A stretch of 64,000 nucleotides of DNA from Plantibacter elymi (nom. nud.) (GTDB lineage: Bacteria > Actinomycetota > Actinomycetes > Actinomycetales > Microbacteriaceae): positions 62,001-126,000 of the forward strand of contig NZ_FXWJ01000006.1 in NCBI RefSeq assembly GCF_900177795.1, given 5' to 3'. The notes beneath the pieces are model-generated. The model worked only from the letters and a program-made list of their open reading frames with translations, did no database searches and was not told the DNA's origin. Below are positions 1-64,000 of this stretch, piece by piece (the stretch's first letter is position 1; each line of letters begins with the position of its first letter). Made by a program: the position numbers and the translations under genes.

Positions 1-273
1 CCCGCGGGCGGTGAACGCGGTGGCCACGCGTCCGATCTCCGAGTGCTCGGCCTCGGTCAGGATCCGGATCGTCGCGAGCACCTCGTCGCCCTCCTGCGCC
101 CAGGCGATGAGGGTCCCGTCCTCGATGTCGCGTCCGTCGAGATCGGCGAAGAGCGCCGTCTGCTCGACGACGAAGACGTCGACACGGATCTTCAGCACGC
201 GGTAGAGCGTCACCGGATCCATCTCGGCCGCTCTGGCGACGTGGTACTCGACGGGAGGTTGCTCGCTGGTCAT
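1..273 (-). CDS. GNAT family N-acetyltransferase, ElaA-like (3' end cut by window)
   Basis: Reading the minus strand from an ATG at 271-273 gives a protein that begins MTSEQPPVEYHVARAAEMD and runs off the left edge without a stop. The segment LYRVLKIRVDVFVVEQ followed by DLDGRDIEDGT and then ATIRILTE matches the first half of the ElaA subgroup of GNAT acetyltransferases, which use acetyl-CoA on an unknown small acceptor. Only about 91 residues are present, so the acetyl-CoA binding loop is not visible. The gene is divergent from hemQ, with 91 bp between the two starts. The family call is firm; the substrate is unknown. Confidence 0.75.
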   Translation of the reverse strand, partial: MTSEQPPVEYHVARAAEMDPVTLYRVLKIRVDVFVVEQTALFADLDGRDIEDGTLIAWAQEGDEVLATIRILTEAEHSEIGRVATAFTARG

Positions 274-364
274 CACCCGACTGTATCGGCGGTGAGGCTG
301 GGCTCGGTGTCAATCGTGACCTGCCCCTTTTGCCCAATCGACCGAACTGGGTGAGGATAGGACT

Positions 365-1087
365 ATGACTCACCCGGCCTCTGCCGAGGCATCGCACCAC
401 CCGACCGACTCAGCCACCCCGACTGGCCCCTCAGGATTCACCCTCTGGGCTGTCCTGCGCCGCGAGCCGGCAAGTGCGCTGCCGCTCGGCGAAGAGCATG
501 TCTCCGAACTCGAAGCATCCATCGCGCTCGTCGAAGCCCAGGGCGTGACCCTGCGCGGCATCTACGACGTGTCCGGCCTCCGCGCCGACGCCGACCTCAT
601 GCTGTGGCTCCACGGCGACACCGCCGAGGGCCTGCAGGCCGGTCTCCGCGAGCTGCGCCGCACCGCCATCCTCGGTTCCCTGTCGCCCACCTGGAACGCC
701 ATGGGCGTCCACCGCGACGCCGAGTTCAACCGGCAGCACGTCCCCGGGTTCCTCCGCGGCATCGAGCCGAAGGGGTGGCTCTGCCTGTACCCCTTCGTGC
801 GCAGCTACGAGTGGTACCTCCTGCCGGAGGAGGAGCGTCGCAAGATGCTCGCCGAGCACGGCCGTCAGGGCGCGGCGTTCACGGGTGTGCTCGCCAACAC
901 GGTCGCCTCCTTCGCCCTCGGCGACTACGAGTGGCTCCTGCCGCTCGAGGCCGATGACGTCGTCGAACTCGTCGACCTCATGCGCGACCTGCGCAACACC
1001 GAAGCTCGCCGCCACGTGCGCGAAGAGGTGCCGTTCTTCACGGGCCGCCGTATCACGCCCGCCGAGGCATTGGAGGTGGTGCGCTGA
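365..1087 (+). CDS. hemQ: Coproheme decarboxylase HemQ
   Basis: The 240-residue protein belongs to the chlorite-dismutase-like HemQ family, which in Actinobacteria and Firmicutes converts iron-coproporphyrin III to heme b with two decarboxylations. The catalytic-tyrosine segment is YPFVRSYEWYLL with the tyrosine at about residue 142, and the presumed proximal heme histidine lies in AEHGRQG at about residue 165. The first 25 residues are a Thr/Ser/Pro-rich extension that is probably disordered. GAGG lies 9 bp before the ATG. It is the first gene of a run in which the next gene overlaps its stop, so it is probably translationally coupled to the coproporphyrin ferrochelatase that makes its substrate. 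hemE and the coproporphyrinogen oxidase gene are not next to it. Confidence 0.93.
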   Translation: MTHPASAEASHHPTDSATPTGPSGFTLWAVLRREPASALPLGEEHVSELEASIALVEAQGVTLRGIYDVSGLRADADLMLWLHGDTAEGLQAGLRELRRTAILGSLSPTWNAMGVHRDAEFNRQHVPGFLRGIEPKGWLCLYPFVRSYEWYLLPEEERRKMLAEHGRQGAAFTGVLANTVASFALGDYEWLLPLEADDVVELVDLMRDLRNTEARRHVREEVPFFTGRRITPAEALEVVR

Positions 1088-2337
1088 TGGCAGCCATGAA
1101 CCTGGGGAGCACCGGAGCCGAGGCCCCCGAGCGCATCGTCCGCGGCGCGACCGACGCAGCAGCGGCCGGCCCTGAGCACGTCTCCGAGCCGACGGACTAC
1201 GACGCCATCCTCCTCGCCGGCTTCGGCGGGCCAGAGGGCCAGGACGACGTCATCCCGTTCCTCCGCAACGTCACGCGCGGGCGAGGGATCCCGGAGGAGC
1301 GTCTCGAAGAGGTGGCGCACCACTACCGCCACTTCGGCGGCGTCAGCCCCATCAACGACCAGAACCGTGCGCTCAAGGCGGCCCTGGAGCTCGAGCTCGC
1401 CTCCCGTGGCATCGACCTCCCGGTCCTCTGGGGCAACCGCAACTGGGACCCCTACCTGCGCGACGCGCTGACCGAGGCGCACGAGCGCGGCTTCACGAAG
1501 CTCATCGCGATCGCCACGAGCGCCTACTCCTCGTACTCGAGCTGCCGGCAGTACCGCGAGGACTTCGCGATCGCCGTCGACGAGACGAACCTCCAGGGCG
1601 AGATCCAGATCGACAAGGTGCGTCAGTTCTTCGACCACCCCGGCTTCGTGACCCCGTTCATCGACGGCGTCCGTGAGGCGATCGCCGAGTACCTGCGCGA
1701 GCAGCCCGAGCTCTCCGCCGAGACGGAGATCGAGGTGCTCTTCGCGACGCACTCGATCCCCACCGGCGACGCCGCGCGCTCCGGCCCCGACTTCCGCGGC
1801 TTCGGCGACCACGGCGCGTACGAGGCCCAGCACCTCGCGGTGGCCGAGGTCGTCATGGCGAACGCCATCGACCAGCTCCGTGAGGCCGGTGTCCTCGGTG
1901 GCGCGGTCGGTAGCGGTGTCTCGGTGCCGTGGCAGCTCGTCTACCAGTCCCGTTCGGGCCCGCCCAGCATGCCGTGGCTCGAGCCCGACATCAACGACGC
2001 GATCGCCGAGCTGCCCGCCGCCGGCCGCAAAGCGATCGTCATCGTGCCGCTCGGCTTCGTGAGCGACCACATGGAGGTCATGTGGGACCTCGACAACGAG
2101 GCCATCGAGACGGCCGGTGAGCACGGCCTGGCCGCTGTCCGCGTCCCGACGCCGGGCACTGCCGCCGCCTACGTCAAGGGACTCGTCGACCTCGTCCTCG
2201 AGCGCCGCGACGGCACGCCCGTCGAGGACCGACCGCACATGACCGACCTCGGGCCCTGGTACGACGTCTGCCGCCCCGGGTGCTGCGAGAACGCCCGGCT
2301 GGGCTTCAAACCGGCGTTCTCGGGGATCGCCCCATGA
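1087..2337 (+). CDS. cpfC: Coproporphyrin III ferrochelatase
   Basis: This 416-residue protein inserts ferrous iron into coproporphyrin III, the step before HemQ (older name hemH). The core YDAILLAGFGGPEG, the segment HYRHFGGVSPIND and the region SAYSSYSSCRQYRED are typical of the family. Actinobacterial ferrochelatases often carry a [2Fe-2S] cluster; here Cys153 in SSCRQY and Cys395, Cys399 and Cys400 in the C-terminal DVCRPGCCENAR are candidate ligands. The N-terminus has about 35 extra residues before the core, so a later start such as the ATG nine bases downstream cannot be excluded. The start overlaps the hemQ stop and the stop overlaps the hemC start (ATGA). Confidence 0.93.
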   Translation: MAAMNLGSTGAEAPERIVRGATDAAAAGPEHVSEPTDYDAILLAGFGGPEGQDDVIPFLRNVTRGRGIPEERLEEVAHHYRHFGGVSPINDQNRALKAALELELASRGIDLPVLWGNRNWDPYLRDALTEAHERGFTKLIAIATSAYSSYSSCRQYREDFAIAVDETNLQGEIQIDKVRQFFDHPGFVTPFIDGVREAIAEYLREQPELSAETEIEVLFATHSIPTGDAARSGPDFRGFGDHGAYEAQHLAVAEVVMANAIDQLREAGVLGGAVGSGVSVPWQLVYQSRSGPPSMPWLEPDINDAIAELPAAGRKAIVIVPLGFVSDHMEVMWDLDNEAIETAGEHGLAAVRVPTPGTAAAYVKGLVDLVLERRDGTPVEDRPHMTDLGPWYDVCRPGCCENARLGFKPAFSGIAP

Positions 2338-3281
2338 CCCTTCGCATCGGAACCCGCGGCAGCGCCCTGGCGCTGGCGCAGACCGGTCATGTGGCCGACG
2401 CCCTCACGGCGGCCACCGGTGAGGACGTCGAGATCGTCACCGTCACGACGCAGGGCGACACGAGTCGCGAGTCGCTCTCGACCATCGGCGGGACGGGTGT
2501 GTTCGTCAACGCGCTCCGCGACGCCCTGCTCGACGGCGCGTGCGATCTCGTCGTGCACTCCTTGAAGGACCTGCCGACGGCTCCGGCCGAGGGCTTCACG
2601 ATCGCCGCCATGCCGATGCGCGAGGATCCGCGCGACGCCCTGTGCGCCTCGGACGACCGCTCGCTCGACGACCTGCCGCAGGGTGCCCGGATCGGCACCG
2701 GCTCACCGCGACGGATCGCGCAGCTGAAGCGCATCCGGCCCGACCTCGAGGTCGTCGACATCCGCGGCAACATCGACACCCGCCTGCGCCGCATCGACGA
2801 CGACCTCGACGCCGTCGTCCTCGCGGCCGCCGGTCTCACGCGCCTCGGACGGCTCGACGCCGTGACCGGGCTCTTCGACCTCGACACCTGGCCGACCGCG
2901 CCTGGGCAGGGGGCGCTCGCGATCGAGTGCCTCGACGACGACGAGTCGTCCATTGCCGGTTCCATCGCTCTGCTCGACCACGCGCCGAGCCGCTGGCAGG
3001 CCACGGCGGAACGGGCGGTGCTCCGTCGACTCGAGGCCGGTTGCTCGGCCCCCGTCGGCGCCGCAGCCTGGCTCGACGACGAGGACCTCGTGCTGCAGGC
3101 CGCCGTCTACTCGCTCGACGGCACCGAGATGATCCACCGGGAGAGCCGCGCGGAGGGCTTCTCCGGCGACGGACACGGACGCGAGCTGCTCCAGGCGGCC
3201 GACGCGCTCGGTGTCTCGCTCGCAGACGAGCTCATCGAGGCCGGCGCAGCCGACCTCGCCCCGCTGGGAGGCGCTGCGTGA
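2334..3281 (+). CDS. hemC: Porphobilinogen deaminase (hydroxymethylbilane synthase)
   Basis: The 315-residue protein polymerises four porphobilinogens into hydroxymethylbilane. It starts MTLRIGTRGSALALAQ, shows VVHSLKDLPT and GTGSPRRIAQL, and has the cofactor-attachment cysteine in EAGCSAPVGA at about residue 237, where the dipyrromethane primer is bound. I chose the ATG at 2334 because it overlaps the cpfC stop as ATGA and begins exactly at the conserved beta strand; the frame is open further upstream but that part overlaps cpfC and has no family similarity. The length agrees with the family. Part of the heme operon. Confidence 0.95.
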   Translation: MTLRIGTRGSALALAQTGHVADALTAATGEDVEIVTVTTQGDTSRESLSTIGGTGVFVNALRDALLDGACDLVVHSLKDLPTAPAEGFTIAAMPMREDPRDALCASDDRSLDDLPQGARIGTGSPRRIAQLKRIRPDLEVVDIRGNIDTRLRRIDDDLDAVVLAAAGLTRLGRLDAVTGLFDLDTWPTAPGQGALAIECLDDDESSIAGSIALLDHAPSRWQATAERAVLRRLEAGCSAPVGAAAWLDDEDLVLQAAVYSLDGTEMIHRESRAEGFSGDGHGRELLQAADALGVSLADELIEAGAADLAPLGGAA

Positions 3282-4102
3282 AGGACTGGACGAAGTCGAA
3301 CACCGTTCCCACCGCCACCAAGCCGCTCGGCGGGTGGCGCGTCCTCGTGCCGCGCGGCGGTCCGTGGGGCGACTCGGTCGCCGGGACGGTCCGTGGCAAG
3401 GGCGGGTCACCCGTCGTCGCCCCGATGATCAACTTCGCCAGCACCGACGACCCGGAGACCCTCGGGGCCGCGCTCGCGGCGCTCGAGGCGGGGGAGTTCG
3501 ACTGGCTGACCGTGACGAGCGCGACCACGGTCGACGTGCTGTCCTCGCAGCGGATCCGGATCCCCGAGACGACGAGGGTCGCCGCCGTCGGCGAGACGAC
3601 CGCTGCCGCGCTCACCGCCGTCGGCTACAGCGTCGACCTCGTGCCGGCGAAGGACAACTCCGCGAAGGGCATGGTGCAGGAGCTCACTGCCCTCGAACCG
3701 CACCCGAAGCGCATCCTCACGCTCCGCTCGGCCATCGCCAAGCCGCTCCTCACGGAGGGCCTGATCGCCGCCGGACACGACGTCCAGTCCGTCGTGGCCT
3801 ACCGCACGGTCGGTGTGCCGGTGGCTGAGAAGATCGTCGCCGACGTCGCCAGCGGCCGGGTGCGTGCCATCCTCGTCACCTCGGGCAGCGTGGCGGAGCA
3901 GGTCCGTTCGCAGTTCCCCGAGATCCCCGAGAGCACCGTCATCGCCGCGATCGGACCCCGCACGGCTCGTGACGCCCGAGGCTACGGGCTCCGGGTCGAC
4001 GTCGTGGCGGAGCAGCAGACGGTCGACTCGCTGATCGAGGCGATCGTGTCCGTGGCGCTCAGCCGGAACCACGACGAGGACGCTGGCGACGGGATCCGCT
4101 GA
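3278..4102 (+). CDS. hemD: Uroporphyrinogen-III synthase
   Basis: The 274-residue protein cyclises hydroxymethylbilane with inversion of ring D. HemD is poorly conserved, but LGGWRVLVPRGGPWG near the N-terminus, DWLTVTSATTVDVL, VAAVGETTAAAL in the middle and VTSGSVAEQV with IAAIGPRTARDA in the second half give the two-lobed pattern of the family. The start is a GTG at 3278 that overlaps the hemC stop by four bases; the open frame extends further left, but only as antisense-free shadow of hemC. Position between hemC and hemB supports the call. A 61-bp gap separates it from hemB. Confidence 0.9.
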   Translation: MKDWTKSNTVPTATKPLGGWRVLVPRGGPWGDSVAGTVRGKGGSPVVAPMINFASTDDPETLGAALAALEAGEFDWLTVTSATTVDVLSSQRIRIPETTRVAAVGETTAAALTAVGYSVDLVPAKDNSAKGMVQELTALEPHPKRILTLRSAIAKPLLTEGLIAAGHDVQSVVAYRTVGVPVAEKIVADVASGRVRAILVTSGSVAEQVRSQFPEIPESTVIAAIGPRTARDARGYGLRVDVVAEQQTVDSLIEAIVSVALSRNHDEDAGDGIR

Positions 4103-4163
4103 CCGGCTTCACGCCCTGCGCGAACCGGGAGGGTGCGTCGGCAGCGGCGCGTAGGCTGGACGG

Positions 4164-5171
4164 GTGAGCATTCCCGAGACCCGTCCCCGTCGTCTCCGGC
4201 AGCAGCCGGCCATCCGTCGCCTCGTCAGCGAGACGCGACTCGACCCGGCGGAGCTGGTGCTTCCCATGTTCGTGCGGGAGGGCGTCTCCGAGCCGGTCGA
4301 GATCTCCTCGATGCCGGGTGTCCGGCAGCACACCGTCGACAGCGCCAAGCGCGCTGCGGCTGAGGCCGCAGCGGCCGGCATCGGTGGGGTCATGCTCTTC
4401 GGTGTCCCGGCCGAGCGCGACGCCGTGGGTTCCGGCGCGACCGACCCCGACGGCATCCTCAACGTCGCGACCCGCGCGCTCGTCGCCGAGGTGGGCGACG
4501 CCCTGGTCGTGCAGACCGATCTCTGCCTCGACGAGTTCACCGATCACGGACACTGCGGTGTCCTCGACGACCGCGGGCGCGTCGACAACGACCGCACACT
4601 CGACCGCTACCGCGACATGGCGCTGGCCCAGGCGGAGTCGGGCTCGGCCCTCCTCGGTCTCTCGGGCATGATGGACGGCCAGGTCGCCGCCGTGCGCGAG
4701 ACGCTCGACGCCGCCGGGTTCGACGACACGATCATCCTCGCCTACTCGGCGAAGTTCGCGTCCGCGCTCTACGGCCCCTTCCGCGAGGCCGTCGACTCGC
4801 AGCTGCAGGGAGACCGCCGCACCTACCAGCTCGACCCCGCCAACCGTCGTGAGGGTCTGCGCGAGGCGCTCATCGACGAGGCCGAGGGCGCCGACATCGT
4901 CATGGTGAAGCCCGCAGGGAGCTTCCTCGACGTCCTGGCCGACGTGGCCGACACGGTGTCGATCCCGGTCTGGGCGTACCAGGTGTCCGGCGAGTACGCG
5001 ATGATCGAGGCCGCCGCCCGGCAGGGCTGGATCGACCGCCGACGCGCGATCGAGGAGTCGGTGCTGTCCATCAAGCGCGCCGGAGCCGAGGTCGTCCTGA
5101 GCTACTGGGCCGTCGAACTCGCCGGTTGGTTGGATGAGGCGCGCGGTCTGCGTGCAGGAGGAACCCGATGA
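4164..5171 (+). CDS. hemB: Delta-aminolevulinic acid dehydratase (porphobilinogen synthase)
   Basis: The 335-residue protein condenses two 5-aminolevulinates to porphobilinogen. Schiff-base lysines are visible in AYSAKFAS (about Lys197) and VMVKPAGS (about Lys249). The metal site reads [14 protein letters not shown]: of the three cysteines of the zinc type the first and third are kept but the second is Asp, a mixed form that suggests altered metal use. GTG start at 4164; no strong ribosome site is obvious. The stop overlaps the hemL ATG by four bases, so hemB and hemL are probably coupled although HemL acts one step earlier in the pathway. Confidence 0.95.
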
Positions 5172-6583
5172 ACGACGCAGCATTCGCCAGAGCCCAGCGG
5201 TCGATCCCCGGCGGGGTGAACTCGCCCGTCCGCGCCTTCCGCTCCGTCGGTGGCACGCCGCGGTTCATGGTGTCGGCGACCGGCCCCTACATCACCGACT
5301 CCGAGGGCGTGCAGTACGTCGACCTCGTGAGCGCGTGGGGCCCCGCGCTCCTCGGACACGCGCACCCGCAGGTCGTCGAGGCCGTGCAGGCCGCTGCGGC
5401 CCGCGGCCTCTCCTTCGGCGCGTCCACCCCGGCCGAGACCGAGCTCGCGGAGCTCGTCAAGGAGCGTGTCCAGGCATCCGGTGTCGCGCCGATCGAGAAG
5501 CTGCGCATGGTCTCCACCGGCACCGAGGCGACCATGACGGCCATCCGCCTCGCGCGCGGTGCCACCGGTCGCAGCCTCGTCGTGAAGTTCGCCGGGCACT
5601 ACCACGGCCACTCCGACGGTCTGCTCGCCGAAGCGGGGTCGGGCGTCGCGACCCTCGCCCTGCCGGGGTCCGCCGGGGTCACCGCAGAGACGGCCGCCCA
5701 GACGATCGTCGTCCCGTACAACGACCGGTCGGCGCTCCGCGAAGTCTTCGCCGAGCGTGGCCAGGACATCGCCGCGATCATCATGGAGGCGGCCTCCGCC
5801 AACATGGGCGTCGTGCCGCCCGCTCCCGGGTTCAACGCGAGCGTCGTCAAGCTCGCGCACGAGTACGGCGCGCTGGTCATCCTCGACGAGGTGCTCACCG
5901 GGTTCCGCGTCTCCTCCGCCGGTTGGTGGGGGCTCGACAACCGCGGACTCGCCGCCGTCGCACCCGGCACGGAGCCCGTCCCGGGTGCCGAGGCCTGGGA
6001 GGCCGGCAACCACGCCGTCGCGAACTCGACCGGCGCCATCAGCATCCCCGTCGGCGTGTACCAGCCCGACCTCTTCACCTTCGGCAAGGTCATCGGCGGT
6101 GGCATGCCCCTCGCCGCGCTGGGTGGGCGCGCCGAGCTCATGGACCTGCTCGCACCGACCGGCCCGGTCTACCAGGCCGGGACGCTCTCGGGGAACCCGG
6201 TGGCCCTCGCCGCCGGCATCGAGACGCTGCGCCTCGCCGACCAGGACGTCTACCGTCGGGTCGACGCGGCGGCCGCGATCGTGTCCGAGGCGACCTCGAA
6301 CGCGCTCACGGAGGCCGGGGTCGCGCACACCGTGCAACGCGCAGGGAACCTGTTCTCCTTCGCCTTCAGCGAGACGGCACCGACCGATTACGCCGCGGTC
6401 CTGCGCCAGGACGCCTTCCGTTACCCCGCCTTCTTCCACCGCATGCTCGACGCCGGGGTGTCGCTCCCGCCGAGCGTGTACGAGGCATGGTTCGTCTCCG
6501 CGGCGCACGACGACGAGGCGATCGGGCGTATCGTCGACGCCCTGCCCGCGGCGGCCCGTGCGGCTGCGGCGGCCATCCGCTGA
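5168..6583 (+). CDS. hemL: Glutamate-1-semialdehyde 2,1-aminomutase
   Basis: The 471-residue PLP enzyme makes 5-aminolevulinate from glutamate-1-semialdehyde in the C5 pathway. It shows [13 protein letters not shown] at the N-terminus, the PLP region [10 protein letters not shown], and the PLP lysine in [11 protein letters not shown] at about residue 307. A stretch of about 40 residues rich in Ala/Gly/Pro between the LDEVLTGF and TFGKVIGG motifs makes it longer than the common 430 residues. AGGAGG lies 5-10 bp upstream of the ATG. It ends the heme operon; hemA, which makes its substrate, is not in the window. Confidence 0.95.
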
Positions 6584-6691
6584 GTCGGACGGTCGCCCCG
6601 CCGCCGACGTCGGACGCTGCACAGACCATGCGTTACCGCTTTGTGAACTTCCGGCAACGCGAACGTCGGTGGGGGTTGGCAGACTAGAGGC

Positions 6692-7039
6692 ATGGCCTCC
6701 TTGCGTCTGCACCCCGACCGACTGGAGATCGAGCTGTCCGCGTACGACAAAGCGCTCTCGCTGCGTCGGAGCAACGTCGTCGTGCCACGGTCGAGCATCC
6801 GTTCCGCCACTATCACCGACGACCCGTGGATCTGGGTCCGGGGCATCCGTGCGCCGGGCACCGCGATCCCGTTGACGCTCGCCATCGGCCAGTGGAAGTT
6901 CCACGGTGGCATGGATTTCCTGGTCATCAAGGGCACCAAACCGTCGGTCGTCATCGATCTCGAAGACGCGGAGTACTCGCGGCTCATCATCACGACCCGT
7001 CGCAGCGCCGAGCTCATCGCGGCCCTCGACCTGCACTAG
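6692..7039 (+). CDS. Small conserved protein, possible PH-like fold
   Basis: A 115-residue soluble protein with alternating beta-type segments (LRLHPDRLEIEL, LSLRRSNVVVPRSSI, SVVIDLEDAEY) and a C-terminal helix (RSAELIAALDL). The pattern resembles small bacterial PH-like proteins of Actinobacteria that are annotated only as hypothetical. There is no signal peptide, membrane helix or catalytic motif. A 108-bp gap separates it from hemL and a 191-bp gap from the next gene, so it is probably transcribed alone. The function is not known. Confidence 0.6.
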   Translation: MASLRLHPDRLEIELSAYDKALSLRRSNVVVPRSSIRSATITDDPWIWVRGIRAPGTAIPLTLAIGQWKFHGGMDFLVIKGTKPSVVIDLEDAEYSRLIITTRRSAELIAALDLH

Positions 7040-7230
7040 GACGAGCTGCCGGACGCACGGCGGTTTCGACCGGATCCGGACCGTGGCGGGGACGCGGTGC
7101 TTGCGCATCATGGCGCTGATCGGGGCCGTTCGCAATCATTTGCCTCGAACAGGGCACAAAACGACGTCTGACCGGTATTCTGGGCCCGCTCGAACCTCCG
7201 TAGATCCGCCTGTTCGAAAGGACCACAGCC

Positions 7231-7641
7231 ATGTCGACTCCTCCTCCCGGTGAATACCCCGGCCAGCCGCCGCAGGCTCCTCAGACGCCGCAGCCCCCGA
7301 AGGACCAGTACGGCGCGGCTCCCGCGTACTCCGGCGGCGCAGCTCCCACCGGCGACGCGACCGCCGGCAAGACGCTCGGCATCGTCGGCCTGATCCTCGC
7401 CTTCCTCGCCCCGCCGATCGGTCTCATCCTGAGCATCGTCGCCCTGGTGCAGTCGAAGAACGCGGGTGTCAAGAACACGCTGGCGAAGGTCGGTCTCATC
7501 CTGTCGATCGTCTTCATCGTGCTGGCGATCATCGCGACCATCGCGGGTATCGCGATCGGTGCCTCGGCCATCTCCGAGGTGTGCGGCGAGCTCGGCTCAG
7601 GGACACACACGAGCGGCGGCACCACCATCACCTGCCCGTAA
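7231..7641 (+). CDS. DUF4190-type small membrane protein (copy 1)
   Basis: A 136-residue protein with a Pro/Gln/Gly-rich cytoplasmic-type N-terminus (about 45 residues), then KTLGIVGLILAFLAPPIGLI and a second hydrophobic helix around KVGLILSIVFIVLAIIATI, separated by the short loop QSKNAGVKNTLA. This is the DUF4190 layout. A short cysteine-containing tail follows the second helix. GAAAGGA lies 8 bp before the ATG. The next gene is a shorter paralogue with the same helix pair and the same QSK loop, so the two look like a tandem duplication. No enzymatic role is suggested. Confidence 0.75.
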   Translation: MSTPPPGEYPGQPPQAPQTPQPPKDQYGAAPAYSGGAAPTGDATAGKTLGIVGLILAFLAPPIGLILSIVALVQSKNAGVKNTLAKVGLILSIVFIVLAIIATIAGIAIGASAISEVCGELGSGTHTSGGTTITCP

Positions 7642-7655
7642 GACCGTGACATCCG

Positions 7656-7682
7656 GGCGATTGGGGAGTTGTCCCCATCGCC
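7656..7682 (+). terminator. Hairpin after DUF4190 copy 1
   Basis: GGCGA-T-TGGGGA and its complement TCCCC-A-TCGCC surround a GTTG loop, 14 bp after the stop. There is no U-tract, as is common for terminator-like hairpins in high-GC Actinobacteria. Confidence 0.5.
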
Positions 7683-7752
7683 TGTCGGGTACCTAACCCA
7701 CTACTGTTGGCTCGCGCCCGTGGCGCATCTACCATCCTCGAGAGGAACCATC

Positions 7753-8043
7753 ATGACCAACGCACCCCAGTACAACGCCCCGAAGCAGCCCGGCGCGGCC
7801 CTGCCCGCCGACTACCCGGGCAAGACGCTCGGCCTCGTCGGCCTCATCCTCGCGATCGTCGTGCCGCTCGTCGGCCTGATCATCAGCCTCGTCGCGCAGA
7901 AGCAGTCGAAGGACGCCGGCTACCCGAACCAGCTCGCGAAGATCGGTGTCATCATCGGCATCATCCTCGTCGTGCTCGGCATCATCGGCGGCATCTTCTA
8001 CGCCGTCGCGCTCGGCTCGGTCATGTCGACCGCCGGCTACTGA
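7753..8043 (+). CDS. DUF4190-type small membrane protein (copy 2)
   Basis: A 96-residue paralogue of the preceding gene: polar N-terminus, KTLGLVGLILAIVVPLVGLI, loop QKQSKDAGYPNQLA, then a second helix IGVIIGIILVVLGIIGGI. The open frame reaches back to 7669, but the ATG at 7753 has AGAGGAACC just upstream and begins a sequence like that of copy 1, so I use it. The two paralogues are 111 bp apart with a hairpin between them. Function unknown. Confidence 0.72.
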   Translation: MTNAPQYNAPKQPGAALPADYPGKTLGLVGLILAIVVPLVGLIISLVAQKQSKDAGYPNQLAKIGVIIGIILVVLGIIGGIFYAVALGSVMSTAGY

Positions 8044-8061
8044 GTCCCAGCAGTCCCGTCG

Positions 8062-8096
8062 GCAGCGGCCGGTCGCCTTCGGGCACCGGCCGCTGT
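8062..8096 (+). terminator. Strong GC-rich hairpin after DUF4190 copy 2
   Basis: GCAGCGGCCGGT pairs with ACCGGCCGCTG across a loop of about 11 bases, starting 18 bp after the stop codon. This is the clearest terminator candidate for this gene. Confidence 0.6.
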
Positions 8097-8120
8097 CGCG
8101 TTCCTGGGGCGCTGGGCGGT

Positions 8121-8193
8121 GTCCCTGTCTCAGGAGTCGGCCGGTGTGTCGCCCGGGTGGGCGCGCGCCGCGCCGCAGTTCTCCTGAGTTGGG
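8121..8193. repeat. Family A palindromic element, copy A1
   Basis: The element begins CCTGTCTCAGGAG and ends CTCCTGAGTTGGG with an inner GGTGTGTCG...CGCCGCGCC dyad. It is repeated almost identically 91 bp further on (A2). Both lie between convergent genes. Confidence 0.75.
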
Positions 8194-8211
8194 TAGTGCC
8201 GGTTCGGTAAT

Positions 8212-8285
8212 GTCCCTGTCTCAGGAGTCGGCCGGTGTGTCGCCCGGGTGGGTGCCCGCCGCGCCGCAACTCTCCTGAGTTGGGG
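8212..8285. repeat. Family A palindromic element, copy A2
   Basis: A near-identical direct copy of A1 with a few substitutions, mostly in the right half; the 3' end CTCCTGAGTTGGGG is the canonical family A end. It lies between the DUF4190 copy 2 gene and the convergent quinone-reductase gene. Confidence 0.75.
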
Positions 8286-8312
8286 ACGGCCGGGACTGCT
8301 CCTTGGGTCCGA

Positions 8313-9329
8313 TCAGGCGCGGACGTCGACGACGATCCGGCCGTGGACCGAGCCCGCGAGGACCCGCTCCGCCGCACCCGTCGCCTCGGCGAGGTGGACC
8401 GTCTCGGTCAGGGTGTCGAGCACGTCGAGGTCGAGCGCAGTGGTCACGCGCTCCCAGGCGGCCTGCCGCAGGGGGAGCGGTGCCTCGACGGAGTTCACGC
8501 CTGCGAGCGTGACCCCGCGGAGGATGAACGGCATGACCGACGTCGGGAGATCGGACCCGCCGGCGAGCCCACAGGCGGCGACCGTCCCGCCGTACTCGAC
8601 CTGAGACAGGACCGTCGCGAGCGTCTGACCGCCGACGGAGTCGACGACTCCCGCCCAGCGCTGGCTGCCGAGTGGGCGGCCGGCCTCGGCGAACTCGGCA
8701 CGGTCGACGATCGACATCGCGCCGAGCCGCCGCAGGGCGTCACCCAGTTCGTCGACCCGACCGGTCGAGGCGGCGACCTCGAATCCGGCGGCGGACAGCA
8801 GTGCGATCGCGATGCTTCCGACCCCACCACCCGCTCCCGTGACGAGCACGGAGAGGCCACCGACGCGGACGGCCCCGGAGGTCGCGCTGCCGTGCTCGAG
8901 CGCGAGCACGGCGAGGGCCGCGGTGTACCCGGCCGTGCCGATCGCGGCGGCCTGTGCGCCCGAGACATGGTCGGGGATGCGGACGAGTGCGTCAGGCCGC
9001 ACCTTCGCGCGCTCGGAGAGCCCGCCGTACCGGGTCTCGCTCAGGCCGTCGCCGAACAGGGCCACACGGTCGCCGGCCGTCCAGGCAGGATCGCTCGACT
9101 CGGCGACAACGCCGACGAGGTCGATGCCCGCGACCATCGGGAACGACCGCACGACGCCCGGCTTCCCGGAGAGGACCAGGGCGTCCTTGTAGTTGATGCT
9201 CGAGTACTCGACGTCGACGGTGACGGCGGCGTCGGGGAGCGAGGTGTCGGGGAGGTCGCGGAGGTCGACCGTCCGGGTGGGCTTGCCACCCTCGTGCTCG
9301 ACCTGCTCGACGAGGTATGCGCGGCCCAT
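8313..9329 (-). CDS. MDR-family NADPH oxidoreductase, AcuI/YhdH-like
   Basis: A 338-residue zinc-less medium-chain reductase. Typical AcuI/YhdH features are SSINYKDALVLSGKPGVVRSF cut here to its core YKDALVLSGK, the substrate-domain GIDLVGVV, GTAGYTAALAV before the nucleotide-binding motif VTGAGGGVGSIA, and the DSVGGQTL segment. AcuI members reduce acrylyl-CoA to propionyl-CoA with NADPH; other members reduce quinones. Because methylcitrate-cycle genes lie 10 kb away, an acrylyl-CoA role would fit, but this is only inference. Transcribed alone, with family A repeats at its 3' side. Confidence 0.82.
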   Translation of the reverse strand: MGRAYLVEQVEHEGGKPTRTVDLRDLPDTSLPDAAVTVDVEYSSINYKDALVLSGKPGVVRSFPMVAGIDLVGVVAESSDPAWTAGDRVALFGDGLSETRYGGLSERAKVRPDALVRIPDHVSGAQAAAIGTAGYTAALAVLALEHGSATSGAVRVGGLSVLVTGAGGGVGSIAIALLSAAGFEVAASTGRVDELGDALRRLGAMSIVDRAEFAEAGRPLGSQRWAGVVDSVGGQTLATVLSQVEYGGTVAACGLAGGSDLPTSVMPFILRGVTLAGVNSVEAPLPLRQAAWERVTTALDLDVLDTLTETVHLAEATGAAERVLAGSVHGRIVVDVRA

Positions 9330-9431
9330 GGTGCTCCTGTCTCCGGTGCGTCGACCGGTCGGCGGCTGTCCGTCGAGCCTACGCCTCCCCAGCGAGGGAC
9401 TGCCTGGCTCGAGCCAGCGCAGGCACCGTGC

Positions 9432-10256
9432 CTAGGTGACGTCGCGGCGCCAGGTCGTGGCGTAGCCGATGAGCGCGACGACGACCCCGATGCCGAGGAG
9501 GACGAGTCCGCCCTGCCACCACGTCAGCGCGTCCTGCTGAGCCGACATCATCGAGTAGAAGCTCGGTCCGACGAGGGCGTCCGTCGCAGCACCCGGCAGG
9601 AACCGGCCGATGGACGCGGTGACCTCCGAGAACGAGGAGGCGAGGCGCAGCAGCGGCTCGACGAACTGCGTGAAGGCCAGCACGACGATGATCGCGCCCA
9701 CCTGGCTCGGCAGCACCGCCCCGAGGCCGACGCCGATCGCGCCCCACAGGGCCATCGCGAGCACCGCCCGGCCGATGAGCGCCCAGGTGTCGGGGTCGGT
9801 CAGCATCGGATCGATGCCGCTGATCGCCAGGGCGCCGCCGCCGAGACCGACGGACGCCGCCAGCGCGATCACGCCGTACAGTGCGCCGACCCCGGTCAGT
9901 GCCAGGACCTTGCCGACGAGGACGTGCCCGCGGTTCGGGTTGGCGAGGAACGTCGGCGTCAGGCTCTGGTGCCGGAACTCGCCGGTCGTGGCGAGGGCAC
10001 CGAGCAGGACGGGGAAGACGTACCCGATGCTCGTCGCGAAGCCGTAGATGAGACCGGGTTGGGTGAGCATCTCGCTCGTGGCCTGCGCCCCGGCACCGCT
10101 GGACTCGGCGGCGCCCGGGATGTTGGCGAAGAGGAGTGCCGCCCCGGCCGCGGCGAAACCGACGTACACGAACAGGATGAGCGCGAGTCCCCACCACACG
10201 CGGGTGGTGAACACCTTGAGGAACTCGGAGCGGATGGCTGCCAGAAGTGAGGTCAT
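9432..10256 (-). CDS. ABC-2 type transporter permease
   Basis: A 274-residue integral membrane protein. The N-terminus SEFLKVFTTRVWWGLAL is the amphipathic start typical of ABC-2 permeases, followed by about six hydrophobic helices, with the loop GEFRHQSLTPTFLANPNRGH between helices two and three that is characteristic of this exporter class. Its ATG overlaps the stop of the upstream ATPase gene as ATGA, so the two form one operon and one exporter. The substrate cannot be told from sequence; peptides or lipids are possible for this class. Confidence 0.85.
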   Translation of the reverse strand: MTSLLAAIRSEFLKVFTTRVWWGLALILFVYVGFAAAGAALLFANIPGAAESSGAGAQATSEMLTQPGLIYGFATSIGYVFPVLLGALATTGEFRHQSLTPTFLANPNRGHVLVGKVLALTGVGALYGVIALAASVGLGGGALAISGIDPMLTDPDTWALIGRAVLAMALWGAIGVGLGAVLPSQVGAIIVVLAFTQFVEPLLRLASSFSEVTASIGRFLPGAATDALVGPSFYSMMSAQQDALTWWQGGLVLLGIGVVVALIGYATTWRRDVT

Positions 10257-11158
10257 GCGTGGTCCTCCCCACCGCTGACGAGCGCGAGGAACGAATCCTC
10301 GAGCCCTGATCGATGCCGCGACAACGCACTGAGCGGAATGCCGGCGGCGAGCGCGACCCGGCCGATGTCGATCGCCTCCACATCGTGCACGACGAGCCCT
10401 GCACGGGCCTGGTCGAAGGTGTACCCCGCGGCGGTCAGCGCCGTGGCGAGCCGCTCGTGCTCAGGGGAGTTCACGACGACGCGCAGGGTGTCGGCGGCGT
10501 CGAGGCTCGCGAGCGTGCCCACGTGCGCGAGCCGCCCCTTCGCGATGATCACGACCTCGTCGACGGACTGCTGCACCTCGCTGAGCAGGTGCGAGCTGAT
10601 GAGGACGGTCCGGCCCTCGGCCGCGAGCGCGGTGAGGAAGCCGCGGATCCACTTGATCCCCTCGGGGTCGAGCCCGTTGATCGGTTCGTCGAGGACGAGC
10701 ACGCCGGGGTCGCCGAGGAGGGCGGTCGCGAGGCCGAGCCGTTGTCGCATGCCGAGTGAGTATCCGGCGACGCGTCGGTCCGCGACCTCGAGCAGCCCGA
10801 CCTGCGCGAGCACGACGTCGACCCGGCTCGCCGGCAGACGCGCTGCGGAGGCGTGCACGCGCAGGTGGTTCCGGGCGGTGCGGCCGGGGACGAAGCTCGC
10901 CGCCTCCAGTGCAGCCCCGACGGTCGCGGCAGGAACCGGCAGCTTGGCGTAGGGGACACCGCCGAAGGTCGCCCTCCCCGACGTCGGTTGCACGAGGCCG
11001 AGCAGCATGCGCAGGGTCGTCGTCTTCCCGGCGCCGTTCGGGCCGAGGAAACCGGTGACCTTGCCCGGTTCCACGTGGAACGTCAGGTCGTCGACCGCCT
11101 GCACCGCCCCGAAGGATTTCGAGAGTCCATCGAACTCGATCGTCACGCCAGCGGTCAT
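10253..11158 (-). CDS. ABC transporter ATP-binding protein
   Basis: A 301-residue ATPase with Walker A GPNGAGKTT, signature YSLGMRQRLGLA, Walker B VLVLDEPINGLDP and the switch histidine in LISSHLLSEV. About 80 residues follow the ATPase core, as in exporters of the CcmA/BcrA type. I chose the ATG at 11158 (MTAGVTIEFDGLSKSFG); the longer open frame adds 34 residues without family similarity. It is the first gene of a two-gene operon with the ABC-2 permease. Confidence 0.9.
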   Translation of the reverse strand: MTAGVTIEFDGLSKSFGAVQAVDDLTFHVEPGKVTGFLGPNGAGKTTTLRMLLGLVQPTSGRATFGGVPYAKLPVPAATVGAALEAASFVPGRTARNHLRVHASAARLPASRVDVVLAQVGLLEVADRRVAGYSLGMRQRLGLATALLGDPGVLVLDEPINGLDPEGIKWIRGFLTALAAEGRTVLISSHLLSEVQQSVDEVVIIAKGRLAHVGTLASLDAADTLRVVVNSPEHERLATALTAAGYTFDQARAGLVVHDVEAIDIGRVALAAGIPLSALSRHRSGLEDSFLALVSGGEDHA

Positions 11159-11283
11159 CCGGTGCCTCCCCAGGGGCGCGGCCGGATCCGCGCCTCGTCC
11201 TGCAACGCTATCGGGGCCGACGCCGGTTGCGCATCGGCCGCTCGGGGGAGATCCCGGCAACTCCGGACATCGCTGCCGAACCG

Positions 11284-11366
11284 CCCCAACTCAGGAGTGC
11301 GCCTGGCGTGTCGCGGTGACACGCCGGGCGATGACCCCGACGCACCGGGGCGATCCTGAGTTGGGG
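11284..11366. repeat. Family A palindromic element, copy A3
   Basis: Ends are CCCCAACTCAGGA and TCCTGAGTTGGGG, a perfect inverted pair. Inside is GGCGTGTCGCGGTGACACGCC, another dyad. It sits between the ABC operon start and the 3' end of ldh. Confidence 0.8.
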
Positions 11367-11399
11367 AACGGGGGAGGGGAAGGGTCAGGGAGGCCTGCG

Positions 11400-12353
11400 C
11401 TACAGCCCGAGGGAGTCGAGCGACGCGCGGACCGCAGCGGCCGAGTCGGCGAACTGCTGTTCCTCGCGGGGCGACATCGCGACCTCGACCACCGAGCGGA
11501 CGCCCGAGCGGTCGACGATGCTCGGCACCGACAGGGCGACCCCGCTGACGCCGTGATATCCGTCGAGCACGGTGCTCACCGGCAGGATCGCGTGCTCGTC
11601 GCCGAGGATGGCCTCGACGATCCGTGCACCGGAGAGCCCGATCGCGTAGTTCGTCGCGCCCTTGCCCTCGATGACGCGATAGGCGGCCGTTCGGACGTCG
11701 GTCGCGATCTCGTCGAGCTGCTGCTCCGTGAAGCGCGAGCCGTCGGGCAGCTCCCAGTCGAGGATCGGGACGGGGCCGATGGTCGCCTGCGACCACAGCG
11801 GCAGTTCGCTGTCGCCGTGCTCGCCGACGATGAGCGCGTGCACCGCCGAGGTCGCGACACCCGCACGCTCGGCCAGCAACCAGCGCAGCCGGGAGGTGTC
11901 GAGGACGGTGCCGGAGGAGAAGACGCGTTCGCGCGGCAGCCCCGTGATCTGCTGGGCCGCGACGGTGAGGACGTCGCACGGGTTCGTGACGAGCATGTAG
12001 ACGGCGTCCGGCGCCTGCTCGACGAGTTTCGGGAGCAGCTGCTCGAGGATGCGGATGTTCGTTCCAGCGAGGTCGAGTCGGGTCTGGCCGGGCTCCTGCT
12101 TCGCGCCGGCCGTGATCACGACGACGTCCGCATCGGCCACGACCGAGATGTCGTCACCGCCCGTGATGCTGCTCGAACCGGTGAACTGCGTCCCGTGGGC
12201 GAGGTCGAGGACCTCGGCCGAGGCGCGCTTGCCGTCGATGTCGTAGAGCGCCACCCGCCGGGCGCTGCCGCGGATGAGCGAGGCGTAGGCGAGGGATGAA
12301 CCGACGCTCCCCGCCCCGATGATGGCCAGTTTCGACTTCGTGCGAGCACCCAT
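11400..12353 (-). CDS. ldh: L-lactate dehydrogenase (NAD-dependent)
   Basis: A 317-residue LDH/MDH-family enzyme interconverting pyruvate and L-lactate. It has the NAD motif [13 protein letters not shown], the Asp of LYDIDGKRA for NAD preference, [10 protein letters not shown], and the active-site histidine in [12 protein letters not shown]. The Gln in the mobile-loop region [14 protein letters not shown] fits LDH rather than MDH. I chose the ATG at 12353 ([15 protein letters not shown]); the longer frame reads through family B repeats and is not protein-like. With the LldD-type oxidase at 41-42 kb the cell has both a fermentative and an oxidative lactate enzyme. Confidence 0.9.
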
Positions 12354-12434
12354 GGCTCCATCTTGGCAGGGGCGCATGTGCGCGGTCAGGGCGTGGCACG
12401 ACGAGTGTCGGGTTGTCTCGATGTCGAGGTATCC

Positions 12435-12555
12435 GCCCTTCGACAGGCTCAGGGACCGAATCGTCCGTTCGGCACTGGGCCGCACCCTCCGGTCACTGGG
12501 CCGCACCCTCCGGTCACTGAGCCCCACCCTCCGGTCACTGAGCTTGTCGAAGTGC
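12435..12555. repeat. Family B repeat cluster with 21-bp tandem units
   Basis: It starts CCCTTCGACAGGCTCAGGGACC and ends with the inverted partner CACTGAGCTTGTCGAAGTG. Between them are three tandem 21-bp units of the form GGGCCGCACCCTCCGGTCACT. The right end overlaps the last codons of the SRPBCC gene. Confidence 0.75.
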
Positions 12556-13008
12556 AGCAGCCAGCCACCGGTTCCGCGACTCGATGAGCCGTCGCAGGTG
12601 CCGGGTGAGCGCGACGTGTTCGGCCACGACGCCGAGCGGACCGAACGGCGCTGCGAACGTGACGTCGTCGAGCATGATGGTCCGCGCCGTCCCCATCGGG
12701 CGCTCGAGTGGTTCGAAGAGGTGGACGTGGCGGAATGTCCGGAACGGACCGGACACCTGCTCGTCGGTGAACCGGTGGGGTTCCTCGAACGCGGTGATCC
12801 GACTCGTCATCGTCCACGGCACACCGAAGTGCTTCGCCCGCCAGGTGACGGTCTCACCGAGACCGATGAGGCCGGAGGTCACGCCGCCGACTGCCTGTTC
12901 ACCGGTGTCGGCCATCGATCCGAGGTGGGCGTCGATCGACCGCGAGAGGTCGAAGGCCTGCTGCATCGTCCCGGAGAGCTCGGTGCGGAGGCGGAAGTGG
13001 GCGGTCAT
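12535..13008 (-). CDS. SRPBCC (polyketide cyclase-like) protein with repeat-derived C-terminus
   Basis: A 157-residue START/SRPBCC-fold protein: [13 protein letters not shown] start, [34 protein letters not shown] and the long C-terminal helix [19 protein letters not shown] that closes the cavity. It probably binds a hydrophobic ligand; no substrate can be named. The last residues LRQAQ and the stop codon are encoded by a family B repeat (CACTTCGACAAGCTCAGTGA). The start is 12 bp after the stop of the upstream trhO gene, so the two are probably co-transcribed. Confidence 0.78.
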
Positions 13009-13020
13009 GACGGTGGCGGC

Positions 13021-14004
13021 TCAGGCGGGCTGGCCGGCGCGAGCATCGGTGGAGACGTCGGCCCCGGTGTGCACGGCGCATCGCGGGCCGCCGTCGGGCC
13101 CGTCCGCGTGCGCCTCGCACACGACCAACTGCGTCTTGCAGGAGGGGTCGGCGCAGTTCTGCAGGTGCTTCGTCGACGCGTCGCAGACGACACAGTGCCC
13201 GATGACGGCCGCGTGATCACTGAACTCGAGCGAGCCCCGCTTGTCGAACACGTACAGGGATCCCTCCCACAGGCCGTCGTCGCCGAATTGCTCGCCGTAC
13301 CGGACGATGCCGCCGTCGAGCTGGTACACCTCGCCGAAGCCGCGAGAACGCATGAGTCCTGAGAGCACCTCGCAGCGGATGCCGCCCGTGCAGTAGGTGA
13401 CGACCGGCTTGTCCTTGAGGTGGTCGTACTTGCCGCTGTCGAGCTCGGCGACGAAGTCACGGGTGGTCGCGACATCGGGGACGACCGCGCCGGCGAACCG
13501 CCCGATCTCGGCCTCGAACGCGTTCCGACCGTCGAAGAACACGACGTCGTCGCCACGCTCCGCGACGAGCTCGTGCAGTTCCGTCGGCTGCAGGTGCACC
13601 CCGCCGCCGGTGACACCGTGCTCGTCCACCACGAGCTCACCGGGGGCGCCGAAGGAGACGATCTCCTCGCGCACCTTCACGCTGAGCTTCGGGAAGTCAC
13701 TGCTCCGACGCCAGGGCGCGGGTCGGTGCCTGGCCGTGCGCACGGGGTCGTCGTCGTCGAAGCCCGAGCCGTCGCTCCACTTCACGTCGAGGTCGCGGAA
13801 CGCGGGGTGCTCCTTCGTCTTCCGGACGTAGAGCTTGCAGGCGTCGAGCTCGCCGCCGACGGTGCCGTTGATGCCGTCCTTCGAGATCAGGATGCGGCCA
13901 CGGAGACCGAGTGACTCGCAGAGGTCGCGCTGCCACAGCCGGATCGCCTCCGGGTCCGCGAGGGGAGCGAACGCGTAGTACAGGAGGATCTTCGGGTCGG
14001 CCAC
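13021..14004 (-). CDS. trhO: tRNA uridine(34) hydroxylase, rhodanese-type
   Basis: A 327-residue member of the TrhO (YceA) family, which introduces the 5-hydroxyl on U34 of tRNAs. The N-terminal acylphosphatase-like part has [15 protein letters not shown] and [14 protein letters not shown], followed by a rhodanese domain with catalytic Cys205 in [11 protein letters not shown]. The C-terminus has a cysteine cluster ([21 protein letters not shown]) likely to bind zinc, usual in this family. GTG start at 14004. A short polar tail follows. The SRPBCC gene lies 12 bp downstream. Confidence 0.88.
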
Positions 14005-14068
14005 CGCTCAATCGTACGTGGCGCCGACCGCGGATCGTCGGGCCGGTCCAGCGGACACGGACGTTCCC

Positions 14069-14090
14069 GTCCCTGCACTTGTCGAAGGGC
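14069..14090. repeat. Degenerate family B repeat
   Basis: GTCCCTGCACTTGTCGAAGGGC resembles the family B unit but lacks the central GAG. It lies in the 151-bp region between divergent trhO and the thiolase gene. Confidence 0.45.
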
Positions 14091-14155
14091 CACAACCGCC
14101 GCCGTCCGCGAGCACGCCAGGCCTAGGGTGGACGCAGACCTCGAAGGAGATGGCT

Positions 14156-15337
14156 ATGCGCACTGCGGTGATCGTCGACGCTATCCGGACTCCGTCCGGC
14201 CGGGGTAAACCGGGCGGTGCGCTGAACGCCGTGCACCCGACGGACCTCCTCGCCGGCACGATCCGTGCGCTCGTGGAGCGGACCGGCATCGATCCCGCTG
14301 TCGTCGAGGACGTGTACGCCGGCTGCGTCACCCAGTCCGGCGAGCAGGGGCAGAACATCGCGCGGAACGCGGCGCTCGCCGCAGGCCTCCCGCAGGAGAC
14401 GCCCGGTACCACCATCGACCGGCAGTGCGGCTCCAGCCAGCAGGCCACCACCTTCGCCGCGCAGAGCGTCATGTCGGCCGGCAACGACGTCGTCATCGCC
14501 TGCGGTGTCGAGTCGATGAGTCGAGCGCCGATGGGGTCCAACGTGCAGGGGGCAGACCCCTTCGGCTCCGCCCTCCGAGCCCGCTTCCCCGAGGGCCTCG
14601 TCGGCCAGGGTGTCTCCGCCGAACTCATCGCCGCCCGTTGGAACCTCAGCCGCGACGAGCTCGACGCCTTCGCCGCCCGCTCCCACGAGCGCGCCGCCGC
14701 GACCTGGGCGTCCGGCGGGTTCGACGGCGAGGTCGTCGCCGTCACCCTCCCCGACGGCTCCGTCGTCACGACCGACGAGACGGTCCGCGCCGGGACGACC
14801 CCCGAGGCGCTCGCCGGACTCCCCGCCGTCTTCCGCGACGAGCGGCTCGCGGCGCGCTTCCCCGAGATCGCCTGGCGGATCACCCCGGGGAACGCCTCAC
14901 CGCTCACCGACGGCGCTTCGGCCGCGCTCATCATGAGCGAGGTCCGGGCGCTCGAGCTGGGGCTCACGCCGCGCGCGCGCTTCGTCTCCTTCGCCGCGGT
15001 CGGGAGCGACCCGATCGAGATGCTCACCGGCATCCTCCCCGCCACCCGCCGCATCCTGGAGCGCAGCGGGCTCGACGTCGACGACATCGACGCGTTCGAG
15101 GTCAACGAGGCGTTCGCGTCCGTCCCGCTCGCGTGGCAACGCGAGTTCGGGGTGGACGACGACCGGCTCAACCCGCGTGGCGGGGCGATCGCCCTCGGGC
15201 ACCCGCTCGGCGCCTCCGGGACGAAGCTCCTCGCCACCCTCCTCGGCCAGCTCGAGGCGACCGGCGGCCGCTACGGTCTGCAGACGATGTGCGAGGGCGG
15301 CGGCATGGCCAACGCGACGATCATCGAGCGCCTCTGA
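14156..15337 (+). CDS. Acetyl-CoA C-acyltransferase (thiolase)
   Basis: A 393-residue thiolase II enzyme with acyl-accepting Cys91 in RQCGSSQQA, His349 in ALGHPLGASG and Cys379 in TMCEGGGMANA. It cleaves 3-ketoacyl-CoA with CoA, or acts in reverse. I chose the ATG at 14156 rather than the one at 14150 because AAGGAG at 14144-14149 gives a 6-bp spacing only for the later codon. It leads a four-gene operon (thiolase, SDR, enoyl-CoA hydratase, SDR) that looks like a degradative acyl-CoA pathway without an acyl-CoA dehydrogenase. Confidence 0.92.
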   Translation: MRTAVIVDAIRTPSGRGKPGGALNAVHPTDLLAGTIRALVERTGIDPAVVEDVYAGCVTQSGEQGQNIARNAALAAGLPQETPGTTIDRQCGSSQQATTFAAQSVMSAGNDVVIACGVESMSRAPMGSNVQGADPFGSALRARFPEGLVGQGVSAELIAARWNLSRDELDAFAARSHERAAATWASGGFDGEVVAVTLPDGSVVTTDETVRAGTTPEALAGLPAVFRDERLAARFPEIAWRITPGNASPLTDGASAALIMSEVRALELGLTPRARFVSFAAVGSDPIEMLTGILPATRRILERSGLDVDDIDAFEVNEAFASVPLAWQREFGVDDDRLNPRGGAIALGHPLGASGTKLLATLLGQLEATGGRYGLQTMCEGGGMANATIIERL

Positions 15338-15368
15338 TGGGCGCCCACCACGTGAAGGGAACCACGAC

Positions 15369-16148
15369 ATGGATGTGACCGGCAGCTCGGCGATCGTCAC
15401 CGGCGGCGCCTCGGGGCTCGGATTCGCGACCGCGACGCGGCTGGCCGGCGCCGGCGCGCGCGTCGTGCTCGTCGACCTCCCCGGTTCACCAGGGGCGGAG
15501 CGGGCCGAGGAGCTCGGCGGGTTCGCGACCTTCGTGCCAGCCGACGTCACCGACGGCGAGCAGGTGCAGGCGGCGGTCGAAGCGGCGGTGTCGCGTGGAC
15601 CGCTGCGGGTCGTCGTGAACTGCGCCGGCATCGCACCACCGGCGAAGGTGCTCGGCCGCGACGGCCCGGCGGACCTCGACGCCTTCGAACGCGTCCTGCG
15701 CGTCAACGTCCTCGGCACCTTCAACGTCATCCGGCTGACTGCCGACGCGATGCAGCACAACGATCCGGACGGCGACCCCGCCGACGGCGCCGGGGACCGC
15801 GGCGTCATCATCAACACCGCGTCCGTCGCCGCCTTCGACGGACAGATCGGCCAGCCCGCCTACGCCGCGTCCAAGGGCGCGGTGCACTCGATGACGCTGC
15901 CGATCGCCCGCGAGCTGGCGCGTTTCGGGATCCGGGTCGTGACGATCGCGCCCGGCATCATGGAGACGCCCATGCTCGCCGGGCTGCCCGAAGCCGCCCA
16001 GGAGTCGCTCGGCCACCAGGTGCCGTACCCGGCCCGCCTGGGCCGGCCCGACGAGTACGCTGCGCTCGCGCTGCACATCGTCGAGAACGGTTACCTCAAC
16101 GGTGAGACGATCCGCCTCGACGGCGCGATCCGGATGGCGCCGAAGTGA
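15369..16148 (+). CDS. SDR family 3-hydroxyacyl-CoA dehydrogenase, HSD10-like
   Basis: A 259-residue classical SDR with TGGASGLGFATA for NAD binding, VVNCAGIA, and the catalytic Ser/Tyr/Lys in INTASVAAF and YAASKGAV. The sequence RGVIINTASVAAFDGQIGQ and the tail NGETIRLDGAIRMAPK match HSD10-type enzymes, which oxidise 3-hydroxyacyl-CoA including 2-methyl-3-hydroxybutyryl-CoA in isoleucine breakdown. The open frame extends left, but the ATG at 15369 has AAGGGA 9 bp upstream and begins at the conserved first strand. It follows the thiolase by 31 bp. Confidence 0.88.
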   Translation: MDVTGSSAIVTGGASGLGFATATRLAGAGARVVLVDLPGSPGAERAEELGGFATFVPADVTDGEQVQAAVEAAVSRGPLRVVVNCAGIAPPAKVLGRDGPADLDAFERVLRVNVLGTFNVIRLTADAMQHNDPDGDPADGAGDRGVIINTASVAAFDGQIGQPAYAASKGAVHSMTLPIARELARFGIRVVTIAPGIMETPMLAGLPEAAQESLGHQVPYPARLGRPDEYAALALHIVENGYLNGETIRLDGAIRMAPK

Positions 16149-16164
16149 GCGGGATCGCTCTGCC

Positions 16165-16220
16165 GCGGCACGTGCCGGCGCACCGGGCACGCAGTGCCAC
16201 GAGTGCGGGCACGTGCCCGC
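16165..16220. repeat. Family C palindromic element, copy C1
   Basis: GCGGCACGTGCCGGCG at the left and GCGGGCACGTGCCCGC at the right flank the core GGGCACGCAGTGCCACGAG. It lies within the operon, between the SDR and the enoyl-CoA hydratase genes, and could form a stem in the mRNA. Confidence 0.7.
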
Positions 16221-16251
16221 ACGGAACCACCACCGACCATGGGAGCACCAC

Positions 16252-17082
16252 GTGACCAGCCACGACACCATCCTCTTCGAGGTGAGCGACGGCCTCGCGC
16301 ACCTCACGCTCAACCGGCCCGCGAGCCTCAACGCGATCGACGACCGAGCGGCCAGACGGTGGCGCGACCTCGCCCTCGAGATCGCGGAGCGCGACGACGT
16401 CCGGGCGGTCCTGTTCGACGCCAACGGACCGGCGTTCTGCGCAGGCGGCGACGTCCTCGCGATGTCGCGGATGGGTGACGGCAGCGCAGGATCGACGGGC
16501 GCCTTCGTCACCGAGCTCGCCGACATCATCCACGAGGGCCACCGGACGCTGCAGTCGGTCGCGAAGCCGATCGTCGCCGCCGTCCAAGGGGCTGTCGCGG
16601 GCGGCGGCCTGGGCTTCATGCTCGTCGCCGACGTGATCATCGCGTCCGATCGGGCGAAGTTCGTGAGCAAGTACGCCGACATCGGTCTCACGCCCGACTG
16701 CGGCGTGAGCACCCTGCTGCCCGAGGCGGTCGGCATGCGTCGGGCGCTCGAGCTCACCCTCGGGCCGCGGATGCTGAGCGCCGAGGAGGCACTCGACTGG
16801 GGGCTCGTGACCGAGGTGGTCCCCGCCGAGCAGCTCGACGCCCGCGCCCGCGAGGTGGCCACGTTCTGGTTGGCCGGAGCCACGGCCGCGTTCGGTCAGG
16901 CGAGGCGGCTCCTGCGCGAGAGCGTCGGTCGCGGCTACCAGGACGCCCTCGACGACGAAGCCCGCACGATCGGCGCGGCGATCGAGACGCCCGAGTCGGT
17001 CACACGCGTCGCGGCGTTCGCCTCCGCGTCGGCGAAGCGCGCCGCCGCGTCGACCACCACTCCGAAGGAGCCCACCGCATGA
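16252..17082 (+). CDS. Enoyl-CoA hydratase/isomerase family protein
   Basis: A 276-residue crotonase-fold protein: LTLNRPASLNAID, the oxyanion-hole segment GPAFCAGGDVLAM, and PIVAAVQGAVAGGGLGFML. The position that is the second catalytic glutamate of true hydratases is Asp/Cys-containing here (ADIGLTPDCGVS), a pattern seen in many isomerase-like members, so the exact reaction is open. The start is the GTG at 16252; family C repeat C1 occupies part of the 103-bp gap upstream. The stop overlaps the next SDR start (ATGA). Confidence 0.88.
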   Translation: MTSHDTILFEVSDGLAHLTLNRPASLNAIDDRAARRWRDLALEIAERDDVRAVLFDANGPAFCAGGDVLAMSRMGDGSAGSTGAFVTELADIIHEGHRTLQSVAKPIVAAVQGAVAGGGLGFMLVADVIIASDRAKFVSKYADIGLTPDCGVSTLLPEAVGMRRALELTLGPRMLSAEEALDWGLVTEVVPAEQLDARAREVATFWLAGATAAFGQARRLLRESVGRGYQDALDDEARTIGAAIETPESVTRVAAFASASAKRAAASTTTPKEPTA

Positions 17083-17903
17083 CCACCCTCGCCGGTAAGA
17101 TCATCCTCATGTCGGGCGGCAGCCGCGGCATCGGCCTCGCGATAGCCCTGCGTGCGGCCCGCGACGGCGCGAACGTCGCGATCCTCGCCAAGACCGACAC
17201 CCCCGATCCCCGCCTCGAGGGGACGATCCACACCGCAGCGGACGCGATCCGCGAGGCCGGTGGGCAGGCGCTCCCGATCCTCGGCGACGTCCGGAACGAC
17301 GACGACATCACCCGGGCTGTGTTCGAGACGGCCGGTGAGTTCGGCGGCATCGACATCGTCGTCAACAACGCGAGCGTCATCAGCCTCGCGCGCACCCTCG
17401 ACCTCGATGCGAAGCGGTACGACCTCATGCAGGACGTGAACGTGCGGGGCACGTTCATGCTGTCGCGGGCGGCCATCCCCATGCTGAAGGACGCGGAGAA
17501 CCCGCACATCCTGTCGCTGTCACCGCCGCTCAACCTCGACCCGAAGTGGCTCGGCGCGCACACCGGCTACACGCTCGCGAAGTACGGCATGTCGATGGTG
17601 ACGCTCGGTCTCGCGGCCGAGTTCGGACGCGACGGCATCGCCGCGAACACGCTCTGGCCGAAGACGACGATCAAGACGGCGGCGGTCGGCAACATCCTCG
17701 GCGGCGAGGCCCTCCTGGCGAAGAGTCGCACCCCGGAGATCTACGCCGACGCGGCCTACGAGGTCCTGACGGCGTCGGCGCGTGAGCTCACGGGCCGGTC
17801 GCTCATCGTGGAGGACGTCCTCGCCGAGGCCGGGGTCACCGACCTCGCGAAGTACTCACCGGGCGTCGACGAGTCGGAGCTCTACCCCGACATCTTCCTG
17901 TAG
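17079..17903 (+). CDS. SDR family oxidoreductase, HSDL2-like
   Basis: A 274-residue SDR with MSGGSRGIGLAIALRAARDG, VVNNASVISL and the Tyr/Lys pair in YTLAKYGMS. The catalytic serine region reads LSLSPPLNLDPKW, and GIAANTLWPKTTIKTAAV replaces the usual PG motif; both are hallmarks of HSDL2-type proteins, which are peroxisomal or acyl-lipid linked in eukaryotes and of unknown substrate in bacteria. It is translationally coupled to the enoyl-CoA hydratase by a 4-bp overlap and is the last gene of the operon. Confidence 0.85.
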   Translation: MTTLAGKIILMSGGSRGIGLAIALRAARDGANVAILAKTDTPDPRLEGTIHTAADAIREAGGQALPILGDVRNDDDITRAVFETAGEFGGIDIVVNNASVISLARTLDLDAKRYDLMQDVNVRGTFMLSRAAIPMLKDAENPHILSLSPPLNLDPKWLGAHTGYTLAKYGMSMVTLGLAAEFGRDGIAANTLWPKTTIKTAAVGNILGGEALLAKSRTPEIYADAAYEVLTASARELTGRSLIVEDVLAEAGVTDLAKYSPGVDESELYPDIFL

Positions 17904-18021
17904 CGGACGGCCCGCCCTGTCCGCTGACGGCAGAACGTGGGCTCCCCGAGCCTGGCCGACCCGCGCCTACAGTGAGAGCACGCGGTCACGGAGCCCGCGC
18001 CCGCAGCCGGAAGGAGTCGCC

Positions 18022-18354
18022 ATGTTGTACCGCGAAGCCCTCGGCGCGGCCCTGCGCACGCGTCGACTCGAACAGGGGCGCACCCTGCAGGACGTCGCGA
18101 CCGCCGCAGCCGTCTCGACGCCCTACCTGTCGGAGATCGAACGCGGCCGGAAGGACGCCTCCTCCGAGGTGGTGGTGACCATCGCCGACGCGCTCCGCAC
18201 CCGCCTCGACGCGCTCATGTTCGACATCGCCGACCGCTTCGAGACCGCGGCGGCTCCGATCGTCGTCGAGCTGCCCGTCGCCGAAGACGCGCTCGCCGAC
18301 GCGACGATCACCCCGCTGCGCCCCGCGGCCGACCCGCAGCTGCTCGCCGCCTGA
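18022..18354 (+). CDS. XRE-family regulator, ClgR-like
   Basis: A 110-residue protein with an N-terminal helix-turn-helix: ALRTRRLEQGRTLQDVA, then AAVSTPYLSEIERGRKDASSEVV. The combination of a short HTH and the ERG(R/Q)K(D/E)ASSE sequence resembles ClgR, the actinobacterial activator of clp protease genes. The C-terminal 40 residues are Ala/Pro-rich with no known domain. AAGGAG is 7 bp before the ATG. It stands alone between the acyl-CoA operon and a convergent hypothetical gene; a local role for the propionate genes is also possible. Confidence 0.75.
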   Translation: MLYREALGAALRTRRLEQGRTLQDVATAAAVSTPYLSEIERGRKDASSEVVVTIADALRTRLDALMFDIADRFETAAAPIVVELPVAEDALADATITPLRPAADPQLLAA

Positions 18355-18442
18355 CCCGACCGTCGGCGACCGTCCGCACACGGTGCTTCGTCCCGTCCGG
18401 TGACGGCCAACCGCTCGCTCGTTCGGCCATCCGTTCGCTCCG

Positions 18443-18904
18443 TCAGCCGCGGGCGAGTGCCTCGAAGGTCTCGTGGAGGAGCGGCTCGGCCGTCTCCCAC
18501 GTCGTGTCCGTGTCCCAGTCACCGAGGTCGGTGACCTCGGTGTGGCGGCCGGCCTGGTGCTTCGGCTCGGGATCGCCCGGGAGTCGCAGCCGCTGGGTGA
18601 ACCCTCCGGTCGTCCGGTCGAAGTCGAGCACGTGGAAGGCGACGTTCCGGTTCCAGTCCTCGGACGGCCACGAGATGAAGTTCACGCGCACCCGCTCCGC
18701 GGACAGTGGCCCCTCGGCGACGTAACTGCCGGGGTGGTCCTCGCCCGGCGACAGGATGCGGTACGCACCGTTCGAGCAATAGAGCAGCAGGGCCGGCACG
18801 AACGGCTTCTCCGCGAACAGCTCGGTGTAGTGGAGCGCCTCGGCTCGGACGACGTCGCCGAACAGGAGCGGGGTCCGTGGTGCCCCAGGGGTGTGGTTCG
18901 GCAT
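18443..18904 (-). CDS. Hypothetical protein
   Basis: A 153-residue soluble protein starting [19 protein letters not shown], chosen because AAGGAG lies 8 bp before this ATG while the upstream part of the frame is not protein-like. It contains [34 protein letters not shown] and [14 protein letters not shown], aromatic-rich beta-type segments. No catalytic motif or known family is recognised. It is convergent with the XRE gene and divergent from prpD, with a 263-bp gap to prpD in which I see no gene. Confidence 0.6.
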
Positions 18905-19167
18905 GGTCGTCTCCTTCGGATCATCGGTACGGGTGTCACTCTGGCCGTGGCCGCCGTATGCGCGGTGTACGCGGGCTGGGTGGATGCGGAGAACGAGACT
19001 GGTATTCCACGGCGCCGGGAGAACGGCGCGACAGCAGGACCGTTCAGCGCGAAATGTCCTGTTCCCGGGCGGTTCTCGTGCTGCGGCGCGACGGACCCGC
19101 GGGCGTAGGCTGGAGGATGCGACGCCCCGCAGCACACTCGGACGGGCCGCACCCGAAAGGAACACCC

Positions 19168-20727
19168 GTGATCCAGCACCACCTGCGCGTCCACCGCAGT
19201 GACGAGAACCTCGCCCGCGAAGGACAGCTCGCCTGGCAGCTCGCCCGCGTCGCGACCGATCCGGTGGAGGTGACGCCCGAGGTCGTCGACATGATCATCA
19301 ACCGGGTGATCGACAACGCCGCCGTCGCAGCCGCCTCGCTCACGCGCCGACCCGTCTCCTCGGCTCGCGCCCAGGCGCTCAGCCACCCCGTCAGCACCGG
19401 CGGCGACGGTGCCACGGTGTTCGGGCCCGACCTCGCCCGCCGCGTCTCCCCGGAATGGGCCGCCTGGGCCAACGGCGTCGCCGTGCGTGAGCTCGACTTC
19501 CACGACACCTTCCTCGCCGCCGAGTACTCGCACCCGGGCGACAACATCCCGCCCATCGTCGCGGTGGCCCAGCACGTCGGCTGCACGGGCGCCGACCTCG
19601 TCCGCGGGATCGCGACCGGCTACGAGATCCAGATCGACCTCGCGAAGGCGATCAGCCTGCACCGACACAAGATCGACCATGTCGCACACCTCGGCCCGAG
19701 CGCCGCGGCCGGGATCGGCACGATGCTCGGACTCGATCAGGCCACCATCCACCAGGCGATCGGCCAGGCACTCCACACCACGACGGCCACCCGCCAGTCG
19801 CGCAAGGGCGAGATCTCCACCTGGAAGGCGCACGCTCCCGCGTTCGCCGGCAAGATGGCGGTCGAGGCCGTCGACCGGGCGATGCGCGGCGAGACCAGCC
19901 CGTCACCCATCTACGAGGGCGAGGACGGCGTGGTCGCCTGGCTGCTCGACGGCCCCGACGCCTCCTACGACGTCCCGTTGCCCGGCGCCGGTGAGCCGAA
20001 GCTCGCGATCCTCGACTCCTTCACGAAGGAGCACTCGGCCGAGTACCAGGCGCAGGCGTGGATCGACCTCGCCCGCAAGCTGCACCACGAGCACCCGGAC
20101 CTCTTCGCCCCTCGACACGCGGATCCTGAGCTTGTCGAAGGGCAGGGACCGCAGGTGGACCGGATCGTCCTCCACACCTCGCACCACACGCACTACGTCA
20201 TCGGCTCCGGCGCGAACGACCCGCAGAAGTACGATCCGACGGCGTCGCGCGAGACGCTCGACCACTCCATCCCCTACATCGTCGCGGTGGCGTTGCAGGA
20301 CGGCGCGTGGCACCACGTCGACTCCTACCGTCCCGAACGCGCCACCCGCGCCGACACCGTCGAGCTGTGGCACCGGATCTCGACGGCGGAGGACGCTGAG
20401 TGGACGCGCCGCTACCACTCGCTCGACCCGGCCGAACAGGCGTTCGGTGGCCGCATCGAGATCACGCTCACGGACGGGTCGACCATCGTCGACGAGATCG
20501 CCGTCGCCGACGCCCACCCGCTCGGCGCCCGTCCGTTCGCGCGCGCCGACTACGTCCACAAGTTCCGCACGCTCGCCGCCGACGTCCTCGACCCGGAGGA
20601 GATCGAGCGTTTCCTCGCGCTCGCCGAACGCCTCCCGGAGCTCGACGCCGACGAGGTCAGGCAGCTGAGCATCCAGGCCGCCTCCGGGGTCCTCGCCTCG
20701 GCACCCCACCCGACCGGCCTGTTCTGA
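19168..20727 (+). CDS. prpD: 2-methylcitrate dehydratase PrpD with repeat-derived insertion
   Basis: A 519-residue MmgE/PrpD-family enzyme that dehydrates 2-methylcitrate in the methylcitrate cycle. Typical parts are [21 protein letters not shown], here recognised by its core [27 protein letters not shown], and [18 protein letters not shown] with [13 protein letters not shown]. Around residues 316-327 the sequence [12 protein letters not shown] is encoded by a family B repeat and looks like an insertion of about 13 residues in a variable loop. GTG start with AAAGGAAC upstream. prpB follows after 31 bp. Confidence 0.92.
20125..20147. repeat. Family B repeat inside prpD
   Basis: CCTGAGCTTGTCGAAGGGC followed by AGGG is the family B unit in the reverse orientation. 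It is read in frame as PELVEGQ. Confidence 0.75.
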
Positions 20728-20758
20728 TGCCGGCCGACCTCCAGAAGGGACTGTGCTG

Positions 20759-21658
20759 ATGCTGTACAGCGAGACCACGCCGGCCGAGAAGCGCCGGCTG
20801 TTCCGCGAGCGACTCGCCACCGGTGAGCTGCTGCGCTTCCCGGGCGCGTTCAACCCGCTCTCGGCGAGGCTCATCGAGCAGAAGGGCTTCGACGGCGTCT
20901 ACATCTCCGGCGCGGTGCTCTCCGCCGACCTCGGGCTGCCCGACATCGGACTGACGACCCTCACCGAGGTCGCCGGTCGCGCCAAACAGATCGCCCGGAT
21001 GACCGAGCTGCCCGCGATCGTCGACGCCGACACCGGCTTCGGGGAGCCGATGAACGTCGCGCGCACCGTCCAGGAGATCGAGGACGCCGGGCTCGCCGGG
21101 CTCCACATCGAGGACCAGGTCAACCCGAAGCGCTGCGGCCACCTCGACGGCAAGCAGGTCGTCGACACCTCCACCGCGCTCGGCCGGATCCGTGCCGCCG
21201 TGGACGCCCGGCGAGACCCGAACCTGCTCATCATGGCGCGCACCGACATCGCCGCCGTCGACGGGCTCGACGCCGCGATCGACCGGGCCAAGCAACTCGT
21301 CGACGCCGGAGCCGACGCGATCTTCCCCGAGGCGATGCGGTCGCTCGAGGAGTTCGCCGCCGTCCGCGACGCGGTGGACGTGCCGATCCTCGCCAACATG
21401 ACGGAGTTCGGCAAGAGCGAGCTGTTCACGAGTCAGCAACTCGCCGATGTGGGCGTGAACATCGTCATCTGGCCGGTGTCGCTCCTCCGCATCGCGATGG
21501 GCGCCGCAGGTCGCGCGCTCGACACGCTGAACGACGAGGGCTCGCTCACGAGCAAGCTCGGTGAGATGCAGCACCGTGCCGACCTCTACGAACTGATCGA
21601 CTACGAGGGCTACAACCGCTTCGACATCTCGGTCTTCAACTTCACCATCGACCGGTAG
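20759..21658 (+). CDS. prpB: Methylisocitrate lyase
   Basis: A 299-residue member of the isocitrate lyase/PEP mutase superfamily that splits 2-methylisocitrate to pyruvate and succinate. It shows FPGAFNPLSARLIEQKGFDG, VDADTGFGEP, the catalytic loop NPKRCGHLDGK, and MARTDIAAVDGLDAAI. The ATG at 20759 is preferred over the GTG at 20753 because AGAAGGGA then has a 9-bp spacing. It lies between prpD and prpC in the same direction and forms with them the methylcitrate cycle. Confidence 0.93.
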   Translation: MLYSETTPAEKRRLFRERLATGELLRFPGAFNPLSARLIEQKGFDGVYISGAVLSADLGLPDIGLTTLTEVAGRAKQIARMTELPAIVDADTGFGEPMNVARTVQEIEDAGLAGLHIEDQVNPKRCGHLDGKQVVDTSTALGRIRAAVDARRDPNLLIMARTDIAAVDGLDAAIDRAKQLVDAGADAIFPEAMRSLEEFAAVRDAVDVPILANMTEFGKSELFTSQQLADVGVNIVIWPVSLLRIAMGAAGRALDTLNDEGSLTSKLGEMQHRADLYELIDYEGYNRFDISVFNFTIDR

Positions 21659-21693
21659 GCGTCCCTCACCGGTGAACACCACCTGGGTCTCCG

Positions 21694-21715
21694 CTCCCCG
21701 AGCTTGTCGAGGGGC
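21694..21715. repeat. Family B repeat between prpB and prpC
   Basis: CTCCCCGAGCTTGTCGAGGGGC is a family B unit with compensating changes (CCCCGAG/CTCGGGG-type) that keep its symmetry. It lies in the 123-bp prpB-prpC gap. Confidence 0.65.
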
Positions 21716-21781
21716 CAGCCGGGTGCCAAGCTCGACCGACGCGCGCAGGACGCGCGCAGGCAGTACGCAAAGGAGCAACGC

Positions 21782-22906
21782 ATGACCGAAGCGACCAGCG
21801 ACATCAAGAAGGGTCTCGCCGGCGTCGTCGTCGACGTGACGAGCGTCTCGAAGGTGAACCCGGAGACGAACTCCCTGCTCTACCGCGGGTATCCGGTCCA
21901 GGAGCTCGCCGAGCACTGCAGCTTCGAGCAGGTCGCGTACCTGCTCTGGAACGGCGAACTGCCCACGGACGCCGAACTCGCTGCGTTCACGGCGTCGGAG
22001 CGAGGCCAGCGCGCGCTCGACGACAACGTCAAGGCGGCCATCGACCTCCTCCCGACCGAGAGTCACCCGATGGACGCCCTCCGCACGGCCGTCAGCGTGA
22101 TCGGCGCGAACGACCCGACCGCCGAGACCAACACCCCCGAGGCCAACGCGGTCAAGGCCGCGAGCCTGTACGCGAAGCTGCCGGCGATCGTCGCCTACGA
22201 CCAGCGCCGCCGCCACGGCCTCGAGCTCGTCCCGCCGCGCGACGACCTCGGCTACAGCGCCAACTTCCTCTTCATGACCTTCGGTGAAGAAGCCGATCCG
22301 GTCGTCGTCGACGCGTTCGACGTCTCGATGATCCTTTACGCGGAGCACTCCTTCAATGCGTCGACCTTCACCGCCCGGGTCATCACCTCGACCCTCAGCG
22401 ACCTGTACTCGGCGGTCACCGGCGCGATCGGCGCGCTCAAGGGCGCCCTGCACGGTGGGGCGAACGAAGCCGTCATGCACGTCTTCGACGAGATCGGGAC
22501 GGCTGACCAGGCCAGCGCGTGGCTCGACGCGGCGCTCGCCGAGAAGCGCAAGATCATGGGCTTCGGACACCGGGTCTACAAGAACGGCGACTCGCGCGTG
22601 CCGACGATGCTGAAGGCGTTGGAGCGGCTCGCCGAGCACTACGGCAAGCCCGAGATCCTCGAGCTGTACACGACGCTCGAAGCGGACATGGTCGCACGGA
22701 AGAACATCAAGCCGAACCTCGACTACCCCTCGGGCCCGGCGTACAACCTGATCGGGTTCGACACGGTCACGTTCACGCCGCTGTTCGTCGCCGCTCGGAT
22801 CGTCGGATGGACGGCGCACATCGCCGAGCAGCTCGCGTCGAACGCGCTCATCCGTCCGCTGTCCGAGTACGTCGGGCCGGACGAGCGGCACGTGCCGACC
22901 GACTGA
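21782..22906 (+). CDS. prpC: 2-methylcitrate synthase
   Basis: A 374-residue short-type citrate synthase homologue condensing propionyl-CoA with oxaloacetate. The catalytic histidines are in GALHGGANEAVM and MGFGHRVYK, with LYAEHSFNAST and LDYPSGPAYNLIGF completing the active site. Together with prpD and prpB this defines a methylcitrate synthase rather than the housekeeping citrate synthase. The ATG at 21782 has AAAGGAG 8 bp upstream; the extended frame crosses a family B repeat. Last gene of the propionate cluster. Confidence 0.92.
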   Translation: MTEATSDIKKGLAGVVVDVTSVSKVNPETNSLLYRGYPVQELAEHCSFEQVAYLLWNGELPTDAELAAFTASERGQRALDDNVKAAIDLLPTESHPMDALRTAVSVIGANDPTAETNTPEANAVKAASLYAKLPAIVAYDQRRRHGLELVPPRDDLGYSANFLFMTFGEEADPVVVDAFDVSMILYAEHSFNASTFTARVITSTLSDLYSAVTGAIGALKGALHGGANEAVMHVFDEIGTADQASAWLDAALAEKRKIMGFGHRVYKNGDSRVPTMLKALERLAEHYGKPEILELYTTLEADMVARKNIKPNLDYPSGPAYNLIGFDTVTFTPLFVAARIVGWTAHIAEQLASNALIRPLSEYVGPDERHVPTD

Positions 22907-22945
22907 GGGGCGAGTTCTCCACAGATTCGGCGGCAGTCCCCACGG

Positions 22946-22967
22946 CGATATTCCAGATGAGTAGCCT
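22946..22967 (+). promoter_or_regulatory. Possible promoter of secreted protein 1
   Basis: CGA, 13 bases, then TAGCCT, a spacing like that seen upstream of the other two secreted-protein genes. The -10-like TAGCCT ends 8 bp before the GTG, which would make the mRNA leaderless. Confidence 0.35.
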
Positions 22968-22975
22968 CGGTCCTC

Positions 22976-24802
22976 GTGACTGCTCTGATCCGTGCTCCGC
23001 GCTCCCTGCTCCTACGATCCACGCTCTCGGCCCTGGCCGCTGCGACCATCCTGCTCACCGCGGTGGGACTCCCGGTTCCGGCGTCCGCCGCTCCGCCTGT
23101 CGGGTCCATCGCGGATCCGCAGGAGCACGACGACGGACCCGGTGACGCGTTCGGCACCGGGGACGTCCCCGTCGCGCCGGACGCCGTGGCCCCTTCGGCA
23201 GGCACGTCGAGGGTGATCGGCAAGCTCGTCCTGCAGAACCGTTCCAGCGGATCGTCGGCGTACGTCGGGCTCTCCGCGCCGGAGTCGGGTCGCAACGTCC
23301 AGCGGCTGTACTCGTCCTCGGTGGGCGGAGCAGCGTCGCTCGCGGGAACGTATTCCCTCCCTGCCGTCGGTGCGGCCGGGCCGATCACCGGCACGGGAAC
23401 CTCCTCGACGCTCTGCCTGACGCCCGCGGGCGACGGCTCCCGCGCGCTCGTCGCAGCCCGGACGTGCACGGGGTCCCCATCGCAGGACTTCGAGTGGCGG
23501 TACGTCTCGAACAAGTGGGTGGCGGGCTACGCCCTGTACCCGGTGTCGAATCCGTACTCCTTGGGCGGGACCGACACCGATGCCTTCGTCGAGCTCACGA
23601 TGGACGCGCTCACCGATGTCGTCGTTGAGTCGCAGCTGGCCCCGATCGAGCCGTTCGAACTGCGGACCCCGGCGATCGGCGCCACGGTGGACACACCGAC
23701 CCCCACGTTCAGCGGTATCGGGCAGCCCGGATCGTCCGTCTCGATCCGCACCGACGCGCAGGCCCTGCTCGCGAGCACCAGCATCCCCCTGGACTCGACG
23801 TCCTGGTCGGTTCCGTCGATCCAGCTCGAGCCCGGCCGCTACACGGGAACCGCGACCCAGAGCGGAACCGGGTCGGATGTCCAGGTGCGTTTCGACTTCA
23901 CGGTCCCGGCGCCGCTCGCGCCCGGCGCCTCGATCCCCACGCCGACGCTCGCCCCTGGTCAGTCCGTGGAGGTGGAGGCGACGTTCAACGCCGATGCCGG
24001 TGGTCAGCGGATCGACGTCTACCACCCGGCGAACACGCGGATCACCGCGGTCGACCACCCGGCCTTCACGCTCGACTCGCTGGGCATCGGAGGAACCCTG
24101 CCGGTCGGCACGACCACCGTGAGGTTCACGCTGCGGGCCAACGACGACGCTCCCATCGGCGCGGCCATCGGCGGCAAGGTCACCTACGGTCCCTCCCGTA
24201 TCACGATCGCCGACTTCACGGCGAACATCGTCCGGGCACCGGATGAGCCGATCGCCCCCCTGGTGGTCGAGTCGCCGAGGCGTGGCGAGACGATCACTGA
24301 GACGACCCCCGTGTTCCGAGGGACCGGCGAGCCGGGTTCGCGCATCGAGATCCGTGGTGCGTGGGGCGATGTCCTCGGGGCCGTCGACCGGGTCGACGCG
24401 AGCGGTGCGTGGTCGATCACCTGGAACAAGACGCTGCTCCCCAGCCAGTATGACGGCGGTACGGTCCGGCAGTCCGTGAACGGCGCCGTGACACACACCT
24501 TCGTCTACGACTTCACGATCGTGCAGCCGCGCCTCGTCGTCAGCTCCCCGAGGATCGGTGACACACTCGTTGGCACCCGTCCGGTGTTCTCGGGAACGGC
24601 GAACCCCGGCGCGACGGTGCGGATCACCGGCGCGTGGGGGACCGACCTCGGCTCGGCGGTCGCTCACCCGCGTACCGGCGAATGGACGATCACCTGGCCT
24701 CGGGACTACCAGCCGGCGCGGTACGCCGGCGGGGTGGTCACCGAGACCGTCGGCGGAACGCTCATCAGCTCGACCGGATACGACTTCACCCTCGCTCGCT
24801 GA
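22976..24802 (+). CDS. Secreted Ig-like repeat protein 1, ricin-like N-terminal domain
   Basis: A 608-residue exported protein of unknown function. A signal peptide (LLLRSTLSALAAATILLTAVG, about residues 10-35, ending PASAAPP) precedes a two-cysteine domain (about 80-215) with LCLTPAGDG and CTGSPSQDFEWRYV, which resembles a ricin-B/beta-trefoil carbohydrate-binding fold. Then come an Ig-like repeat (about 227-312), a distinct domain (about 317-420, APGQSVEVEATFNADAGGQR to FTANIV), and two related repeats of about 90 residues (428-518 and 519-607) with WSITWNKTLLPSQYDGGTV and WTITWPRDYQPARYAGG. There is no LPXTG motif or C-terminal membrane helix, so it is probably released or held non-covalently. 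GTG start. Confidence 0.8.
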   Translation: MTALIRAPRSLLLRSTLSALAAATILLTAVGLPVPASAAPPVGSIADPQEHDDGPGDAFGTGDVPVAPDAVAPSAGTSRVIGKLVLQNRSSGSSAYVGLSAPESGRNVQRLYSSSVGGAASLAGTYSLPAVGAAGPITGTGTSSTLCLTPAGDGSRALVAARTCTGSPSQDFEWRYVSNKWVAGYALYPVSNPYSLGGTDTDAFVELTMDALTDVVVESQLAPIEPFELRTPAIGATVDTPTPTFSGIGQPGSSVSIRTDAQALLASTSIPLDSTSWSVPSIQLEPGRYTGTATQSGTGSDVQVRFDFTVPAPLAPGASIPTPTLAPGQSVEVEATFNADAGGQRIDVYHPANTRITAVDHPAFTLDSLGIGGTLPVGTTTVRFTLRANDDAPIGAAIGGKVTYGPSRITIADFTANIVRAPDEPIAPLVVESPRRGETITETTPVFRGTGEPGSRIEIRGAWGDVLGAVDRVDASGAWSITWNKTLLPSQYDGGTVRQSVNGAVTHTFVYDFTIVQPRLVVSSPRIGDTLVGTRPVFSGTANPGATVRITGAWGTDLGSAVAHPRTGEWTITWPRDYQPARYAGGVVTETVGGTLISSTGYDFTLAR

Positions 24803-24878
24803 GCTGCCCCAGGAGACTCGCGCGGATGTGGACGCCCAGTTCCTCCTGTTCAATTCTTATGCCCATCTCAAATGTGGT

Positions 24879-24900
24879 CGACTGGAATATCTGTTAGCTT
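24879..24900 (+). promoter_or_regulatory. Shared upstream element of secreted protein 2
   Basis: CGACTGGAATATCTGTTAGCTT matches the element before secreted protein 3 (CGACTGGAATACTTGTAGGCT) in 17 of 21 positions. It ends in a TANNNT -10-like box with TGT before it. The start codon is 89 bp downstream. Confidence 0.55.
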
Positions 24901-24988
24901 GGTCGAGCTCGGGCTCCGGTCGCGCGGCCCATCGGCCTCGTCGCCACGCCAGGCGATCGTTCGCAACACGAAAGGCTGCTTCCTCCCT

Positions 24989-26662
24989 ATGAAGCTCACG
25001 AAACCCCTCACCACCCTCGGCTTACTGGCGATCGCGGCAGCGAGTATCATCTCTGGCCCCGCTGCCGCCAACGCTGCCGCCCCTCCGGAGCCCTCGCTCA
25101 CCAGTGACCGTATGAGCGGACCAATGGTCCTGTCCTCGCACGGGAATCCGTCCTCTCTCCAGGTGCCCGATGCCACGCCGACCGCGTCGATCGAGACACC
25201 CTCGCTGTCTCCGGGCCAGTTCGTCCAGGTCGAGGTGACCTTCAGTGCCGATGCGGCGGGACAGCGGGTCGACATCGAACACCCGCCGTTCACGACGGTG
25301 GCCGGGGTCGGGCACCTGGCGTTCGAGGTGACTCCCGCGGGTGCGACGGGCATCCTCCCCGCGGGGATCCGGTCGCTGCAGCTCATCTTGGCCGCGGCCG
25401 ACGATGCCCCGATCGGGACGACGACGGGTGGCGGGGTGTACTGGTCCGCGAGTCGGATCAAGCTCACCGACTTCTCGGCGAACATCGTCGCTCCGCCGGT
25501 CGCGCCGTCGGTGACGGTGCCGTCGCTCACGGTGAAGCAGGGTGCATCGGTAGCGGTTCCGGTGTCGTTCAACGAGACCGCCACCGGCGCGACGGAGATC
25601 GTGGTGCCCGCGGGCTTCGCATCGGGGACGGCGACCGGTGGGTTCACCTGGGACGCCGCTCTGCCGGGATTCCGTGGCACGGTGACGAGTTCGAACCGAG
25701 ACGTCACCCTGACGCTGGTCGCGAAGGCCGATGCGCCGGTCGGTCCGGCCGAGGGTCTGGTGACCCAGGCTGGTTCGGGCTTGAGTCAGCCGTGGACGGT
25801 GACGATCGAGTCCGGCGCGCCGGCACCGATCGCATCGCTGGTGGTGGAGTCGCCGAAGGTGGGCGACACGATCCGTGAGACGACCCCGGTGTTCCGAGGC
25901 ACGGCGCAGCCGGGTTCGAGGATCGTGATCCGCGGGCTCTGGGGTGGCGTCCTCGGATCGGTCGACGAGGTCGACACGACCGGCGCCTGGTCGATCACCT
26001 GGAACAAGAGCCTGCTGCCCGGGCGATATGTCGGCGGCACCGTCGAGCAGTTCGTGGCCGGAGCTCCGACGCAGTCGTTCGTCTACGACTTCACCATCGG
26101 GACGCCGAACACCGCTCCGTTGGTCGTCACGTCTCCGACGATCGGTGGGACTGTCGCCGAGGCGTCCCCGGTGTTCACCGGGACGGCTCAGCCTGGATCG
26201 CGAATCGTGATCCGTGGCGCATCCGGTGCCGTGCTCGGCGAGATCGACGAGGTCGACGCGAGCGGCGCCTGGTCGATCACCTGGAACAAGAGCCTGCTGC
26301 CGAACCGGTACGTGGGTGGGACCGTCAAGCAGTTCGTGGACGGTGTGGCGACGCACACCTACGTCTACGACTTCACGATCATCCGGCCCCGTCTCGTCGT
26401 CACCTCGCCGAAGGTCGGAGACACCATCTCGGGCACGCGCCCGGTGTTCACCGGCACGGCGAATCCCGGTGCACGAGTGCAGATCACCGGGGCGTGGGGC
26501 ACCGACCTCGGCTCCGTGTACGCGGACGAGCGCACCGGAGCTTGGACGATCACCTGGCCGCGGGACTACCTGCCGGCGCGGTACTCCGGCGGCACGGTGA
26601 CCGAGGCGATCGACGGCAAGATCATCAGCTCGTCCGGGTACGACTTCACCCTCGTCCCCTGA
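24989..26662 (+). CDS. Secreted Ig-like repeat protein 2
   Basis: A 557-residue exported protein. Signal peptide MKLTKPLTTLGLLAIAAAS, with cleavage near ANAAAPP. It lacks the ricin-like domain of its neighbours. Residues about 58-160 are homologous to the middle domain of protein 1 (SPGQFVQVEVTFSADAAGQR to FSANIV), residues about 171-270 are a further beta-rich domain (VKQGASVAVPVSFNE), and three repeats follow (about 282, 376 and 467 to the end) with WSITWNKSLLPGRYVGGTV. The last repeat has the variant WTITWPRDYLPARYSGG and ends GYDFTLVP. No cell-wall anchor. The ATG is preferred over an earlier frame opening because it begins the signal peptide. Confidence 0.8.
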   Translation: MKLTKPLTTLGLLAIAAASIISGPAAANAAAPPEPSLTSDRMSGPMVLSSHGNPSSLQVPDATPTASIETPSLSPGQFVQVEVTFSADAAGQRVDIEHPPFTTVAGVGHLAFEVTPAGATGILPAGIRSLQLILAAADDAPIGTTTGGGVYWSASRIKLTDFSANIVAPPVAPSVTVPSLTVKQGASVAVPVSFNETATGATEIVVPAGFASGTATGGFTWDAALPGFRGTVTSSNRDVTLTLVAKADAPVGPAEGLVTQAGSGLSQPWTVTIESGAPAPIASLVVESPKVGDTIRETTPVFRGTAQPGSRIVIRGLWGGVLGSVDEVDTTGAWSITWNKSLLPGRYVGGTVEQFVAGAPTQSFVYDFTIGTPNTAPLVVTSPTIGGTVAEASPVFTGTAQPGSRIVIRGASGAVLGEIDEVDASGAWSITWNKSLLPNRYVGGTVKQFVDGVATHTYVYDFTIIRPRLVVTSPKVGDTISGTRPVFTGTANPGARVQITGAWGTDLGSVYADERTGAWTITWPRDYLPARYSGGTVTEAIDGKIISSSGYDFTLVP

Positions 26663-26745
26663 GCTGACCAACAGGTCGCCGGTCCGGCATCACCGTGCGG
26701 GCCGGCGACCCTCTCGTCCCCTCTCGAATCGCTCAAGGAGTGTCC

Positions 26746-27180
26746 ATGTCCAAGCAACTCACCCTCGTCGCCCTCGCAGGTCTGGCCGTCGTCGCCCTCG
26801 CCGGGTGCACCGCCGCCGACCAGTCGCCGACCATGAGCGCCTCGTCGACGGGCGCAGCTGAAGCCACCGCCGGATCCGACTACACGATCCCCGACGTCTC
26901 GGGTGAGTGCGTCGACGGCACGGCGACCATCGTCGACCACAGCTCGAGCGTGACCATCGAAGGTGATTGCGAGAACGTCGTGGTGGAAGCCTCGAACAGC
27001 ATCGTGACGGTGACGGGCGCGGTCGTGAACCTCTCGCTCAACAGCTCCATCACGCGCGTGAACGTCCCGAGCGTCGACAACGTCACCTTCGTGGAAGGGG
27101 CCAATGGCAACAAGGTCGCCACGCCGTCGGCCCCAGCGGTCACCGACGGCGGCGTCGACAACATCGTCGCCGCCGACTAG
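26746..27180 (+). CDS. DUF3060-type lipoprotein
   Basis: A 144-residue lipoprotein: MSKQLTLVALAGLAVVALAGC gives a lipobox with the lipidated cysteine at residue 21 (VALAGC), so it should sit on the outer face of the membrane. After a Ser/Thr/Ala linker, the segment IEGDCENVVVEASNSIVTV with NLSLNSSITRVNVPSVDNV is the short parallel-beta pattern of DUF3060, common in actinobacterial lipoproteins of unknown role. CAAGGAG lies 5 bp upstream of the ATG. Its position between two secreted Ig-repeat genes, 83 bp after the second, suggests possible co-transcription. Confidence 0.82.
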   Translation: MSKQLTLVALAGLAVVALAGCTAADQSPTMSASSTGAAEATAGSDYTIPDVSGECVDGTATIVDHSSSVTIEGDCENVVVEASNSIVTVTGAVVNLSLNSSITRVNVPSVDNVTFVEGANGNKVATPSAPAVTDGGVDNIVAAD

Positions 27181-27221
27181 CGGCAGTTGTGCCCGGCGCG
27201 AGGCGCCGGGCACGACTGCCG
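27181..27221 (+). terminator. Strong hairpin terminator
   Basis: CGGCAGT-TG-TGCCCGGCG pairs with GCGCCGGGCA-CG-ACTGCCG over a four-base loop, directly after the lipoprotein stop. It is one of the strongest hairpins in the window and probably ends the transcript of secreted protein 2 and the lipoprotein. Confidence 0.75.
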
Positions 27222-27288
27222 CTCCGGGTTTGTCGGGGACCGACAACGGATCCGACTTCGACCGTGTGCTCAGGATACGGTCGCATCC

Positions 27289-27840
27289 GTGCACCTCATC
27301 TTCCGCACCATCGCGATGTTCCTGCAGTCCCGCCGTCGAGCCCGTCGCGGCGAGCGCCTCGACACCTGGGACGTCGGTCGGATCCGGCTGCGCGTGCTGC
27401 CCACCGATCTCGACGTCCTCGGCCACATGAACAACGGTGTGTACCTGTCGATCTTCGACCTCGGCCGGTTCGACCTCCTCATCCGGAACGGACTGTGGGA
27501 TCGCTTCAAGCACCTGGGCTGGTACCCCGTGGTGTCGAGCGAGAGCATCACGTTCCGGAAGTCGCTGCAGCCCTGGCAGCGCTTCACTGTCGAGACCCGG
27601 GTCACGGGCTACGACGACAAGGGTGTGTTCATCGAACACCGGGTGGTCGTGGGTGGTGAGGTCTACACGCAGGCCCTCGTCCGGGGTCGGTTCCTCAAAC
27701 GCTCGGGCGGCGTGGTCGCACTGTCGGAGCTCGTCGAGCTCACCGGCCCGGCTCCGGCGGATCTCCCGGCGTGGCAGGCGCAGTGGGCGCGAGACGTCGC
27801 CCTACCGTCGACGAAGGCTCCGGCCCCCAGCGATTGGTGA
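27289..27840 (+). CDS. Hotdog-fold acyl-CoA thioesterase, 4HBT/THEM6-like
   Basis: A 183-residue protein with the hotdog core: LRVLPTDLDVLGHMNNGVYLSIF, where the Asp/His/Asn of DVLGHMNN is the usual active-site helix start, then RFKHLGWYPVVSSESITFRK and TVETRVTGYDDKGVFIEHR. These features fit thioesterases acting on acyl-CoA or acyl-carrier-protein esters; the substrate is unknown. The GTG at 27289 starts a Arg-rich N-terminus; the longer frame reads through the terminator hairpin and is rejected. It is flanked by secreted-protein genes but looks like an unrelated passenger. Confidence 0.82.
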   Translation: MHLIFRTIAMFLQSRRRARRGERLDTWDVGRIRLRVLPTDLDVLGHMNNGVYLSIFDLGRFDLLIRNGLWDRFKHLGWYPVVSSESITFRKSLQPWQRFTVETRVTGYDDKGVFIEHRVVVGGEVYTQALVRGRFLKRSGGVVALSELVELTGPAPADLPAWQAQWARDVALPSTKAPAPSDW

Positions 27841-27870
27841 CAGGGGAGTCGGGCGACATACTGGATTAAG

Positions 27871-27891
27871 CGACTGGAATACTTGTAGGCT
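27871..27891 (+). promoter_or_regulatory. Shared upstream element of secreted protein 3
   Basis: CGACTGGAATACTTGTAGGCT, nearly the same as the element at 24879, with a TANNNT -10-like end (TAGGCT). The start codon is 95 bp downstream, a long leader as for secreted protein 2. Confidence 0.55.
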
Positions 27892-27986
27892 GACCGCGTT
27901 CGTTCGCGAACGCTCCGCCGGTGCGTCCGGGCGGCTCTCCCCCGGGCCGTCTCGGGCGCACCCCTGCGAAAGGTCACCCATCGCCC

Positions 27987-29936
27987 ATGAAGCTCTCCCT
28001 CCCCATCGTCGTCGTGAGCCTGCTCGGCATGACGGTGAGCCTGCTCACTGGTCCGCCCGCCCTCGCGGCCGGACCCGCTCCTGACGCGCTCCCAGCGCCG
28101 TCCTCGCTCGACGGGCGGTTCGTCGGCCAAGGGTTCCCCTCCGGTCCGGACGCCTTCTTCGCGGTGGGTGGCTCGACCGACGTGCTGAACCCGGCCAGGG
28201 TGACGCTGCACGCCACGCTCGATGAAGCGCTCGCCGCATCCGGCCGCTGGACGTTCCCGTCGGTGGACGCGTCCGGCCCGGTCACCACCACGGTCGGAGG
28301 CGTCACGAGGTGCCTCCAGCCCGACCCGTCGCAGGCGTACAAGTACGTGTACCCGGCGGTCTGCACCGGCTCGACCGCGCAGCAATGGGGCTGGGAAGCC
28401 TTCGCGAACGGCCGGGTCGGCGGATACGGTCTCGTCTCGAACGGCGGAGCAGGAGGCTTCCTCCGTCAGTTCGACGGCAGGTTGGCCGTGGGTGGCTTCG
28501 GGGCCGTCGCGGACGCCGATCGGATCACACCGGAGGGGCTCGACCCCGTCCCGGTCGCGATCCCGGTCACCCTCGACGCTCCGACCCCCGGTTCCGTCGT
28601 CCGGCACCCGCGTCCGGCGTTCAGCGGACACGGGACGCCTGACGCGGTCGTCGAGGTCCTCGACGCGACGGGCGAACCGCTCGCCACGGCCACGGTCACC
28701 GCCGGTAGCACCTGGTCCGCGGTTCCGACCCGCGATCTCGCGCCCGGCGCGCAGTCCGGTAGGGTTCGTCAACGCTCCGACGACTCGACCGCGAACTGGT
28801 CGCTGACCTACCGCGTCGTCACTGCGGTGACGGTCCGAACGCCCGCACTCGACGCCACAGTGGACGATCCGCGTCCGGTGTTCTCAGGTCTCGGAGAACC
28901 TGGCGCGCGGGTGACCGTCCTCGACGACGCGACGGGTGTGGCGCTGGTCGATGTCGACGTGGACGGAAGCGGTGCCTGGAGCCAGCAATCGCTCCGGACC
29001 CTCGAACCGCGTGCGTACGCCGCGACCGCGACCCAGGTCTTCGAGGAACAGCGCACCACTGCACCGCTCCGATTCACGTATCGGGAAGCTACGCCCGAGC
29101 CGGGCCCGGTCGAGGACGTCACCCTGCTCTCGCCCGCCATCGGAGAGACCGTCGAGACCGCCGTCCCGGTGTTCAGTGGTCGTGGTGAGCCTGGCGCGAC
29201 CATCCGGGTGATCGGCGCCTGGGGGACGGAGATCGCCTCGGCCGAGGTCGGAGACGACCATCGTTGGGCGGCACCGATCAACAAGAGCCTGACCCCGGGC
29301 CGGTACAGCGGTGGCTCCGTGCGCCAGGAGATCGACGGTGTCGAGCAGTCCCGTGCGCCGTACGACTTCACCGTGGCAGCCCGCGCCGTCGTCGCCCCGC
29401 TCGTCGTGGAATCGCCCGCGACCGGTGGTGTCATCGGTTCGTCCGTGCCCGAGTTCAGTGGCACGGCACAGCCTGGCGCGAGGCTCGAGATCTGGAGCGC
29501 CTGGGGCGATCTCGTCGGCACCACCGAGGCGGTCGCCGCGAGCGGACGCTGGACGATCACCTGGAACAAGTCGCTGCTCCCCGCCCGGTACGCGGGTGGC
29601 ACCGTCCGACAGATCGTCGGTGGCGTCGAGACGCATCGCTCGGTCTACGACTTCACCGTCGCGTCCGCCCTCAGGGTGACGTCGCCGAAGATCGGAGACA
29701 CCCTCACCGGTACGCGGCCCGTGTTCACCGGCACGGCGACGCCACTGGCCGACATCGAGATCATCGGAGCCTGGGGCACCCGACTCGGGACGACGAAGGC
29801 CGACTCCTCGGGCTCGTGGACCATCGAATGGAGTCGGGACTACCTCCCGGCCCGCTACCAGGGCGGACGCGTCGAACAACGCGTGAACGGAACGTTCATC
29901 GATCAGGCCGGGTATGACTTCCGCCTGGTGCGATAG
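27987..29936 (+). CDS. Secreted Ig-like repeat protein 3, ricin-like N-terminal domain
   Basis: A 649-residue exported protein. Signal peptide MKLSLPIVVVSLLGMTVSLL, then a ricin-like domain (about 30-190) with RCLQPDPSQAYKY and CTGSTAQQWGWEAF that aligns with protein 1. Five Ig-like repeats follow, starting at about residues 193, 281, 377, 470 and 561; the last three carry the NKSLxPxRYxGGxVRQ signature. The final one is the WTIEWSRDYLPARY variant and ends GYDFRLV, as in the other two proteins. No anchor motif. Adhesion or polysaccharide binding at the cell surface is plausible from the architecture but not shown. Confidence 0.8.
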   Translation: MKLSLPIVVVSLLGMTVSLLTGPPALAAGPAPDALPAPSSLDGRFVGQGFPSGPDAFFAVGGSTDVLNPARVTLHATLDEALAASGRWTFPSVDASGPVTTTVGGVTRCLQPDPSQAYKYVYPAVCTGSTAQQWGWEAFANGRVGGYGLVSNGGAGGFLRQFDGRLAVGGFGAVADADRITPEGLDPVPVAIPVTLDAPTPGSVVRHPRPAFSGHGTPDAVVEVLDATGEPLATATVTAGSTWSAVPTRDLAPGAQSGRVRQRSDDSTANWSLTYRVVTAVTVRTPALDATVDDPRPVFSGLGEPGARVTVLDDATGVALVDVDVDGSGAWSQQSLRTLEPRAYAATATQVFEEQRTTAPLRFTYREATPEPGPVEDVTLLSPAIGETVETAVPVFSGRGEPGATIRVIGAWGTEIASAEVGDDHRWAAPINKSLTPGRYSGGSVRQEIDGVEQSRAPYDFTVAARAVVAPLVVESPATGGVIGSSVPEFSGTAQPGARLEIWSAWGDLVGTTEAVAASGRWTITWNKSLLPARYAGGTVRQIVGGVETHRSVYDFTVASALRVTSPKIGDTLTGTRPVFTGTATPLADIEIIGAWGTRLGTTKADSSGSWTIEWSRDYLPARYQGGRVEQRVNGTFIDQAGYDFRLVR

Positions 29937-30024
29937 CGGAGCGGCGGCGGTCGGGGTGTCTTCGCGATCCTCGGCCGCCGTCGGCGACGCCGGATGTCGG
30001 TGGTCACCACGTAGGGTGACCACC

Positions 30025-31020
30025 ATGTCCGCCTCTGCATCGCTCGCCGCTCCCTCGCTGTCGTCCATCGAGGCCGCGCTGCAGCCGACCGGACCGGCGT
30101 CGCGCGTGGCGGAGCCGGTTCGGACGGTGTACCGCCCGGGCGGTCCACTCGACGTCCACAGCACCCTGCGCCTCATCGCCCGGGGAGGCGACGGCCCGTG
30201 CTATCGCCGAACGCCTGGCGGGGTCTGGCTGACGGCGCGCACCCCACAGGGCGGCGCGACCCTGTACGTCTCGACCGTCCGCGACGGCGAGGTCGAGGCG
30301 GCCGCCTGGGGTCCGGGCGCCGAGTGGATGATCGCCGGTGTGCCGGAACTGCTCGGCCGCGACGACGACTGGTCGGAACTCGACGTGAGCCGGAGTCCGC
30401 TGCTCACCGAGGTGTCCCGACGGAACCCGGGTCTGCGGTTGAGTCGCAACCGACTCGTGTTTGAAATGCTCGTGCCGTCGATCCTCGAGCAGAAGGTCAC
30501 CGCACTCGAAGCGTGGCGTGCGTGGCGACTGCTCGTGCGCCGACACGGCGATGCCGCCCCCGGTCCAGCCCCTGAGGGTATGGTCGTCGCGCCCTCCGCC
30601 GAGACCTGGCGGATGATCCCGAGCTGGGAGTGGCATACGGCGGGTGTCGGGCCGCAGCGGTCGGAGACGGTCGTGCGGTCGTCGCGACTCGCCTCCGCGA
30701 TCGAGCGGACGCTCGATGAGCACCCCGACGACGCGTCGCGGCGCCTCAAGAGCCTGCCGGGCATCGGCGTGTGGACGGCCGCCGAAGTGACGCTCCGAGC
30801 CCACGGCGACCCCGACGCGGTGAGCGTCGGCGACTACCACCTCGCGGCCTCGGTGGGGCAAGCGCTCACCGGCTCACCGGTGGACGACGACGGCATGCTC
30901 GAGCTGCTCGCGCCTTGGGCTGGTCATCGGCAGCGGGTGCTCCGGCTCATCGGCCGGAGCGGCATCCACAAGCCTCGTCGTGGCCCGAAGATCACCATCC
31001 AGGACCACCGTCACCACTGA
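30025..31020 (+). CDS. DNA-3-methyladenine glycosylase, AlkA/HhH-GPD type
   Basis: A 331-residue protein of the HhH-GPD base-excision superfamily. The helix-hairpin-helix is LKSLPGIGVWTAAEVTLRAHGD and the catalytic aspartate is in SVGDYHLA at about residue 270, with no lysine at the bifunctional position, so it should be a monofunctional glycosylase removing alkylated purines. MLVPSILEQKVTALEAWRAW is the usual QxV helix. I used the ATG at 30025 after the GTGACCACC segment; the open frame extends to 29914 without similarity. It is convergent with the oxidoreductase gene downstream. Confidence 0.86.
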   Translation: MSASASLAAPSLSSIEAALQPTGPASRVAEPVRTVYRPGGPLDVHSTLRLIARGGDGPCYRRTPGGVWLTARTPQGGATLYVSTVRDGEVEAAAWGPGAEWMIAGVPELLGRDDDWSELDVSRSPLLTEVSRRNPGLRLSRNRLVFEMLVPSILEQKVTALEAWRAWRLLVRRHGDAAPGPAPEGMVVAPSAETWRMIPSWEWHTAGVGPQRSETVVRSSRLASAIERTLDEHPDDASRRLKSLPGIGVWTAAEVTLRAHGDPDAVSVGDYHLAASVGQALTGSPVDDDGMLELLAPWAGHRQRVLRLIGRSGIHKPRRGPKITIQDHRHH

Positions 31021-31049
31021 GCGCGGCAGCGCGTTCTGCGGCGTGCGGC

Positions 31050-32837
31050 TCAGGCGTCCAAGACGGCCATCGCGGCGTTGTGCCCACCCAGTCCGCTGAC
31101 CGCGCCACCGCGTCGGGCCCCGGCGCCGCAGAGCAGGACCCGCGGGTGAGCCGTGGCGACACCCCACCGCTCGGCCGCTGTCGTCCGCGGGGCGTCGTCT
31201 TCGAGGAACGGCCACGACAGCGGGCCGTGGAAGATGTTCCCGCCCGGCATCGCCAGGGAGCGCTCGAGGTCGAGCGTCGTCCGCGTCTCGATGCAGGGCC
31301 GCCCCTCGGCGTCGAGCAGCAGCAAGTCCTCGATGGGTTCCGCGATCACCGAGTCCAACGATCGCAGTACCGCGGTCTGCAGCGCGTCACGGAAGGCGTC
31401 GTGGCCGCCGGGAACCGCGTCCGCAGCGACCGCGAGCCGATGCGGCACATGGAGGCCGAACACGGTGAGCGTCTGCGCCCCCGAGGCCTGCAGCTCAGGC
31501 GAGAGGATGCTCGGGTCGCTCAGGGTGTGGCAGTAGACCTCGCAGGGTAGCGGGTCGGGGATCCGGCCGGCCTCGGCCTCGCGGTAGGCGTGCTCCAGCT
31601 GCGCCCAGCCCTCGTTGATGTGGAAGGTGCCGCCGAACGCCGCCGCCGGATCGACGGCCGGGTCGAGGAGCTTGGGGAGTCTCCGCAGCAACAGGTTCAC
31701 CTTCACCTGGGCGCCCTCGGGATGCGGGACACCGTCCTCCGGCGCTGGCGCCGTGCCGAGGATCGCGTCGGCATCACTCCACTGCACAGGCGTCCCCCGC
31801 GCTGCCGACCACGCGGCGAATGCGGCTGCGGCCGCCCGTTGCTCCGCCGTCGGGTCGAGGAGGTGCTCCAGCACCACTGGGGCCGCACCCGACAGGATCC
31901 ACTCGCCGCGGACGACGACTCCGGGGCGGGGCCGGAACCGATCCAGCGTCGACATCGGTTCGGTCGCCTCGAGCTCCGCCTCCGCGGCGAGGTCCACGTA
32001 GGCGACGAGCCCGTGCTCCGGTTGGATGGAGGTCACCTCGGCGAGTGTCCGGATCTCAGCACCGGCCTCCTCGGCCGCTCGGCGCAGCGCATCCGTCACG
32101 GCGCCCATGCCGCCGACGGGGACGTCCCAGTCGCCTGTCCCGCCGCCAATCAGGTGGTACAGGAAGCAGATGTTCTGCTGCAAGGTCTGGTCGTCGGCGC
32201 GGGCGAAGGTGCCGATGAGCGCATCCGTGAAGACGACACCGCGGACGAGGTCGGACAGCGCGGCGCCCTCGATGGCACGGCCGATCGGCTCGTCGAACAC
32301 CGCCGACCAGATCGACACGACCTCCGCGGCCGGCACCCCGAGGTCCGCGGCGGCGGCGATCGCCGCGTCACGCGCATCGGAACGGCTGCGGAGCGGCTCG
32401 AGCACCGTCGGCCAGAGCACCGAGGCCAGGTGCCCGATCCGACGGTGCAGTTCGGCGACACCCGCGGCGTCCTCCTGATGCCCGATCGACGCGAACGACG
32501 CGACCGTGGCGTCGTCGTCACGGTTGTCGATCAGGAGACCCGTGCCCGGGTTCGCGGGGTCGGGCGTGTACGAGGAGAAGCGGCGCCGGACGAGCCGGAC
32601 GTCGAGCCCGAGGTCGTCGATGATCCGCTGGGGCAGCAGGCTGACGAGGTACGAGTACCGGGACAGGCGCGCGTCCACGCCGGGGAACGGACGTTCTGAG
32701 ACGGCTGCTCCACCCGTGTGGTCGAGGCGCTCGAGGAGGAGGACGCGCTTGCCCGCGCGTGCGAGGTAGGCGGCGGCGGTGAGGCCGTTGTGCCCGCCGC
32801 CGACGATGACGGCGTCGTACTGCTCGACGAAATGCAT
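31050..32837 (-). CDS. FAD-dependent oxidoreductase, phytoene desaturase-related (COG1233)
   Basis: A 595-residue NAD(P)/FAD-dependent amine-oxidase-like protein. The dinucleotide motif is DAVIVGGGHNGLTAAAYLARAG followed by VLLLERLDHTGGAA, and the C-terminal FAD segment is LLCGAGARRGGAVSGLGGHNAA. It is close to the COG1233 group that includes carotenoid desaturases but is longer, and there are no carotenoid genes nearby, so no substrate is assigned. An ATG at 32837 and a GTG at 32843 are both possible starts; I chose the ATG. A family B repeat lies 22 bp upstream of the start. Confidence 0.82.
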   Translation of the reverse strand: MHFVEQYDAVIVGGGHNGLTAAAYLARAGKRVLLLERLDHTGGAAVSERPFPGVDARLSRYSYLVSLLPQRIIDDLGLDVRLVRRRFSSYTPDPANPGTGLLIDNRDDDATVASFASIGHQEDAAGVAELHRRIGHLASVLWPTVLEPLRSRSDARDAAIAAAADLGVPAAEVVSIWSAVFDEPIGRAIEGAALSDLVRGVVFTDALIGTFARADDQTLQQNICFLYHLIGGGTGDWDVPVGGMGAVTDALRRAAEEAGAEIRTLAEVTSIQPEHGLVAYVDLAAEAELEATEPMSTLDRFRPRPGVVVRGEWILSGAAPVVLEHLLDPTAEQRAAAAAFAAWSAARGTPVQWSDADAILGTAPAPEDGVPHPEGAQVKVNLLLRRLPKLLDPAVDPAAAFGGTFHINEGWAQLEHAYREAEAGRIPDPLPCEVYCHTLSDPSILSPELQASGAQTLTVFGLHVPHRLAVAADAVPGGHDAFRDALQTAVLRSLDSVIAEPIEDLLLLDAEGRPCIETRTTLDLERSLAMPGGNIFHGPLSWPFLEDDAPRTTAAERWGVATAHPRVLLCGAGARRGGAVSGLGGHNAAMAVLDA

Positions 32838-32858
32838 GACCACACCCTATTCGCAGGC

Positions 32859-32915
32859 GCACTTCGACAGGCTCAGTGACCGGGGAGTGGGGTGCTCAGG
32901 GACCGCGGAGTGGGG
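32859..32915. repeat. Family B repeat cluster upstream of putA
   Basis: GCACTTCGACAGGCTCAGTGACC followed by two GGGGAGTGGGGTGCTCAGGGACC-like partial units. It lies in the 163-bp divergent region between the oxidoreductase and the proline dehydrogenase genes. Confidence 0.65.
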
Positions 32916-33000
32916 CGCTCGGCGATGGGGTGCTCAGCCGCCGGGCGTGTACTCGCGAGCCTCAGCTGGGATCGCCGGATCGGAGCATAGGCTGAGCAGC

Positions 33001-36000
33001 ATGGCGAACGTTGCGAACGAGGGTCCCACCGAACCGGTCGGACTCGCGGATCGTGCGATCGCCCTCGCGTCGAAATGGGTCGACGAAGGGGCGGAAGCTC
33101 CGACCGATCCCGCCGCCGAGCGGCTCGCCGGGGTGTTGCGCGACCCCAACGGCCTCGAGTTCACCGTCGGCTTCGTCGACGGCGTCATGCGCCCGGAGGA
33201 CCCCCTCGTCGCCGGGAACGCCCTCGCCGCCCTCGCCGGTCGGACGCCGCGATTCCTGCCCTGGTACGAGCAGGCCGCCGTCCGCACGGGCGGTCTGGTC
33301 GGTCCGGTCCTGCCCTGGGTCGTCGTCCCCGCCGCGCGCCGCGTCCTCCGGGGCATGGTCGGCCACCTCATCGTCGACAGCCGTCCTCGTGAGCTCGGCA
33401 ACGCGATCGCGAAACTGCGCGCCGACGGTTCCCGACTCAACCTGAACCTCCTCGGGGAGGCCGTCCTCGGCGAGGGCGAGGCGGCGAAGCGGCTCGCCGG
33501 CACCCGCGAGCTCCTGCAGCGCCCCGACGTCGACTACGTGTCCATCAAGGTCTCGTCGATCGCCAGCCAGCTCTCCATGTGGTCGTTCGAGCAGGTCGTC
33601 GACCGCATCGTCCGACGCCTCGTGCCGCTCTACGAGGAGGGGCTCACGACCGGCACCTTCATCAACCTCGACATGGAGGAGTACCGCGACCTCGACCTCA
33701 CGATCGCGGTCTTCACCCGACTCCTCGACCAGCCGCAGCTGCTGCAGTACCAGGCCGGCATCGTCATCCAGGCCTACCTGCCAGACGCCCTCGAGGCGAT
33801 GATGCAGCTCACCGCCTGGTCGAAGCAGCGCGTGGCCGCCGGCGGTGCGCCCATCAAGGTGCGGCTCGTGAAGGGCGCGAACCTCGCGATGGAGCGGGTC
33901 GACGCGGCGATCCACGGCTGGCCGCTCGCGACGACCGGATCGAAGCGCGAGACCGACACCAACTACAAGCGCGTGCTCGACTGGGCGCTCACGCCCGCGC
34001 ACACGGATGTCGTGCGGGTCGGGGTCGCCGGGCACAACCTCTTCGACATCGCCTACGCGTGGCTCCTCGCGGGCGACCGCGGTGTGCGTGAGCGGGTGGA
34101 CTTCGAGATGCTGCTGGGGATGGCGACCGGTCAGGTCGAGGCCATCAAGCGGGACGTCGGGACGGTGCTGCTGTACACGCCCGTCGTGAACCCGAAGGAG
34201 TTCGACGTCGCGATCTCCTACCTCGTCCGCCGTCTGGAGGAGAACGCCAGCGAGGAGAACTTCATGTCGGCGGTGTTCGAGCTCGCCGAGAAGCCGACCC
34301 TGTTCGCGCGCGAGCGACGTCGGTTCCTCGCGTCGGTCGACGCCCTCGACGAGACCGCCGGGCAGGTGCCGACCCCCAACCGGACGCAGGACCGCGCCGC
34401 GGAGGCCCCGGAGGCACCGCTGCCCGACAACGATGGGGACGACCGCTTCCGCGATCCCGCGCAGGCGCCCGACGCGGGACTCACGCAGCAGGTCCTCGGG
34501 CTGGAACGCGGATCGAGCGGCGGCGAGGACCGCTTCCACGCCGACCCGTCCTCCGCGTACGTCGAGACGGCGGTCTTCTCCCGCTCGGAGCGTGGTGGTG
34601 TCGTCGACGGCGCCCCGGGCTTCGAGAACACCGCCGACACCGACCCCTCGCTCGCGGCGAACCGGGCGTGGGGAGCGTCGATCCTGGCACGCGTCCCGCA
34701 GTCGACCCTCGGTGGCGCCGCGGTCGCTGCCGCCGCCATCGACGACCCACGCGTCCTCGACCGCACGATCACGATGGTCCGCGCCGCCGGTGAGCGATGG
34801 GGTGCGCGCCCCGCCGCCGAACGGGCCGCCGTCCTGCATGCTGCAGCTCGGGTCCTCTCCTCCCGTCGGGCAGACCTCATCGAGGTCATGGCGAGCGAGA
34901 CCGGCAAGACGATCGCCGAGGCCGATCCCGAGGTGAGCGAGGCCGTCGACTTCGCGCACTACTACGCGGCCAACGCGCCCCTGCTCGAGAGCGTGCACGG
35001 CGCGAGCTTCGTCCCCTCCGCGCTCACGGTCGTGACGCCACCCTGGAACTTCCCCGTCGCCATCCCGGCCGGAGGCGTCCTCGCGGCGCTCGCCGCCGGC
35101 AGCGGAGTGATCATCAAGCCCGCTCCACAGGCGAAGCGGTGCGCAGCCGTGGTCGTCGAGGCGCTCTGGGACGCCGGGGTGCCGCGCGATCTCCTCGTCC
35201 TCGCCGACGTGGAGGAGGGCGACCTCGGTCGTCGGCTCGTCTCCCACCCGTCCGTCGACCGGGTGATCCTGACCGGCTCCTTCGAGACGGCGCAGCTGTT
35301 CCGTGGGTGGCGTGCCGACCTGCCGCTGCTGGCGGAGACGAGCGGGAAGAACGCGATCATCGTCACGCCGAGCGCCGACCTCGATCTCGCCGTCGCCGAC
35401 ATCGTGAAGAGCGCCTTCGGGCACGCCGGGCAGAAGTGCTCGGCCGCGTCGCTCGTGATCCTCGTCGGCTCGGTGGCACGATCCGACCGCTTCCTGCGGC
35501 AGCTCGAGGACGCCGTCCGCTCGCTCCGGGTCGGCTGGCCGTCCGATGCGCGCACGCAGATGGGGCCGATCGTCGAGCCGGCGGGGGAGAAGCTCCTCGC
35601 CGGGCTGACGGAGCTGCGCCTCGGCGAGAAGTGGCTCGTCGAGCCGAAGCTGCTCGACGACTCGTCGGTCAACTTCGGCCGGCCGAGCGAGCGCCTCTGG
35701 TCGCCGGGGGTCCGCACCGGTGTCCAGCCCGGCTCGCCCTTCCACCTGACCGAGTACTTCGGACCGGTCCTCGGTGTCATGCAGGCCGCGAACCTCACCG
35801 AGGCGATCGCCCTGCAGAACGTGACCCCCTACGGACTGACCGCGGGCCTGCACACCCTCGACCCGGTCGATCTCGGGGAATGGCTCGACACCGTCGAGGC
35901 GGGCAACCTGTACGTCAACCGGGGCATCACCGGTGCGATCGTGCAGCGCCAGCCCTTCGGCGGGTGGAAGCGCTCGTCGGTCGGGACCGGCACGAAGGCC

Positions 36001-36762
36001 GGGGGCCCCAACTACCTGTTCGGGCTCGGCGAGTGGCGGCCGGATCCGGGATCGGCGAGCCGCAGCCTGCACCTCCGCGGGCTCGACACCCGCATCGTGA
36101 AGCTCATCGAGGCGGCCCAGCCGTCGCTCACCTACGAAGCCTTCGACGTACTGCGGCGGTCGGCGCTCAGCGACGCGATCGCGTGGGGGAACGAGTTCGG
36201 CGAGGTGAAGGACGTCTCGCAGCTCGGCGTGGAACGGAACCTCCTGCGCTACCGGCCCGTTCCGGTCGCGGTGCGCGTCGCGTCGGGGGCCGACCTGGGC
36301 GATGCACTGCGGGTCCTCATCGCCGCGGTGCGGTCGCGGTCGCGGTTCACCGTCAGTCTCGGCGGGCGGCTGCCGCGCGAGGTCCGTGACTGGTTGTCCG
36401 AGCTGAGCATCCCCGTCTCGCTCGAGACCGACGAGCAGTGGCTGACCCGGACGGCGGCCCGCGGGTCGATCGACACGGGCGAGCTCGGCCAGGAGCCACC
36501 GGTCGCGACCCGGGTGCGGATCGTCGGTCCGCGTCCCGAGACGGTCGCGGAGGCGGAACCCGGAACGGAGGCCTCCGAGCGTGAGCCGCTCGCGAAGCGC
36601 CTCGCAGAGGCGCTCGGCGGCGATCCCGAGATCGCGATCTGGGCGGGACCGGTCACGCAGGCCGGACGGGTGGAGCTGCTGCCGTTCCTGCGCGAGCAGG
36701 CGATCTCGATCACGGCGCACCGGTTCGGCAATCCCGATCCGTGGTCCCAGAGCGTCATCTGA
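33001..36762 (+). CDS. putA: Bifunctional proline dehydrogenase / L-glutamate-gamma-semialdehyde dehydrogenase
   Basis: A 1253-residue PutA-type enzyme oxidising proline to glutamate. The FAD-binding PRODH domain (to about residue 480) contains INLDMEEYRDLDLT and IKVRLVKGANLAMERV. A low-complexity acidic linker (about 450-560) leads to the aldehyde dehydrogenase domain, with TPPWNFPVAIP, the glutamate in LLAETSGKNAI (about residue 779) and catalytic cysteine in AGQKCSAAS (about residue 813). A further C-terminal domain of about 190 residues follows. There is no N-terminal ribbon-helix-helix, so it is not autoregulatory. The ATG at 33001 is chosen because the extended frame reads through family B repeats. 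Confidence 0.93.
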   Translation: MANVANEGPTEPVGLADRAIALASKWVDEGAEAPTDPAAERLAGVLRDPNGLEFTVGFVDGVMRPEDPLVAGNALAALAGRTPRFLPWYEQAAVRTGGLVGPVLPWVVVPAARRVLRGMVGHLIVDSRPRELGNAIAKLRADGSRLNLNLLGEAVLGEGEAAKRLAGTRELLQRPDVDYVSIKVSSIASQLSMWSFEQVVDRIVRRLVPLYEEGLTTGTFINLDMEEYRDLDLTIAVFTRLLDQPQLLQYQAGIVIQAYLPDALEAMMQLTAWSKQRVAAGGAPIKVRLVKGANLAMERVDAAIHGWPLATTGSKRETDTNYKRVLDWALTPAHTDVVRVGVAGHNLFDIAYAWLLAGDRGVRERVDFEMLLGMATGQVEAIKRDVGTVLLYTPVVNPKEFDVAISYLVRRLEENASEENFMSAVFELAEKPTLFARERRRFLASVDALDETAGQVPTPNRTQDRAAEAPEAPLPDNDGDDRFRDPAQAPDAGLTQQVLGLERGSSGGEDRFHADPSSAYVETAVFSRSERGGVVDGAPGFENTADTDPSLAANRAWGASILARVPQSTLGGAAVAAAAIDDPRVLDRTITMVRAAGERWGARPAAERAAVLHAAARVLSSRRADLIEVMASETGKTIAEADPEVSEAVDFAHYYAANAPLLESVHGASFVPSALTVVTPPWNFPVAIPAGGVLAALAAGSGVIIKPAPQAKRCAAVVVEALWDAGVPRDLLVLADVEEGDLGRRLVSHPSVDRVILTGSFETAQLFRGWRADLPLLAETSGKNAIIVTPSADLDLAVADIVKSAFGHAGQKCSAASLVILVGSVARSDRFLRQLEDAVRSLRVGWPSDARTQMGPIVEPAGEKLLAGLTELRLGEKWLVEPKLLDDSSVNFGRPSERLWSPGVRTGVQPGSPFHLTEYFGPVLGVMQAANLTEAIALQNVTPYGLTAGLHTLDPVDLGEWLDTVEAGNLYVNRGITGAIVQRQPFGGWKRSSVGTGTKAGGPNYLFGLGEWRPDPGSASRSLHLRGLDTRIVKLIEAAQPSLTYEAFDVLRRSALSDAIAWGNEFGEVKDVSQLGVERNLLRYRPVPVAVRVASGADLGDALRVLIAAVRSRSRFTVSLGGRLPREVRDWLSELSIPVSLETDEQWLTRTAARGSIDTGELGQEPPVATRVRIVGPRPETVAEAEPGTEASEREPLAKRLAEALGGDPEIAIWAGPVTQAGRVELLPFLREQAISITAHRFGNPDPWSQSVI

Positions 36763-36790
36763 GTCGGGCCGGTCTCGAAGTCCCTTCCCC

Positions 36791-36813
36791 GGTCCCTGAG
36801 CTTGTCGAAGGGC
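36791..36813. repeat. Family B repeat between putA and a GntR gene
   Basis: GGTCCCTGAGCTTGTCGAAGGGC, a complete unit between convergent stops (60 bp gap). Confidence 0.75.
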
Positions 36814-36822
36814 GAAACGACG

Positions 36823-37173
36823 TCAGGCGCGGAGCGCGGCCTCAACGAGCGCCACGGCGTCCTCCGGCGAGACGCCGAGGTCCCGGATGCGGTCCGCGTA
36901 CGCCGCCGCTGCCAGCTGCGCCTGCCGGTCGATCGCGTCGCCGTGCGCTGACACGAACGTCCCAGCGCGCCCCCGGGTCTCGATGACCCCGTCGGTCTCG
37001 AGTAGCCGGTACGCCTTCGCGACGGTGTTCGGTGCGATCCCCAGCTCGTCGGCCAGCCCGCGCACCGTCGGAAGCTTCGCGCCGGTCGCCAGCCGTCCGT
37101 CGCGGACGGCCTCGACCACCTGCGTCCGCAGCTGCTCGAACACACTGGTCCCCGCCTGAATCGTCCACTCCAT
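36823..37173 (-). CDS. GntR-family regulator, YtrA type
   Basis: A 116-residue regulator: MEWTIQAGTSVFEQLRTQVVEAVRDG leads into the winged HTH with LPTVRGLADELGIAPNTVAKAYRLLETDGVIETRGRAGTFV, of which the core GIAPNTVAKAYRLLE is the GntR recognition helix. The remaining 35 residues are helical and too short for a ligand domain, the mark of the YtrA subfamily, whose members usually control ABC transporters. No such transporter is adjacent, so its target is unknown. It is convergent with putA. Confidence 0.85.
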   Translation of the reverse strand: MEWTIQAGTSVFEQLRTQVVEAVRDGRLATGAKLPTVRGLADELGIAPNTVAKAYRLLETDGVIETRGRAGTFVSAHGDAIDRQAQLAAAAYADRIRDLGVSPEDAVALVEAALRA

Positions 37174-37262
37174 CCGCCCATCCTGCCCGCGAACGGTCAC
37201 GAATGGCGACTTCGGACGAGCCGCACTGTGCGTTGGTGACAGTTCGCGGGCCGGGGGAGGGG

Positions 37263-37700
37263 TCAGTCGATGTGGCGGTGGATGAGGCGGGTGAGGACGA
37301 TCGCGCTGCGGGTGTGGTCGACGTTGGGGGCGATCCGCACCTTCTCCAGGGCGTCCTCGAGGGCTGGGATGTTGCGGGCCCGCATGTGCACGATGGCGTC
37401 GGCGCTGCCGGTGACGGTGCCCGCGTCGACGACCTCCGGGACGCCTGACAGGATCCGCAGCAGCTCGTTGGGGGACACGGTGCCGCGGCAGAAGAGTTCG
37501 ACGTAGGCTTCTGTCTGCATGCCGTCGACCGTGGGGTCGACCTGGATCGTGAACGACTGGATGACCCCGTCGGCGACGAGGCGGTCGACGCGTCGCTTCA
37601 CCGCTGAGGCCGACAAGCCCACGACCGTGCCGATGTCGCCGTAGCCGGCGCGTGAGTTCTGTCGGAGCAGGTCGATGATGCCGCGGTCGAGGTTGTCCAT
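37263..37700 (-). CDS. Lrp/AsnC-family regulator
   Basis: A 145-residue regulator with an N-terminal HTH (LDRGIIDLLRQNSRAGYGDIG and LSASAVKRRVDRLVADGVI) and a C-terminal RAM domain for amino acid binding (VELFCRGTVSPNELLRIL, VVDAGTVTGSADAIVHM). It is divergent from the DDAH-like hydrolase gene across 162 bp that contains a spaced inverted repeat, which suggests it controls that gene and itself in response to an amino acid such as arginine or ornithine. Confidence 0.9.
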   Translation of the reverse strand: MDNLDRGIIDLLRQNSRAGYGDIGTVVGLSASAVKRRVDRLVADGVIQSFTIQVDPTVDGMQTEAYVELFCRGTVSPNELLRILSGVPEVVDAGTVTGSADAIVHMRARNIPALEDALEKVRIAPNVDHTRSAIVLTRLIHRHID

Positions 37701-37720
37701 GAGACTCAGTGTAAGCGCAA

Positions 37721-37797
37721 TCATTGCGCGAAAAGCTGCCACTTCGCAGCATTCCTGCGCCATACTCCGTGAAAACGCTGCGAATCGCATGCAATGA
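37721..37797. promoter_or_regulatory. Spaced inverted repeat in the Lrp-hydrolase intergenic region
   Basis: TCATTGC at 37721-37727 and GCAATGA at 37791-37797 are exact complements 70 bp apart, with a second pair AAAAGCTGCC/GCTGCGAA-like boxes between them. Lrp proteins often bind such widely spaced half sites. Confidence 0.45.
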
Positions 37798-37862
37798 TGA
37801 ACGTGGCGTGCCCCCGGGCCCCTGGACCTCGTCCGCCGACCCTCGCTCGTTTGGAGGCCGAC

Positions 37863-38744
37863 GTGTCGTCGACGCTCAACCACCCCACCCCCACCACGCA
37901 GGACGCCACGACCGGCACCCGCGTCGCGAACCGTCGCCGGTACCTCATGTGCCGGCCGGACCGCTTCACCGTCAGCTACCGGATCAACCCCTGGATGAAC
38001 CCGGACGACCCGACCGACACCTCGCTCGCGGTGTCGCAGTGGGAACAGCTGCACCAGGCCTACCTCGATCTCGGCCACCGGATCGACCTCATCGACCCGC
38101 TCGACGGCCTGCCGGACATGGTGTTCGCGGCGAACGGGGGCTTCACGCTCGACGGCATCGCCTACGGGGCGAAGTTCACCTACGAGGAGCGCATCCCCGA
38201 GGGGCCGGCCTACATGGAGTGGTTCGAGGCGAACGGCTTCCGCGTCGAGCGCCCCGAGTTCGTGAACGAGGGCGAGGGCGACATCATGCTCGTCGGCGAC
38301 GCCATCCTCGCCGGGACCGGCTTCCGCACCGATCCCCGCAGCCACGACGAGGTGCGGCGCATCTTCGACCGCGAGGTCGTGACCCTCAACCTCGTGAACC
38401 CGAGCTTCTACCACCTCGACACCGCGATCGCCGTACTCGACCCGGTGGCTCCCGCAGACGGCTCGCCCGCGAACATCGCCTACCTGCCGACCGCGTTCGA
38501 CGAGGCGAGCAACCGCATCCTCGAGCAGCGCTACCCCGACGCGATCCACGTGAGCACCGAGGACGCAGCCGTCCTCGGCCTCAACTCGATCTCGAACGGT
38601 CGCGAGGTCGTCATCGCCGCGCGGGCCGTCGGGTTCGAGCGTCAACTGCGCGAGCGCGGCTACACGCCGATCGGCGTCGACCTGTCCGAGCTGCTCCTCG
38701 GCGGTGGCGGCGTGAAGTGCTGCACGCTGGAGCTGCGCGGGTAA
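37863..38744 (+). CDS. ddaH: Dimethylarginine dimethylaminohydrolase-like amidinohydrolase
   Basis: A 293-residue pentein-fold enzyme. It has the substrate loop MVFAANGGFTLDG, GEGDIMLVGD, the histidine in SFYHLDTAIAVLD (about residue 184) and the nucleophilic cysteine in GGGVKCCTLEL (Cys286 or Cys287). The family hydrolyses methylated arginines to citrulline, or related guanidino compounds. The GTG at 37863 has GGAGG 5 bp upstream and is preferred over the longer frame. It is divergent from an Lrp regulator, which fits amino acid control. A family B repeat begins at its stop codon. Confidence 0.85.
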   Translation: MSSTLNHPTPTTQDATTGTRVANRRRYLMCRPDRFTVSYRINPWMNPDDPTDTSLAVSQWEQLHQAYLDLGHRIDLIDPLDGLPDMVFAANGGFTLDGIAYGAKFTYEERIPEGPAYMEWFEANGFRVERPEFVNEGEGDIMLVGDAILAGTGFRTDPRSHDEVRRIFDREVVTLNLVNPSFYHLDTAIAVLDPVAPADGSPANIAYLPTAFDEASNRILEQRYPDAIHVSTEDAAVLGLNSISNGREVVIAARAVGFERQLRERGYTPIGVDLSELLLGGGGVKCCTLELRG

Positions 38745-38767
38745 CCCTTCGACGAGCTCAGGGACCG
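38744..38767. repeat. Family B repeat at the ddaH stop codon
   Basis: ACCCTTCGACGAGCTCAGGG with ACCGG following, beginning at the last base of the TAA stop. Confidence 0.65.
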
Positions 38768-38826
38768 GCGTTGTGCGCTCTGAGAGGCCTGGTGCGGTCT
38801 CAGGCACCGGGGTCGGTGTCGAGGGG

Positions 38827-38855
38827 TTGCGGGTGCCAGTGGGGCGGCGTATACC
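38827..38855 (+). promoter_or_regulatory. Sigma-A-type promoter of small membrane protein gene
   Basis: TTGCGG at 38827-38832 and TATACC at 38850-38855 with 17 bp between them, 34 bp before the ATG at 38890. Confidence 0.5.
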
Positions 38856-38889
38856 TGCACTGACCGCTTGAACCTGAGGAAGGGCACCC

Positions 38890-39123
38890 ATGGACGCCGG
38901 AGAACGACGTGACCACGAACGCGCCAACGCAGGGCGCTCCGGCACCCTGAGCGATGCGACGGGGTTCTGGGTCGTGATCGCCTTCGCCCTGTTCGCCGGC
39001 GGCATGTGGGCGTTCGGCGAGGCGTTCCGCACGGACGTCCTGCAGGCCGCCTGGTTCATGGGTGGCATCCTCATGATCGCGCTCGCCATCTTCATCCCAG
39101 CGCATTTCGCCAGCAACAACTGA
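38890..39123 (+). CDS. Small membrane protein
   Basis: A 77-residue protein: a charged N-terminus (MDAGERRDHERANAGRSG) and two hydrophobic helices (FWVVIAFALFAGGMWAFG and AAWFMGGILMIALAIFI) with a short tail. No family is recognised. AGGAAGGGC lies 4-10 bp before the ATG, and a good promoter precedes it. The next gene, a glycosyltransferase, starts 114 bp later, so the two may or may not share a transcript. Confidence 0.65.
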   Translation: MDAGERRDHERANAGRSGTLSDATGFWVVIAFALFAGGMWAFGEAFRTDVLQAAWFMGGILMIALAIFIPAHFASNN

Positions 39124-39237
39124 CCCCCAGCCGGACGTTCGCCGACCGTTTCCTGAGCGTCCGGCCGTCCAGTCGGAGGCCGCCGATACGGTCCTGTTCA
39201 GCGCGCTACGCTGGCTGAGCAGACACGAGGACGGCAC

Positions 39238-39996
39238 ATGGATTCCACGGTGGTCATCATTCCCACCTACAACGAACGCGAGAACCTGGAGAGGATCGTC
39301 GCGCGCGTCCGTGTCGCCGCTCCCTCCGTCCAGGTGCTCGTGGTCGACGACAACTCGCCCGACGGTACCGGAGCGATCGCCGACCGGCTCGCCGCCGAGG
39401 ACGACGCGGTGCACGTGCTGCACCGCACCGGCAAGGAAGGGCTCGGCGCCGCGTACAAGGCCGGCTTCTCCTGGGCACTCGGGCGCGGATTCGGCAATGT
39501 GGTCGAGATGGACGCCGACGGATCCCATGCCCCCGAGCAGTTGCCGGCCCTCCTCGCGGCCACCGCGGACGCGGACGTCGTCCTCGGGTCGCGCTGGGTC
39601 CCGGGCGGCACCGTCGTCAACTGGCCCAAGCATCGCGAGGCCATCTCGCGGGTCGGCAGTGCCTACGCCCGGTTCGCGCTCCGGCTCCCCGCGCGGGACG
39701 TGACCGGCGGCTACCGCGTGTTCAGCGCTGACGCACTGCGTCGGCTGCAGCTCGACGAGGTCCACAGCCACGGCTACGGCTTCCAGGTCGACATGCTCTG
39801 GCACGCGAACCGCGCCGGCCTACGGATCGTCGAAGTGCCGATCACCTTCACCGAGCGGACGCTCGGGGCCTCCAAGATGACGAGCGGCATCGTCGTCGAG
39901 GCGATGCTCCGCGTCACCTGGTGGGGCGTCTGCGAACTGACGGACCGCATCATCGGGCGTCGTCCTGCAGCGTCACGGGCGGCCGCCGGCTCCTGA
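39238..39996 (+). CDS. Polyprenol monophosphomannose synthase-like glycosyltransferase (GT2)
   Basis: A 252-residue GT2 enzyme: VVIIPTYNERENLERIV, LVVDDNSPDGTG, the metal-binding DADGSH in VEMDADGSHAPEQLP, and VTGGYRVFSADAL. These are the signatures of dolichol/polyprenol-phosphate mannosyltransferases (Ppm1 catalytic domain), which load mannose from GDP-mannose onto polyprenol phosphate on the cytoplasmic face for lipoglycan or protein mannosylation. There are no fused acyltransferase or membrane domains. The gene is convergent with the next one, with a hairpin between. Confidence 0.88.
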   Translation: MDSTVVIIPTYNERENLERIVARVRVAAPSVQVLVVDDNSPDGTGAIADRLAAEDDAVHVLHRTGKEGLGAAYKAGFSWALGRGFGNVVEMDADGSHAPEQLPALLAATADADVVLGSRWVPGGTVVNWPKHREAISRVGSAYARFALRLPARDVTGGYRVFSADALRRLQLDEVHSHGYGFQVDMLWHANRAGLRIVEVPITFTERTLGASKMTSGIVVEAMLRVTWWGVCELTDRIIGRRPAASRAAAGS

Positions 39997-40004
39997 GTCG
40001 CGGG

Positions 40005-40026
40005 GGCGCCCGTCGGCGGGCGCGCC
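40005..40026. terminator. Bidirectional hairpin between convergent genes
   Basis: GGCGCCCG and CGGGCGCGCC flank the TCGG loop in the 31-bp gap between two convergent stop codons. Confidence 0.55.
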
Positions 40027-40027
40027 G

Positions 40028-40696
40028 TCAGCTGCGGCGCGGACCCGAGGAGATGACCGGGGCCGAGCCGATGAGGTCCTCGTCGTCGACCGCGTCGACG
40101 AGGAACGCGGCGACGTCGCAGCGAGGGATCCGGAGCGAGCTCGGCCAGCTTCCCGGCGGTGACGACACGACCGGGCGTCGGGCGTCGCTGGCCGAGAGCA
40201 CGGTCGGGTGCACGATAGTCCAGTCGAGCTCCGAGCGGCGGAGGAACGCGTCCGCCTGCTCGTGATCGGCGTAGACGGTGCCGAGTCGGAGGAAGTGCGT
40301 CGCCCACCGCAGGCCGGCGGGGACGCTCCGGACCGACTCGCCGGCACCGAGTGCGGAGAGGAGGACGATTCTGCGGAGGCCACGCGACCGCATCGCGTCC
40401 GTCACGACCCGCACGGCGTTCGAGATGAGATCGGGAGGACTCACCTGGCGCGCCCACGGCCAGTCCGACGAGCCGATGTTGCTGAGGGCGATGATGACGG
40501 CCTGCGCGCCACGCATGGCCTCCTCGACGTCCTCGCTCCGCAGGGGAGACCCCTGGACCACCGTCAGCCGGTCGCCGGGGACGACGGCTGCGGGGTCGCG
40601 CACGAGGGCGGTGACCGAGTGGCCGCGGCGAAGAGCCTCGCCGATGATGAGTCGCCCGGTGCGGCCGCTCCCACCGATCACGAGGAGCTGTGCCAC
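40028..40696 (-). CDS. NAD(P)H-binding, NmrA/atypical SDR protein
   Basis: A 222-residue atypical SDR. The N-terminus VAQLLVIGGSGRTGRLIIGEALRRGH carries the GGSGRTG motif, followed by VTALVRDPAAV and IALSNIGSSDWPW; LSALGAGESVRSVP and ELDWTIVHPTVLS are typical of NAD(P)H-binding NmrA-like sensors and reductases without the Tyr-Lys pair. The GTG at 40696 is used because GGAGG lies 6 bp before it; an alternative GTG eight codons upstream has no such site. Role unknown. Confidence 0.78.
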   Translation of the reverse strand: MAQLLVIGGSGRTGRLIIGEALRRGHSVTALVRDPAAVVPGDRLTVVQGSPLRSEDVEEAMRGAQAVIIALSNIGSSDWPWARQVSPPDLISNAVRVVTDAMRSRGLRRIVLLSALGAGESVRSVPAGLRWATHFLRLGTVYADHEQADAFLRRSELDWTIVHPTVLSASDARRPVVSSPPGSWPSSLRIPRCDVAAFLVDAVDDEDLIGSAPVISSGPRRS

Positions 40697-40837
40697 CGTC
40701 GCCTCCAGATCGTCGAACACCGGCCCGACGGCGCACGTGCTGCGACCGTCGGGACGGTTCCATCGTTCCCGACGGAGCGACGGAGGACATCGGGGACAAC
40801 CCGTGGAGTGCGGCGGTGACCGCGTTCGGTCGGGCGG

Positions 40838-42178
40838 TCAGGCCTTCGCGGCCGCCGGCTTCCGGGCCGGAGCCTTCCGAGCCGCCGATGTCGCGGGCTT
40901 CGCGCCTGCCGGCCGACCGGCGCTGAGCGACGACTGCTCCGGCATCGGCTGCAGCGTCGTGAACCGCGACAGCTGGGTCACGTGGTGCGGCTGCAGCTCC
41001 TCGAGCGATGCGACACCCAGGAGCTTCATCGTGCGCACGATCTCGCCCGAGAGGATCTGGATCGCGCGGTCGACGCCCTCGCGCCCACCGGCCATGAGTC
41101 CGTACAGGTACGCGCGGCCGATGAAGGTGAAGCGCGCACCGAGCGCGACGGACGCCACGATGTCGGCGCCGTTCATGATGCCGGTGTCGAGGTGCACCTC
41201 GGCGTCCTTGCCCACCTCGCGCACGACGCTCGGCAGGAGGTGGAACGGGATCGGCGCGCGGTCGAGCTGGCGGCCGCCGTGGTTGGAGAGCTGGACGGCG
41301 TCCGCACCGAGGTCGACGGCGAGCTTCGCATCGGCGACCGACTGGACGCCCTTGACGATGAGCTTGCCCTTCCACTGCTCGCGGATGTACTTGACCTCGT
41401 CAGGACCGACGGTCGGGTCGAACATCGTGTCGATGAGCGCCGCGACGGTTCCCGACCAGCGGTCGAGGCTCGCGAAGGCCAACGGCTCCGTGGTGAGGAA
41501 GTTGATCCACCACGCCGGGCGGGGGAGCGCGTCGACGATGGTCTTCGGGGTGAGCGACGGCGGGATCGTCATGCCGTTGCGGACGTCGCGCAGGCGGGCG
41601 CCGCCGACGGGGGTGTCGACCGTCACGACGAGGGTGTCGTAGCCGGCCGCTGCCGCGCGGTCGACGAGCGCCATCGACCGTTCGCGCTCACTCCACATGT
41701 AGAGCTGGAACCAGTTGCGGCCACCGGGTGCCGCCGCCTTGACGTCCTCGATCGAGGTCGTGCCCATGGTCGACAGGGTGAAGGGGATGCCCGCGGCCGC
41801 TGCGGCGGAGGCTCCCGCGCGCTCGCCCTCGGTCTGCATCATGCGGGTGAAGCCGGTGGGAGCGATGCCGAAGGGGAACGCGACGCGCTCGCCGAGGACG
41901 TCCCAGCCGGTGTCGACGTTCGCGACGTTCTTCAGGACGGCCGGGTGGAACTCGATGTCCTGGAACGCCTGCCGTGCCCGGGCCAGCGAGATCTCGCCCT
42001 CGGCGGCGCCGTCGGTGTAGTCGAAGGGTGCCGTCGGCGTGACCTTCTTCGCGATCGTGCGCAGGTCGGCGATGGTGGTGGCGGCCGCGAGGCGTCGCCG
42101 GCGGGCGTTGAACTCCGGCTTCTTGAACTGCATGAGCGGCAGGAGGTCGTGGGGCTTGGGGATGCGGCGTTCAACCAT
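40838..42178 (-). CDS. lldD: FMN-dependent L-lactate dehydrogenase/oxidase with Ala-Lys-rich tail
   Basis: A 446-residue alpha-hydroxy-acid oxidase: [34 protein letters not shown], the active-site histidine in [15 protein letters not shown], and [16 protein letters not shown]. It oxidises L-lactate to pyruvate, using the quinone pool or oxygen. The last 30 residues (including [14 protein letters not shown]) form a positively charged Ala/Lys/Pro tail not usual in this family. The ATG overlaps the end of the GntR regulator gene by 8 bp (ATGGTTGA), so regulator and enzyme are coupled. It could dispose of L-lactate made by the rhamnose pathway. Confidence 0.9.
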
Positions 42179-42998
42179 GGTCTGTCTCTTCTTTCCGCGA
42201 ACTGTCGCTTGAGGTGGGTGTCGAGGGGTGCGGACTGTCGTCTTCTGACAGTTCGCGAGCCTGGTAGTAGTTGGTGATGTGGGAGCGGACGGACTGGCGG
42301 GCCAGCTCGGCGTCGGCATTGCGGATCGCTTCCACGATGCCCCGGTGCTCGGCGCGCAGGCGGTCGGCGGTGGCTGACCACGACGCCAGTTGGGGGACAC
42401 CGGCCAGGACGTAGCGCTCGATGGAGTCGCGGAGGCCCGACATCGTGGCGACGAGGACCTGGTTGCCCTCCGCCTCGGCGAGCGACAGGTGGAACTGCGC
42501 GTCGAGGGCGAGGAACTCGGCCTCCGTGAGGGTGGGCTGGTCCATCGCGTCGAGCAGGGACTCGGGGTGGGCGAGATCGGGGACGGCCGCTTCGGCACGT
42601 GATGCGAGGCTGTGGACGACCGCGGTCTCGATCACGAGCCTGGTGTCGACGACGTCCTGGACGGCGAAGCCCTGCGCGGCGACCTGGAGCCGCATGAGGG
42701 TGGCCATGCCGCCGGACGGCGTCGCGACGATGATCGCGCCGGCGGTGGGGCCGGATCCCGTGTGGGTGCGGATGAGGCCCAGGACCTCCAAGACGCGGAT
42801 CGCCTCGCGGACACTGGACCGACCGACGCCGAGATCGATCGCGAGCTGTCGTTCGCCGGGCAGGCGGTCGCCGGGGGTGAGGACACCGCTGAGGAGGTCC
42901 GACTCGATGCGGGCGAGCACGACCTCCCAGGCCCGGGGCTCCGCTGCTGCGGTGGCGGGCGGCGTCGCCGGGGCCGCGGCCGTCGCTGGTGCGTTCAT
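42171..42998 (-). CDS. lldR: FadR-subfamily GntR regulator, LldR-like
   Basis: A 275-residue regulator. An Ala/Pro-rich leader precedes the winged HTH ([22 protein letters not shown], core [18 protein letters not shown]), followed by a helical FCD ligand domain with [18 protein letters not shown], the usual metal-site histidine region. The downstream gene, overlapping by 8 bp, is an L-lactate oxidase, and the palindrome TGGTCAGACCA 25 bp upstream of the start fits the LldR consensus TNGTNNNACNA, so an L-lactate-responsive autorepressor is the best reading. Confidence 0.87.
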
Positions 42999-43020
42999 CG
43001 ATCCTCCTTCGACACTGCGG

Positions 43021-43035
43021 TGTGGTCAGACCACA
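43021..43035. promoter_or_regulatory. LldR-type operator
   Basis: TGTGGTCAGACCACA, a perfect 15-bp palindrome 23 bp upstream of the lldR start; the inner TGGTCAGACCA satisfies TNGTNNNACNA, known for GntR/FadR-type lactate regulators. Confidence 0.7.
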
Positions 43036-43046
43036 AACCCTACCTC

Positions 43047-43060
43047 TTGAACCGATTCAA
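43047..43060. promoter_or_regulatory. LacI-type palindrome upstream of lldR
   Basis: TTGAACCGATTCAA, arms TTGAA/TTCAA around CCGA. It resembles the TGAATCGATTCA-type sites before rhaM and rhaI. Confidence 0.5.
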
Positions 43061-43089
43061 TGCGAGCCCCTTGTGAACTTTTCTCCGTC

Positions 43090-43154
43090 GCGGCACGTGC
43101 CCGCGCCCGTGGCCCGTGTCGCAGGGCGTGCCGCGAGCGCGGGCACGTGCCCGG
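43090..43154. repeat. Family C palindromic element, copy C2
   Basis: GCGGCACGTGCCCGCG at the left, GCGCGGGCACGTGCCCGG at the right, with the core GGGCGTGCCGCGAG. It sits just after the stop of the hydroxyacid dehydrogenase gene, upstream of lldR. Confidence 0.75.
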
Positions 43155-43165
43155 GCGTCAGGAAC

Positions 43166-44098
43166 TCAGGTGCGGAGGACGATGTTCTCCGGCTCCTCGT
43201 CGGCCAACAGATGTTCGATCTGTCGACGCAGGAGACGCGCCATCCGCGGCAGCATGGCGCTCGTCGCGCCTCCGATGTGCGGGGAGACGAGCACGTTCGG
43301 CAGGGACCAGAGCGGGTGGTCGGCGGGCAGCGGTTCGGGGTCCGTCACGTCGAGCGCCAGTCGGATGCGACCGCTCGTCGCGTGCTCCACGAGTGCGTCG
43401 GTGTCGGCGACGGGGCCGCGGGCGACGTTCACGACGAGGGCGTCGTCGGGCAGTGCCGCCAGGAAGTCGTCTCCGATCAAGCCGCGGGTGCCGTCGGTGA
43501 GTGGCACGACGACGATGACGATCTCGGCGTGTGGCAGGAGTCCGGGCAGTTCGTCGATGCCGTGGATCGGCCCTCGCTCGTCCTCCCGTGCGCTCGACGC
43601 CACCCGGGTGACCTCCACCTCGAACGGGAGCAGCCGCTCCTCGATGGCCGCGCCGACCCCGCCGTACCCGATGAGGAGCACGCGGCGGTCGGCGAGGCTC
43701 GGGCGCTGGCTCTGCAGCCACTCGCCCGTCCGCTCGGCGCGCACGAAGTCCGGGATGCCGCGCTGCGAGGCGAGGATGAGGCCGACCGTGAGCTCCGCCG
43801 TCGAGGCCTCGTGCACGGTCGCCGCGTTGGCGAGGGTGATGCCTGCGGGGAGGAGGTCCGCGAGGCCGTCATAACCGATCGACTGCACTTGGACGAGCTT
43901 CGGCGTCACCGCGGCGACGTTCGCGAGCGGCCTGTTCGAGCCGAGGTACACGGGCACGACGAGGTCGATGTGCTCGACCGGAGGTTCCGTGCGCAGATCC
44001 CATTCGACGAACTCGACGCCCTCGGGGAGGGGGCCCTGCGACAGCACCTCCTCGCGCAGGTCGGCGGGCAGGCTGACGATGAGTGGAGAAGCGGTCAT
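43166..44098 (-). CDS. D-2-hydroxyacid dehydrogenase (NAD-dependent)
   Basis: A 310-residue enzyme of the D-isomer 2-hydroxyacid dehydrogenase family. The NAD motif is VLLIGYGGVGAAIEERLLP, and the catalytic Arg, Glu and His are in NVARGPVADTDAL, DVTDPEPLPADHPLW and SPHIGGATSAM. The start is 9 bp after the stop of rhaB in the same direction, so it probably belongs to the rhamnose operon. Its substrate is not known; a role with lactate or glyoxylate-type acids is conceivable but the stereochemistry does not fit L-lactate. Confidence 0.88.
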   Translation of the reverse strand: MTASPLIVSLPADLREEVLSQGPLPEGVEFVEWDLRTEPPVEHIDLVVPVYLGSNRPLANVAAVTPKLVQVQSIGYDGLADLLPAGITLANAATVHEASTAELTVGLILASQRGIPDFVRAERTGEWLQSQRPSLADRRVLLIGYGGVGAAIEERLLPFEVEVTRVASSAREDERGPIHGIDELPGLLPHAEIVIVVVPLTDGTRGLIGDDFLAALPDDALVVNVARGPVADTDALVEHATSGRIRLALDVTDPEPLPADHPLWSLPNVLVSPHIGGATSAMLPRMARLLRRQIEHLLADEEPENIVLRT

Positions 44099-44107
44099 GC
44101 TGCGACG

Positions 44108-45571
44108 CTACCGGCTGACGGACGTGGAGCCGGCAGGCTTGCGCGGCTCGTAGCGCGTCGGCTCGAAGGAACGGGCGACGAGGGCGCGCAGGGACTCGAG
44201 GTCGCCGTCGATGATCCCCACCGCCCTGGCCTGGACGAGGACGTTCCCCAACGCCGTCGCCTCGACCGGGCCGGCGATGACGGGGATCCCCGCTCGGTCG
44301 GCCGTCAGCTGGCACAGGAGCGTGTTCTGGGATCCGCCGCCGACGACGTGGATCGCCCGCACCTGGACCCCGGACAGCTCGGAGGCCGTGTGGACCGCAT
44401 CCGCGAACGCCTGCGCCAGGCTCTCGATGATGCACCGGACGAACTCGGCACGGGACTGCGGGACGGCGCGCCCGTGCTCGATGAGGAACTCGGCGATGCG
44501 CGCCGGCAGGTCACCGGGGGCGAGGAACCGGGGGTCGTTCGCATCGAACACCGAGACGGGTGCGTCGACCGCGGCGGCCTGGGCGATGAGCCCGGGCAGG
44601 TCGATCGTCTCGCCGCCGCGCTCCCAGGTGCGCACCGACTCGCTCAGGAGCCAGAGTCCCATCACGTTGTGCAGGAAGCGGGTGCGTCCGTCGACGCCGC
44701 CCTCGTTCGTGAAGTTCGCCGCGCGGCTCGCCTCGGTGAGGACCGGCCGTTCGAGCTCGACCCCGACGAGTCCCCAGGTGCCGCACGAGATGTAGGCGGC
44801 ATCCGGGGTCGTCATCGGGACGGCGACGACCGCTGAAGCCGTGTCGTGTGAACCGATGGCGGTGACGGGCGTGGACGCGGACAGGCCGACCTCGGCGGCG
44901 ACCGCTTCGAGGAGCGTCCCGATCCGATCGCCCGGCTGGACGATCGGCGGGAGAACTGCCGCCGGGATGCCGAGTCGGGTGAGGAGTCCGGCGTCCCACC
45001 TGGTCGGTTCGCCGGCGTGGACGAGGCCGGTGGTCGACGCGTTGGTGGCCTCGGCGACACGGGCACCGGTCAGCCAGTGCGCGATGAGGTCGGGCATCAG
45101 GAGCGCGGTGTCGGCGACGTCGAGCATGCCGGCGTCGCGCTCGGTCGCGAGCTGGTAGACGGTGTTGAACGGCAGGAACTGCAGGCCGTTCACGCGGTAG
45201 AGGTCGGCGAAGGGGATCGTTCCGTGGACCGCCTCGACACCCGCCGCCGTCCGTTCGTCGCGGTAGTGGAACGGTGCGCCGAGGAGGCGCCCCTGCCGGA
45301 GCAGGCCGTAGTCGACCGCCCACGAGTCGATGCCGATGCTCGCGAGGTGCGGCTCCTGCTTCGCTGCGCCCGACAGCCCCGCGATGATCGAGCGGTACAG
45401 CTCGAGGATGTTCCAGTGCAGGCCGTCCGGCGTGCGGACGGGCGTGTTCGGGAACCGGGCGACCGGCACGAGGCGCAGCTCGCCGGGGCCGACGTGGCCG
45501 AGCATGACCCGCCCGCTCGTGGCCCCGAGGTCGACCGCCGCGACGGTGCCGCTCCGGCCTGCCGCGCTCAT
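44108..45571 (-). CDS. rhaB: L-rhamnulokinase
   Basis: A 487-residue FGGY-family kinase phosphorylating L-rhamnulose at O1. The N-terminal ATP loop is VAAVDLGATSGRVMLG, with LASIGIDSWAVDYGLL as the substrate segment and VVGGGSQNTLLCQLTAD near the C-terminus as adenosine motif. The pattern DSWAVDYG and AISCGTWGLVG-like YISCGTWGLVG separate rhamnulokinases from xylulokinases. Its start overlaps the stop of the aldolase/dehydrogenase fusion by four bases, consistent with successive steps of rhamnose catabolism. Confidence 0.93.
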   Translation of the reverse strand: MSAAGRSGTVAAVDLGATSGRVMLGHVGPGELRLVPVARFPNTPVRTPDGLHWNILELYRSIIAGLSGAAKQEPHLASIGIDSWAVDYGLLRQGRLLGAPFHYRDERTAAGVEAVHGTIPFADLYRVNGLQFLPFNTVYQLATERDAGMLDVADTALLMPDLIAHWLTGARVAEATNASTTGLVHAGEPTRWDAGLLTRLGIPAAVLPPIVQPGDRIGTLLEAVAAEVGLSASTPVTAIGSHDTASAVVAVPMTTPDAAYISCGTWGLVGVELERPVLTEASRAANFTNEGGVDGRTRFLHNVMGLWLLSESVRTWERGGETIDLPGLIAQAAAVDAPVSVFDANDPRFLAPGDLPARIAEFLIEHGRAVPQSRAEFVRCIIESLAQAFADAVHTASELSGVQVRAIHVVGGGSQNTLLCQLTADRAGIPVIAGPVEATALGNVLVQARAVGIIDGDLESLRALVARSFEPTRYEPRKPAGSTSVSR

Positions 45572-47607
45572 CGCAGGAAGGCTGCGGCCACACCCGCGTC
45601 GACGGGGATGTGCAGTCCGGTCGTGTGGCTGAAGTCGCTCGTGCAGATCGCGAAGACCGCGTTCGCGACGTTCTCGGGGACGACCTCGCGCTTGAGGATG
45701 GTGCGCTGCGCGTAGAACTTGCCGAGGTCCTGCTCGTCGATGCCGTACGTCTTCGCGCGGTTCGCACCCCAGCCCGAGGCGAAGATGCCGGAGCCGCGGA
45801 CGACGCCGTCGGGGTTGATGCCGTTCACCTTCACACCGTACTCGCCGAGCTCCGCGGCGAGGAGGCGGACCTGGTGGGCCTGGTCGGCCTTCGTCGCGGA
45901 GTAGGCGATGTTGTTCGGGCCGGCGAACACGGAGTTCTTCGACGAGATGTAGACGATGTCGCCGCCGAGCTTCTGATCGATGAGCACGCGTGCGGCGGCC
46001 TTCGAGACGAGGAACGAGCCCTTCGCCATGACGTTGTGCTGGAGGTCCCAGTCGGCCTCGGTGGTCTCGAGGAGCGACTTCGACAGCGAGAGGCCCGCGT
46101 TGTTGACGACGAGGTCGAGCCCGCCGAAGGCGAGGACCGTCTCGTCGATCGCGGCCTGGACGGCGGCCTCGTTCGAGACGTCGGCGGCGATGCCGATCGC
46201 GACGTCCGTGGTGCCGAGCTCGGCAGCCGCAGCCTGCGCCTTCTCCAGCGAGAGGTCGGCGATCGCGACGACCGCGCCCTCCGCGACGAGACGCGTGGCG
46301 ATGGCCTTGCCGATGCCGGATGCGGCACCGGTGACGAGCGCGATGCGGGTCGCGAGTGGCTTCGGCGCAGGCATCCGCTGCAGCTTCGCCTCCTCGAGCG
46401 CCCAGTACTCGATCGCGAACTTCTCGGCCTCGTCGATCGGCGCGTACGTGGAGAGTCCCTCGGCCCCGCGCATGACGTTGATGGCGTTGACGTAGAACTC
46501 CCCGGCGACGCGGGCGGTCTGCTTGTCCTTGCCGAAGCTGAACATGCCGACGCCCGGGACGAGGACGATGAGCGGGTCGGCACCGCGGATCGCCGGGCTG
46601 GCGGCCGTGGCGTGGCGGTCGTAGTAGGCCTGGTAGTCCTCGCGGTAGGCCTCGTGCAGGGTGCCGAGGCGCTCGATGACGTCCTCGATACTCGCCGTGG
46701 CGGGCAGGTCGACCGTGAGTGGCTTCACCTTGGTGCGGAGGAAGTGGTCGGGGCAGCTCGTGCCGAGCGCGGTGAGGCGCGGGTGCTCAGCCGAGGCCAG
46801 GAAGTCGAGGACCTCGGGACTGTCGGTGAAGTGGCCGACGACGGGGCGGTCGGCGGAGGCGAGCCCGCGGATGGTGGGCGCGAGGGCCGCCGCCTTCGCA
46901 CGACGCTCGGCCTCGGGCAGGGCTGCGTAGCCGTCGAGCGCCGGACCGAAGGGCTCGGGGCGGGAGTTCGCCTCGATGTAGGCGGCCGCGGTGTCGATGA
47001 TCCACAGCGAGTTCGCCTCGGCCTCTTCGGAGGTGTCTCCCCAGGCGGTGATGCCGTGCCCGCCGAGGATGGTGCCGATCGCCTGCGGGTTGTCGGCCTT
47101 GATGGCGGCGATGTCGAGGCCGAGCTGGAAGCCGGGGCGACGCCACGGGACCCACACGACCTTGTCGCCGAAGATCTTCGCGGTGAGTTCGGGGCCGTCG
47201 GACGCGGTCGCGATGGCGATGCCGGAGTCGGGGTGCAGGTGGTCGACGTGGGCCGCGTCGACGAGGCCGTGCATGGCGGTGTCGATCGATGGGGCCGCGC
47301 CACCCTTGCCGTGCAGGGTGTAGTCGAAGGCGGCGACCATCTCGTCCTCGCGGTCGAGGCCGGGGTAGACGTCCTGCAGGGCGCGCATGCGGTCGAGGCG
47401 GAGGACCGCGAGACCCTCGGGCTTCAGCGTGCCGAGGTCGCCGCCGGAGCCCTTGACCCAGAGGAGCTCGACCGGCTCGCCCGTGACGGGGTCGATCTCG
47501 GTGCCCTTGGCCGAAGTGTTGCCACCGGCGTAGTTGGTGTTCTTCGGGTCGCTCCCGAGGCGGTTGCTGCGGGCGATGAGCTCTGCAGCGGTTGGGTTCA
47601 CGGACAT
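45568..47607 (-). CDS. rhaD: Bifunctional rhamnulose-1-phosphate aldolase / short-chain alcohol dehydrogenase
   Basis: A 679-residue fusion (RhaDE type). Residues 1 to about 400 are a class II aldolase with NTNYAGGNTSAKG and metal histidines in HVDHLHPDSG; residues about 425-679 are an SDR with VTGAASGIGKAIATR, VVNNAGLSLSKS and the Tyr/Lys of AYSATKADQ. It splits L-rhamnulose-1-phosphate to DHAP and L-lactaldehyde and is proposed to oxidise the aldehyde to L-lactate. The ATG at 47607 has AAGGAG at good spacing; an upstream GTG two codons earlier does not. First gene of rhaDE-rhaB-hydroxyacid dehydrogenase. Confidence 0.93.
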   Translation of the reverse strand: MSVNPTAAELIARSNRLGSDPKNTNYAGGNTSAKGTEIDPVTGEPVELLWVKGSGGDLGTLKPEGLAVLRLDRMRALQDVYPGLDREDEMVAAFDYTLHGKGGAAPSIDTAMHGLVDAAHVDHLHPDSGIAIATASDGPELTAKIFGDKVVWVPWRRPGFQLGLDIAAIKADNPQAIGTILGGHGITAWGDTSEEAEANSLWIIDTAAAYIEANSRPEPFGPALDGYAALPEAERRAKAAALAPTIRGLASADRPVVGHFTDSPEVLDFLASAEHPRLTALGTSCPDHFLRTKVKPLTVDLPATASIEDVIERLGTLHEAYREDYQAYYDRHATAASPAIRGADPLIVLVPGVGMFSFGKDKQTARVAGEFYVNAINVMRGAEGLSTYAPIDEAEKFAIEYWALEEAKLQRMPAPKPLATRIALVTGAASGIGKAIATRLVAEGAVVAIADLSLEKAQAAAAELGTTDVAIGIAADVSNEAAVQAAIDETVLAFGGLDLVVNNAGLSLSKSLLETTEADWDLQHNVMAKGSFLVSKAAARVLIDQKLGGDIVYISSKNSVFAGPNNIAYSATKADQAHQVRLLAAELGEYGVKVNGINPDGVVRGSGIFASGWGANRAKTYGIDEQDLGKFYAQRTILKREVVPENVANAVFAICTSDFSHTTGLHIPVDAGVAAAFLR

Positions 47608-47693
47608 TCGCACTCCTTCGTCGGGGCACGTCCATGCCCAGTGTTCGATCGTGTTAAGTATGACAAGAAGTCACAGATGTCGCAATGGCGGAT

Positions 47694-47769
47694 GTCCCGA
47701 TCTCAGGAGAGCCTCGGCGCGTTGCGGTCGTCGCGGAGCGACGTGCGCGGTGACTCCTGAGAACGGGAC
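47694..47769. repeat. Family A palindromic element, copy A4 (divergent form)
   Basis: GTCCCGATCTCAGGAG at the left and CTCCTGAGAACGGGAC at the right: the inverted arms are kept though the AACT of the other copies is replaced. Between rhaD and the DeoR gene. Confidence 0.6.
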
Positions 47770-47785
47770 GTGTGGGGCCGGGTGC

Positions 47786-48544
47786 TCAGAGCAGTTCGAC
47801 GGCGTCGCGGTAGGCGTCGAGCGCGGGGTCGGCGGGGTCGAGTTCCGTGACGAGGAGGTCGACGTCCGCGAGGGCGAAGCCGACCGCCATCGCGCGCTGC
47901 CCCAGCTTCGAGGATGCGGCGACGAGGATCGTCTCGTCCGAGGCTCGGGCGAACGCCTGCTTGACCTGCGCTTCTTCGAGGGTGACCTCCGAGCTGCCGA
48001 CGGTCGGGTCGATGGCGGCTGCCGACAGGAAGAAGCGCCGGTAGAGCACCGATGACGCCGCCTGGCAGGCGATGGGACCGATGAAGCTGTCGGTGCGCGA
48101 CTCGGCCTGGCCGCCGACGAGGATCGCGGTGACCTCGCGGTTCGCGCCGGCGAGGAGGAAGTTCGGGTAGGAGTTGGTCGCCACCGTGAGGGTCGACTCG
48201 CCGAGCAGTCGACTGATGCCGCCGGCCGTGCTGGAGGCGTCGATCGCGATCGCGCCGTCCGTCGGGATGAGTGACCGGAGCTTCTCGACGATCGCGCCCT
48301 TCTCGCGGACGCCCGTCGCGGACCGCTCGGTGAAGGTCCTCGGTCGCAGGGTCGGGATGGCGCCGCCCCGGACGCGCCGCACCAGGCCGAGCTGCTCCAG
48401 GTCGGCGAGGTCGCGTCGCACGGTCATCGAGGACACGTCGAGCTCTGTAGCCGCGTCGTCGAGGCGGATGGTGCCGTCGCGTTCGAGGATCGCCGTCAGT
48501 CGGGTCCGTCGTTCTTCGGCGCCGAGCGTGCCCGTCGTGGCCAT
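47786..48544 (-). CDS. DeoR-family transcriptional regulator
   Basis: A 252-residue regulator with the N-terminal HTH (RRTRLTAILERDGTIRLDD, then LDVSSMTVRRDLADLEQLGLVRRVRGGA, core DVSSMTVRRDLADLE) and a sugar-phosphate isomerase-like sensor domain (IPTDGAIAIDASSTAGGI, AAAIDPTVGSSEVTLEEA, ETILVAASSKLG). It lies directly upstream of the rhaD operon in the same direction and divergent from the polyol-type SDR gene, so either set is a possible target; its effector would be a phosphorylated sugar. Confidence 0.9.
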   Translation of the reverse strand: MATTGTLGAEERRTRLTAILERDGTIRLDDAATELDVSSMTVRRDLADLEQLGLVRRVRGGAIPTLRPRTFTERSATGVREKGAIVEKLRSLIPTDGAIAIDASSTAGGISRLLGESTLTVATNSYPNFLLAGANREVTAILVGGQAESRTDSFIGPIACQAASSVLYRRFFLSAAAIDPTVGSSEVTLEEAQVKQAFARASDETILVAASSKLGQRAMAVGFALADVDLLVTELDPADPALDAYRDAVELL

Positions 48545-48562
48545 GCCGCCCCCTGCTCATCA

Positions 48563-48590
48563 GTGTCGGACGTGTCCGTTCGTGTCCGTC
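48563..48590. promoter_or_regulatory. Direct repeats upstream of the DeoR gene
   Basis: GTGTCGGAC, GTGTCCGTT, CGTGTCCGTC: three copies of a GTGTCSG unit at 10-bp spacing, 19 bp before the deoR-type start. DeoR proteins often bind such in-phase direct repeats. Confidence 0.5.
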
Positions 48591-48628
48591 TCAACAGGAT
48601 GTCACAGCGGGGAGGGTGCCGAACGGTT

Positions 48629-48710
48629 CCCAACTCAGGAGCATCCCGGCGCGTCGCCGACATGACGCGGCGTGGCGTGCGCGGCGCGCCGCGAGCGTCC
48701 TGAGTTACGG
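48629..48710. repeat. Family A palindromic element, copy A5
   Basis: CCCAACTCAGGA to TCCTGAGTTACGG, with GGCGCGTCGCCG and GCGCGGCGCGCCG inside. It lies in the divergent DeoR-SDR region, so it is part of the promoter region of at least one gene. Confidence 0.75.
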
Positions 48711-48754
48711 ACGAGCGGAGATATATGAGCATCTGGAGTTTCTAGAATGACGCC

Positions 48755-49546
48755 ATGGAAACCACACACGAACCAGTCCTCGCCGGTCGCACGGCGATCA
48801 TCACCGGAGGGGCCCGCGGGCTCGGGCTCGCGATGGCCACGGCGCTCGCCGAAGCCGGCGCTCAGATCGCCCTCCTGGACCGCTTGGAGACGGTGGCCGA
48901 CGCCGCGTCGGTCCTCGATGCGCAGGTCTCGTCAGCGGTGATCGGGCTCCCGGTCGACGTCACCGACGAGGGGTCGGTGAACGCCGCGCTCGACCACGTC
49001 GCGGATACCCTCGGGACGCCCGACATCCTCGTCAACAGCGCCGGGATGACGCACGGTGCCCGCGCGATCGACACCGAGGTGGCCGATTGGGACCGGCTCT
49101 TCCGGGTGAACGTCACCGGGACCTTCCTCGTCTCCCGGCAGTTCGCGCGACGTTTCGTCGCCGACCGTCGCGACGCCGGCCACCTCGCGAGCATCGTGAA
49201 CGTGTCCTCGATGTCAGCCTTCGCCGTGAACGTGCCGCAGACGCAGGCCGCGTACAACGCCTCGAAGGCCGCCGTCTCCATGCTCACGAGCAGTCTCGCG
49301 ATCGAGTGGCTGCCGCTGGGGATCCGAGTCAACGCCATCGCGCCGGGCTACTTCGCGAGCGACATGACGCGCGACTTCGTCGCCGCCAATCCGGACATGG
49401 CCGAGGACTGGGTGTCGCGGATCCCGGCCGGCCGGATGGGTGAGCCGGACGAGCTCGGCGACCTCGTCGTCTACCTCGCCGGAGAGCGCTCCTCCTACGT
49501 CGTCGGGCAGAGCTTCCGGATCGACGGCGGGTACACGCTCATCTGA
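48755..49546 (+). CDS. SDR family oxidoreductase, probable polyol/sugar dehydrogenase
   Basis: A 263-residue classical SDR: AIITGGARGLGLAMATALAEAG, ILVNSAGMTHGARA, VNVSSMSAFAVNVPQ, catalytic YNASKAAVSM, and ending GQSFRIDGGYTLI. It resembles sugar and polyol dehydrogenases. The convergent neighbour is a polyol-type MFS permease, which supports a role in sugar alcohol oxidation. The upstream region holds an AT-rich segment (GAGATATATGAGCATC) unusual for this GC content, likely a promoter or operator. Confidence 0.82.
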   Translation: METTHEPVLAGRTAIITGGARGLGLAMATALAEAGAQIALLDRLETVADAASVLDAQVSSAVIGLPVDVTDEGSVNAALDHVADTLGTPDILVNSAGMTHGARAIDTEVADWDRLFRVNVTGTFLVSRQFARRFVADRRDAGHLASIVNVSSMSAFAVNVPQTQAAYNASKAAVSMLTSSLAIEWLPLGIRVNAIAPGYFASDMTRDFVAANPDMAEDWVSRIPAGRMGEPDELGDLVVYLAGERSSYVVGQSFRIDGGYTLI

Positions 49547-49561
49547 CGGGCGATGACGACG

Positions 49562-49599
49562 ACGGCCCGGAGCGCATCGGTGGATGCGCGCCGGGCCGC
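49562..49599. terminator. Strong bidirectional terminator hairpin
   Basis: ACGGCCCGG-A-GCGCATC pairs with GATGCGC-GCCGGGCCGC over GGTG, between the convergent SDR and MFS genes. Confidence 0.75.
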
Positions 49600-49621
49600 T
49601 GTCATGCTGGGCCGTCCTGGC

Positions 49622-50947
49622 TCAGTGCTGGGGCACCGTCGGGATACTCCGAGTCGTCTCCGCCTTCGCCAGGGCGTCCTGGTCGACCCGCATCAGGAAC
49701 GTCACCGCGAACCCGACGAGGTAGGTGCAGGCGAGCGCGATGACGGTCGCCGTGGTGCCGAAGGACGTCCAGAGCAGGGTGACGAGCAGCGACCCGACGA
49801 ACTGCGAGAGTCCGGCGGAGAGGTTGAGGAGTGCGACCGCGCCGCCACGGTGGTTCGGCTCGAGCGCCGGCATGAGCGCCGACAGTGGGACATAGGCCGC
49901 GACCGCGAACCCGAACATGACGACGGCGATCCCCGTGAGCCAGGGGTTCGGCCCGACGACGAGCGGGATGAAGTAGAGCAGGAGCGTGGACGCGAACATG
50001 CCGAGGCTCCCGAACCAGCGGACGGTGCGGATCCAGCCGATGCGGTCGCCGAGGATGCCCCAGAGGAGGTTCGTGAACACCGTCACGATGTACACGAGGC
50101 CCCACAGCTGCAGCCAGGTGCCCTGCTCGAAGCCGATGTCGCGGACGAAGACGATCGGCAGCATGACGATGAACCCGTAGAGCGAGATCTGGTTGATGAC
50201 GCGCTGGAGCATGCCGTAGGCGAGCTGGACGTTCCGGAACGGCAGGGCGATCGTGGTCGCGAGGGTCTCGCCGAGGCCCCGGAGGGTGCGGGGCTCGGAG
50301 GTCTCCGGTCCCTTGCCGCGCACGAGGACGCCCGCGAGCACGCCGCCCACCGCGATGAAGGCGATCGCGCCCCACATCGTCTCGACGGCTCCGAACGCCG
50401 GGATGGTGAAGCTCGGCAGATATGACCCGAACACGCCGACGCCGACCGAGTACGAGCACCAGAACCAGCCCATCGCGGACGAGAGCTTGTCCTGCGGGGC
50501 GGCGTAGGAGATCCACACGACGAACCCGAAGACGAATAGCGGGTAGGCGACGGCACGGATGGCGTACATCACCATCATCATCGCGAAGTCGTGCTGCATG
50601 ATGCCGAAGTACACGAAGCCGGCATGGAAGACGACCCACCCCGCGGCGGCGGCGATCATGATGCGCCGCGGTCCGAAGTACTCGGCCAGCACACCGGAGG
50701 CGAACGCGCCGATCGCGACGATCAGGCCGTACACGGTGAAGAGCGAGCCCACCTGGTCGGTGCTGAAGCCCTCGCTCGTCACGAGGAAGTCCGAGAGGAA
50801 CGCCTGCTCGAGCCCGTCGCCGGTCATGAAGAAGGCGATCGCGACGTATCCCCAGAGCAGTGGACCGGAGAGGCCGAGGAAGGCCTTCGGTGGTCGGGAG
50901 CCGGGGGATCCGATGCTGGGTGCAGGTGTTCCGATTGGTGAGGACAT
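49622..50947 (-). CDS. MFS transporter, polyol permease family
   Basis: A 441-residue twelve-helix MFS protein. The first helix region LLWGYVAIAFFMTGDGLEQAFLS and the loop PRRIMIAAAAGWVVF, with YPLFVFGFVVWISYAAPQ, resemble the ribitol/D-arabinitol permease group (RbtT/DalT). It should import a polyol by proton symport. I chose the ATG at 50947, which has GGAGAGAG just upstream; the longer frame crosses repeat hairpins. It is convergent with the SDR, and both probably serve the same polyol. Confidence 0.85.
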   Translation of the reverse strand: MSSPIGTPAPSIGSPGSRPPKAFLGLSGPLLWGYVAIAFFMTGDGLEQAFLSDFLVTSEGFSTDQVGSLFTVYGLIVAIGAFASGVLAEYFGPRRIMIAAAAGWVVFHAGFVYFGIMQHDFAMMMVMYAIRAVAYPLFVFGFVVWISYAAPQDKLSSAMGWFWCSYSVGVGVFGSYLPSFTIPAFGAVETMWGAIAFIAVGGVLAGVLVRGKGPETSEPRTLRGLGETLATTIALPFRNVQLAYGMLQRVINQISLYGFIVMLPIVFVRDIGFEQGTWLQLWGLVYIVTVFTNLLWGILGDRIGWIRTVRWFGSLGMFASTLLLYFIPLVVGPNPWLTGIAVVMFGFAVAAYVPLSALMPALEPNHRGGAVALLNLSAGLSQFVGSLLVTLLWTSFGTTATVIALACTYLVGFAVTFLMRVDQDALAKAETTRSIPTVPQH

Positions 50948-51025
50948 GCTCTCTCTCCATTGAGGTGGGACGCGTCGACGGCGCGTGGAACCCGGGGGAG
51001 TTCTGAGCGGAAAATATATCAGAGC

Positions 51026-51038
51026 GTGGCCTGACCAC
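51026..51038. promoter_or_regulatory. Short palindrome upstream of the polyol permease
   Basis: GTGGCCTGACCAC, arms GTGG/CCAC, next to an AT-rich AAAATATATC segment at 51011-51020, 79 bp before the MFS start. Possible operator. Confidence 0.35.
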
Positions 51039-51040
51039 AT

Positions 51041-51100
51041 CCGCTCGCCCATTTCCGGGCGAGAGAGGTCCCGCTCGCCCATTTGTGGGCGAACGAATCC
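51041..51100. repeat. Tandem 30-bp hairpin repeat
   Basis: Two head-to-tail 30-bp units, each containing CGCTCGCCCATTTCCGGGCGAG or CGCTCGCCCATTTGTGGGCGAA (first and second unit; given here only by their arms CTCGCCCA/GGGCGAG). Each unit is a hairpin. They begin one base after the TetR stop, so they may terminate that gene or act before the MFS gene. Confidence 0.6.
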
Positions 51101-51709
51101 CTAGGAGGCGGCGTCGATGAGCGTCTCGGCGGCGCGACGAGCGTGCAGCGCCGCTTCGGGAGAGCCCGTGATGGCAGCGGTGGTCTGGGCGCCCTCGGCG
51201 AGGATCGCGAGCTGTGGGGCGAGTGATGCCGGCGCGCCGGCGTCGGCGACGAGGTCGGCGACGTAGTCCTGGAAGGACGCCTTGTGTTCGCGGGTGATGG
51301 TTGCGACCGCAGGCGAGACGCCCCCGAGCTCCCCGAAGGCGTTGATGAAGCCGCAGCCGCGGAACGAGTCGTCACTGAACCAGCCCGCCAGGTAGTCGTA
51401 GATCGCGAGGAGTCGGTCGCGGGGCGTCTCGGCGTCGTCCACGAGCGCGCTGACGCCGGTGGTCCAGAGCTCGTGTCGACGTTCCATGACCGCGAGGACA
51501 ATGTCCTCCTTGCTCGGGAACTCCGAGTACAGGCGCTTCAACGACACGCCGGCCGCCGAGCGCAGTTCGTCCATGCCGACGGACTGGATGCCCTTCGCGT
51601 AGTACAGGCGGTCGGCGGCGTCGACGATGATGTCGCGCACGGAGGCCGGCGTCGCGGGTGTGCTTGCCGGGCTCGGCGACGCGATCGTCATCGTCTGTTC
51701 GCTGGTCAT
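51101..51709 (-). CDS. TetR-family regulator
   Basis: A 202-residue regulator: RDIIVDAADRLYYAKGIQSVGMDELRSAAGVSLKRLYSEFPSKEDI is the HTH domain, with core AAGVSLKRLYSEFPSKEDI. The C-terminal domain contains GWFSDDSFRGCGFINAFGEL, the RGCGFINA pattern seen in redox- or electrophile-related TetR proteins. The ATG at 51709 is preferred; the longer frame would read through the operator region. The gene is divergent from the chloroperoxidase-like hydrolase and two near-identical palindromes lie between them. Confidence 0.88.
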   Translation of the reverse strand: MTSEQTMTIASPSPASTPATPASVRDIIVDAADRLYYAKGIQSVGMDELRSAAGVSLKRLYSEFPSKEDIVLAVMERRHELWTTGVSALVDDAETPRDRLLAIYDYLAGWFSDDSFRGCGFINAFGELGGVSPAVATITREHKASFQDYVADLVADAGAPASLAPQLAILAEGAQTTAAITGSPEAALHARRAAETLIDAAS

Positions 51710-51722
51710 TCCACCAGTGTAC

Positions 51723-52673
<951 letters not shown>

Positions 52674-52676
52674 TCG

Positions 52677-52959
52677 GCACTTCGACGGGCTCAGTGACTG
52701 ATATCCAGCCCCTGAGCCTGTCGAAGGGCGGGTGTGCTCGTGTGCACTTCGACAAGCTCAGTGACCGGGGCTGGCTCAGTGGCTGCTACCCCGGTCCCTG
52801 AGCCTGTCGAAGGGCGGGTGTGCTCGTGTGCACTTCGACAAGCTCAGTGACCGGAGCTGGCTCAGTGGCCGGGGCTGGCTCAGTGACCGGAGCTGGCTCA
52901 GTGACCGGGGCTGGCTCAGTGACCGGGTCGCCGGCGCTTTCTGAGCCTGTCGAGGGGCT
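52677..52959. repeat. Large family B repeat array
   Basis: The whole 298-bp gap between the hydrolase and rhaI stops, with no gene in it. It contains at least six family B units in both orientations, a direct duplication of about 59 bp (52710-52768 and 52796-52854, each starting CCCTGAGCCTGTCGAAGGGC), and just over four tandem 18-bp units CTCAGTGACCGGRGCTGG (52843-52926). Confidence 0.85.
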
Positions 52960-52971
52960 CGGCCTTGCCGC

Positions 52972-54138
52972 TTACGCGCCCCAGCTCGCCTGGGTCCCGC
53001 CGACGCGCTCCTCGGCGATCTGCTGCTGGTAGCCCGAGGCCAGGTAGGCGCCGAACGGGTCGGCCGGCAGGCCGCGGCTCTCGCGCCAGGCGGCGAGCGG
53101 CCCTCGGACGTCGGTGTAGAACGCGTCCATGAGGATGCCGTTCGCGCCGAGGACGTCGCCGGCCTCCTGTGCCGTGGTCAGTGCATCGCGGTCGACGAGC
53201 AGTGCGCGCGCGGTCATCTCCTGCACGTTCAGCACCGAGCGGATCTGCCCGGGGATCTTGTCCTCCACGTTGTGGCACTGGTCGAGCATGAACGCGACCG
53301 GCGAGTCGTCGTCGAGGCCGCCGCCGCGGACGACCTCGTAGAGGATCCGGAACAGCTGGAACGGGTCGGCTGCACCCACGATGAGGTCGTCGTCGGCGTA
53401 GAAGCGCGAGTTGAAGTCGAACGAGCCGAGCTTGCCGAGGCGCAGGAGCTGGGCGACGATGAACTCGATGTTGGTGCCCGGCGCGTGGTGGCCGGTGTCG
53501 AGGCAGACGAGGGCCTGGTCGCCGAGCTGGGCCACCTGGGCGTAGGACGTTCCCCAGTCGGGGACGTCGGTGTGATAGAACGCCGGCTCGAAGAACTTGT
53601 ACTCGAGCACGAGTCGCTGCTCCTCGCCGAGGCGGGCGTAGATCTGCTGGAGCGAGTCGGCCAGGCGGTCCTGCCGGCCGCGGATGTCCTGCTGGCCCGG
53701 GTAGTTGCTGCCGTCGGCGAGCCAGATCTTGAGGTCCTGCGAGCCGGTCGCGTGCATGACGTCGATACAGGCGAAGTGGTGGTCGATCGCCTTCTGACGG
53801 ATCACCGGGTTGCTGTGCGTCAGGCTGCCGAACTTGTAGTCCTCGTCCTGGAAGGTGTTCGAGTTGATGGTGCCGAGCGCGACGCCGTGGTCCTCGGCGT
53901 AGGTGCGGAGGGCGCTGAAGTCGTCCACGAGGTCCCACGGGATGTGGAGTGCGACCTTCGGCGCGAGGGCGGTGAACTCGTGCACCTTGGCGGCGTCGGC
54001 GATCTTCTCTTCCGGCGTCCGGGGGGTGCCGGGCGTCGTGAACACCTTGAATCGGGTGCCGGAGTTGCCGAACGCCCAGGAGGGGAGTTCGATGGCCTGC
54101 TTCTCGAGCAGGGGGGTGATGGTGTCGAAACTGGTCAT
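52972..54138 (-). CDS. rhaI: L-rhamnose isomerase
   Basis: A 388-residue TIM-barrel isomerase of the RhaI type found in Actinobacteria and Pseudomonas, converting L-rhamnose to L-rhamnulose. Metal-ligand segments are visible in VALHIPWDLVDDF, LVLEYKFFEPAFYHTDVPDWG, CLDTGHHAPGTNIEF and LGSFDFNSRFYADDDL. ATG start at 54138 with GAAGTGACC upstream. rhaM lies 82 bp upstream in the same direction, and a LacI-type palindrome lies between. Its downstream side is the family B array. Confidence 0.92.
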   Translation of the reverse strand: MTSFDTITPLLEKQAIELPSWAFGNSGTRFKVFTTPGTPRTPEEKIADAAKVHEFTALAPKVALHIPWDLVDDFSALRTYAEDHGVALGTINSNTFQDEDYKFGSLTHSNPVIRQKAIDHHFACIDVMHATGSQDLKIWLADGSNYPGQQDIRGRQDRLADSLQQIYARLGEEQRLVLEYKFFEPAFYHTDVPDWGTSYAQVAQLGDQALVCLDTGHHAPGTNIEFIVAQLLRLGKLGSFDFNSRFYADDDLIVGAADPFQLFRILYEVVRGGGLDDDSPVAFMLDQCHNVEDKIPGQIRSVLNVQEMTARALLVDRDALTTAQEAGDVLGANGILMDAFYTDVRGPLAAWRESRGLPADPFGAYLASGYQQQIAEERVGGTQASWGA

Positions 54139-54202
54139 GGTCACTTCTCTGTGCGTGTTCCGGTGGTCTGGTGCGCGTTCACGGCGCTGGATGCAGCATA
54201 CG

Positions 54203-54214
54203 TGAATCGTTTCA
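54203..54214. promoter_or_regulatory. LacI-type operator before rhaI
   Basis: TGAATCGTTTCA, arms TGAA/TTCA around a CG centre, 64 bp upstream of the rhaI start. Confidence 0.6.
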
Positions 54215-54220
54215 ACGATG

Positions 54221-54580
54221 CTACTCGTGCAGGACGGCGAGCTGGTCCTCGAGGTGGAACACCTCGGTGAGCCGGAGGAAGCCCTGGTCGGGTGGGAGGT
54301 CGAGGTCGATGAAGAACTCGCCCATCTCGGCCTGCCAGCGCGCGTTGACCTCGGTCTCGGCCATGCCGGCCTGGGCTGCCTCGAGCGATGCCGTCTCGAA
54401 GTACCCGATGAGGAGGCCGTCGTCGCGGACGAAGAGCGAGTAGTTGTGCCAACCGGTGTCGGCGAGGGCCTGCAGCATGTCCGGCCAGACGGCGGCATGG
54501 CGTTCGCGGTACTCCGCGAGGCGCTCGGGTTTGACCTGGAGCTGGAAGCACACGCGGTGCAGGGGTCGGGCACTCGTCAT
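54221..54580 (-). CDS. rhaM: L-rhamnose mutarotase
   Basis: A 119-residue dimeric alpha/beta-barrel protein interconverting the anomers of L-rhamnose. It shows VCFQLQVKPERLAEYRERHAAVWPDML, with the histidine in ERHAAVWP, then GWHNYSLFVRDDGLLIGYFE and ARWQAEMGEFF; these are the RhaM signatures. I start at the ATG at 54580, which has GAAAGGTG upstream; the longer frame reads through the operator. It is the first gene of a rhaM-rhaI unit. Confidence 0.92.
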   Translation of the reverse strand: MTSARPLHRVCFQLQVKPERLAEYRERHAAVWPDMLQALADTGWHNYSLFVRDDGLLIGYFETASLEAAQAGMAETEVNARWQAEMGEFFIDLDLPPDQGFLRLTEVFHLEDQLAVLHE

Positions 54581-54612
54581 CGAGGCGCACCTTTCGGTTC
54601 GGGTCACGGACG

Positions 54613-54630
54613 CTCTGAATCGATTCAGAG
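54613..54630. promoter_or_regulatory. LacI-type operator before rhaM
   Basis: CTCTGAATCGATTCAGAG, a perfect 18-bp palindrome, 32 bp upstream of the rhaM start. Confidence 0.75.
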
Positions 54631-54797
54631 GATCGCAAGCAGCGTATCCGGGCGATCGGCCGCGGGTCAACGGACCGGCTGCCCGGACGTCTGAAGATCT
54701 GGACAGGGTGCATCGGCCGTTCGACGGTCAGGGCGTGCCCGTCGTCCGCACCGATCACCCCTGGACACCCCGGAGTGAAGTCCCTAGCGTGGATCGC

Positions 54798-56090
54798 ATG
54801 GCTGCCGATGACGCGCCACCCGATGCACCCACGATCGACGGTTCCGACGACTCGGAGGAGACGACCGTCGCCTCGGAGAGCCCGCGCTGGCGTCGCGACG
54901 TCGCGGTGTTCCTGTCCGGCCAGACGGTCTCGCTGTTCGGCTCGATGCTCGTGCAGTACGCGATCATGTGGCACCTCACGCTCGAAACGAAGTCCGGTGT
55001 CGTGCTCGCGTTCGCCGCCGTCGCGGGGTTCCTGCCGCAGGCGATCGTGTCGATCTTCGGCGGGGTGTGGGCCGACCGCATGAACCGCAAACTGCTCATC
55101 ATCGCGGCCGACGGCTCGATCGCCATCACGACCCTCGCGCTCGCGATCTTCCTCATCAACGGCGCCGCCGACCTCTGGCTCATCTTCCTCACGCTCGCGA
55201 TCCGCTCGGTCGGCGCGGGCATCCAGATGCCGGCGGTCTCCGCGCTCATCCCGCAGATCACGCCGACCGACAAGCTCATGCGGGTCAACGGCATCAACGG
55301 ATCCATCCAGTCGGCCATGATGCTCGTCGCCCCGGCTGCGGCCGGCGCGCTGTACGCGAGTGCGTCGCTCGTCGCGATCTTCTTCGTCGACGTCGTCACG
55401 GCCGCGATCGGGATCGGGCTGCTGCTGCTCGTACCGGTGCGGACGCTCGTGCGGTCGGGCGAGCGCCCCGGCTACTTCGCCGACCTCACCGAGGGCGTGC
55501 GATACGTCTGGCACCACGGCTTCGTGCGCTGGTTGCTCATCCTCTTCGCGATCGTGTTCCTGCTGATCGTCGCGCCGTCCTACCTCACACCGCTCATGAT
55601 CGCCCGCTCCTTCGGCGACGAGGTCTGGATGCTCACCGTGAACGAACTCGCCTTCAGCGTGGGGATGGTCGGCGGCGGAGCGATCATCGCGATCTGGGGC
55701 GGTACCAAGAACCGCGTGCTCCTCATCGTGGGATCCTCGGTGGTGTTCGGGGCGCTGTCCATCGGGCTCGGGCTCTCGACCAACCTCTGGGTCTTCTTCG
55801 GCTTCATGTTCCTGCTCGGGATCGCGGTGCCGTTCTTCTCGACGACGTCGATGACCCTGCTGCAGGAGCGCGTCCAACCGGAGCGGCAGGGTCGCGTGTT
55901 CGGGTTCGTCGGCATCGTCATGGCGGTGTCGATGCCGCTCGGGATGATCGTGTTCGGACCGCTCGCCGACGTCGTCTCCGTCGAACTGCTCCTCGTCGTC
56001 GCCGGCGTGCTCACGTTCGTGGTGCTCGCCGTCGCCGTGCTCGTGCCGTCCGGTCGACGGGCGATGGCCGAGGTGACGAAGCAGCCGTGA
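54798..56090 (+). CDS. MFS transporter, DHA3-type efflux
   Basis: A 430-residue MFS protein with a charged Asp/Glu-rich N-terminus of about 35 residues, then RDVAVFLSGQTVSLFGSMLVQYAIMWHL, GVWADRMNRKLLIIAADG as the A motif, and IQMPAVSALIPQITPTDKLMRVNG. This last pattern is typical of the DHA3 (macrolide efflux) group, such as MefA-type proteins. It probably exports a drug-like compound. The ATG at 54798 is chosen; a GTG three codons earlier is possible. It is divergent from rhaM and convergent with the next gene, and not obviously tied to rhamnose. Confidence 0.85.
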   Translation: MAADDAPPDAPTIDGSDDSEETTVASESPRWRRDVAVFLSGQTVSLFGSMLVQYAIMWHLTLETKSGVVLAFAAVAGFLPQAIVSIFGGVWADRMNRKLLIIAADGSIAITTLALAIFLINGAADLWLIFLTLAIRSVGAGIQMPAVSALIPQITPTDKLMRVNGINGSIQSAMMLVAPAAAGALYASASLVAIFFVDVVTAAIGIGLLLLVPVRTLVRSGERPGYFADLTEGVRYVWHHGFVRWLLILFAIVFLLIVAPSYLTPLMIARSFGDEVWMLTVNELAFSVGMVGGGAIIAIWGGTKNRVLLIVGSSVVFGALSIGLGLSTNLWVFFGFMFLLGIAVPFFSTTSMTLLQERVQPERQGRVFGFVGIVMAVSMPLGMIVFGPLADVVSVELLLVVAGVLTFVVLAVAVLVPSGRRAMAEVTKQP

Positions 56091-56108
56091 CCCGCTGCGA
56101 TCGTCCGA

Positions 56109-56978
56109 TCAGGGGAGCTGCGCCGAGTAGCCCTCGCGGTAGGTGGGGTAGCGGTAGGTGAATCCGGTGTCGCGGAGCGCGGCCGCCGTGATGCGCTTGC
56201 CGCGATGATGTTCGTCCGGTGTGCGACCGGCGTCGTCGAGCGTCGGGGGAGCGACGCCGAGTCGATCGGCGAGGAAGTCGGCGACCGTCGACAGCAGGAC
56301 CGGCTCCTGGTCGATGCCCGCCACGACCGGCGGGAGCGATGCCGCCGGCAGGCCGAGGAGGTGCACGATCACGGCCGCAGCGTCGTCACGGTGGATGCGA
56401 TTGGTCCAGCCGGAGGGCCGGGTGACGCGGCCGTCGCGGACCTGGTCGACGAACATCGTGGACGTCGGACCGTAGAGGCCGCCGAAGCGGATGGCGCTCG
56501 CCTCGGGCACCGCGGTGAGGACGGCCTCCTCCGCGGCGAGCAGGGCGCGTGCGGTGCCGGTGGTCGGGACGGCCGGCGTGGTGTCGTCGATCGTCTCCCC
56601 GCCGTCCTCGCCCCACACCGCGGTCGAGGAGACGAACAGGATGCGGGGCGGGGTGCCGGGGAGCGCGGCGACCGCGCTCAGAAGACGCCCGACACCGTCG
56701 CGGTAGAGGGCGTCATAGGCCTCGACCGAGCGTGCCCCCGGTGCAAGGGTCACCACGATCGCGGTCGTGTCCGCAGGAAGGTCGGGGGCGGAGGTGGTGA
56801 GGTCGCAGAGCTGGAGGGTGAAGCGCCCCTCGACAAGCTCGGGGACCGGGTTCGGCTCAGGGATCGGGTTCGACTCGGGTGCCGTGCGCTTCACGCCGAC
56901 GACGTCGTCGCCGCGAGTGAGCAGCCTCCCGGCGACATCCGAGCCGAGCTGTCCGAGTCCCACGATCACGACGGTCAT
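56109..56978 (-). CDS. NAD(P)-dependent oxidoreductase (YeeZ-like epimerase family) with repeat-derived insertion
   Basis: A 289-residue atypical SDR: TVVIVGLGQLGSDVAGRLL, FVSSTAVWGEDGGE, and IRFGGLYGPTSTM with HRDDAAAVIVHLL. It resembles the YeeZ group of NAD-dependent epimerase-like proteins of unknown substrate. Residues about 31-51 (SNPIPEPNPVPELVEG) are encoded by a family B repeat and lie in the loop between the NAD motif and the next strand, about 18 residues longer than expected. ATG at 56978 after GGTGGGTGG. Upstream, a family C element separates it from the DNA repair gene. Confidence 0.82.
   Translation of the reverse strand: MTVVIVGLGQLGSDVAGRLLTRGDDVVGVKRTAPESNPIPEPNPVPELVEGRFTLQLCDLTTSAPDLPADTTAIVVTLAPGARSVEAYDALYRDGVGRLLSAVAALPGTPPRILFVSSTAVWGEDGGETIDDTTPAVPTTGTARALLAAEEAVLTAVPEASAIRFGGLYGPTSTMFVDQVRDGRVTRPSGWTNRIHRDDAAAVIVHLLGLPAASLPPVVAGIDQEPVLLSTVADFLADRLGVAPPTLDDAGRTPDEHHRGKRITAAALRDTGFTYRYPTYREGYSAQLP
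56824..56890. repeat. Family B repeat inside an oxidoreductase gene
   Basis: CGCCCCTCGACAAGCTCGGGGACC followed by two short GGGTTCGRCTCRGGG-like units. It reads in frame (minus strand) as PNPVPELVEGRF. Confidence 0.75.
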
Positions 56979-56999
56979 CCACCCACCGTACCTATTCAT

Positions 57000-57064
57000 G
57001 GGGCACGTGCCCGCTCTCACGGCACGCCTTGCATCACGTGCCGCGAGAGTGGGCACGTGCCGCC
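57000..57064. repeat. Family C palindromic element, copy C3
   Basis: GGGGCACGTGCCCGC to GTGGGCACGTGCCGCC, with the core CACGGCACGCC and CACGTGCCGCGAGAG. It lies in the divergent promoter region between the oxidoreductase and the alkylation repair gene. Confidence 0.8.
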
Positions 57065-57085
57065 AGCGAAGAGGAGAATGGTGGG

Positions 57086-57694
57086 ATGAGTGCTGCGGGG
57101 GAGTTCATCGACGCGGCGCTCCAATACGAGGGCGACGGCTACCGAGCAGCGGACGTCGCCGAGCGGCTCGGCGACGGGCTCCGGTCCTACGGGTCCTCGG
57201 TCGGTGCGGTCCGCGGCACCGTGCGGGACGCCCTCCGGAAGTTCCGCGGGCTGGAGCACGACGAGCTGACGGCCCTCGCCTCGGAGCTGTGGGCCGTGCC
57301 GGTCTTCGAGCGTCGACTCGCCGCGATCGTCCTCCTGCAGTCGAGCGTCCCGGTGCTCAGGCACACCGATCTGACACGGATCGAGGGCTTCGTCCGCGCC
57401 GGTCGGGTGCCCGAGCTCGCCGACCCGCTGGCCACCGACGTCATCGGACCGCTCCTGGAACGCCTCGACGGGACGGCCCGAGCAAAGGCCGAGACCGTCC
57501 TCGACCGCTGGATGCAGGACGAGCCCTGGTTGCGACGGGCGGCATTGTTCGCCCCGATCCGCGAGCTCGGTGCGGGTGGTGGCGATGTCGATCGCGCCAC
57601 CCGTCGGCTGGCGGTCGCCCTGGACGGGTTACAGCGCCCGGCGCCGATCGCCGTGGTGGAGCCCGCGGTGGAGCGTCTTCGCGCCGTGCTGTGA
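57086..57694 (+). CDS. DNA alkylation repair protein (HEAT-repeat, AlkD-like)
   Basis: A 202-residue all-helical protein. The segment GAVRGTVRDALRKFRGLEHDELTALA, then LWAVPVFERRLAAIVLL, LDRWMQDEPWLRRAALF and a final helix match the HEAT-like pattern of the DNA alkylation repair family, which removes bulky or alkylated bases without base flipping. The diagnostic E-RRLAAI and WLRRAAL motifs are present. The ATG at 57086 has GAGGAGAATGG upstream. It stands alone; an AlkA-type glycosylase is elsewhere in the window. Confidence 0.75.
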   Translation: MSAAGEFIDAALQYEGDGYRAADVAERLGDGLRSYGSSVGAVRGTVRDALRKFRGLEHDELTALASELWAVPVFERRLAAIVLLQSSVPVLRHTDLTRIEGFVRAGRVPELADPLATDVIGPLLERLDGTARAKAETVLDRWMQDEPWLRRAALFAPIRELGAGGGDVDRATRRLAVALDGLQRPAPIAVVEPAVERLRAVL

Positions 57695-57710
57695 TCCGTC
57701 TATCGGCAAG

Positions 57711-57880
57711 CGCCCTTCGACAGGCTCAGGGACCGGGTTCGGCTCAGGGACCGGGTGTTCCGGGCGCCACGTCCTCCGGTCACTGAGCTTGTCGAAGTGC
57801 CACCGACGGGCTTCCTGTTCTGAGGGCCCCTCGGCGGGGCTGCCCTTCGACAGGCTCTGGGACCGGGGTTGGCTGAGGGG
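57711..57880. repeat. Family B repeat cluster
   Basis: CGCCCTTCGACAGGCTCAGGGACC, then CCGGTCACTGAGCTTGTCGAAGTGCC in inverse, then CCCTTCGACAGGCTCTGGGACC, with a GGTTCGGCTCAGGGACC half unit. It fills the gap between convergent genes. Confidence 0.8.
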
Positions 57881-57892
57881 CCGATGCGTGCC

Positions 57893-59338
57893 TCACACCT
57901 GGCGGAAGTCGATCCCCAGGAGGCTCGCCGCAGCCCGGTAGTCGGCCGCCCGGTGTCCGAGTGACAGCGACCAGTGGTGCCCGATACCGGTCGCGCTCCA
58001 CTCGTCCACCCAGACACCCGGGTCGCGCCCGAAGTCGACGCGGCTCGTCGTGTTGCCGATCGCGAGCAGCGGGCCGGGGACGACCTCGCCCTCCGACGCG
58101 ACGAAGGCGAGCGAGCCGTCGCGGTCCTGCCCCAACCCCAGCAGCGTGACGGGGCCGTGCCGCACGTCGAACTCGACGCTCACACCCCAGCCGCGCTTGC
58201 CGTGATAGACCCCGAGGCCGCGCAGCAGTGGGTCGCGGGAGCTGACGGCGAGGTGCGCCGGTCCGTCGTGCCCCATCTCGACGACCTCGTCCACGAAGTC
58301 CAAGGCCTGGATCTCACAGAACGATCCACCGGCGCCGACGACCTGGGTCGCGAGCTGCGCGACGGTCGTCCGCAGCTCGTACTCGCCGGTCGTGGGGATG
58401 CCGCGAGCGGTGAGGAGGGACGCACCGAGGATCATGCCGGCGCCGAGTCGCTCGTGCTGCTCGCCGTCGCGACCCCGGTGGTAGTAGGCCAGGCTGTCGA
58501 GCGCGAACTCGTCGACGAGCCGATCGAGCCCGACCGACACCTTCGCTCCCCACGCGAAGTCGTCCTCGATCACCGTGTCGTCGAGGGTGAAGATCTCGCG
58601 GGCGAGGGCCATGCGGTCGGCGACCTCGGCGTCGGTCACCTGGTCGACGAGGACGCGGAGGTCGTCGAACTCCACGACTTCGACGTGCGAACCGAAGGTG
58701 GTCGGCAGCAGGGTGAGGTCGGTGGAGACGTCGAGCATGCCGGGGTAGACGTGCCCCATGAGGCCGTGGCGTGCGTGGCGGAGGGCTGCGCGGACGTGCG
58801 CCGCCCGGATCCACTGCGAGATGCGGTCCCACGCCGACTCCTGACGCAGCCACCCCGACACCGAGCGGAACGGGATGCCCGCGCGACGGAAGACGTTGCC
58901 GACCTCGGGCACCGGGCATTGCCCGCAGTAGGCGAGCCAGGCACCGGTGTCGAAATTCGCGTGGTCCATCCGCTCGGTCGGCTGCAGGTCGATGACGAGG
59001 ACCGGGGTGTTCGCGCGCTGGGCGATCGGCAGGACCATCGAGGAGGTGAGGTAGGTGGTGAGGAACAGGACGATGAGGTCGCAGTCGCCCTGTCGGAGCT
59101 GTTCGGCCGCGGCGTCGCCCTCCTGCGCGTCCGAGATGAAGCCGACGTCGACGACCTCGGCGTCCATCTGCTGGAAGCGTTCCGAGACGTACCGGGCCGA
59201 CGCCTGGAGCTGGGGGAGCAGCTCCGGGAACTGCGGCCAGTAGGTGCCGAGGCCGCCGGCGACGAGGCCGATGCGGGGCTTCCGCCGTGCCTTCGGGGTG
59301 AGGAGCGGGTGGACGGCTGCTGCTGGGGAGTGGGTCAT
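57893..59338 (-). CDS. L-fucose/L-arabinose isomerase family protein
   Basis: A 481-residue protein of the L-arabinose/L-fucose isomerase fold: PRIGLVAGGLGTYWPQFPELL at the N-terminus (core GLVAGGLGTYWPQF), DCDLIVLFLTTYLTSSMVLP, and a C-terminal half with GEYELRTTVAQLATQ and IGHHWSLSLGHRAADY. Substrate and reaction are not certain: it is a distant member and the usual metal ligands are not all obvious, although EDDFAWGAKV, GTYWP and HRAADY-type segments are present. A perfect 20-bp palindrome sits 33 bp upstream, after the LacI-type gene, so this is probably its main target. Confidence 0.72.
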   Translation of the reverse strand: MTHSPAAAVHPLLTPKARRKPRIGLVAGGLGTYWPQFPELLPQLQASARYVSERFQQMDAEVVDVGFISDAQEGDAAAEQLRQGDCDLIVLFLTTYLTSSMVLPIAQRANTPVLVIDLQPTERMDHANFDTGAWLAYCGQCPVPEVGNVFRRAGIPFRSVSGWLRQESAWDRISQWIRAAHVRAALRHARHGLMGHVYPGMLDVSTDLTLLPTTFGSHVEVVEFDDLRVLVDQVTDAEVADRMALAREIFTLDDTVIEDDFAWGAKVSVGLDRLVDEFALDSLAYYHRGRDGEQHERLGAGMILGASLLTARGIPTTGEYELRTTVAQLATQVVGAGGSFCEIQALDFVDEVVEMGHDGPAHLAVSSRDPLLRGLGVYHGKRGWGVSVEFDVRHGPVTLLGLGQDRDGSLAFVASEGEVVPGPLLAIGNTTSRVDFGRDPGVWVDEWSATGIGHHWSLSLGHRAADYRAAASLLGIDFRQV

Positions 59339-59370
59339 CGTCGATCCTTGGATGGGTGCGGGGTGCCGGA

Positions 59371-59390
59371 GTATTTAATCGATTAAATAC
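59371..59390. promoter_or_regulatory. Perfect LacI-type operator
   Basis: GTATTTAATCGATTAAATAC, a perfect 20-bp AT-rich palindrome with the CG centre of LacI/GalR operators, 33 bp upstream of the isomerase-like gene and 51 bp past the regulator stop. Confidence 0.8.
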
Positions 59391-59440
59391 TGGTGACGAC
59401 TGTACCCGGGCGTCACCGCCGCGTCCAGCCTCGCCGCTGC

Positions 59441-60547
59441 TCAGGCAGGCAGGGGAGCGGACTCGCGGACGACGAGATGCGGCTCGAGCGTGCGGGTGAC
59501 ATGCTCGTGCGCCGCGCGGTCGGCGCCCAGCTCGGCCAGGAGGATCTCGACGGCCACGCGCCCGAGTTCGTCCTTCGGCTGCTCGACCGTGGTGAGCGGC
59601 ACCCGCCCGTCGGCCGCGAGCGCGAGATCGCCGTAGCCGACCACCGACACCTCGTCGGGCACCGCGAGGCCGCCGTCGTTCAGTCCCCTGATGACGCCGA
59701 GTGCGAGCTGGTCGTTCGTGCAGAACACGCCGGTCGGACGCGGTGTCCGCGCCGCGATCCGACGACCTGCGATGCGGCCCGCGTCGACGGTCATCTCGTC
59801 CACGGTGACCTCGCGGAGGTCGTCGGGGTCGAGACCGGCCGCGATGAACGCGTTCCGGGCACCCTCGCGTCGATCGGCGCACTGCGGGATCGCCACGTCG
59901 CCGTTCACGAGCACGATCCCTGGACCGGGTGTCGCGGCACGCTTCGCCGTTCGGGGCACGTCATGCACGACGTGCCCCGAGGGCTGAGGAGTGCCGTCAC
60001 CGCCGTGCCGCCGTGTCGCGAGCAGGTGGGCGACCGCCAGCTCCCCGCCGTGCACGTCGTCGATCGCGACGGAACAGCCGGTGCCCTCGGGGGCGGTGCG
60101 GTCCATGAGCACGAGGCGGCTACCGACCCGTCGCAGCTGGGCCAGTCGGGAGGCGTCGGCCGTCAGCGGAGCGACGAGTGCGCCGGCCGCCCGGTGCTCG
60201 GCGAGCATCTCGAAGTGCCGGAGTTCGAGGTCCGGATCGTCGTGGCTCACGCAGAGTGCGACCGTGTAGCCGTGTTCGGCTGCGGCCTCGGTGACCCCGC
60301 GGGCGATCGCCGAGTAGAACGGGTTCGCGATGTCGGGGATGACGAGACCGATGAGCCGGTTCGTGCCCTGCCGCAGGGTGGCGGCGGCGCGGTTGGGGAC
60401 GAAGTCGAGCTCCTCGATCGCCGCGAGGACACGCTCACGCGTGGCGGGGGCGACGATCTCGGGGCGGTTGAGCGTGTTGGAGACGGTCGCGTTCGAGACG
60501 CCGGCGAGTCTGGCGACGGCGGCGAACCCGATGTCGTGCTTCGCCAT
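59441..60547 (-). CDS. LacI-family transcriptional regulator with in-frame insertion
   Basis: A 368-residue regulator: HTH GFAAVARLAGVSNATVSNTLNRPE (core VARLAGVSNATVSNTLN), hinge DFVPNRAAATLRQG, and a periplasmic-binding-protein-like ligand domain (LIGLVIPDIANPFYSAIARG, VPDEVSVVGYGDLALA, TTVEQPKDELGRVAVE). The family is usually 330-345 residues; the excess lies at about residues 177-208 (RRHGGDGTPQPSGHVVHDVP), coded in part by a degenerate family C element. It begins at the ATG at 60547 with GGAGGG upstream. Its likely operator is the perfect palindrome before the isomerase gene. Confidence 0.88.
   Translation of the reverse strand: MAKHDIGFAAVARLAGVSNATVSNTLNRPEIVAPATRERVLAAIEELDFVPNRAAATLRQGTNRLIGLVIPDIANPFYSAIARGVTEAAAEHGYTVALCVSHDDPDLELRHFEMLAEHRAAGALVAPLTADASRLAQLRRVGSRLVLMDRTAPEGTGCSVAIDDVHGGELAVAHLLATRRHGGDGTPQPSGHVVHDVPRTAKRAATPGPGIVLVNGDVAIPQCADRREGARNAFIAAGLDPDDLREVTVDEMTVDAGRIAGRRIAARTPRPTGVFCTNDQLALGVIRGLNDGGLAVPDEVSVVGYGDLALAADGRVPLTTVEQPKDELGRVAVEILLAELGADRAAHEHVTRTLEPHLVVRESAPLPA
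59931..59984. repeat. Degenerate family C element inside the LacI gene (C4)
   Basis: GTCGCGGCACGCTTCGCC followed by CGGGGCACGTCATGCACG and ACGTGCCCCGAGGGC. It matches the core of C3 (CACGGCACGCCTTGCATCACGTGCCGCGAG) in part. Confidence 0.55.
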
Positions 60548-60580
60548 GCTGCCCTCCGGTTCCTCTCCGAGCGTACCCGT

Positions 60581-60662
60581 CCCCAACTCAGGACGGCCGC
60601 GGCGTGTCGGCCGCGTCAGCCGGTCAGCAGGCGCGACACGCGGCTCGTGTCCTGAGTTGGGG
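60581..60662. repeat. Family A palindromic element, copy A6
   Basis: CCCCAACTCAGGAC to GTCCTGAGTTGGGG, with an inner GGCGTGTCGGCCGCG / GCGCGACACGCGG dyad. Between the start of the LacI gene and the aldo/keto reductase stop. Confidence 0.85.
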
Positions 60663-60687
60663 AAGGTGGGTATGGCGGAGGCGACCG

Positions 60688-61617
60688 CTACGGGAGGGTG
60701 TGTCCCGCGGCGGTGAAGAGGCGGTACCACTCCTCGCGCGACAGCGTCACATCGGAACCCGAGGCCGCCTCCTGGACGCGCGACGGCTTGGTGGTGCCGA
60801 GCACGACCTGGATGTTCGCGGGGTGCCGGGTGATCCACGCGGTCGCGATGCCGGACGGCGTCACGCCGTGTGCGGCTGCGAGCTCGTCGAGCACGTCGTT
60901 CAGCTCCGCGTAGTGCTCGCGGTCGCCGATGAAGACGCCCGTGAAGAAGCCGGCCTGGAACGGCGACCACGCCTGCAGGGTCATGCCGGTCAGGCGGCTG
61001 TAGTCGAGCATGCCGTTGTCGCGGTCGATCGACTGGTCGAGGCCGGCCATGTTCGCGGCGACGCCCGACGCGATGATCGGGGCGTGGGTGATGCTCAGCT
61101 GCACCTGGTTCACGATGAGCGGCTGCTCGACGGAGCCTTTCAGCAGCTCGACCTGCGCCGGCGTGTGGTTCGAGACGCCGAAGTTCCGGACCTTGCCCGC
61201 GGCCTGCAGGGTGTCGAACGCCGACGCGACCTCTTCCGGCTCGACGAGGCTGTCGGGGCGGTGCAGGAGCAGGAGGTCGAGGTAGTCCGTCTTGAGGGCC
61301 GCGAGCGACTCGTCGACGGTGCGGAGGATGTGCTCCTCCGAGAAGTCGAAGAAGCCCGTGCGGATGCCGACCTTCGACTGGATGAGCACCTGCTCGCGTT
61401 CGGCGGCGGTGAGGGTGACGGCGTCGCCGAAGCGACGCTCGCACCCGTGACGCTCCGAGCCGTAGATGTCGGCGTGGTCGAACACGGTGACGCCTGCGTC
61501 GCGTGCGGTGTGGAACAGAGTGCGGATGGCCTCGTCGTCGAGGGCCTCGATCCGCATGAGGCCGAGGACGATGCTGGACGCGGTCAGGTCGGTCTGGGGC
61601 AGGGGGATGGTCTTCAT
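60688..61617 (-). CDS. Aldo/keto reductase
   Basis: A 309-residue AKR: the catalytic Asp and Tyr are in VTVFDHADIYGSERHGCE, the lysine in REQVLIQSKVGIR, and the histidine in DYLDLLLLHRPDSLV, with FGVSNHTPAQVELL after it. The sequence is close to the YdhF-type NADPH reductases. Its substrate is unknown; reduction of lactaldehyde or another aldehyde from sugar breakdown is conceivable given the surrounding sugar genes. It is divergent from the PLDc_N gene with 48 bp between the starts. Confidence 0.87.
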   Translation of the reverse strand: MKTIPLPQTDLTASSIVLGLMRIEALDDEAIRTLFHTARDAGVTVFDHADIYGSERHGCERRFGDAVTLTAAEREQVLIQSKVGIRTGFFDFSEEHILRTVDESLAALKTDYLDLLLLHRPDSLVEPEEVASAFDTLQAAGKVRNFGVSNHTPAQVELLKGSVEQPLIVNQVQLSITHAPIIASGVAANMAGLDQSIDRDNGMLDYSRLTGMTLQAWSPFQAGFFTGVFIGDREHYAELNDVLDELAAAHGVTPSGIATAWITRHPANIQVVLGTTKPSRVQEAASGSDVTLSREEWYRLFTAAGHTLP

Positions 61618-61665
61618 CCGACCATCCTGGCCGAACCCACCGGTGGTCTGCCTAGGATTGACGAC

Positions 61666-62094
61666 ATGTTCGTGTTGTCGTTGCTGCTCATCGTCCTCAC
61701 GATCATCGCGCTCATCGACGTGGTGGGTCAGCCCGAGCCCGTCGTGCGCAACCTGCCCAAGATCGTGTGGGTGCTGCTCATCGTCTTCATCCCGCTCATC
61801 GGCGTCGCCCTGTGGTTCCTGCTCGGCAAGGACTGGTCGACGAGCCGGATCAAGCTCCCCGAGCGCCGTGGCCGGAAGCAGTCGCGGACGTCAGGCTCGT
61901 GGGGCCCGGGTCGCGGCTCCTCGTCGCCCGCGACGCCCTCGCAGTCGCAGCCCGACCGCGCCGTCAGCAGCACAGAGGAGCAGCTCGCGGCCCTCGAGCG
62001 CGAGATCCAGGCCGCCGAGGACGCCGAGCGTATCCGCAAGCTCGAGCTGGAGATGAAGCGCGCCGATCCCGACGCCGACGACGAACGCTCCTGA
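61666..62094 (+). CDS. PLDc_N-type membrane protein
   Basis: A 142-residue protein: FVLSLLLIVLTIIALIDVV is the first hydrophobic helix, PKIVWVLLIVFIPLIGVALWFLLGKDW the second, matching the phospholipase D N-terminal (PLDc_N) transmembrane domain that also occurs alone. The remaining part is a Ser/Pro/Gly-rich linker and then a predicted coiled coil with Glu/Ala/Lys heptads (EEQLAALEREIQAAEDAERI). ATG at 61666, without the much longer upstream open frame. It is divergent from the aldo/keto reductase. Confidence 0.8.
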   Translation: MFVLSLLLIVLTIIALIDVVGQPEPVVRNLPKIVWVLLIVFIPLIGVALWFLLGKDWSTSRIKLPERRGRKQSRTSGSWGPGRGSSSPATPSQSQPDRAVSSTEEQLAALEREIQAAEDAERIRKLELEMKRADPDADDERS

Positions 62095-62114
62095 CGATGA
62101 ACTCCCGTCACGAC

Positions 62115-62208
62115 CCACTGCCCTAACTCAGGACGCCGTCGGCGTGTCGGCGGTGGCGCGGGCCCTGGCGGGGCGACGCGCCGAGCCGCTCCTGAGTTAG
62201 GGCAGTGG
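62115..62208. repeat. Family A palindromic element, copy A7 (largest arms)
   Basis: CCACTGCCCTAACTCAGGA and TCCTGAGTTAGGGCAGTGG are perfect 19-bp inverted arms around a 56-bp centre with GGCGTGTCGGCGG and GCGACGCGCCG. Between convergent genes. Confidence 0.85.
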
Positions 62209-62232
62209 TGGTTCGGTTGGTGCGGGTGACTC

Positions 62233-63294
62233 CTAGAAGTCGTACTTGTCGATGTTCGACGCGTCGAAGGTGGTCGGCGGGCCGACGATGACGGTGCCGT
62301 CGGCGCCGACCTCGCGCTCACCGAGGTCGCCGGCCTCGAAGGTGTCGCCCTCCTTGCCGGTGATCGTGCCCTCCGCCAACGCCTTGCCGGCGAACGCGGC
62401 GACGTAGCCGAGCTGAGCCGGGTCCCACAGCGCGAACGCGGTGACGGTGCCGTCCTTCACGAACGGACGCATCTCGTTCGGGAGGCCGAGGCCGGTCAGC
62501 GCGACCTTGCCCTTGTACTCCGAGGTGGAGAGGTAGCGGGCGGTCGCGGCGATGCCGACCGTCGTGGGCGAGATGATGCCCTTGAGGTTCGGGTGCGCCT
62601 GGAGCAGACCCTGGGCCTCCTGGAACGACTTCGTGTCGTCGTCGTCGCCGTAGACCTTCGCGACGAGCTTGATGTCCTTGTAGTCCGGGTTGGAGGCGAG
62701 CTCCTCCTCCATGTACTTGATCCACTCGTTCTGGTTCGTCGCGTTGGCCGTGGCCGAGAGGATCGCGATCTCGCCCGAGCCACCGATCTGCTCCGAGATG
62801 AGCTTCGTCTGGATCAGGGCGACGTCTTTGGCGACGACCTGGGAGATGAAGACGTCGCGGCAGTCCTTGCTGGTGTCGGAGTCGAACGCGACGATCTTCG
62901 CGCCGCCGTCACGGGCCTCCTTGAGGGCGGGGCAGACGGCGTCGGGGTCGTTCGCCGCGATGACGATGACGTTCGTGCCGGCCTGGGTCTCGGCGTTGAT
63001 GAACGACACCTGGCTGGACGCGCTCGCCTCGAGCGGGCCGACGACCTCGGTGGCGCTGAAGCCGGCCGCCTTCGCGCCGTCCTTGCCGCCGCCGAGCACG
63101 ACGTCGGTGTACGGGTTGTTGAGCTGCTTGGGGATGAAGGTGATGCTCTCCGCGGCACCGCCGCCGCCACCTGATCCCGCGGAGTCGCCGGTGGCGCACC
63201 CCGTCGCGATGAGTGCGAGGGAGGCTGCTGCGGCGATGAGGGCCGCTGCGCGACGGGCCGAACGGCCTGCTGCGCGGTTTCGAATCGACTGCAT
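62233..63294 (-). CDS. rhaS: Rhamnose ABC transporter, substrate-binding lipoprotein
   Basis: A 353-residue lipoprotein; the lipobox is ALIATGC with lipidated Cys33. The mature part is a periplasmic-binding type I fold: IAANDPDAVCPALKEARDGGAKIVAFDSDT, SEQIGGSGEIAILSATANATNQNEWIKYM, and ALWDPAQLGYVAAFAGKAL. The SATANATNQN stretch with DPDAxCPALxxARD matches the rhamnose-binding RhaS group. The RBS AAAGGA lies before the ATG. The permease gene is upstream in the same direction, and its stop is 70 bp from the rhaS start. Import of L-rhamnose fits the rhaI, rhaM, rhaB and rhaD genes further left. Confidence 0.9.
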   Translation of the reverse strand: MQSIRNRAAGRSARRAAALIAAAASLALIATGCATGDSAGSGGGGGAAESITFIPKQLNNPYTDVVLGGGKDGAKAAGFSATEVVGPLEASASSQVSFINAETQAGTNVIVIAANDPDAVCPALKEARDGGAKIVAFDSDTSKDCRDVFISQVVAKDVALIQTKLISEQIGGSGEIAILSATANATNQNEWIKYMEEELASNPDYKDIKLVAKVYGDDDDTKSFQEAQGLLQAHPNLKGIISPTTVGIAATARYLSTSEYKGKVALTGLGLPNEMRPFVKDGTVTAFALWDPAQLGYVAAFAGKALAEGTITGKEGDTFEAGDLGEREVGADGTVIVGPPTTFDASNIDKYDF

Positions 63295-63364
63295 TGTCTG
63301 TTCCTTTCTGGATACGCCTGGTGCTGTGGCGTGGGGTGCCCCGAGGGCTGCGCCGATCGGGAGA

Positions 63365-64000
63365 TCAGTGCTGGGGCAGGCTGCGTCGGATCCGTCGGTG
63401 GTGGTTCCACTGCTTGACGGATTCGAAGATACTGGGGCCGACCACCGAGGCGATCAGCAGGGTCCCGGTCACGATGATGAGAACGACGTCGGAGACGCGG
63501 CCGAGCCGGAGCGCGTAGTTGATGGTGCCGATGAGCAGCACGCCCGCGACGACACCCGGGATGGAGCCCTTGCCACCGAAGATCGAGACGCCGCCGAGGA
63601 GTACGGCCGCGATGACGGCGAGTTCGAGCCCGGAGGCGTTGTCGCTGCGGGCGCTCGAGTAGCGGAGCGTCCAGAACACCCCCGCGAGGGCGGAGACGCC
63701 GCCGGTCGCGACGTAGAGCCAGAACTTCGAGCGGGCTACCTTGATGCCGACGAAACTCGCGGCCTCCGTGCTGTATCCGAGCGCGTACAGCCCGCGGCCG
63801 AACGGGGTCAGGTGCAGGACGACCCCGAAGGCGAGCACGACGACGAGGACCCCGACCATGACCACGGGGATGCCGGTCGAGCCGATCTTCGACGTGAAGA
63901 ACGCGGTGAGCTCGGGCGGGAAGTTCGCGACCGCGTTGTCGCCGATGACGACGAGTGCGAGGCCGCGGAACAGCGCGAGCGTGCCGATCGTCACCGCGAG
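63365..64000 (-). CDS. Sugar ABC transporter permease, probable rhamnose (5' end cut by window)
   Basis: The C-terminal 211 residues of a RbsC/RhaQ-type permease, open to the right edge. It contains TIGTLALFRGLALVVIGDNAV, VLHLTPFGRGLYALGYSTEAA, ARSKFWLYVATGGVSALAGV and ELAVIAAVLLGGVSIFGGKGSIPG; the last is the conserved loop (xxEAAxxxGGxSxxGGxGxxxG) that contacts the ATPase. Since rhaS lies 70 bp downstream it is most likely one of the two rhamnose permeases (RhaP or RhaQ). The rest of the operon, including the ATPase, should be to the right of the window. Confidence 0.85.
   Translation of the reverse strand, partial: LAVTIGTLALFRGLALVVIGDNAVANFPPELTAFFTSKIGSTGIPVVMVGVLVVVLAFGVVLHLTPFGRGLYALGYSTEAASFVGIKVARSKFWLYVATGGVSALAGVFWTLRYSSARSDNASGLELAVIAAVLLGGVSIFGGKGSIPGVVAGVLLIGTINYALRLGRVSDVVLIIVTGTLLIASVVGPSIFESVKQWNHHRRIRRSLPQH

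Follow-up and report, generated by a model that had tools for sequence, protein, structure and literature searches.

Over 80 species are described by Di Nocera et al. (2013, PMC3733652) as carrying GTAG or CGTC REPs, some of the copies being intragenic. The GTAG REPs are presented there as dispersed hairpins that are mostly intergenic, often arranged in opposite pairs and in some cases intragenic, and that are associated with RAYT transposases; the ends of their units may supply stop codons. The CGTC REPs, in the same account, carry a CGTC (or TGTC/CCTC) tag, a CCA tail and A-T at the first two stem positions, are known to have intragenic copies, and have no known dedicated transposase. The same source mentions the Rickettsia palindromic elements (e.g., RPE-1, RPE-4 and RPE-6 of R. 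conorii), short palindromes located within protein genes, and the recB genes of Xanthomonas campestris and X. oryzae, in which roughly the same site is occupied by different REPs; the word actinobacteria is absent from its main text.

The repeat analyzed here, a copy of which lies within prpD (2-methylcitrate dehydratase) in the window (the whole stretch of 64,000 nucleotides of Plantibacter elymi that was analyzed), resembles the RPEs described in that paper in being a short palindromic unit inside protein genes, but it differs in sequence (the RPEs end in CGTC) and in host group, and 13 of the 225 copies counted here are internal to predicted genes. As with the RPEs, the insertion is in frame, and prpD appears, from the selection acting on its sequence, to have stayed functional. 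With the GTAG REPs, as portrayed in the same text, the repeat has in common short dispersed hairpin units that are mainly intergenic, form opposite pairs and are occasionally intragenic, but its unit ends in CCGGTC and GC, without GTAG, and Y1_Tnp is found in 0 of 7 genomes of the genus. Intragenic copies are also a likeness to the CGTC REPs, for which the source gives no dedicated transposase; the unit nevertheless lacks the CGTC tag, its ends being CCGGTC and GC, and the first stem positions are mostly not A-T in the profile of 112 copies. The case of Xanthomonas recB, as reported there, is similar in that different inserts occupy about one site of a gene, although it involves two species of one genus whereas several genera are involved here. 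Given that in-frame palindromic inserts are already known among RPEs and GTAG and CGTC REPs, the repeat is best described as a new family with known behavior. The prpD case is an ordinary in-frame REP-like insertion, and the unusual part is the repeated hits in one loop. A search of the open-licence PMC literature found neither a Microbacteriaceae family of this kind nor the reuse of one loop across genera, which is no proof of absence, and nothing relevant was found there for the unit strings and the encoded peptides.

The reading that we favor, with a probability of about 0.9, is that the helix-to-strand loop of PrpD has received an insertion of a REP-like unit, mobile or copied, that is abundant in some of the Microbacteriaceae. 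The repeat is REP-like, with about 500 copies in the source genome (G000): the exact core, CTGAGCYTGTCGAAG, occurs 517 times in this genome, 380 copies are found in the assembly with at most one mismatch compared to 0 for reversed controls, and the window contains 15 matches with at most two mismatches compared to 0.02 expected from shuffled sequences. Alignment of 112 copies (462,895 bases of G000, at most two mismatches, a few chance matches possibly included) yields a consensus unit with sharp borders, CCGGTC[C/A]CTGAGC[Y]TGTCGAAG[G/T]GC, which is 25 nt long and not 19 nt as first annotated. The unit is short, high in copy number and mostly intergenic, with 198 of 225 copies (at most one mismatch) located outside the predicted genes of seven genus genomes in which the coding fraction is 0.878. 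Stem pair -1/15 is C-G in 77 of the 112 copies, A-T in 25, G-C in one and another combination in 9, and has the highest mutual information among the pairs examined; two positions further in, pair 1/13 is T-A in 94 copies, C-G in 7 and T-G in 5. The compensatory outer pairs thus back the stem by covariation, though the stem is short. The predicted folding of a single unit (-4.1 kcal/mol, z 0.78) does not exceed that of shuffled sequences; where two units lie in opposite orientation, at 52705-52775, the energy is -40.7 kcal/mol (z -4.27).

The family has a patchy distribution. Among 150 Microbacteriaceae genomes, 25 contain a match and 125 none; 86 to 400 copies are present in seven of the 150, three of these seven belonging to the genus of G000. 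In a phylum-wide sample of 149 genomes, 10 besides G000 contain matches, each with at most two copies. Several arrangements of units were observed in passing. Positions 52641-53000 of the window contain tandem pairs of units in opposite orientation and, after them, half-unit repeats at intervals of about 19-20 nt, and G000 contains unit arrays with a spacing of mostly about 118-143 nt (C3:310964-311755, C6:488320-488859 and C5:387008-387413). At 21697-21713, between the two ORFs next after prpD, there is a variant unit whose stem is compensated, and G001, G002, G003 and G006 likewise have this variant.

The identity of the host gene is supported by matches of G000 PrpD to both Pfam domains, MmgE_PrpD_N and MmgE_PrpD_C, and to the NCBIfam profile PrpD_hiGCgrampos, which covers residues 1-519 with a score of 849.5 bits, below the curated cut-off of 950. 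Outside the loop, prpD is under strong purifying selection: dN/dS is 0.01-0.07 in six comparisons of filled with empty orthologues, and G000 and G006 differ by 32 synonymous changes and 1 nonsynonymous change. This conservation of the enzyme agrees with the suggestion of the first-pass annotation that the element can be tolerated in coding sequence when it keeps the frame. An AlphaFold2 model of moderate quality (mean pLDDT 75.1, from 41 sequences) contains a helix at residues 280-308 and a strand at residues 330-337. The pLDDT is below 50 at residues 317-326, between the helix and the strand, which places the insert in a connection that is poorly ordered; the prediction bears out the annotated location in a loop preceding a conserved segment, with a strand following the loop. 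The fold of the model matches the IRG1/PrpD structures 6r6u (Z 31.6, rmsd 3.3, 426 residues aligned) and 6s62 (Z 29.5, rmsd 4.9, 446 residues aligned).

The repeat in prpD was first annotated at 20125-20147. The exact sequence CCTGAGCTTGTCGAAGG is indeed present at 20125-20141 on the forward strand, in frame, and encodes PELVEG, but the insert is larger than first noted, extending from about 20107 to 20151, and consists of two units, with a forward unit nested in the middle of a reverse one (Table 1). The inverted arms of the insert are complementary at 9 of 10 positions in G000 and at 10 of 10 in G002, and a structure of -19.9 kcal/mol is predicted for positions 20105-20155 of the window, so that the insert could be envisaged as an mRNA hairpin with a regulatory role for the prp genes. 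The z-score is only -1.06 for RNA and -1.11 for DNA, no clear improvement over shuffles, the arms of G000 contain a mismatch, and G001 carries a single unit only, all of which make such a regulatory hairpin quite improbable.

Table 1. Position of the prpD insert, its parts and the other features compared (coordinates of the window unless a genome and contig are given)
Feature	Position	Strand	Remarks
prpD, 2-methylcitrate dehydratase, host gene of the insert; internal unit	19168..20727	+	519 aa; Pfam, NCBIfam, purifying selection outside the loop
Outer reverse unit, left part GCCCCTCGACA	20107..20117	-	G001 has an uninterrupted unit here, 24/25 to consensus
Inner forward unit GCGGATCCTGAGCTTGTCGAAGGGC	20119..20143	+	encodes (A)DPELVEG; 22/25 to consensus
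Outer reverse unit, right part CAGGGACCG	20143..20151	-	base 20143 common with the inner unit
Inverted arms, possible hairpin	20108-20117 and 20133-20142 (span 20108..20142)	.	not clearly better than shuffles
Unit copy with the consensus sequence, for comparison	36789..36813	+	outside predicted genes
GH3 glycosidase (internal unit after the N-terminal domain) and ABC transporter ATPase with NIL domain (internal unit in the tail)	G000:C1:44501-46126 and 231845-233068	-	loci L177, L183
Circularly permuted ATP-grasp protein			internal unit in the tail
Small protein in G001			internal unit

All seven genus genomes encode prpD, with the loop filled in four and empty in three. The protein is 519 aa long in G000, G002 and G005, 512 aa in G001, and 507 aa in G003, G004 and G006; the longer loop described in the first-pass annotation is therefore real, with an excess of 12 and not about 13 residues. 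The empty loops, which read HPE(V/L)L(V/L)PG(A/V)VDR, lack PELVEG, as the annotation had anticipated for an alignment of related proteins, and since their length is that of most loops in other genera, the empty state is probably ancestral. G001 has a single reverse unit that matches the consensus at 24 of 25 positions, reads LRQAQG and adds 5 residues. In G000, G002 and G005, the center of a G001-type outer unit is replaced by a forward unit, for a total of 12 added residues; these nested inserts differ from one another by 1-2 bases and have common departures from the consensus, and so have one origin.

These comparisons also bear on the possibility that PELVEG is an ordinary part of the PrpD loop that resembles the repeat by chance. 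Many PrpDs read HPEL at this place, superficially like PEL, but the residues are missing from the three empty orthologues, whose proteins are 96.6-98.8% identical to that of G000; empty sites resemble the unit no more than random DNA does (P 0.15-0.92, nine sites); and the inserts of G001 and of L139, a locus from another genus, match the 25-nt unit at 24 positions. Repeat-less close relatives with the same residues were looked for and not found, and a fortuitous resemblance is accordingly hardly credible.

With insertion of a REP-like unit retained as the explanation, its history within the genus can be outlined. In a tree of 94 sequences built with the loop removed, the G005 prpD has the empty prpD of G004 as its closest neighbor, so that the pattern of filled and empty loops conflicts with the prpD tree and calls for recombination or repeated events; the conflict is likely to stem from recombination of alleles between species or from ancestral polymorphism. 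The prpD DNA is 97-98% identical across five close genomes. The reverse unit would have come first (the state seen in G001), a second unit would then have entered, or been copied into, the center of the first (G000, G002 and G005), and alleles might subsequently have been exchanged between species by recombination. The four filled genomes contain 517, 390, 583 and 367 exact cores and the three empty ones 226, 163 and 263, an excess that is in line with insertion pressure, seven genomes only being compared. With empty, single and nested alleles that are unusually clear-cut in close genomes, the steps from a non-coding repeat to protein become readable, and testable, in one enzyme.

The same loop has been hit in other lineages. 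PrpD loci were read in three sets, which may overlap: 80 loci; 30 from the 318 of 398 genomes with a PrpD match; and 30 more from genomes picked for known copies (16) or as members of copy-bearing genera (14). In the first set, two of the 80 loci have a unit in the loop and 78 do not; the two belong to Microbacterium yannicii (L023, VLRQAQQPGSEV) and Microbacterium sp. T2.11-28 (L029, SLRQAQGPGGSE), each matching the consensus at 21 of 25 positions. The second set contains five loci with a unit, namely four members of the genus and L139 (G043, another genus), which has a forward unit (24/25) that reads VPELVEG. In the third set, no unit is found in the loop in any of the 30 loci, including those of G144, G076, G138 and G027, genomes with 86 to 373 copies, and the PrpD loops are empty in the examined members of the repeat-rich genera g22, g71 and g77. 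In the loop-stripped tree, the nearest relatives of L023, L029 and L139 (L020, L069 and L170, respectively) are all empty, and the inserts of the three loci differ from the G000 insert in flank or orientation. M. yannicii has 182 exact cores compared to 12 and 13 in L020 and L024, and G144, with 373 copies, has a repeat-poor relative in G082, with 31. The T2.11-28 genome has only 2, so its loop insert may be an older remnant. L042 (Microbacterium sp. cf046), considered as a decayed third Microbacterium insert, was dropped as it matches the unit at 14 of 25 positions.

The presence of an insert in one loop in four lineages, with three in the LRQAQ frame and one reading PELVEG, could be taken to mean that the extension was selected for changing PrpD. 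The inserts are, however, unlike in sequence, orientation and length (+15, +18 and +36), and the loop is modeled with low confidence, so that an adaptive extension seems unlikely.

The net gain in the prpD loop is 15 nt in G001 and L029, 18 nt in L023 and L139, and 36 nt in the nested alleles. As the unit itself is 25 nt long, gains of 15 or 18 nt imply that the target gave up about 7 to 10 nt, by replacement or loss. Other simple single-unit sites show net gains of 13 to 26 nt (e.g., 13, 15, 18, 20, 24 and 26), and because the difference between filled and empty sites is not a clean 25 nt, the borders of the insertions are uncertain. No target-site duplication is seen at the filled and empty sites compared, and no microhomology between the unit and the empty target stands out at nine sites (P 0.15-0.92). 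The Y1 transposase (Y1_Tnp, PF01797) was detected in none of the seven genus genomes and in none of 12 other genomes, 8 of which bear the repeat, in a search whose controls were positive in 5 of 14 cases; a Y1/RAYT enzyme was therefore rejected as the mover, and the unit is probably copied by something else. How REP-like units spread in genomes that lack a RAYT is a question to which this family draws attention. At one intergenic site, different unit inserts are present in G003 (80332-80388), G004 (18699-18723) and G005 (20508-20596; all three in coordinates of joined stretches), and the site is empty in others.

The loop could also be a physical target, with a sequence or structure recognized by the insertion machinery, beyond mere tolerance of inserts. 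Four lineages have been hit within a few codons, and the intergenic site just described has received different inserts in three genomes. In rough terms, G000 has 4 internal copies over about 0.4 Mb of coding sequence, which corresponds to about 3e-4 for each 30-nt loop in a genome, so that only about 0.04 hits are expected over about 130 loops, even with the G000 load in every genome and an even spread. Yet empty sites have no similarity to the unit, the loops are empty in the examined members of other repeat-rich genera, and if inserts are tolerated at only 1-2% of coding positions, tolerance alone can yield the observed number. The data are compatible with both explanations and cannot separate them; target preference can be put forward only tentatively. 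Recurrent hits in one loop would allow the two to be told apart.

Units inside genes were counted in 1,242,895 bases of the seven genus genomes, with genes predicted by a codon-usage finder. At a coding fraction of 0.878, 27 of the 225 units (at most one mismatch) fall within predicted genes: 8 overlap a stop codon (LRQAQ* or variants), 6 are among the first 15 residues, a region in which the predicted start may be wrong, and 13 are internal, in five genes (Table 1), although these are not 13 events because the stretches compared are partly orthologous. When two mismatches are allowed, 14 of 112 units lie in predicted genes; several of the two-mismatch matches look like chance, which is why the main count was kept to one mismatch. 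Besides prpD, four genes have an in-frame unit inside. For two of these, the ATP-grasp protein and the small protein of G001, orthologues without the unit exist; the GH3 and ABC orthologues examined are of different lengths, and each contains the unit or a variant of it. Units would reach coding DNA just as they reach non-coding DNA, with most of the coding insertions removed by selection and the survivors found in frame in loops, linkers and tails.

Half-units are also present, with 90 lone left halves and 13 lone right halves, an asymmetry that is partly one of definition given the looser search pattern for left halves. The most frequent distance between consecutive left halves is 18-21 nt, and in G000 a spacing of 18 nt within the GH3 and ABC genes encodes PVPERS/PVPERP and PVPEPx repeats; these proline-rich stretches end in PELVEG or PEPVEG, encoded by a full unit. 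The sequences can be read as repeat DNA that expanded into proline-rich linkers in these two genes, and the lengths of the linkers vary between species. A broader scenario, in which a RAYT-less REP-like family of Microbacteriaceae repeatedly enters one enzyme loop, builds (PVPEPx)n linkers by 18-nt expansion of left halves, and is moved by a machinery with preferred sites, is possible but rather doubtful; if true, new loops and linkers would arise from the family time and again.

Two further genes in the window contain units. At 12535-13008, on the reverse strand, a unit overlaps the 3' end of a gene and supplies its stop codon (LRQAQ*), and six relatives in the genus likewise have the unit or a variant there. 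In a predicted NAD-dependent epimerase (56109-56999), a two-mismatch unit at 56827-56843 on the reverse strand encodes PELVEG at residue 53 and may be a further in-gene insert.
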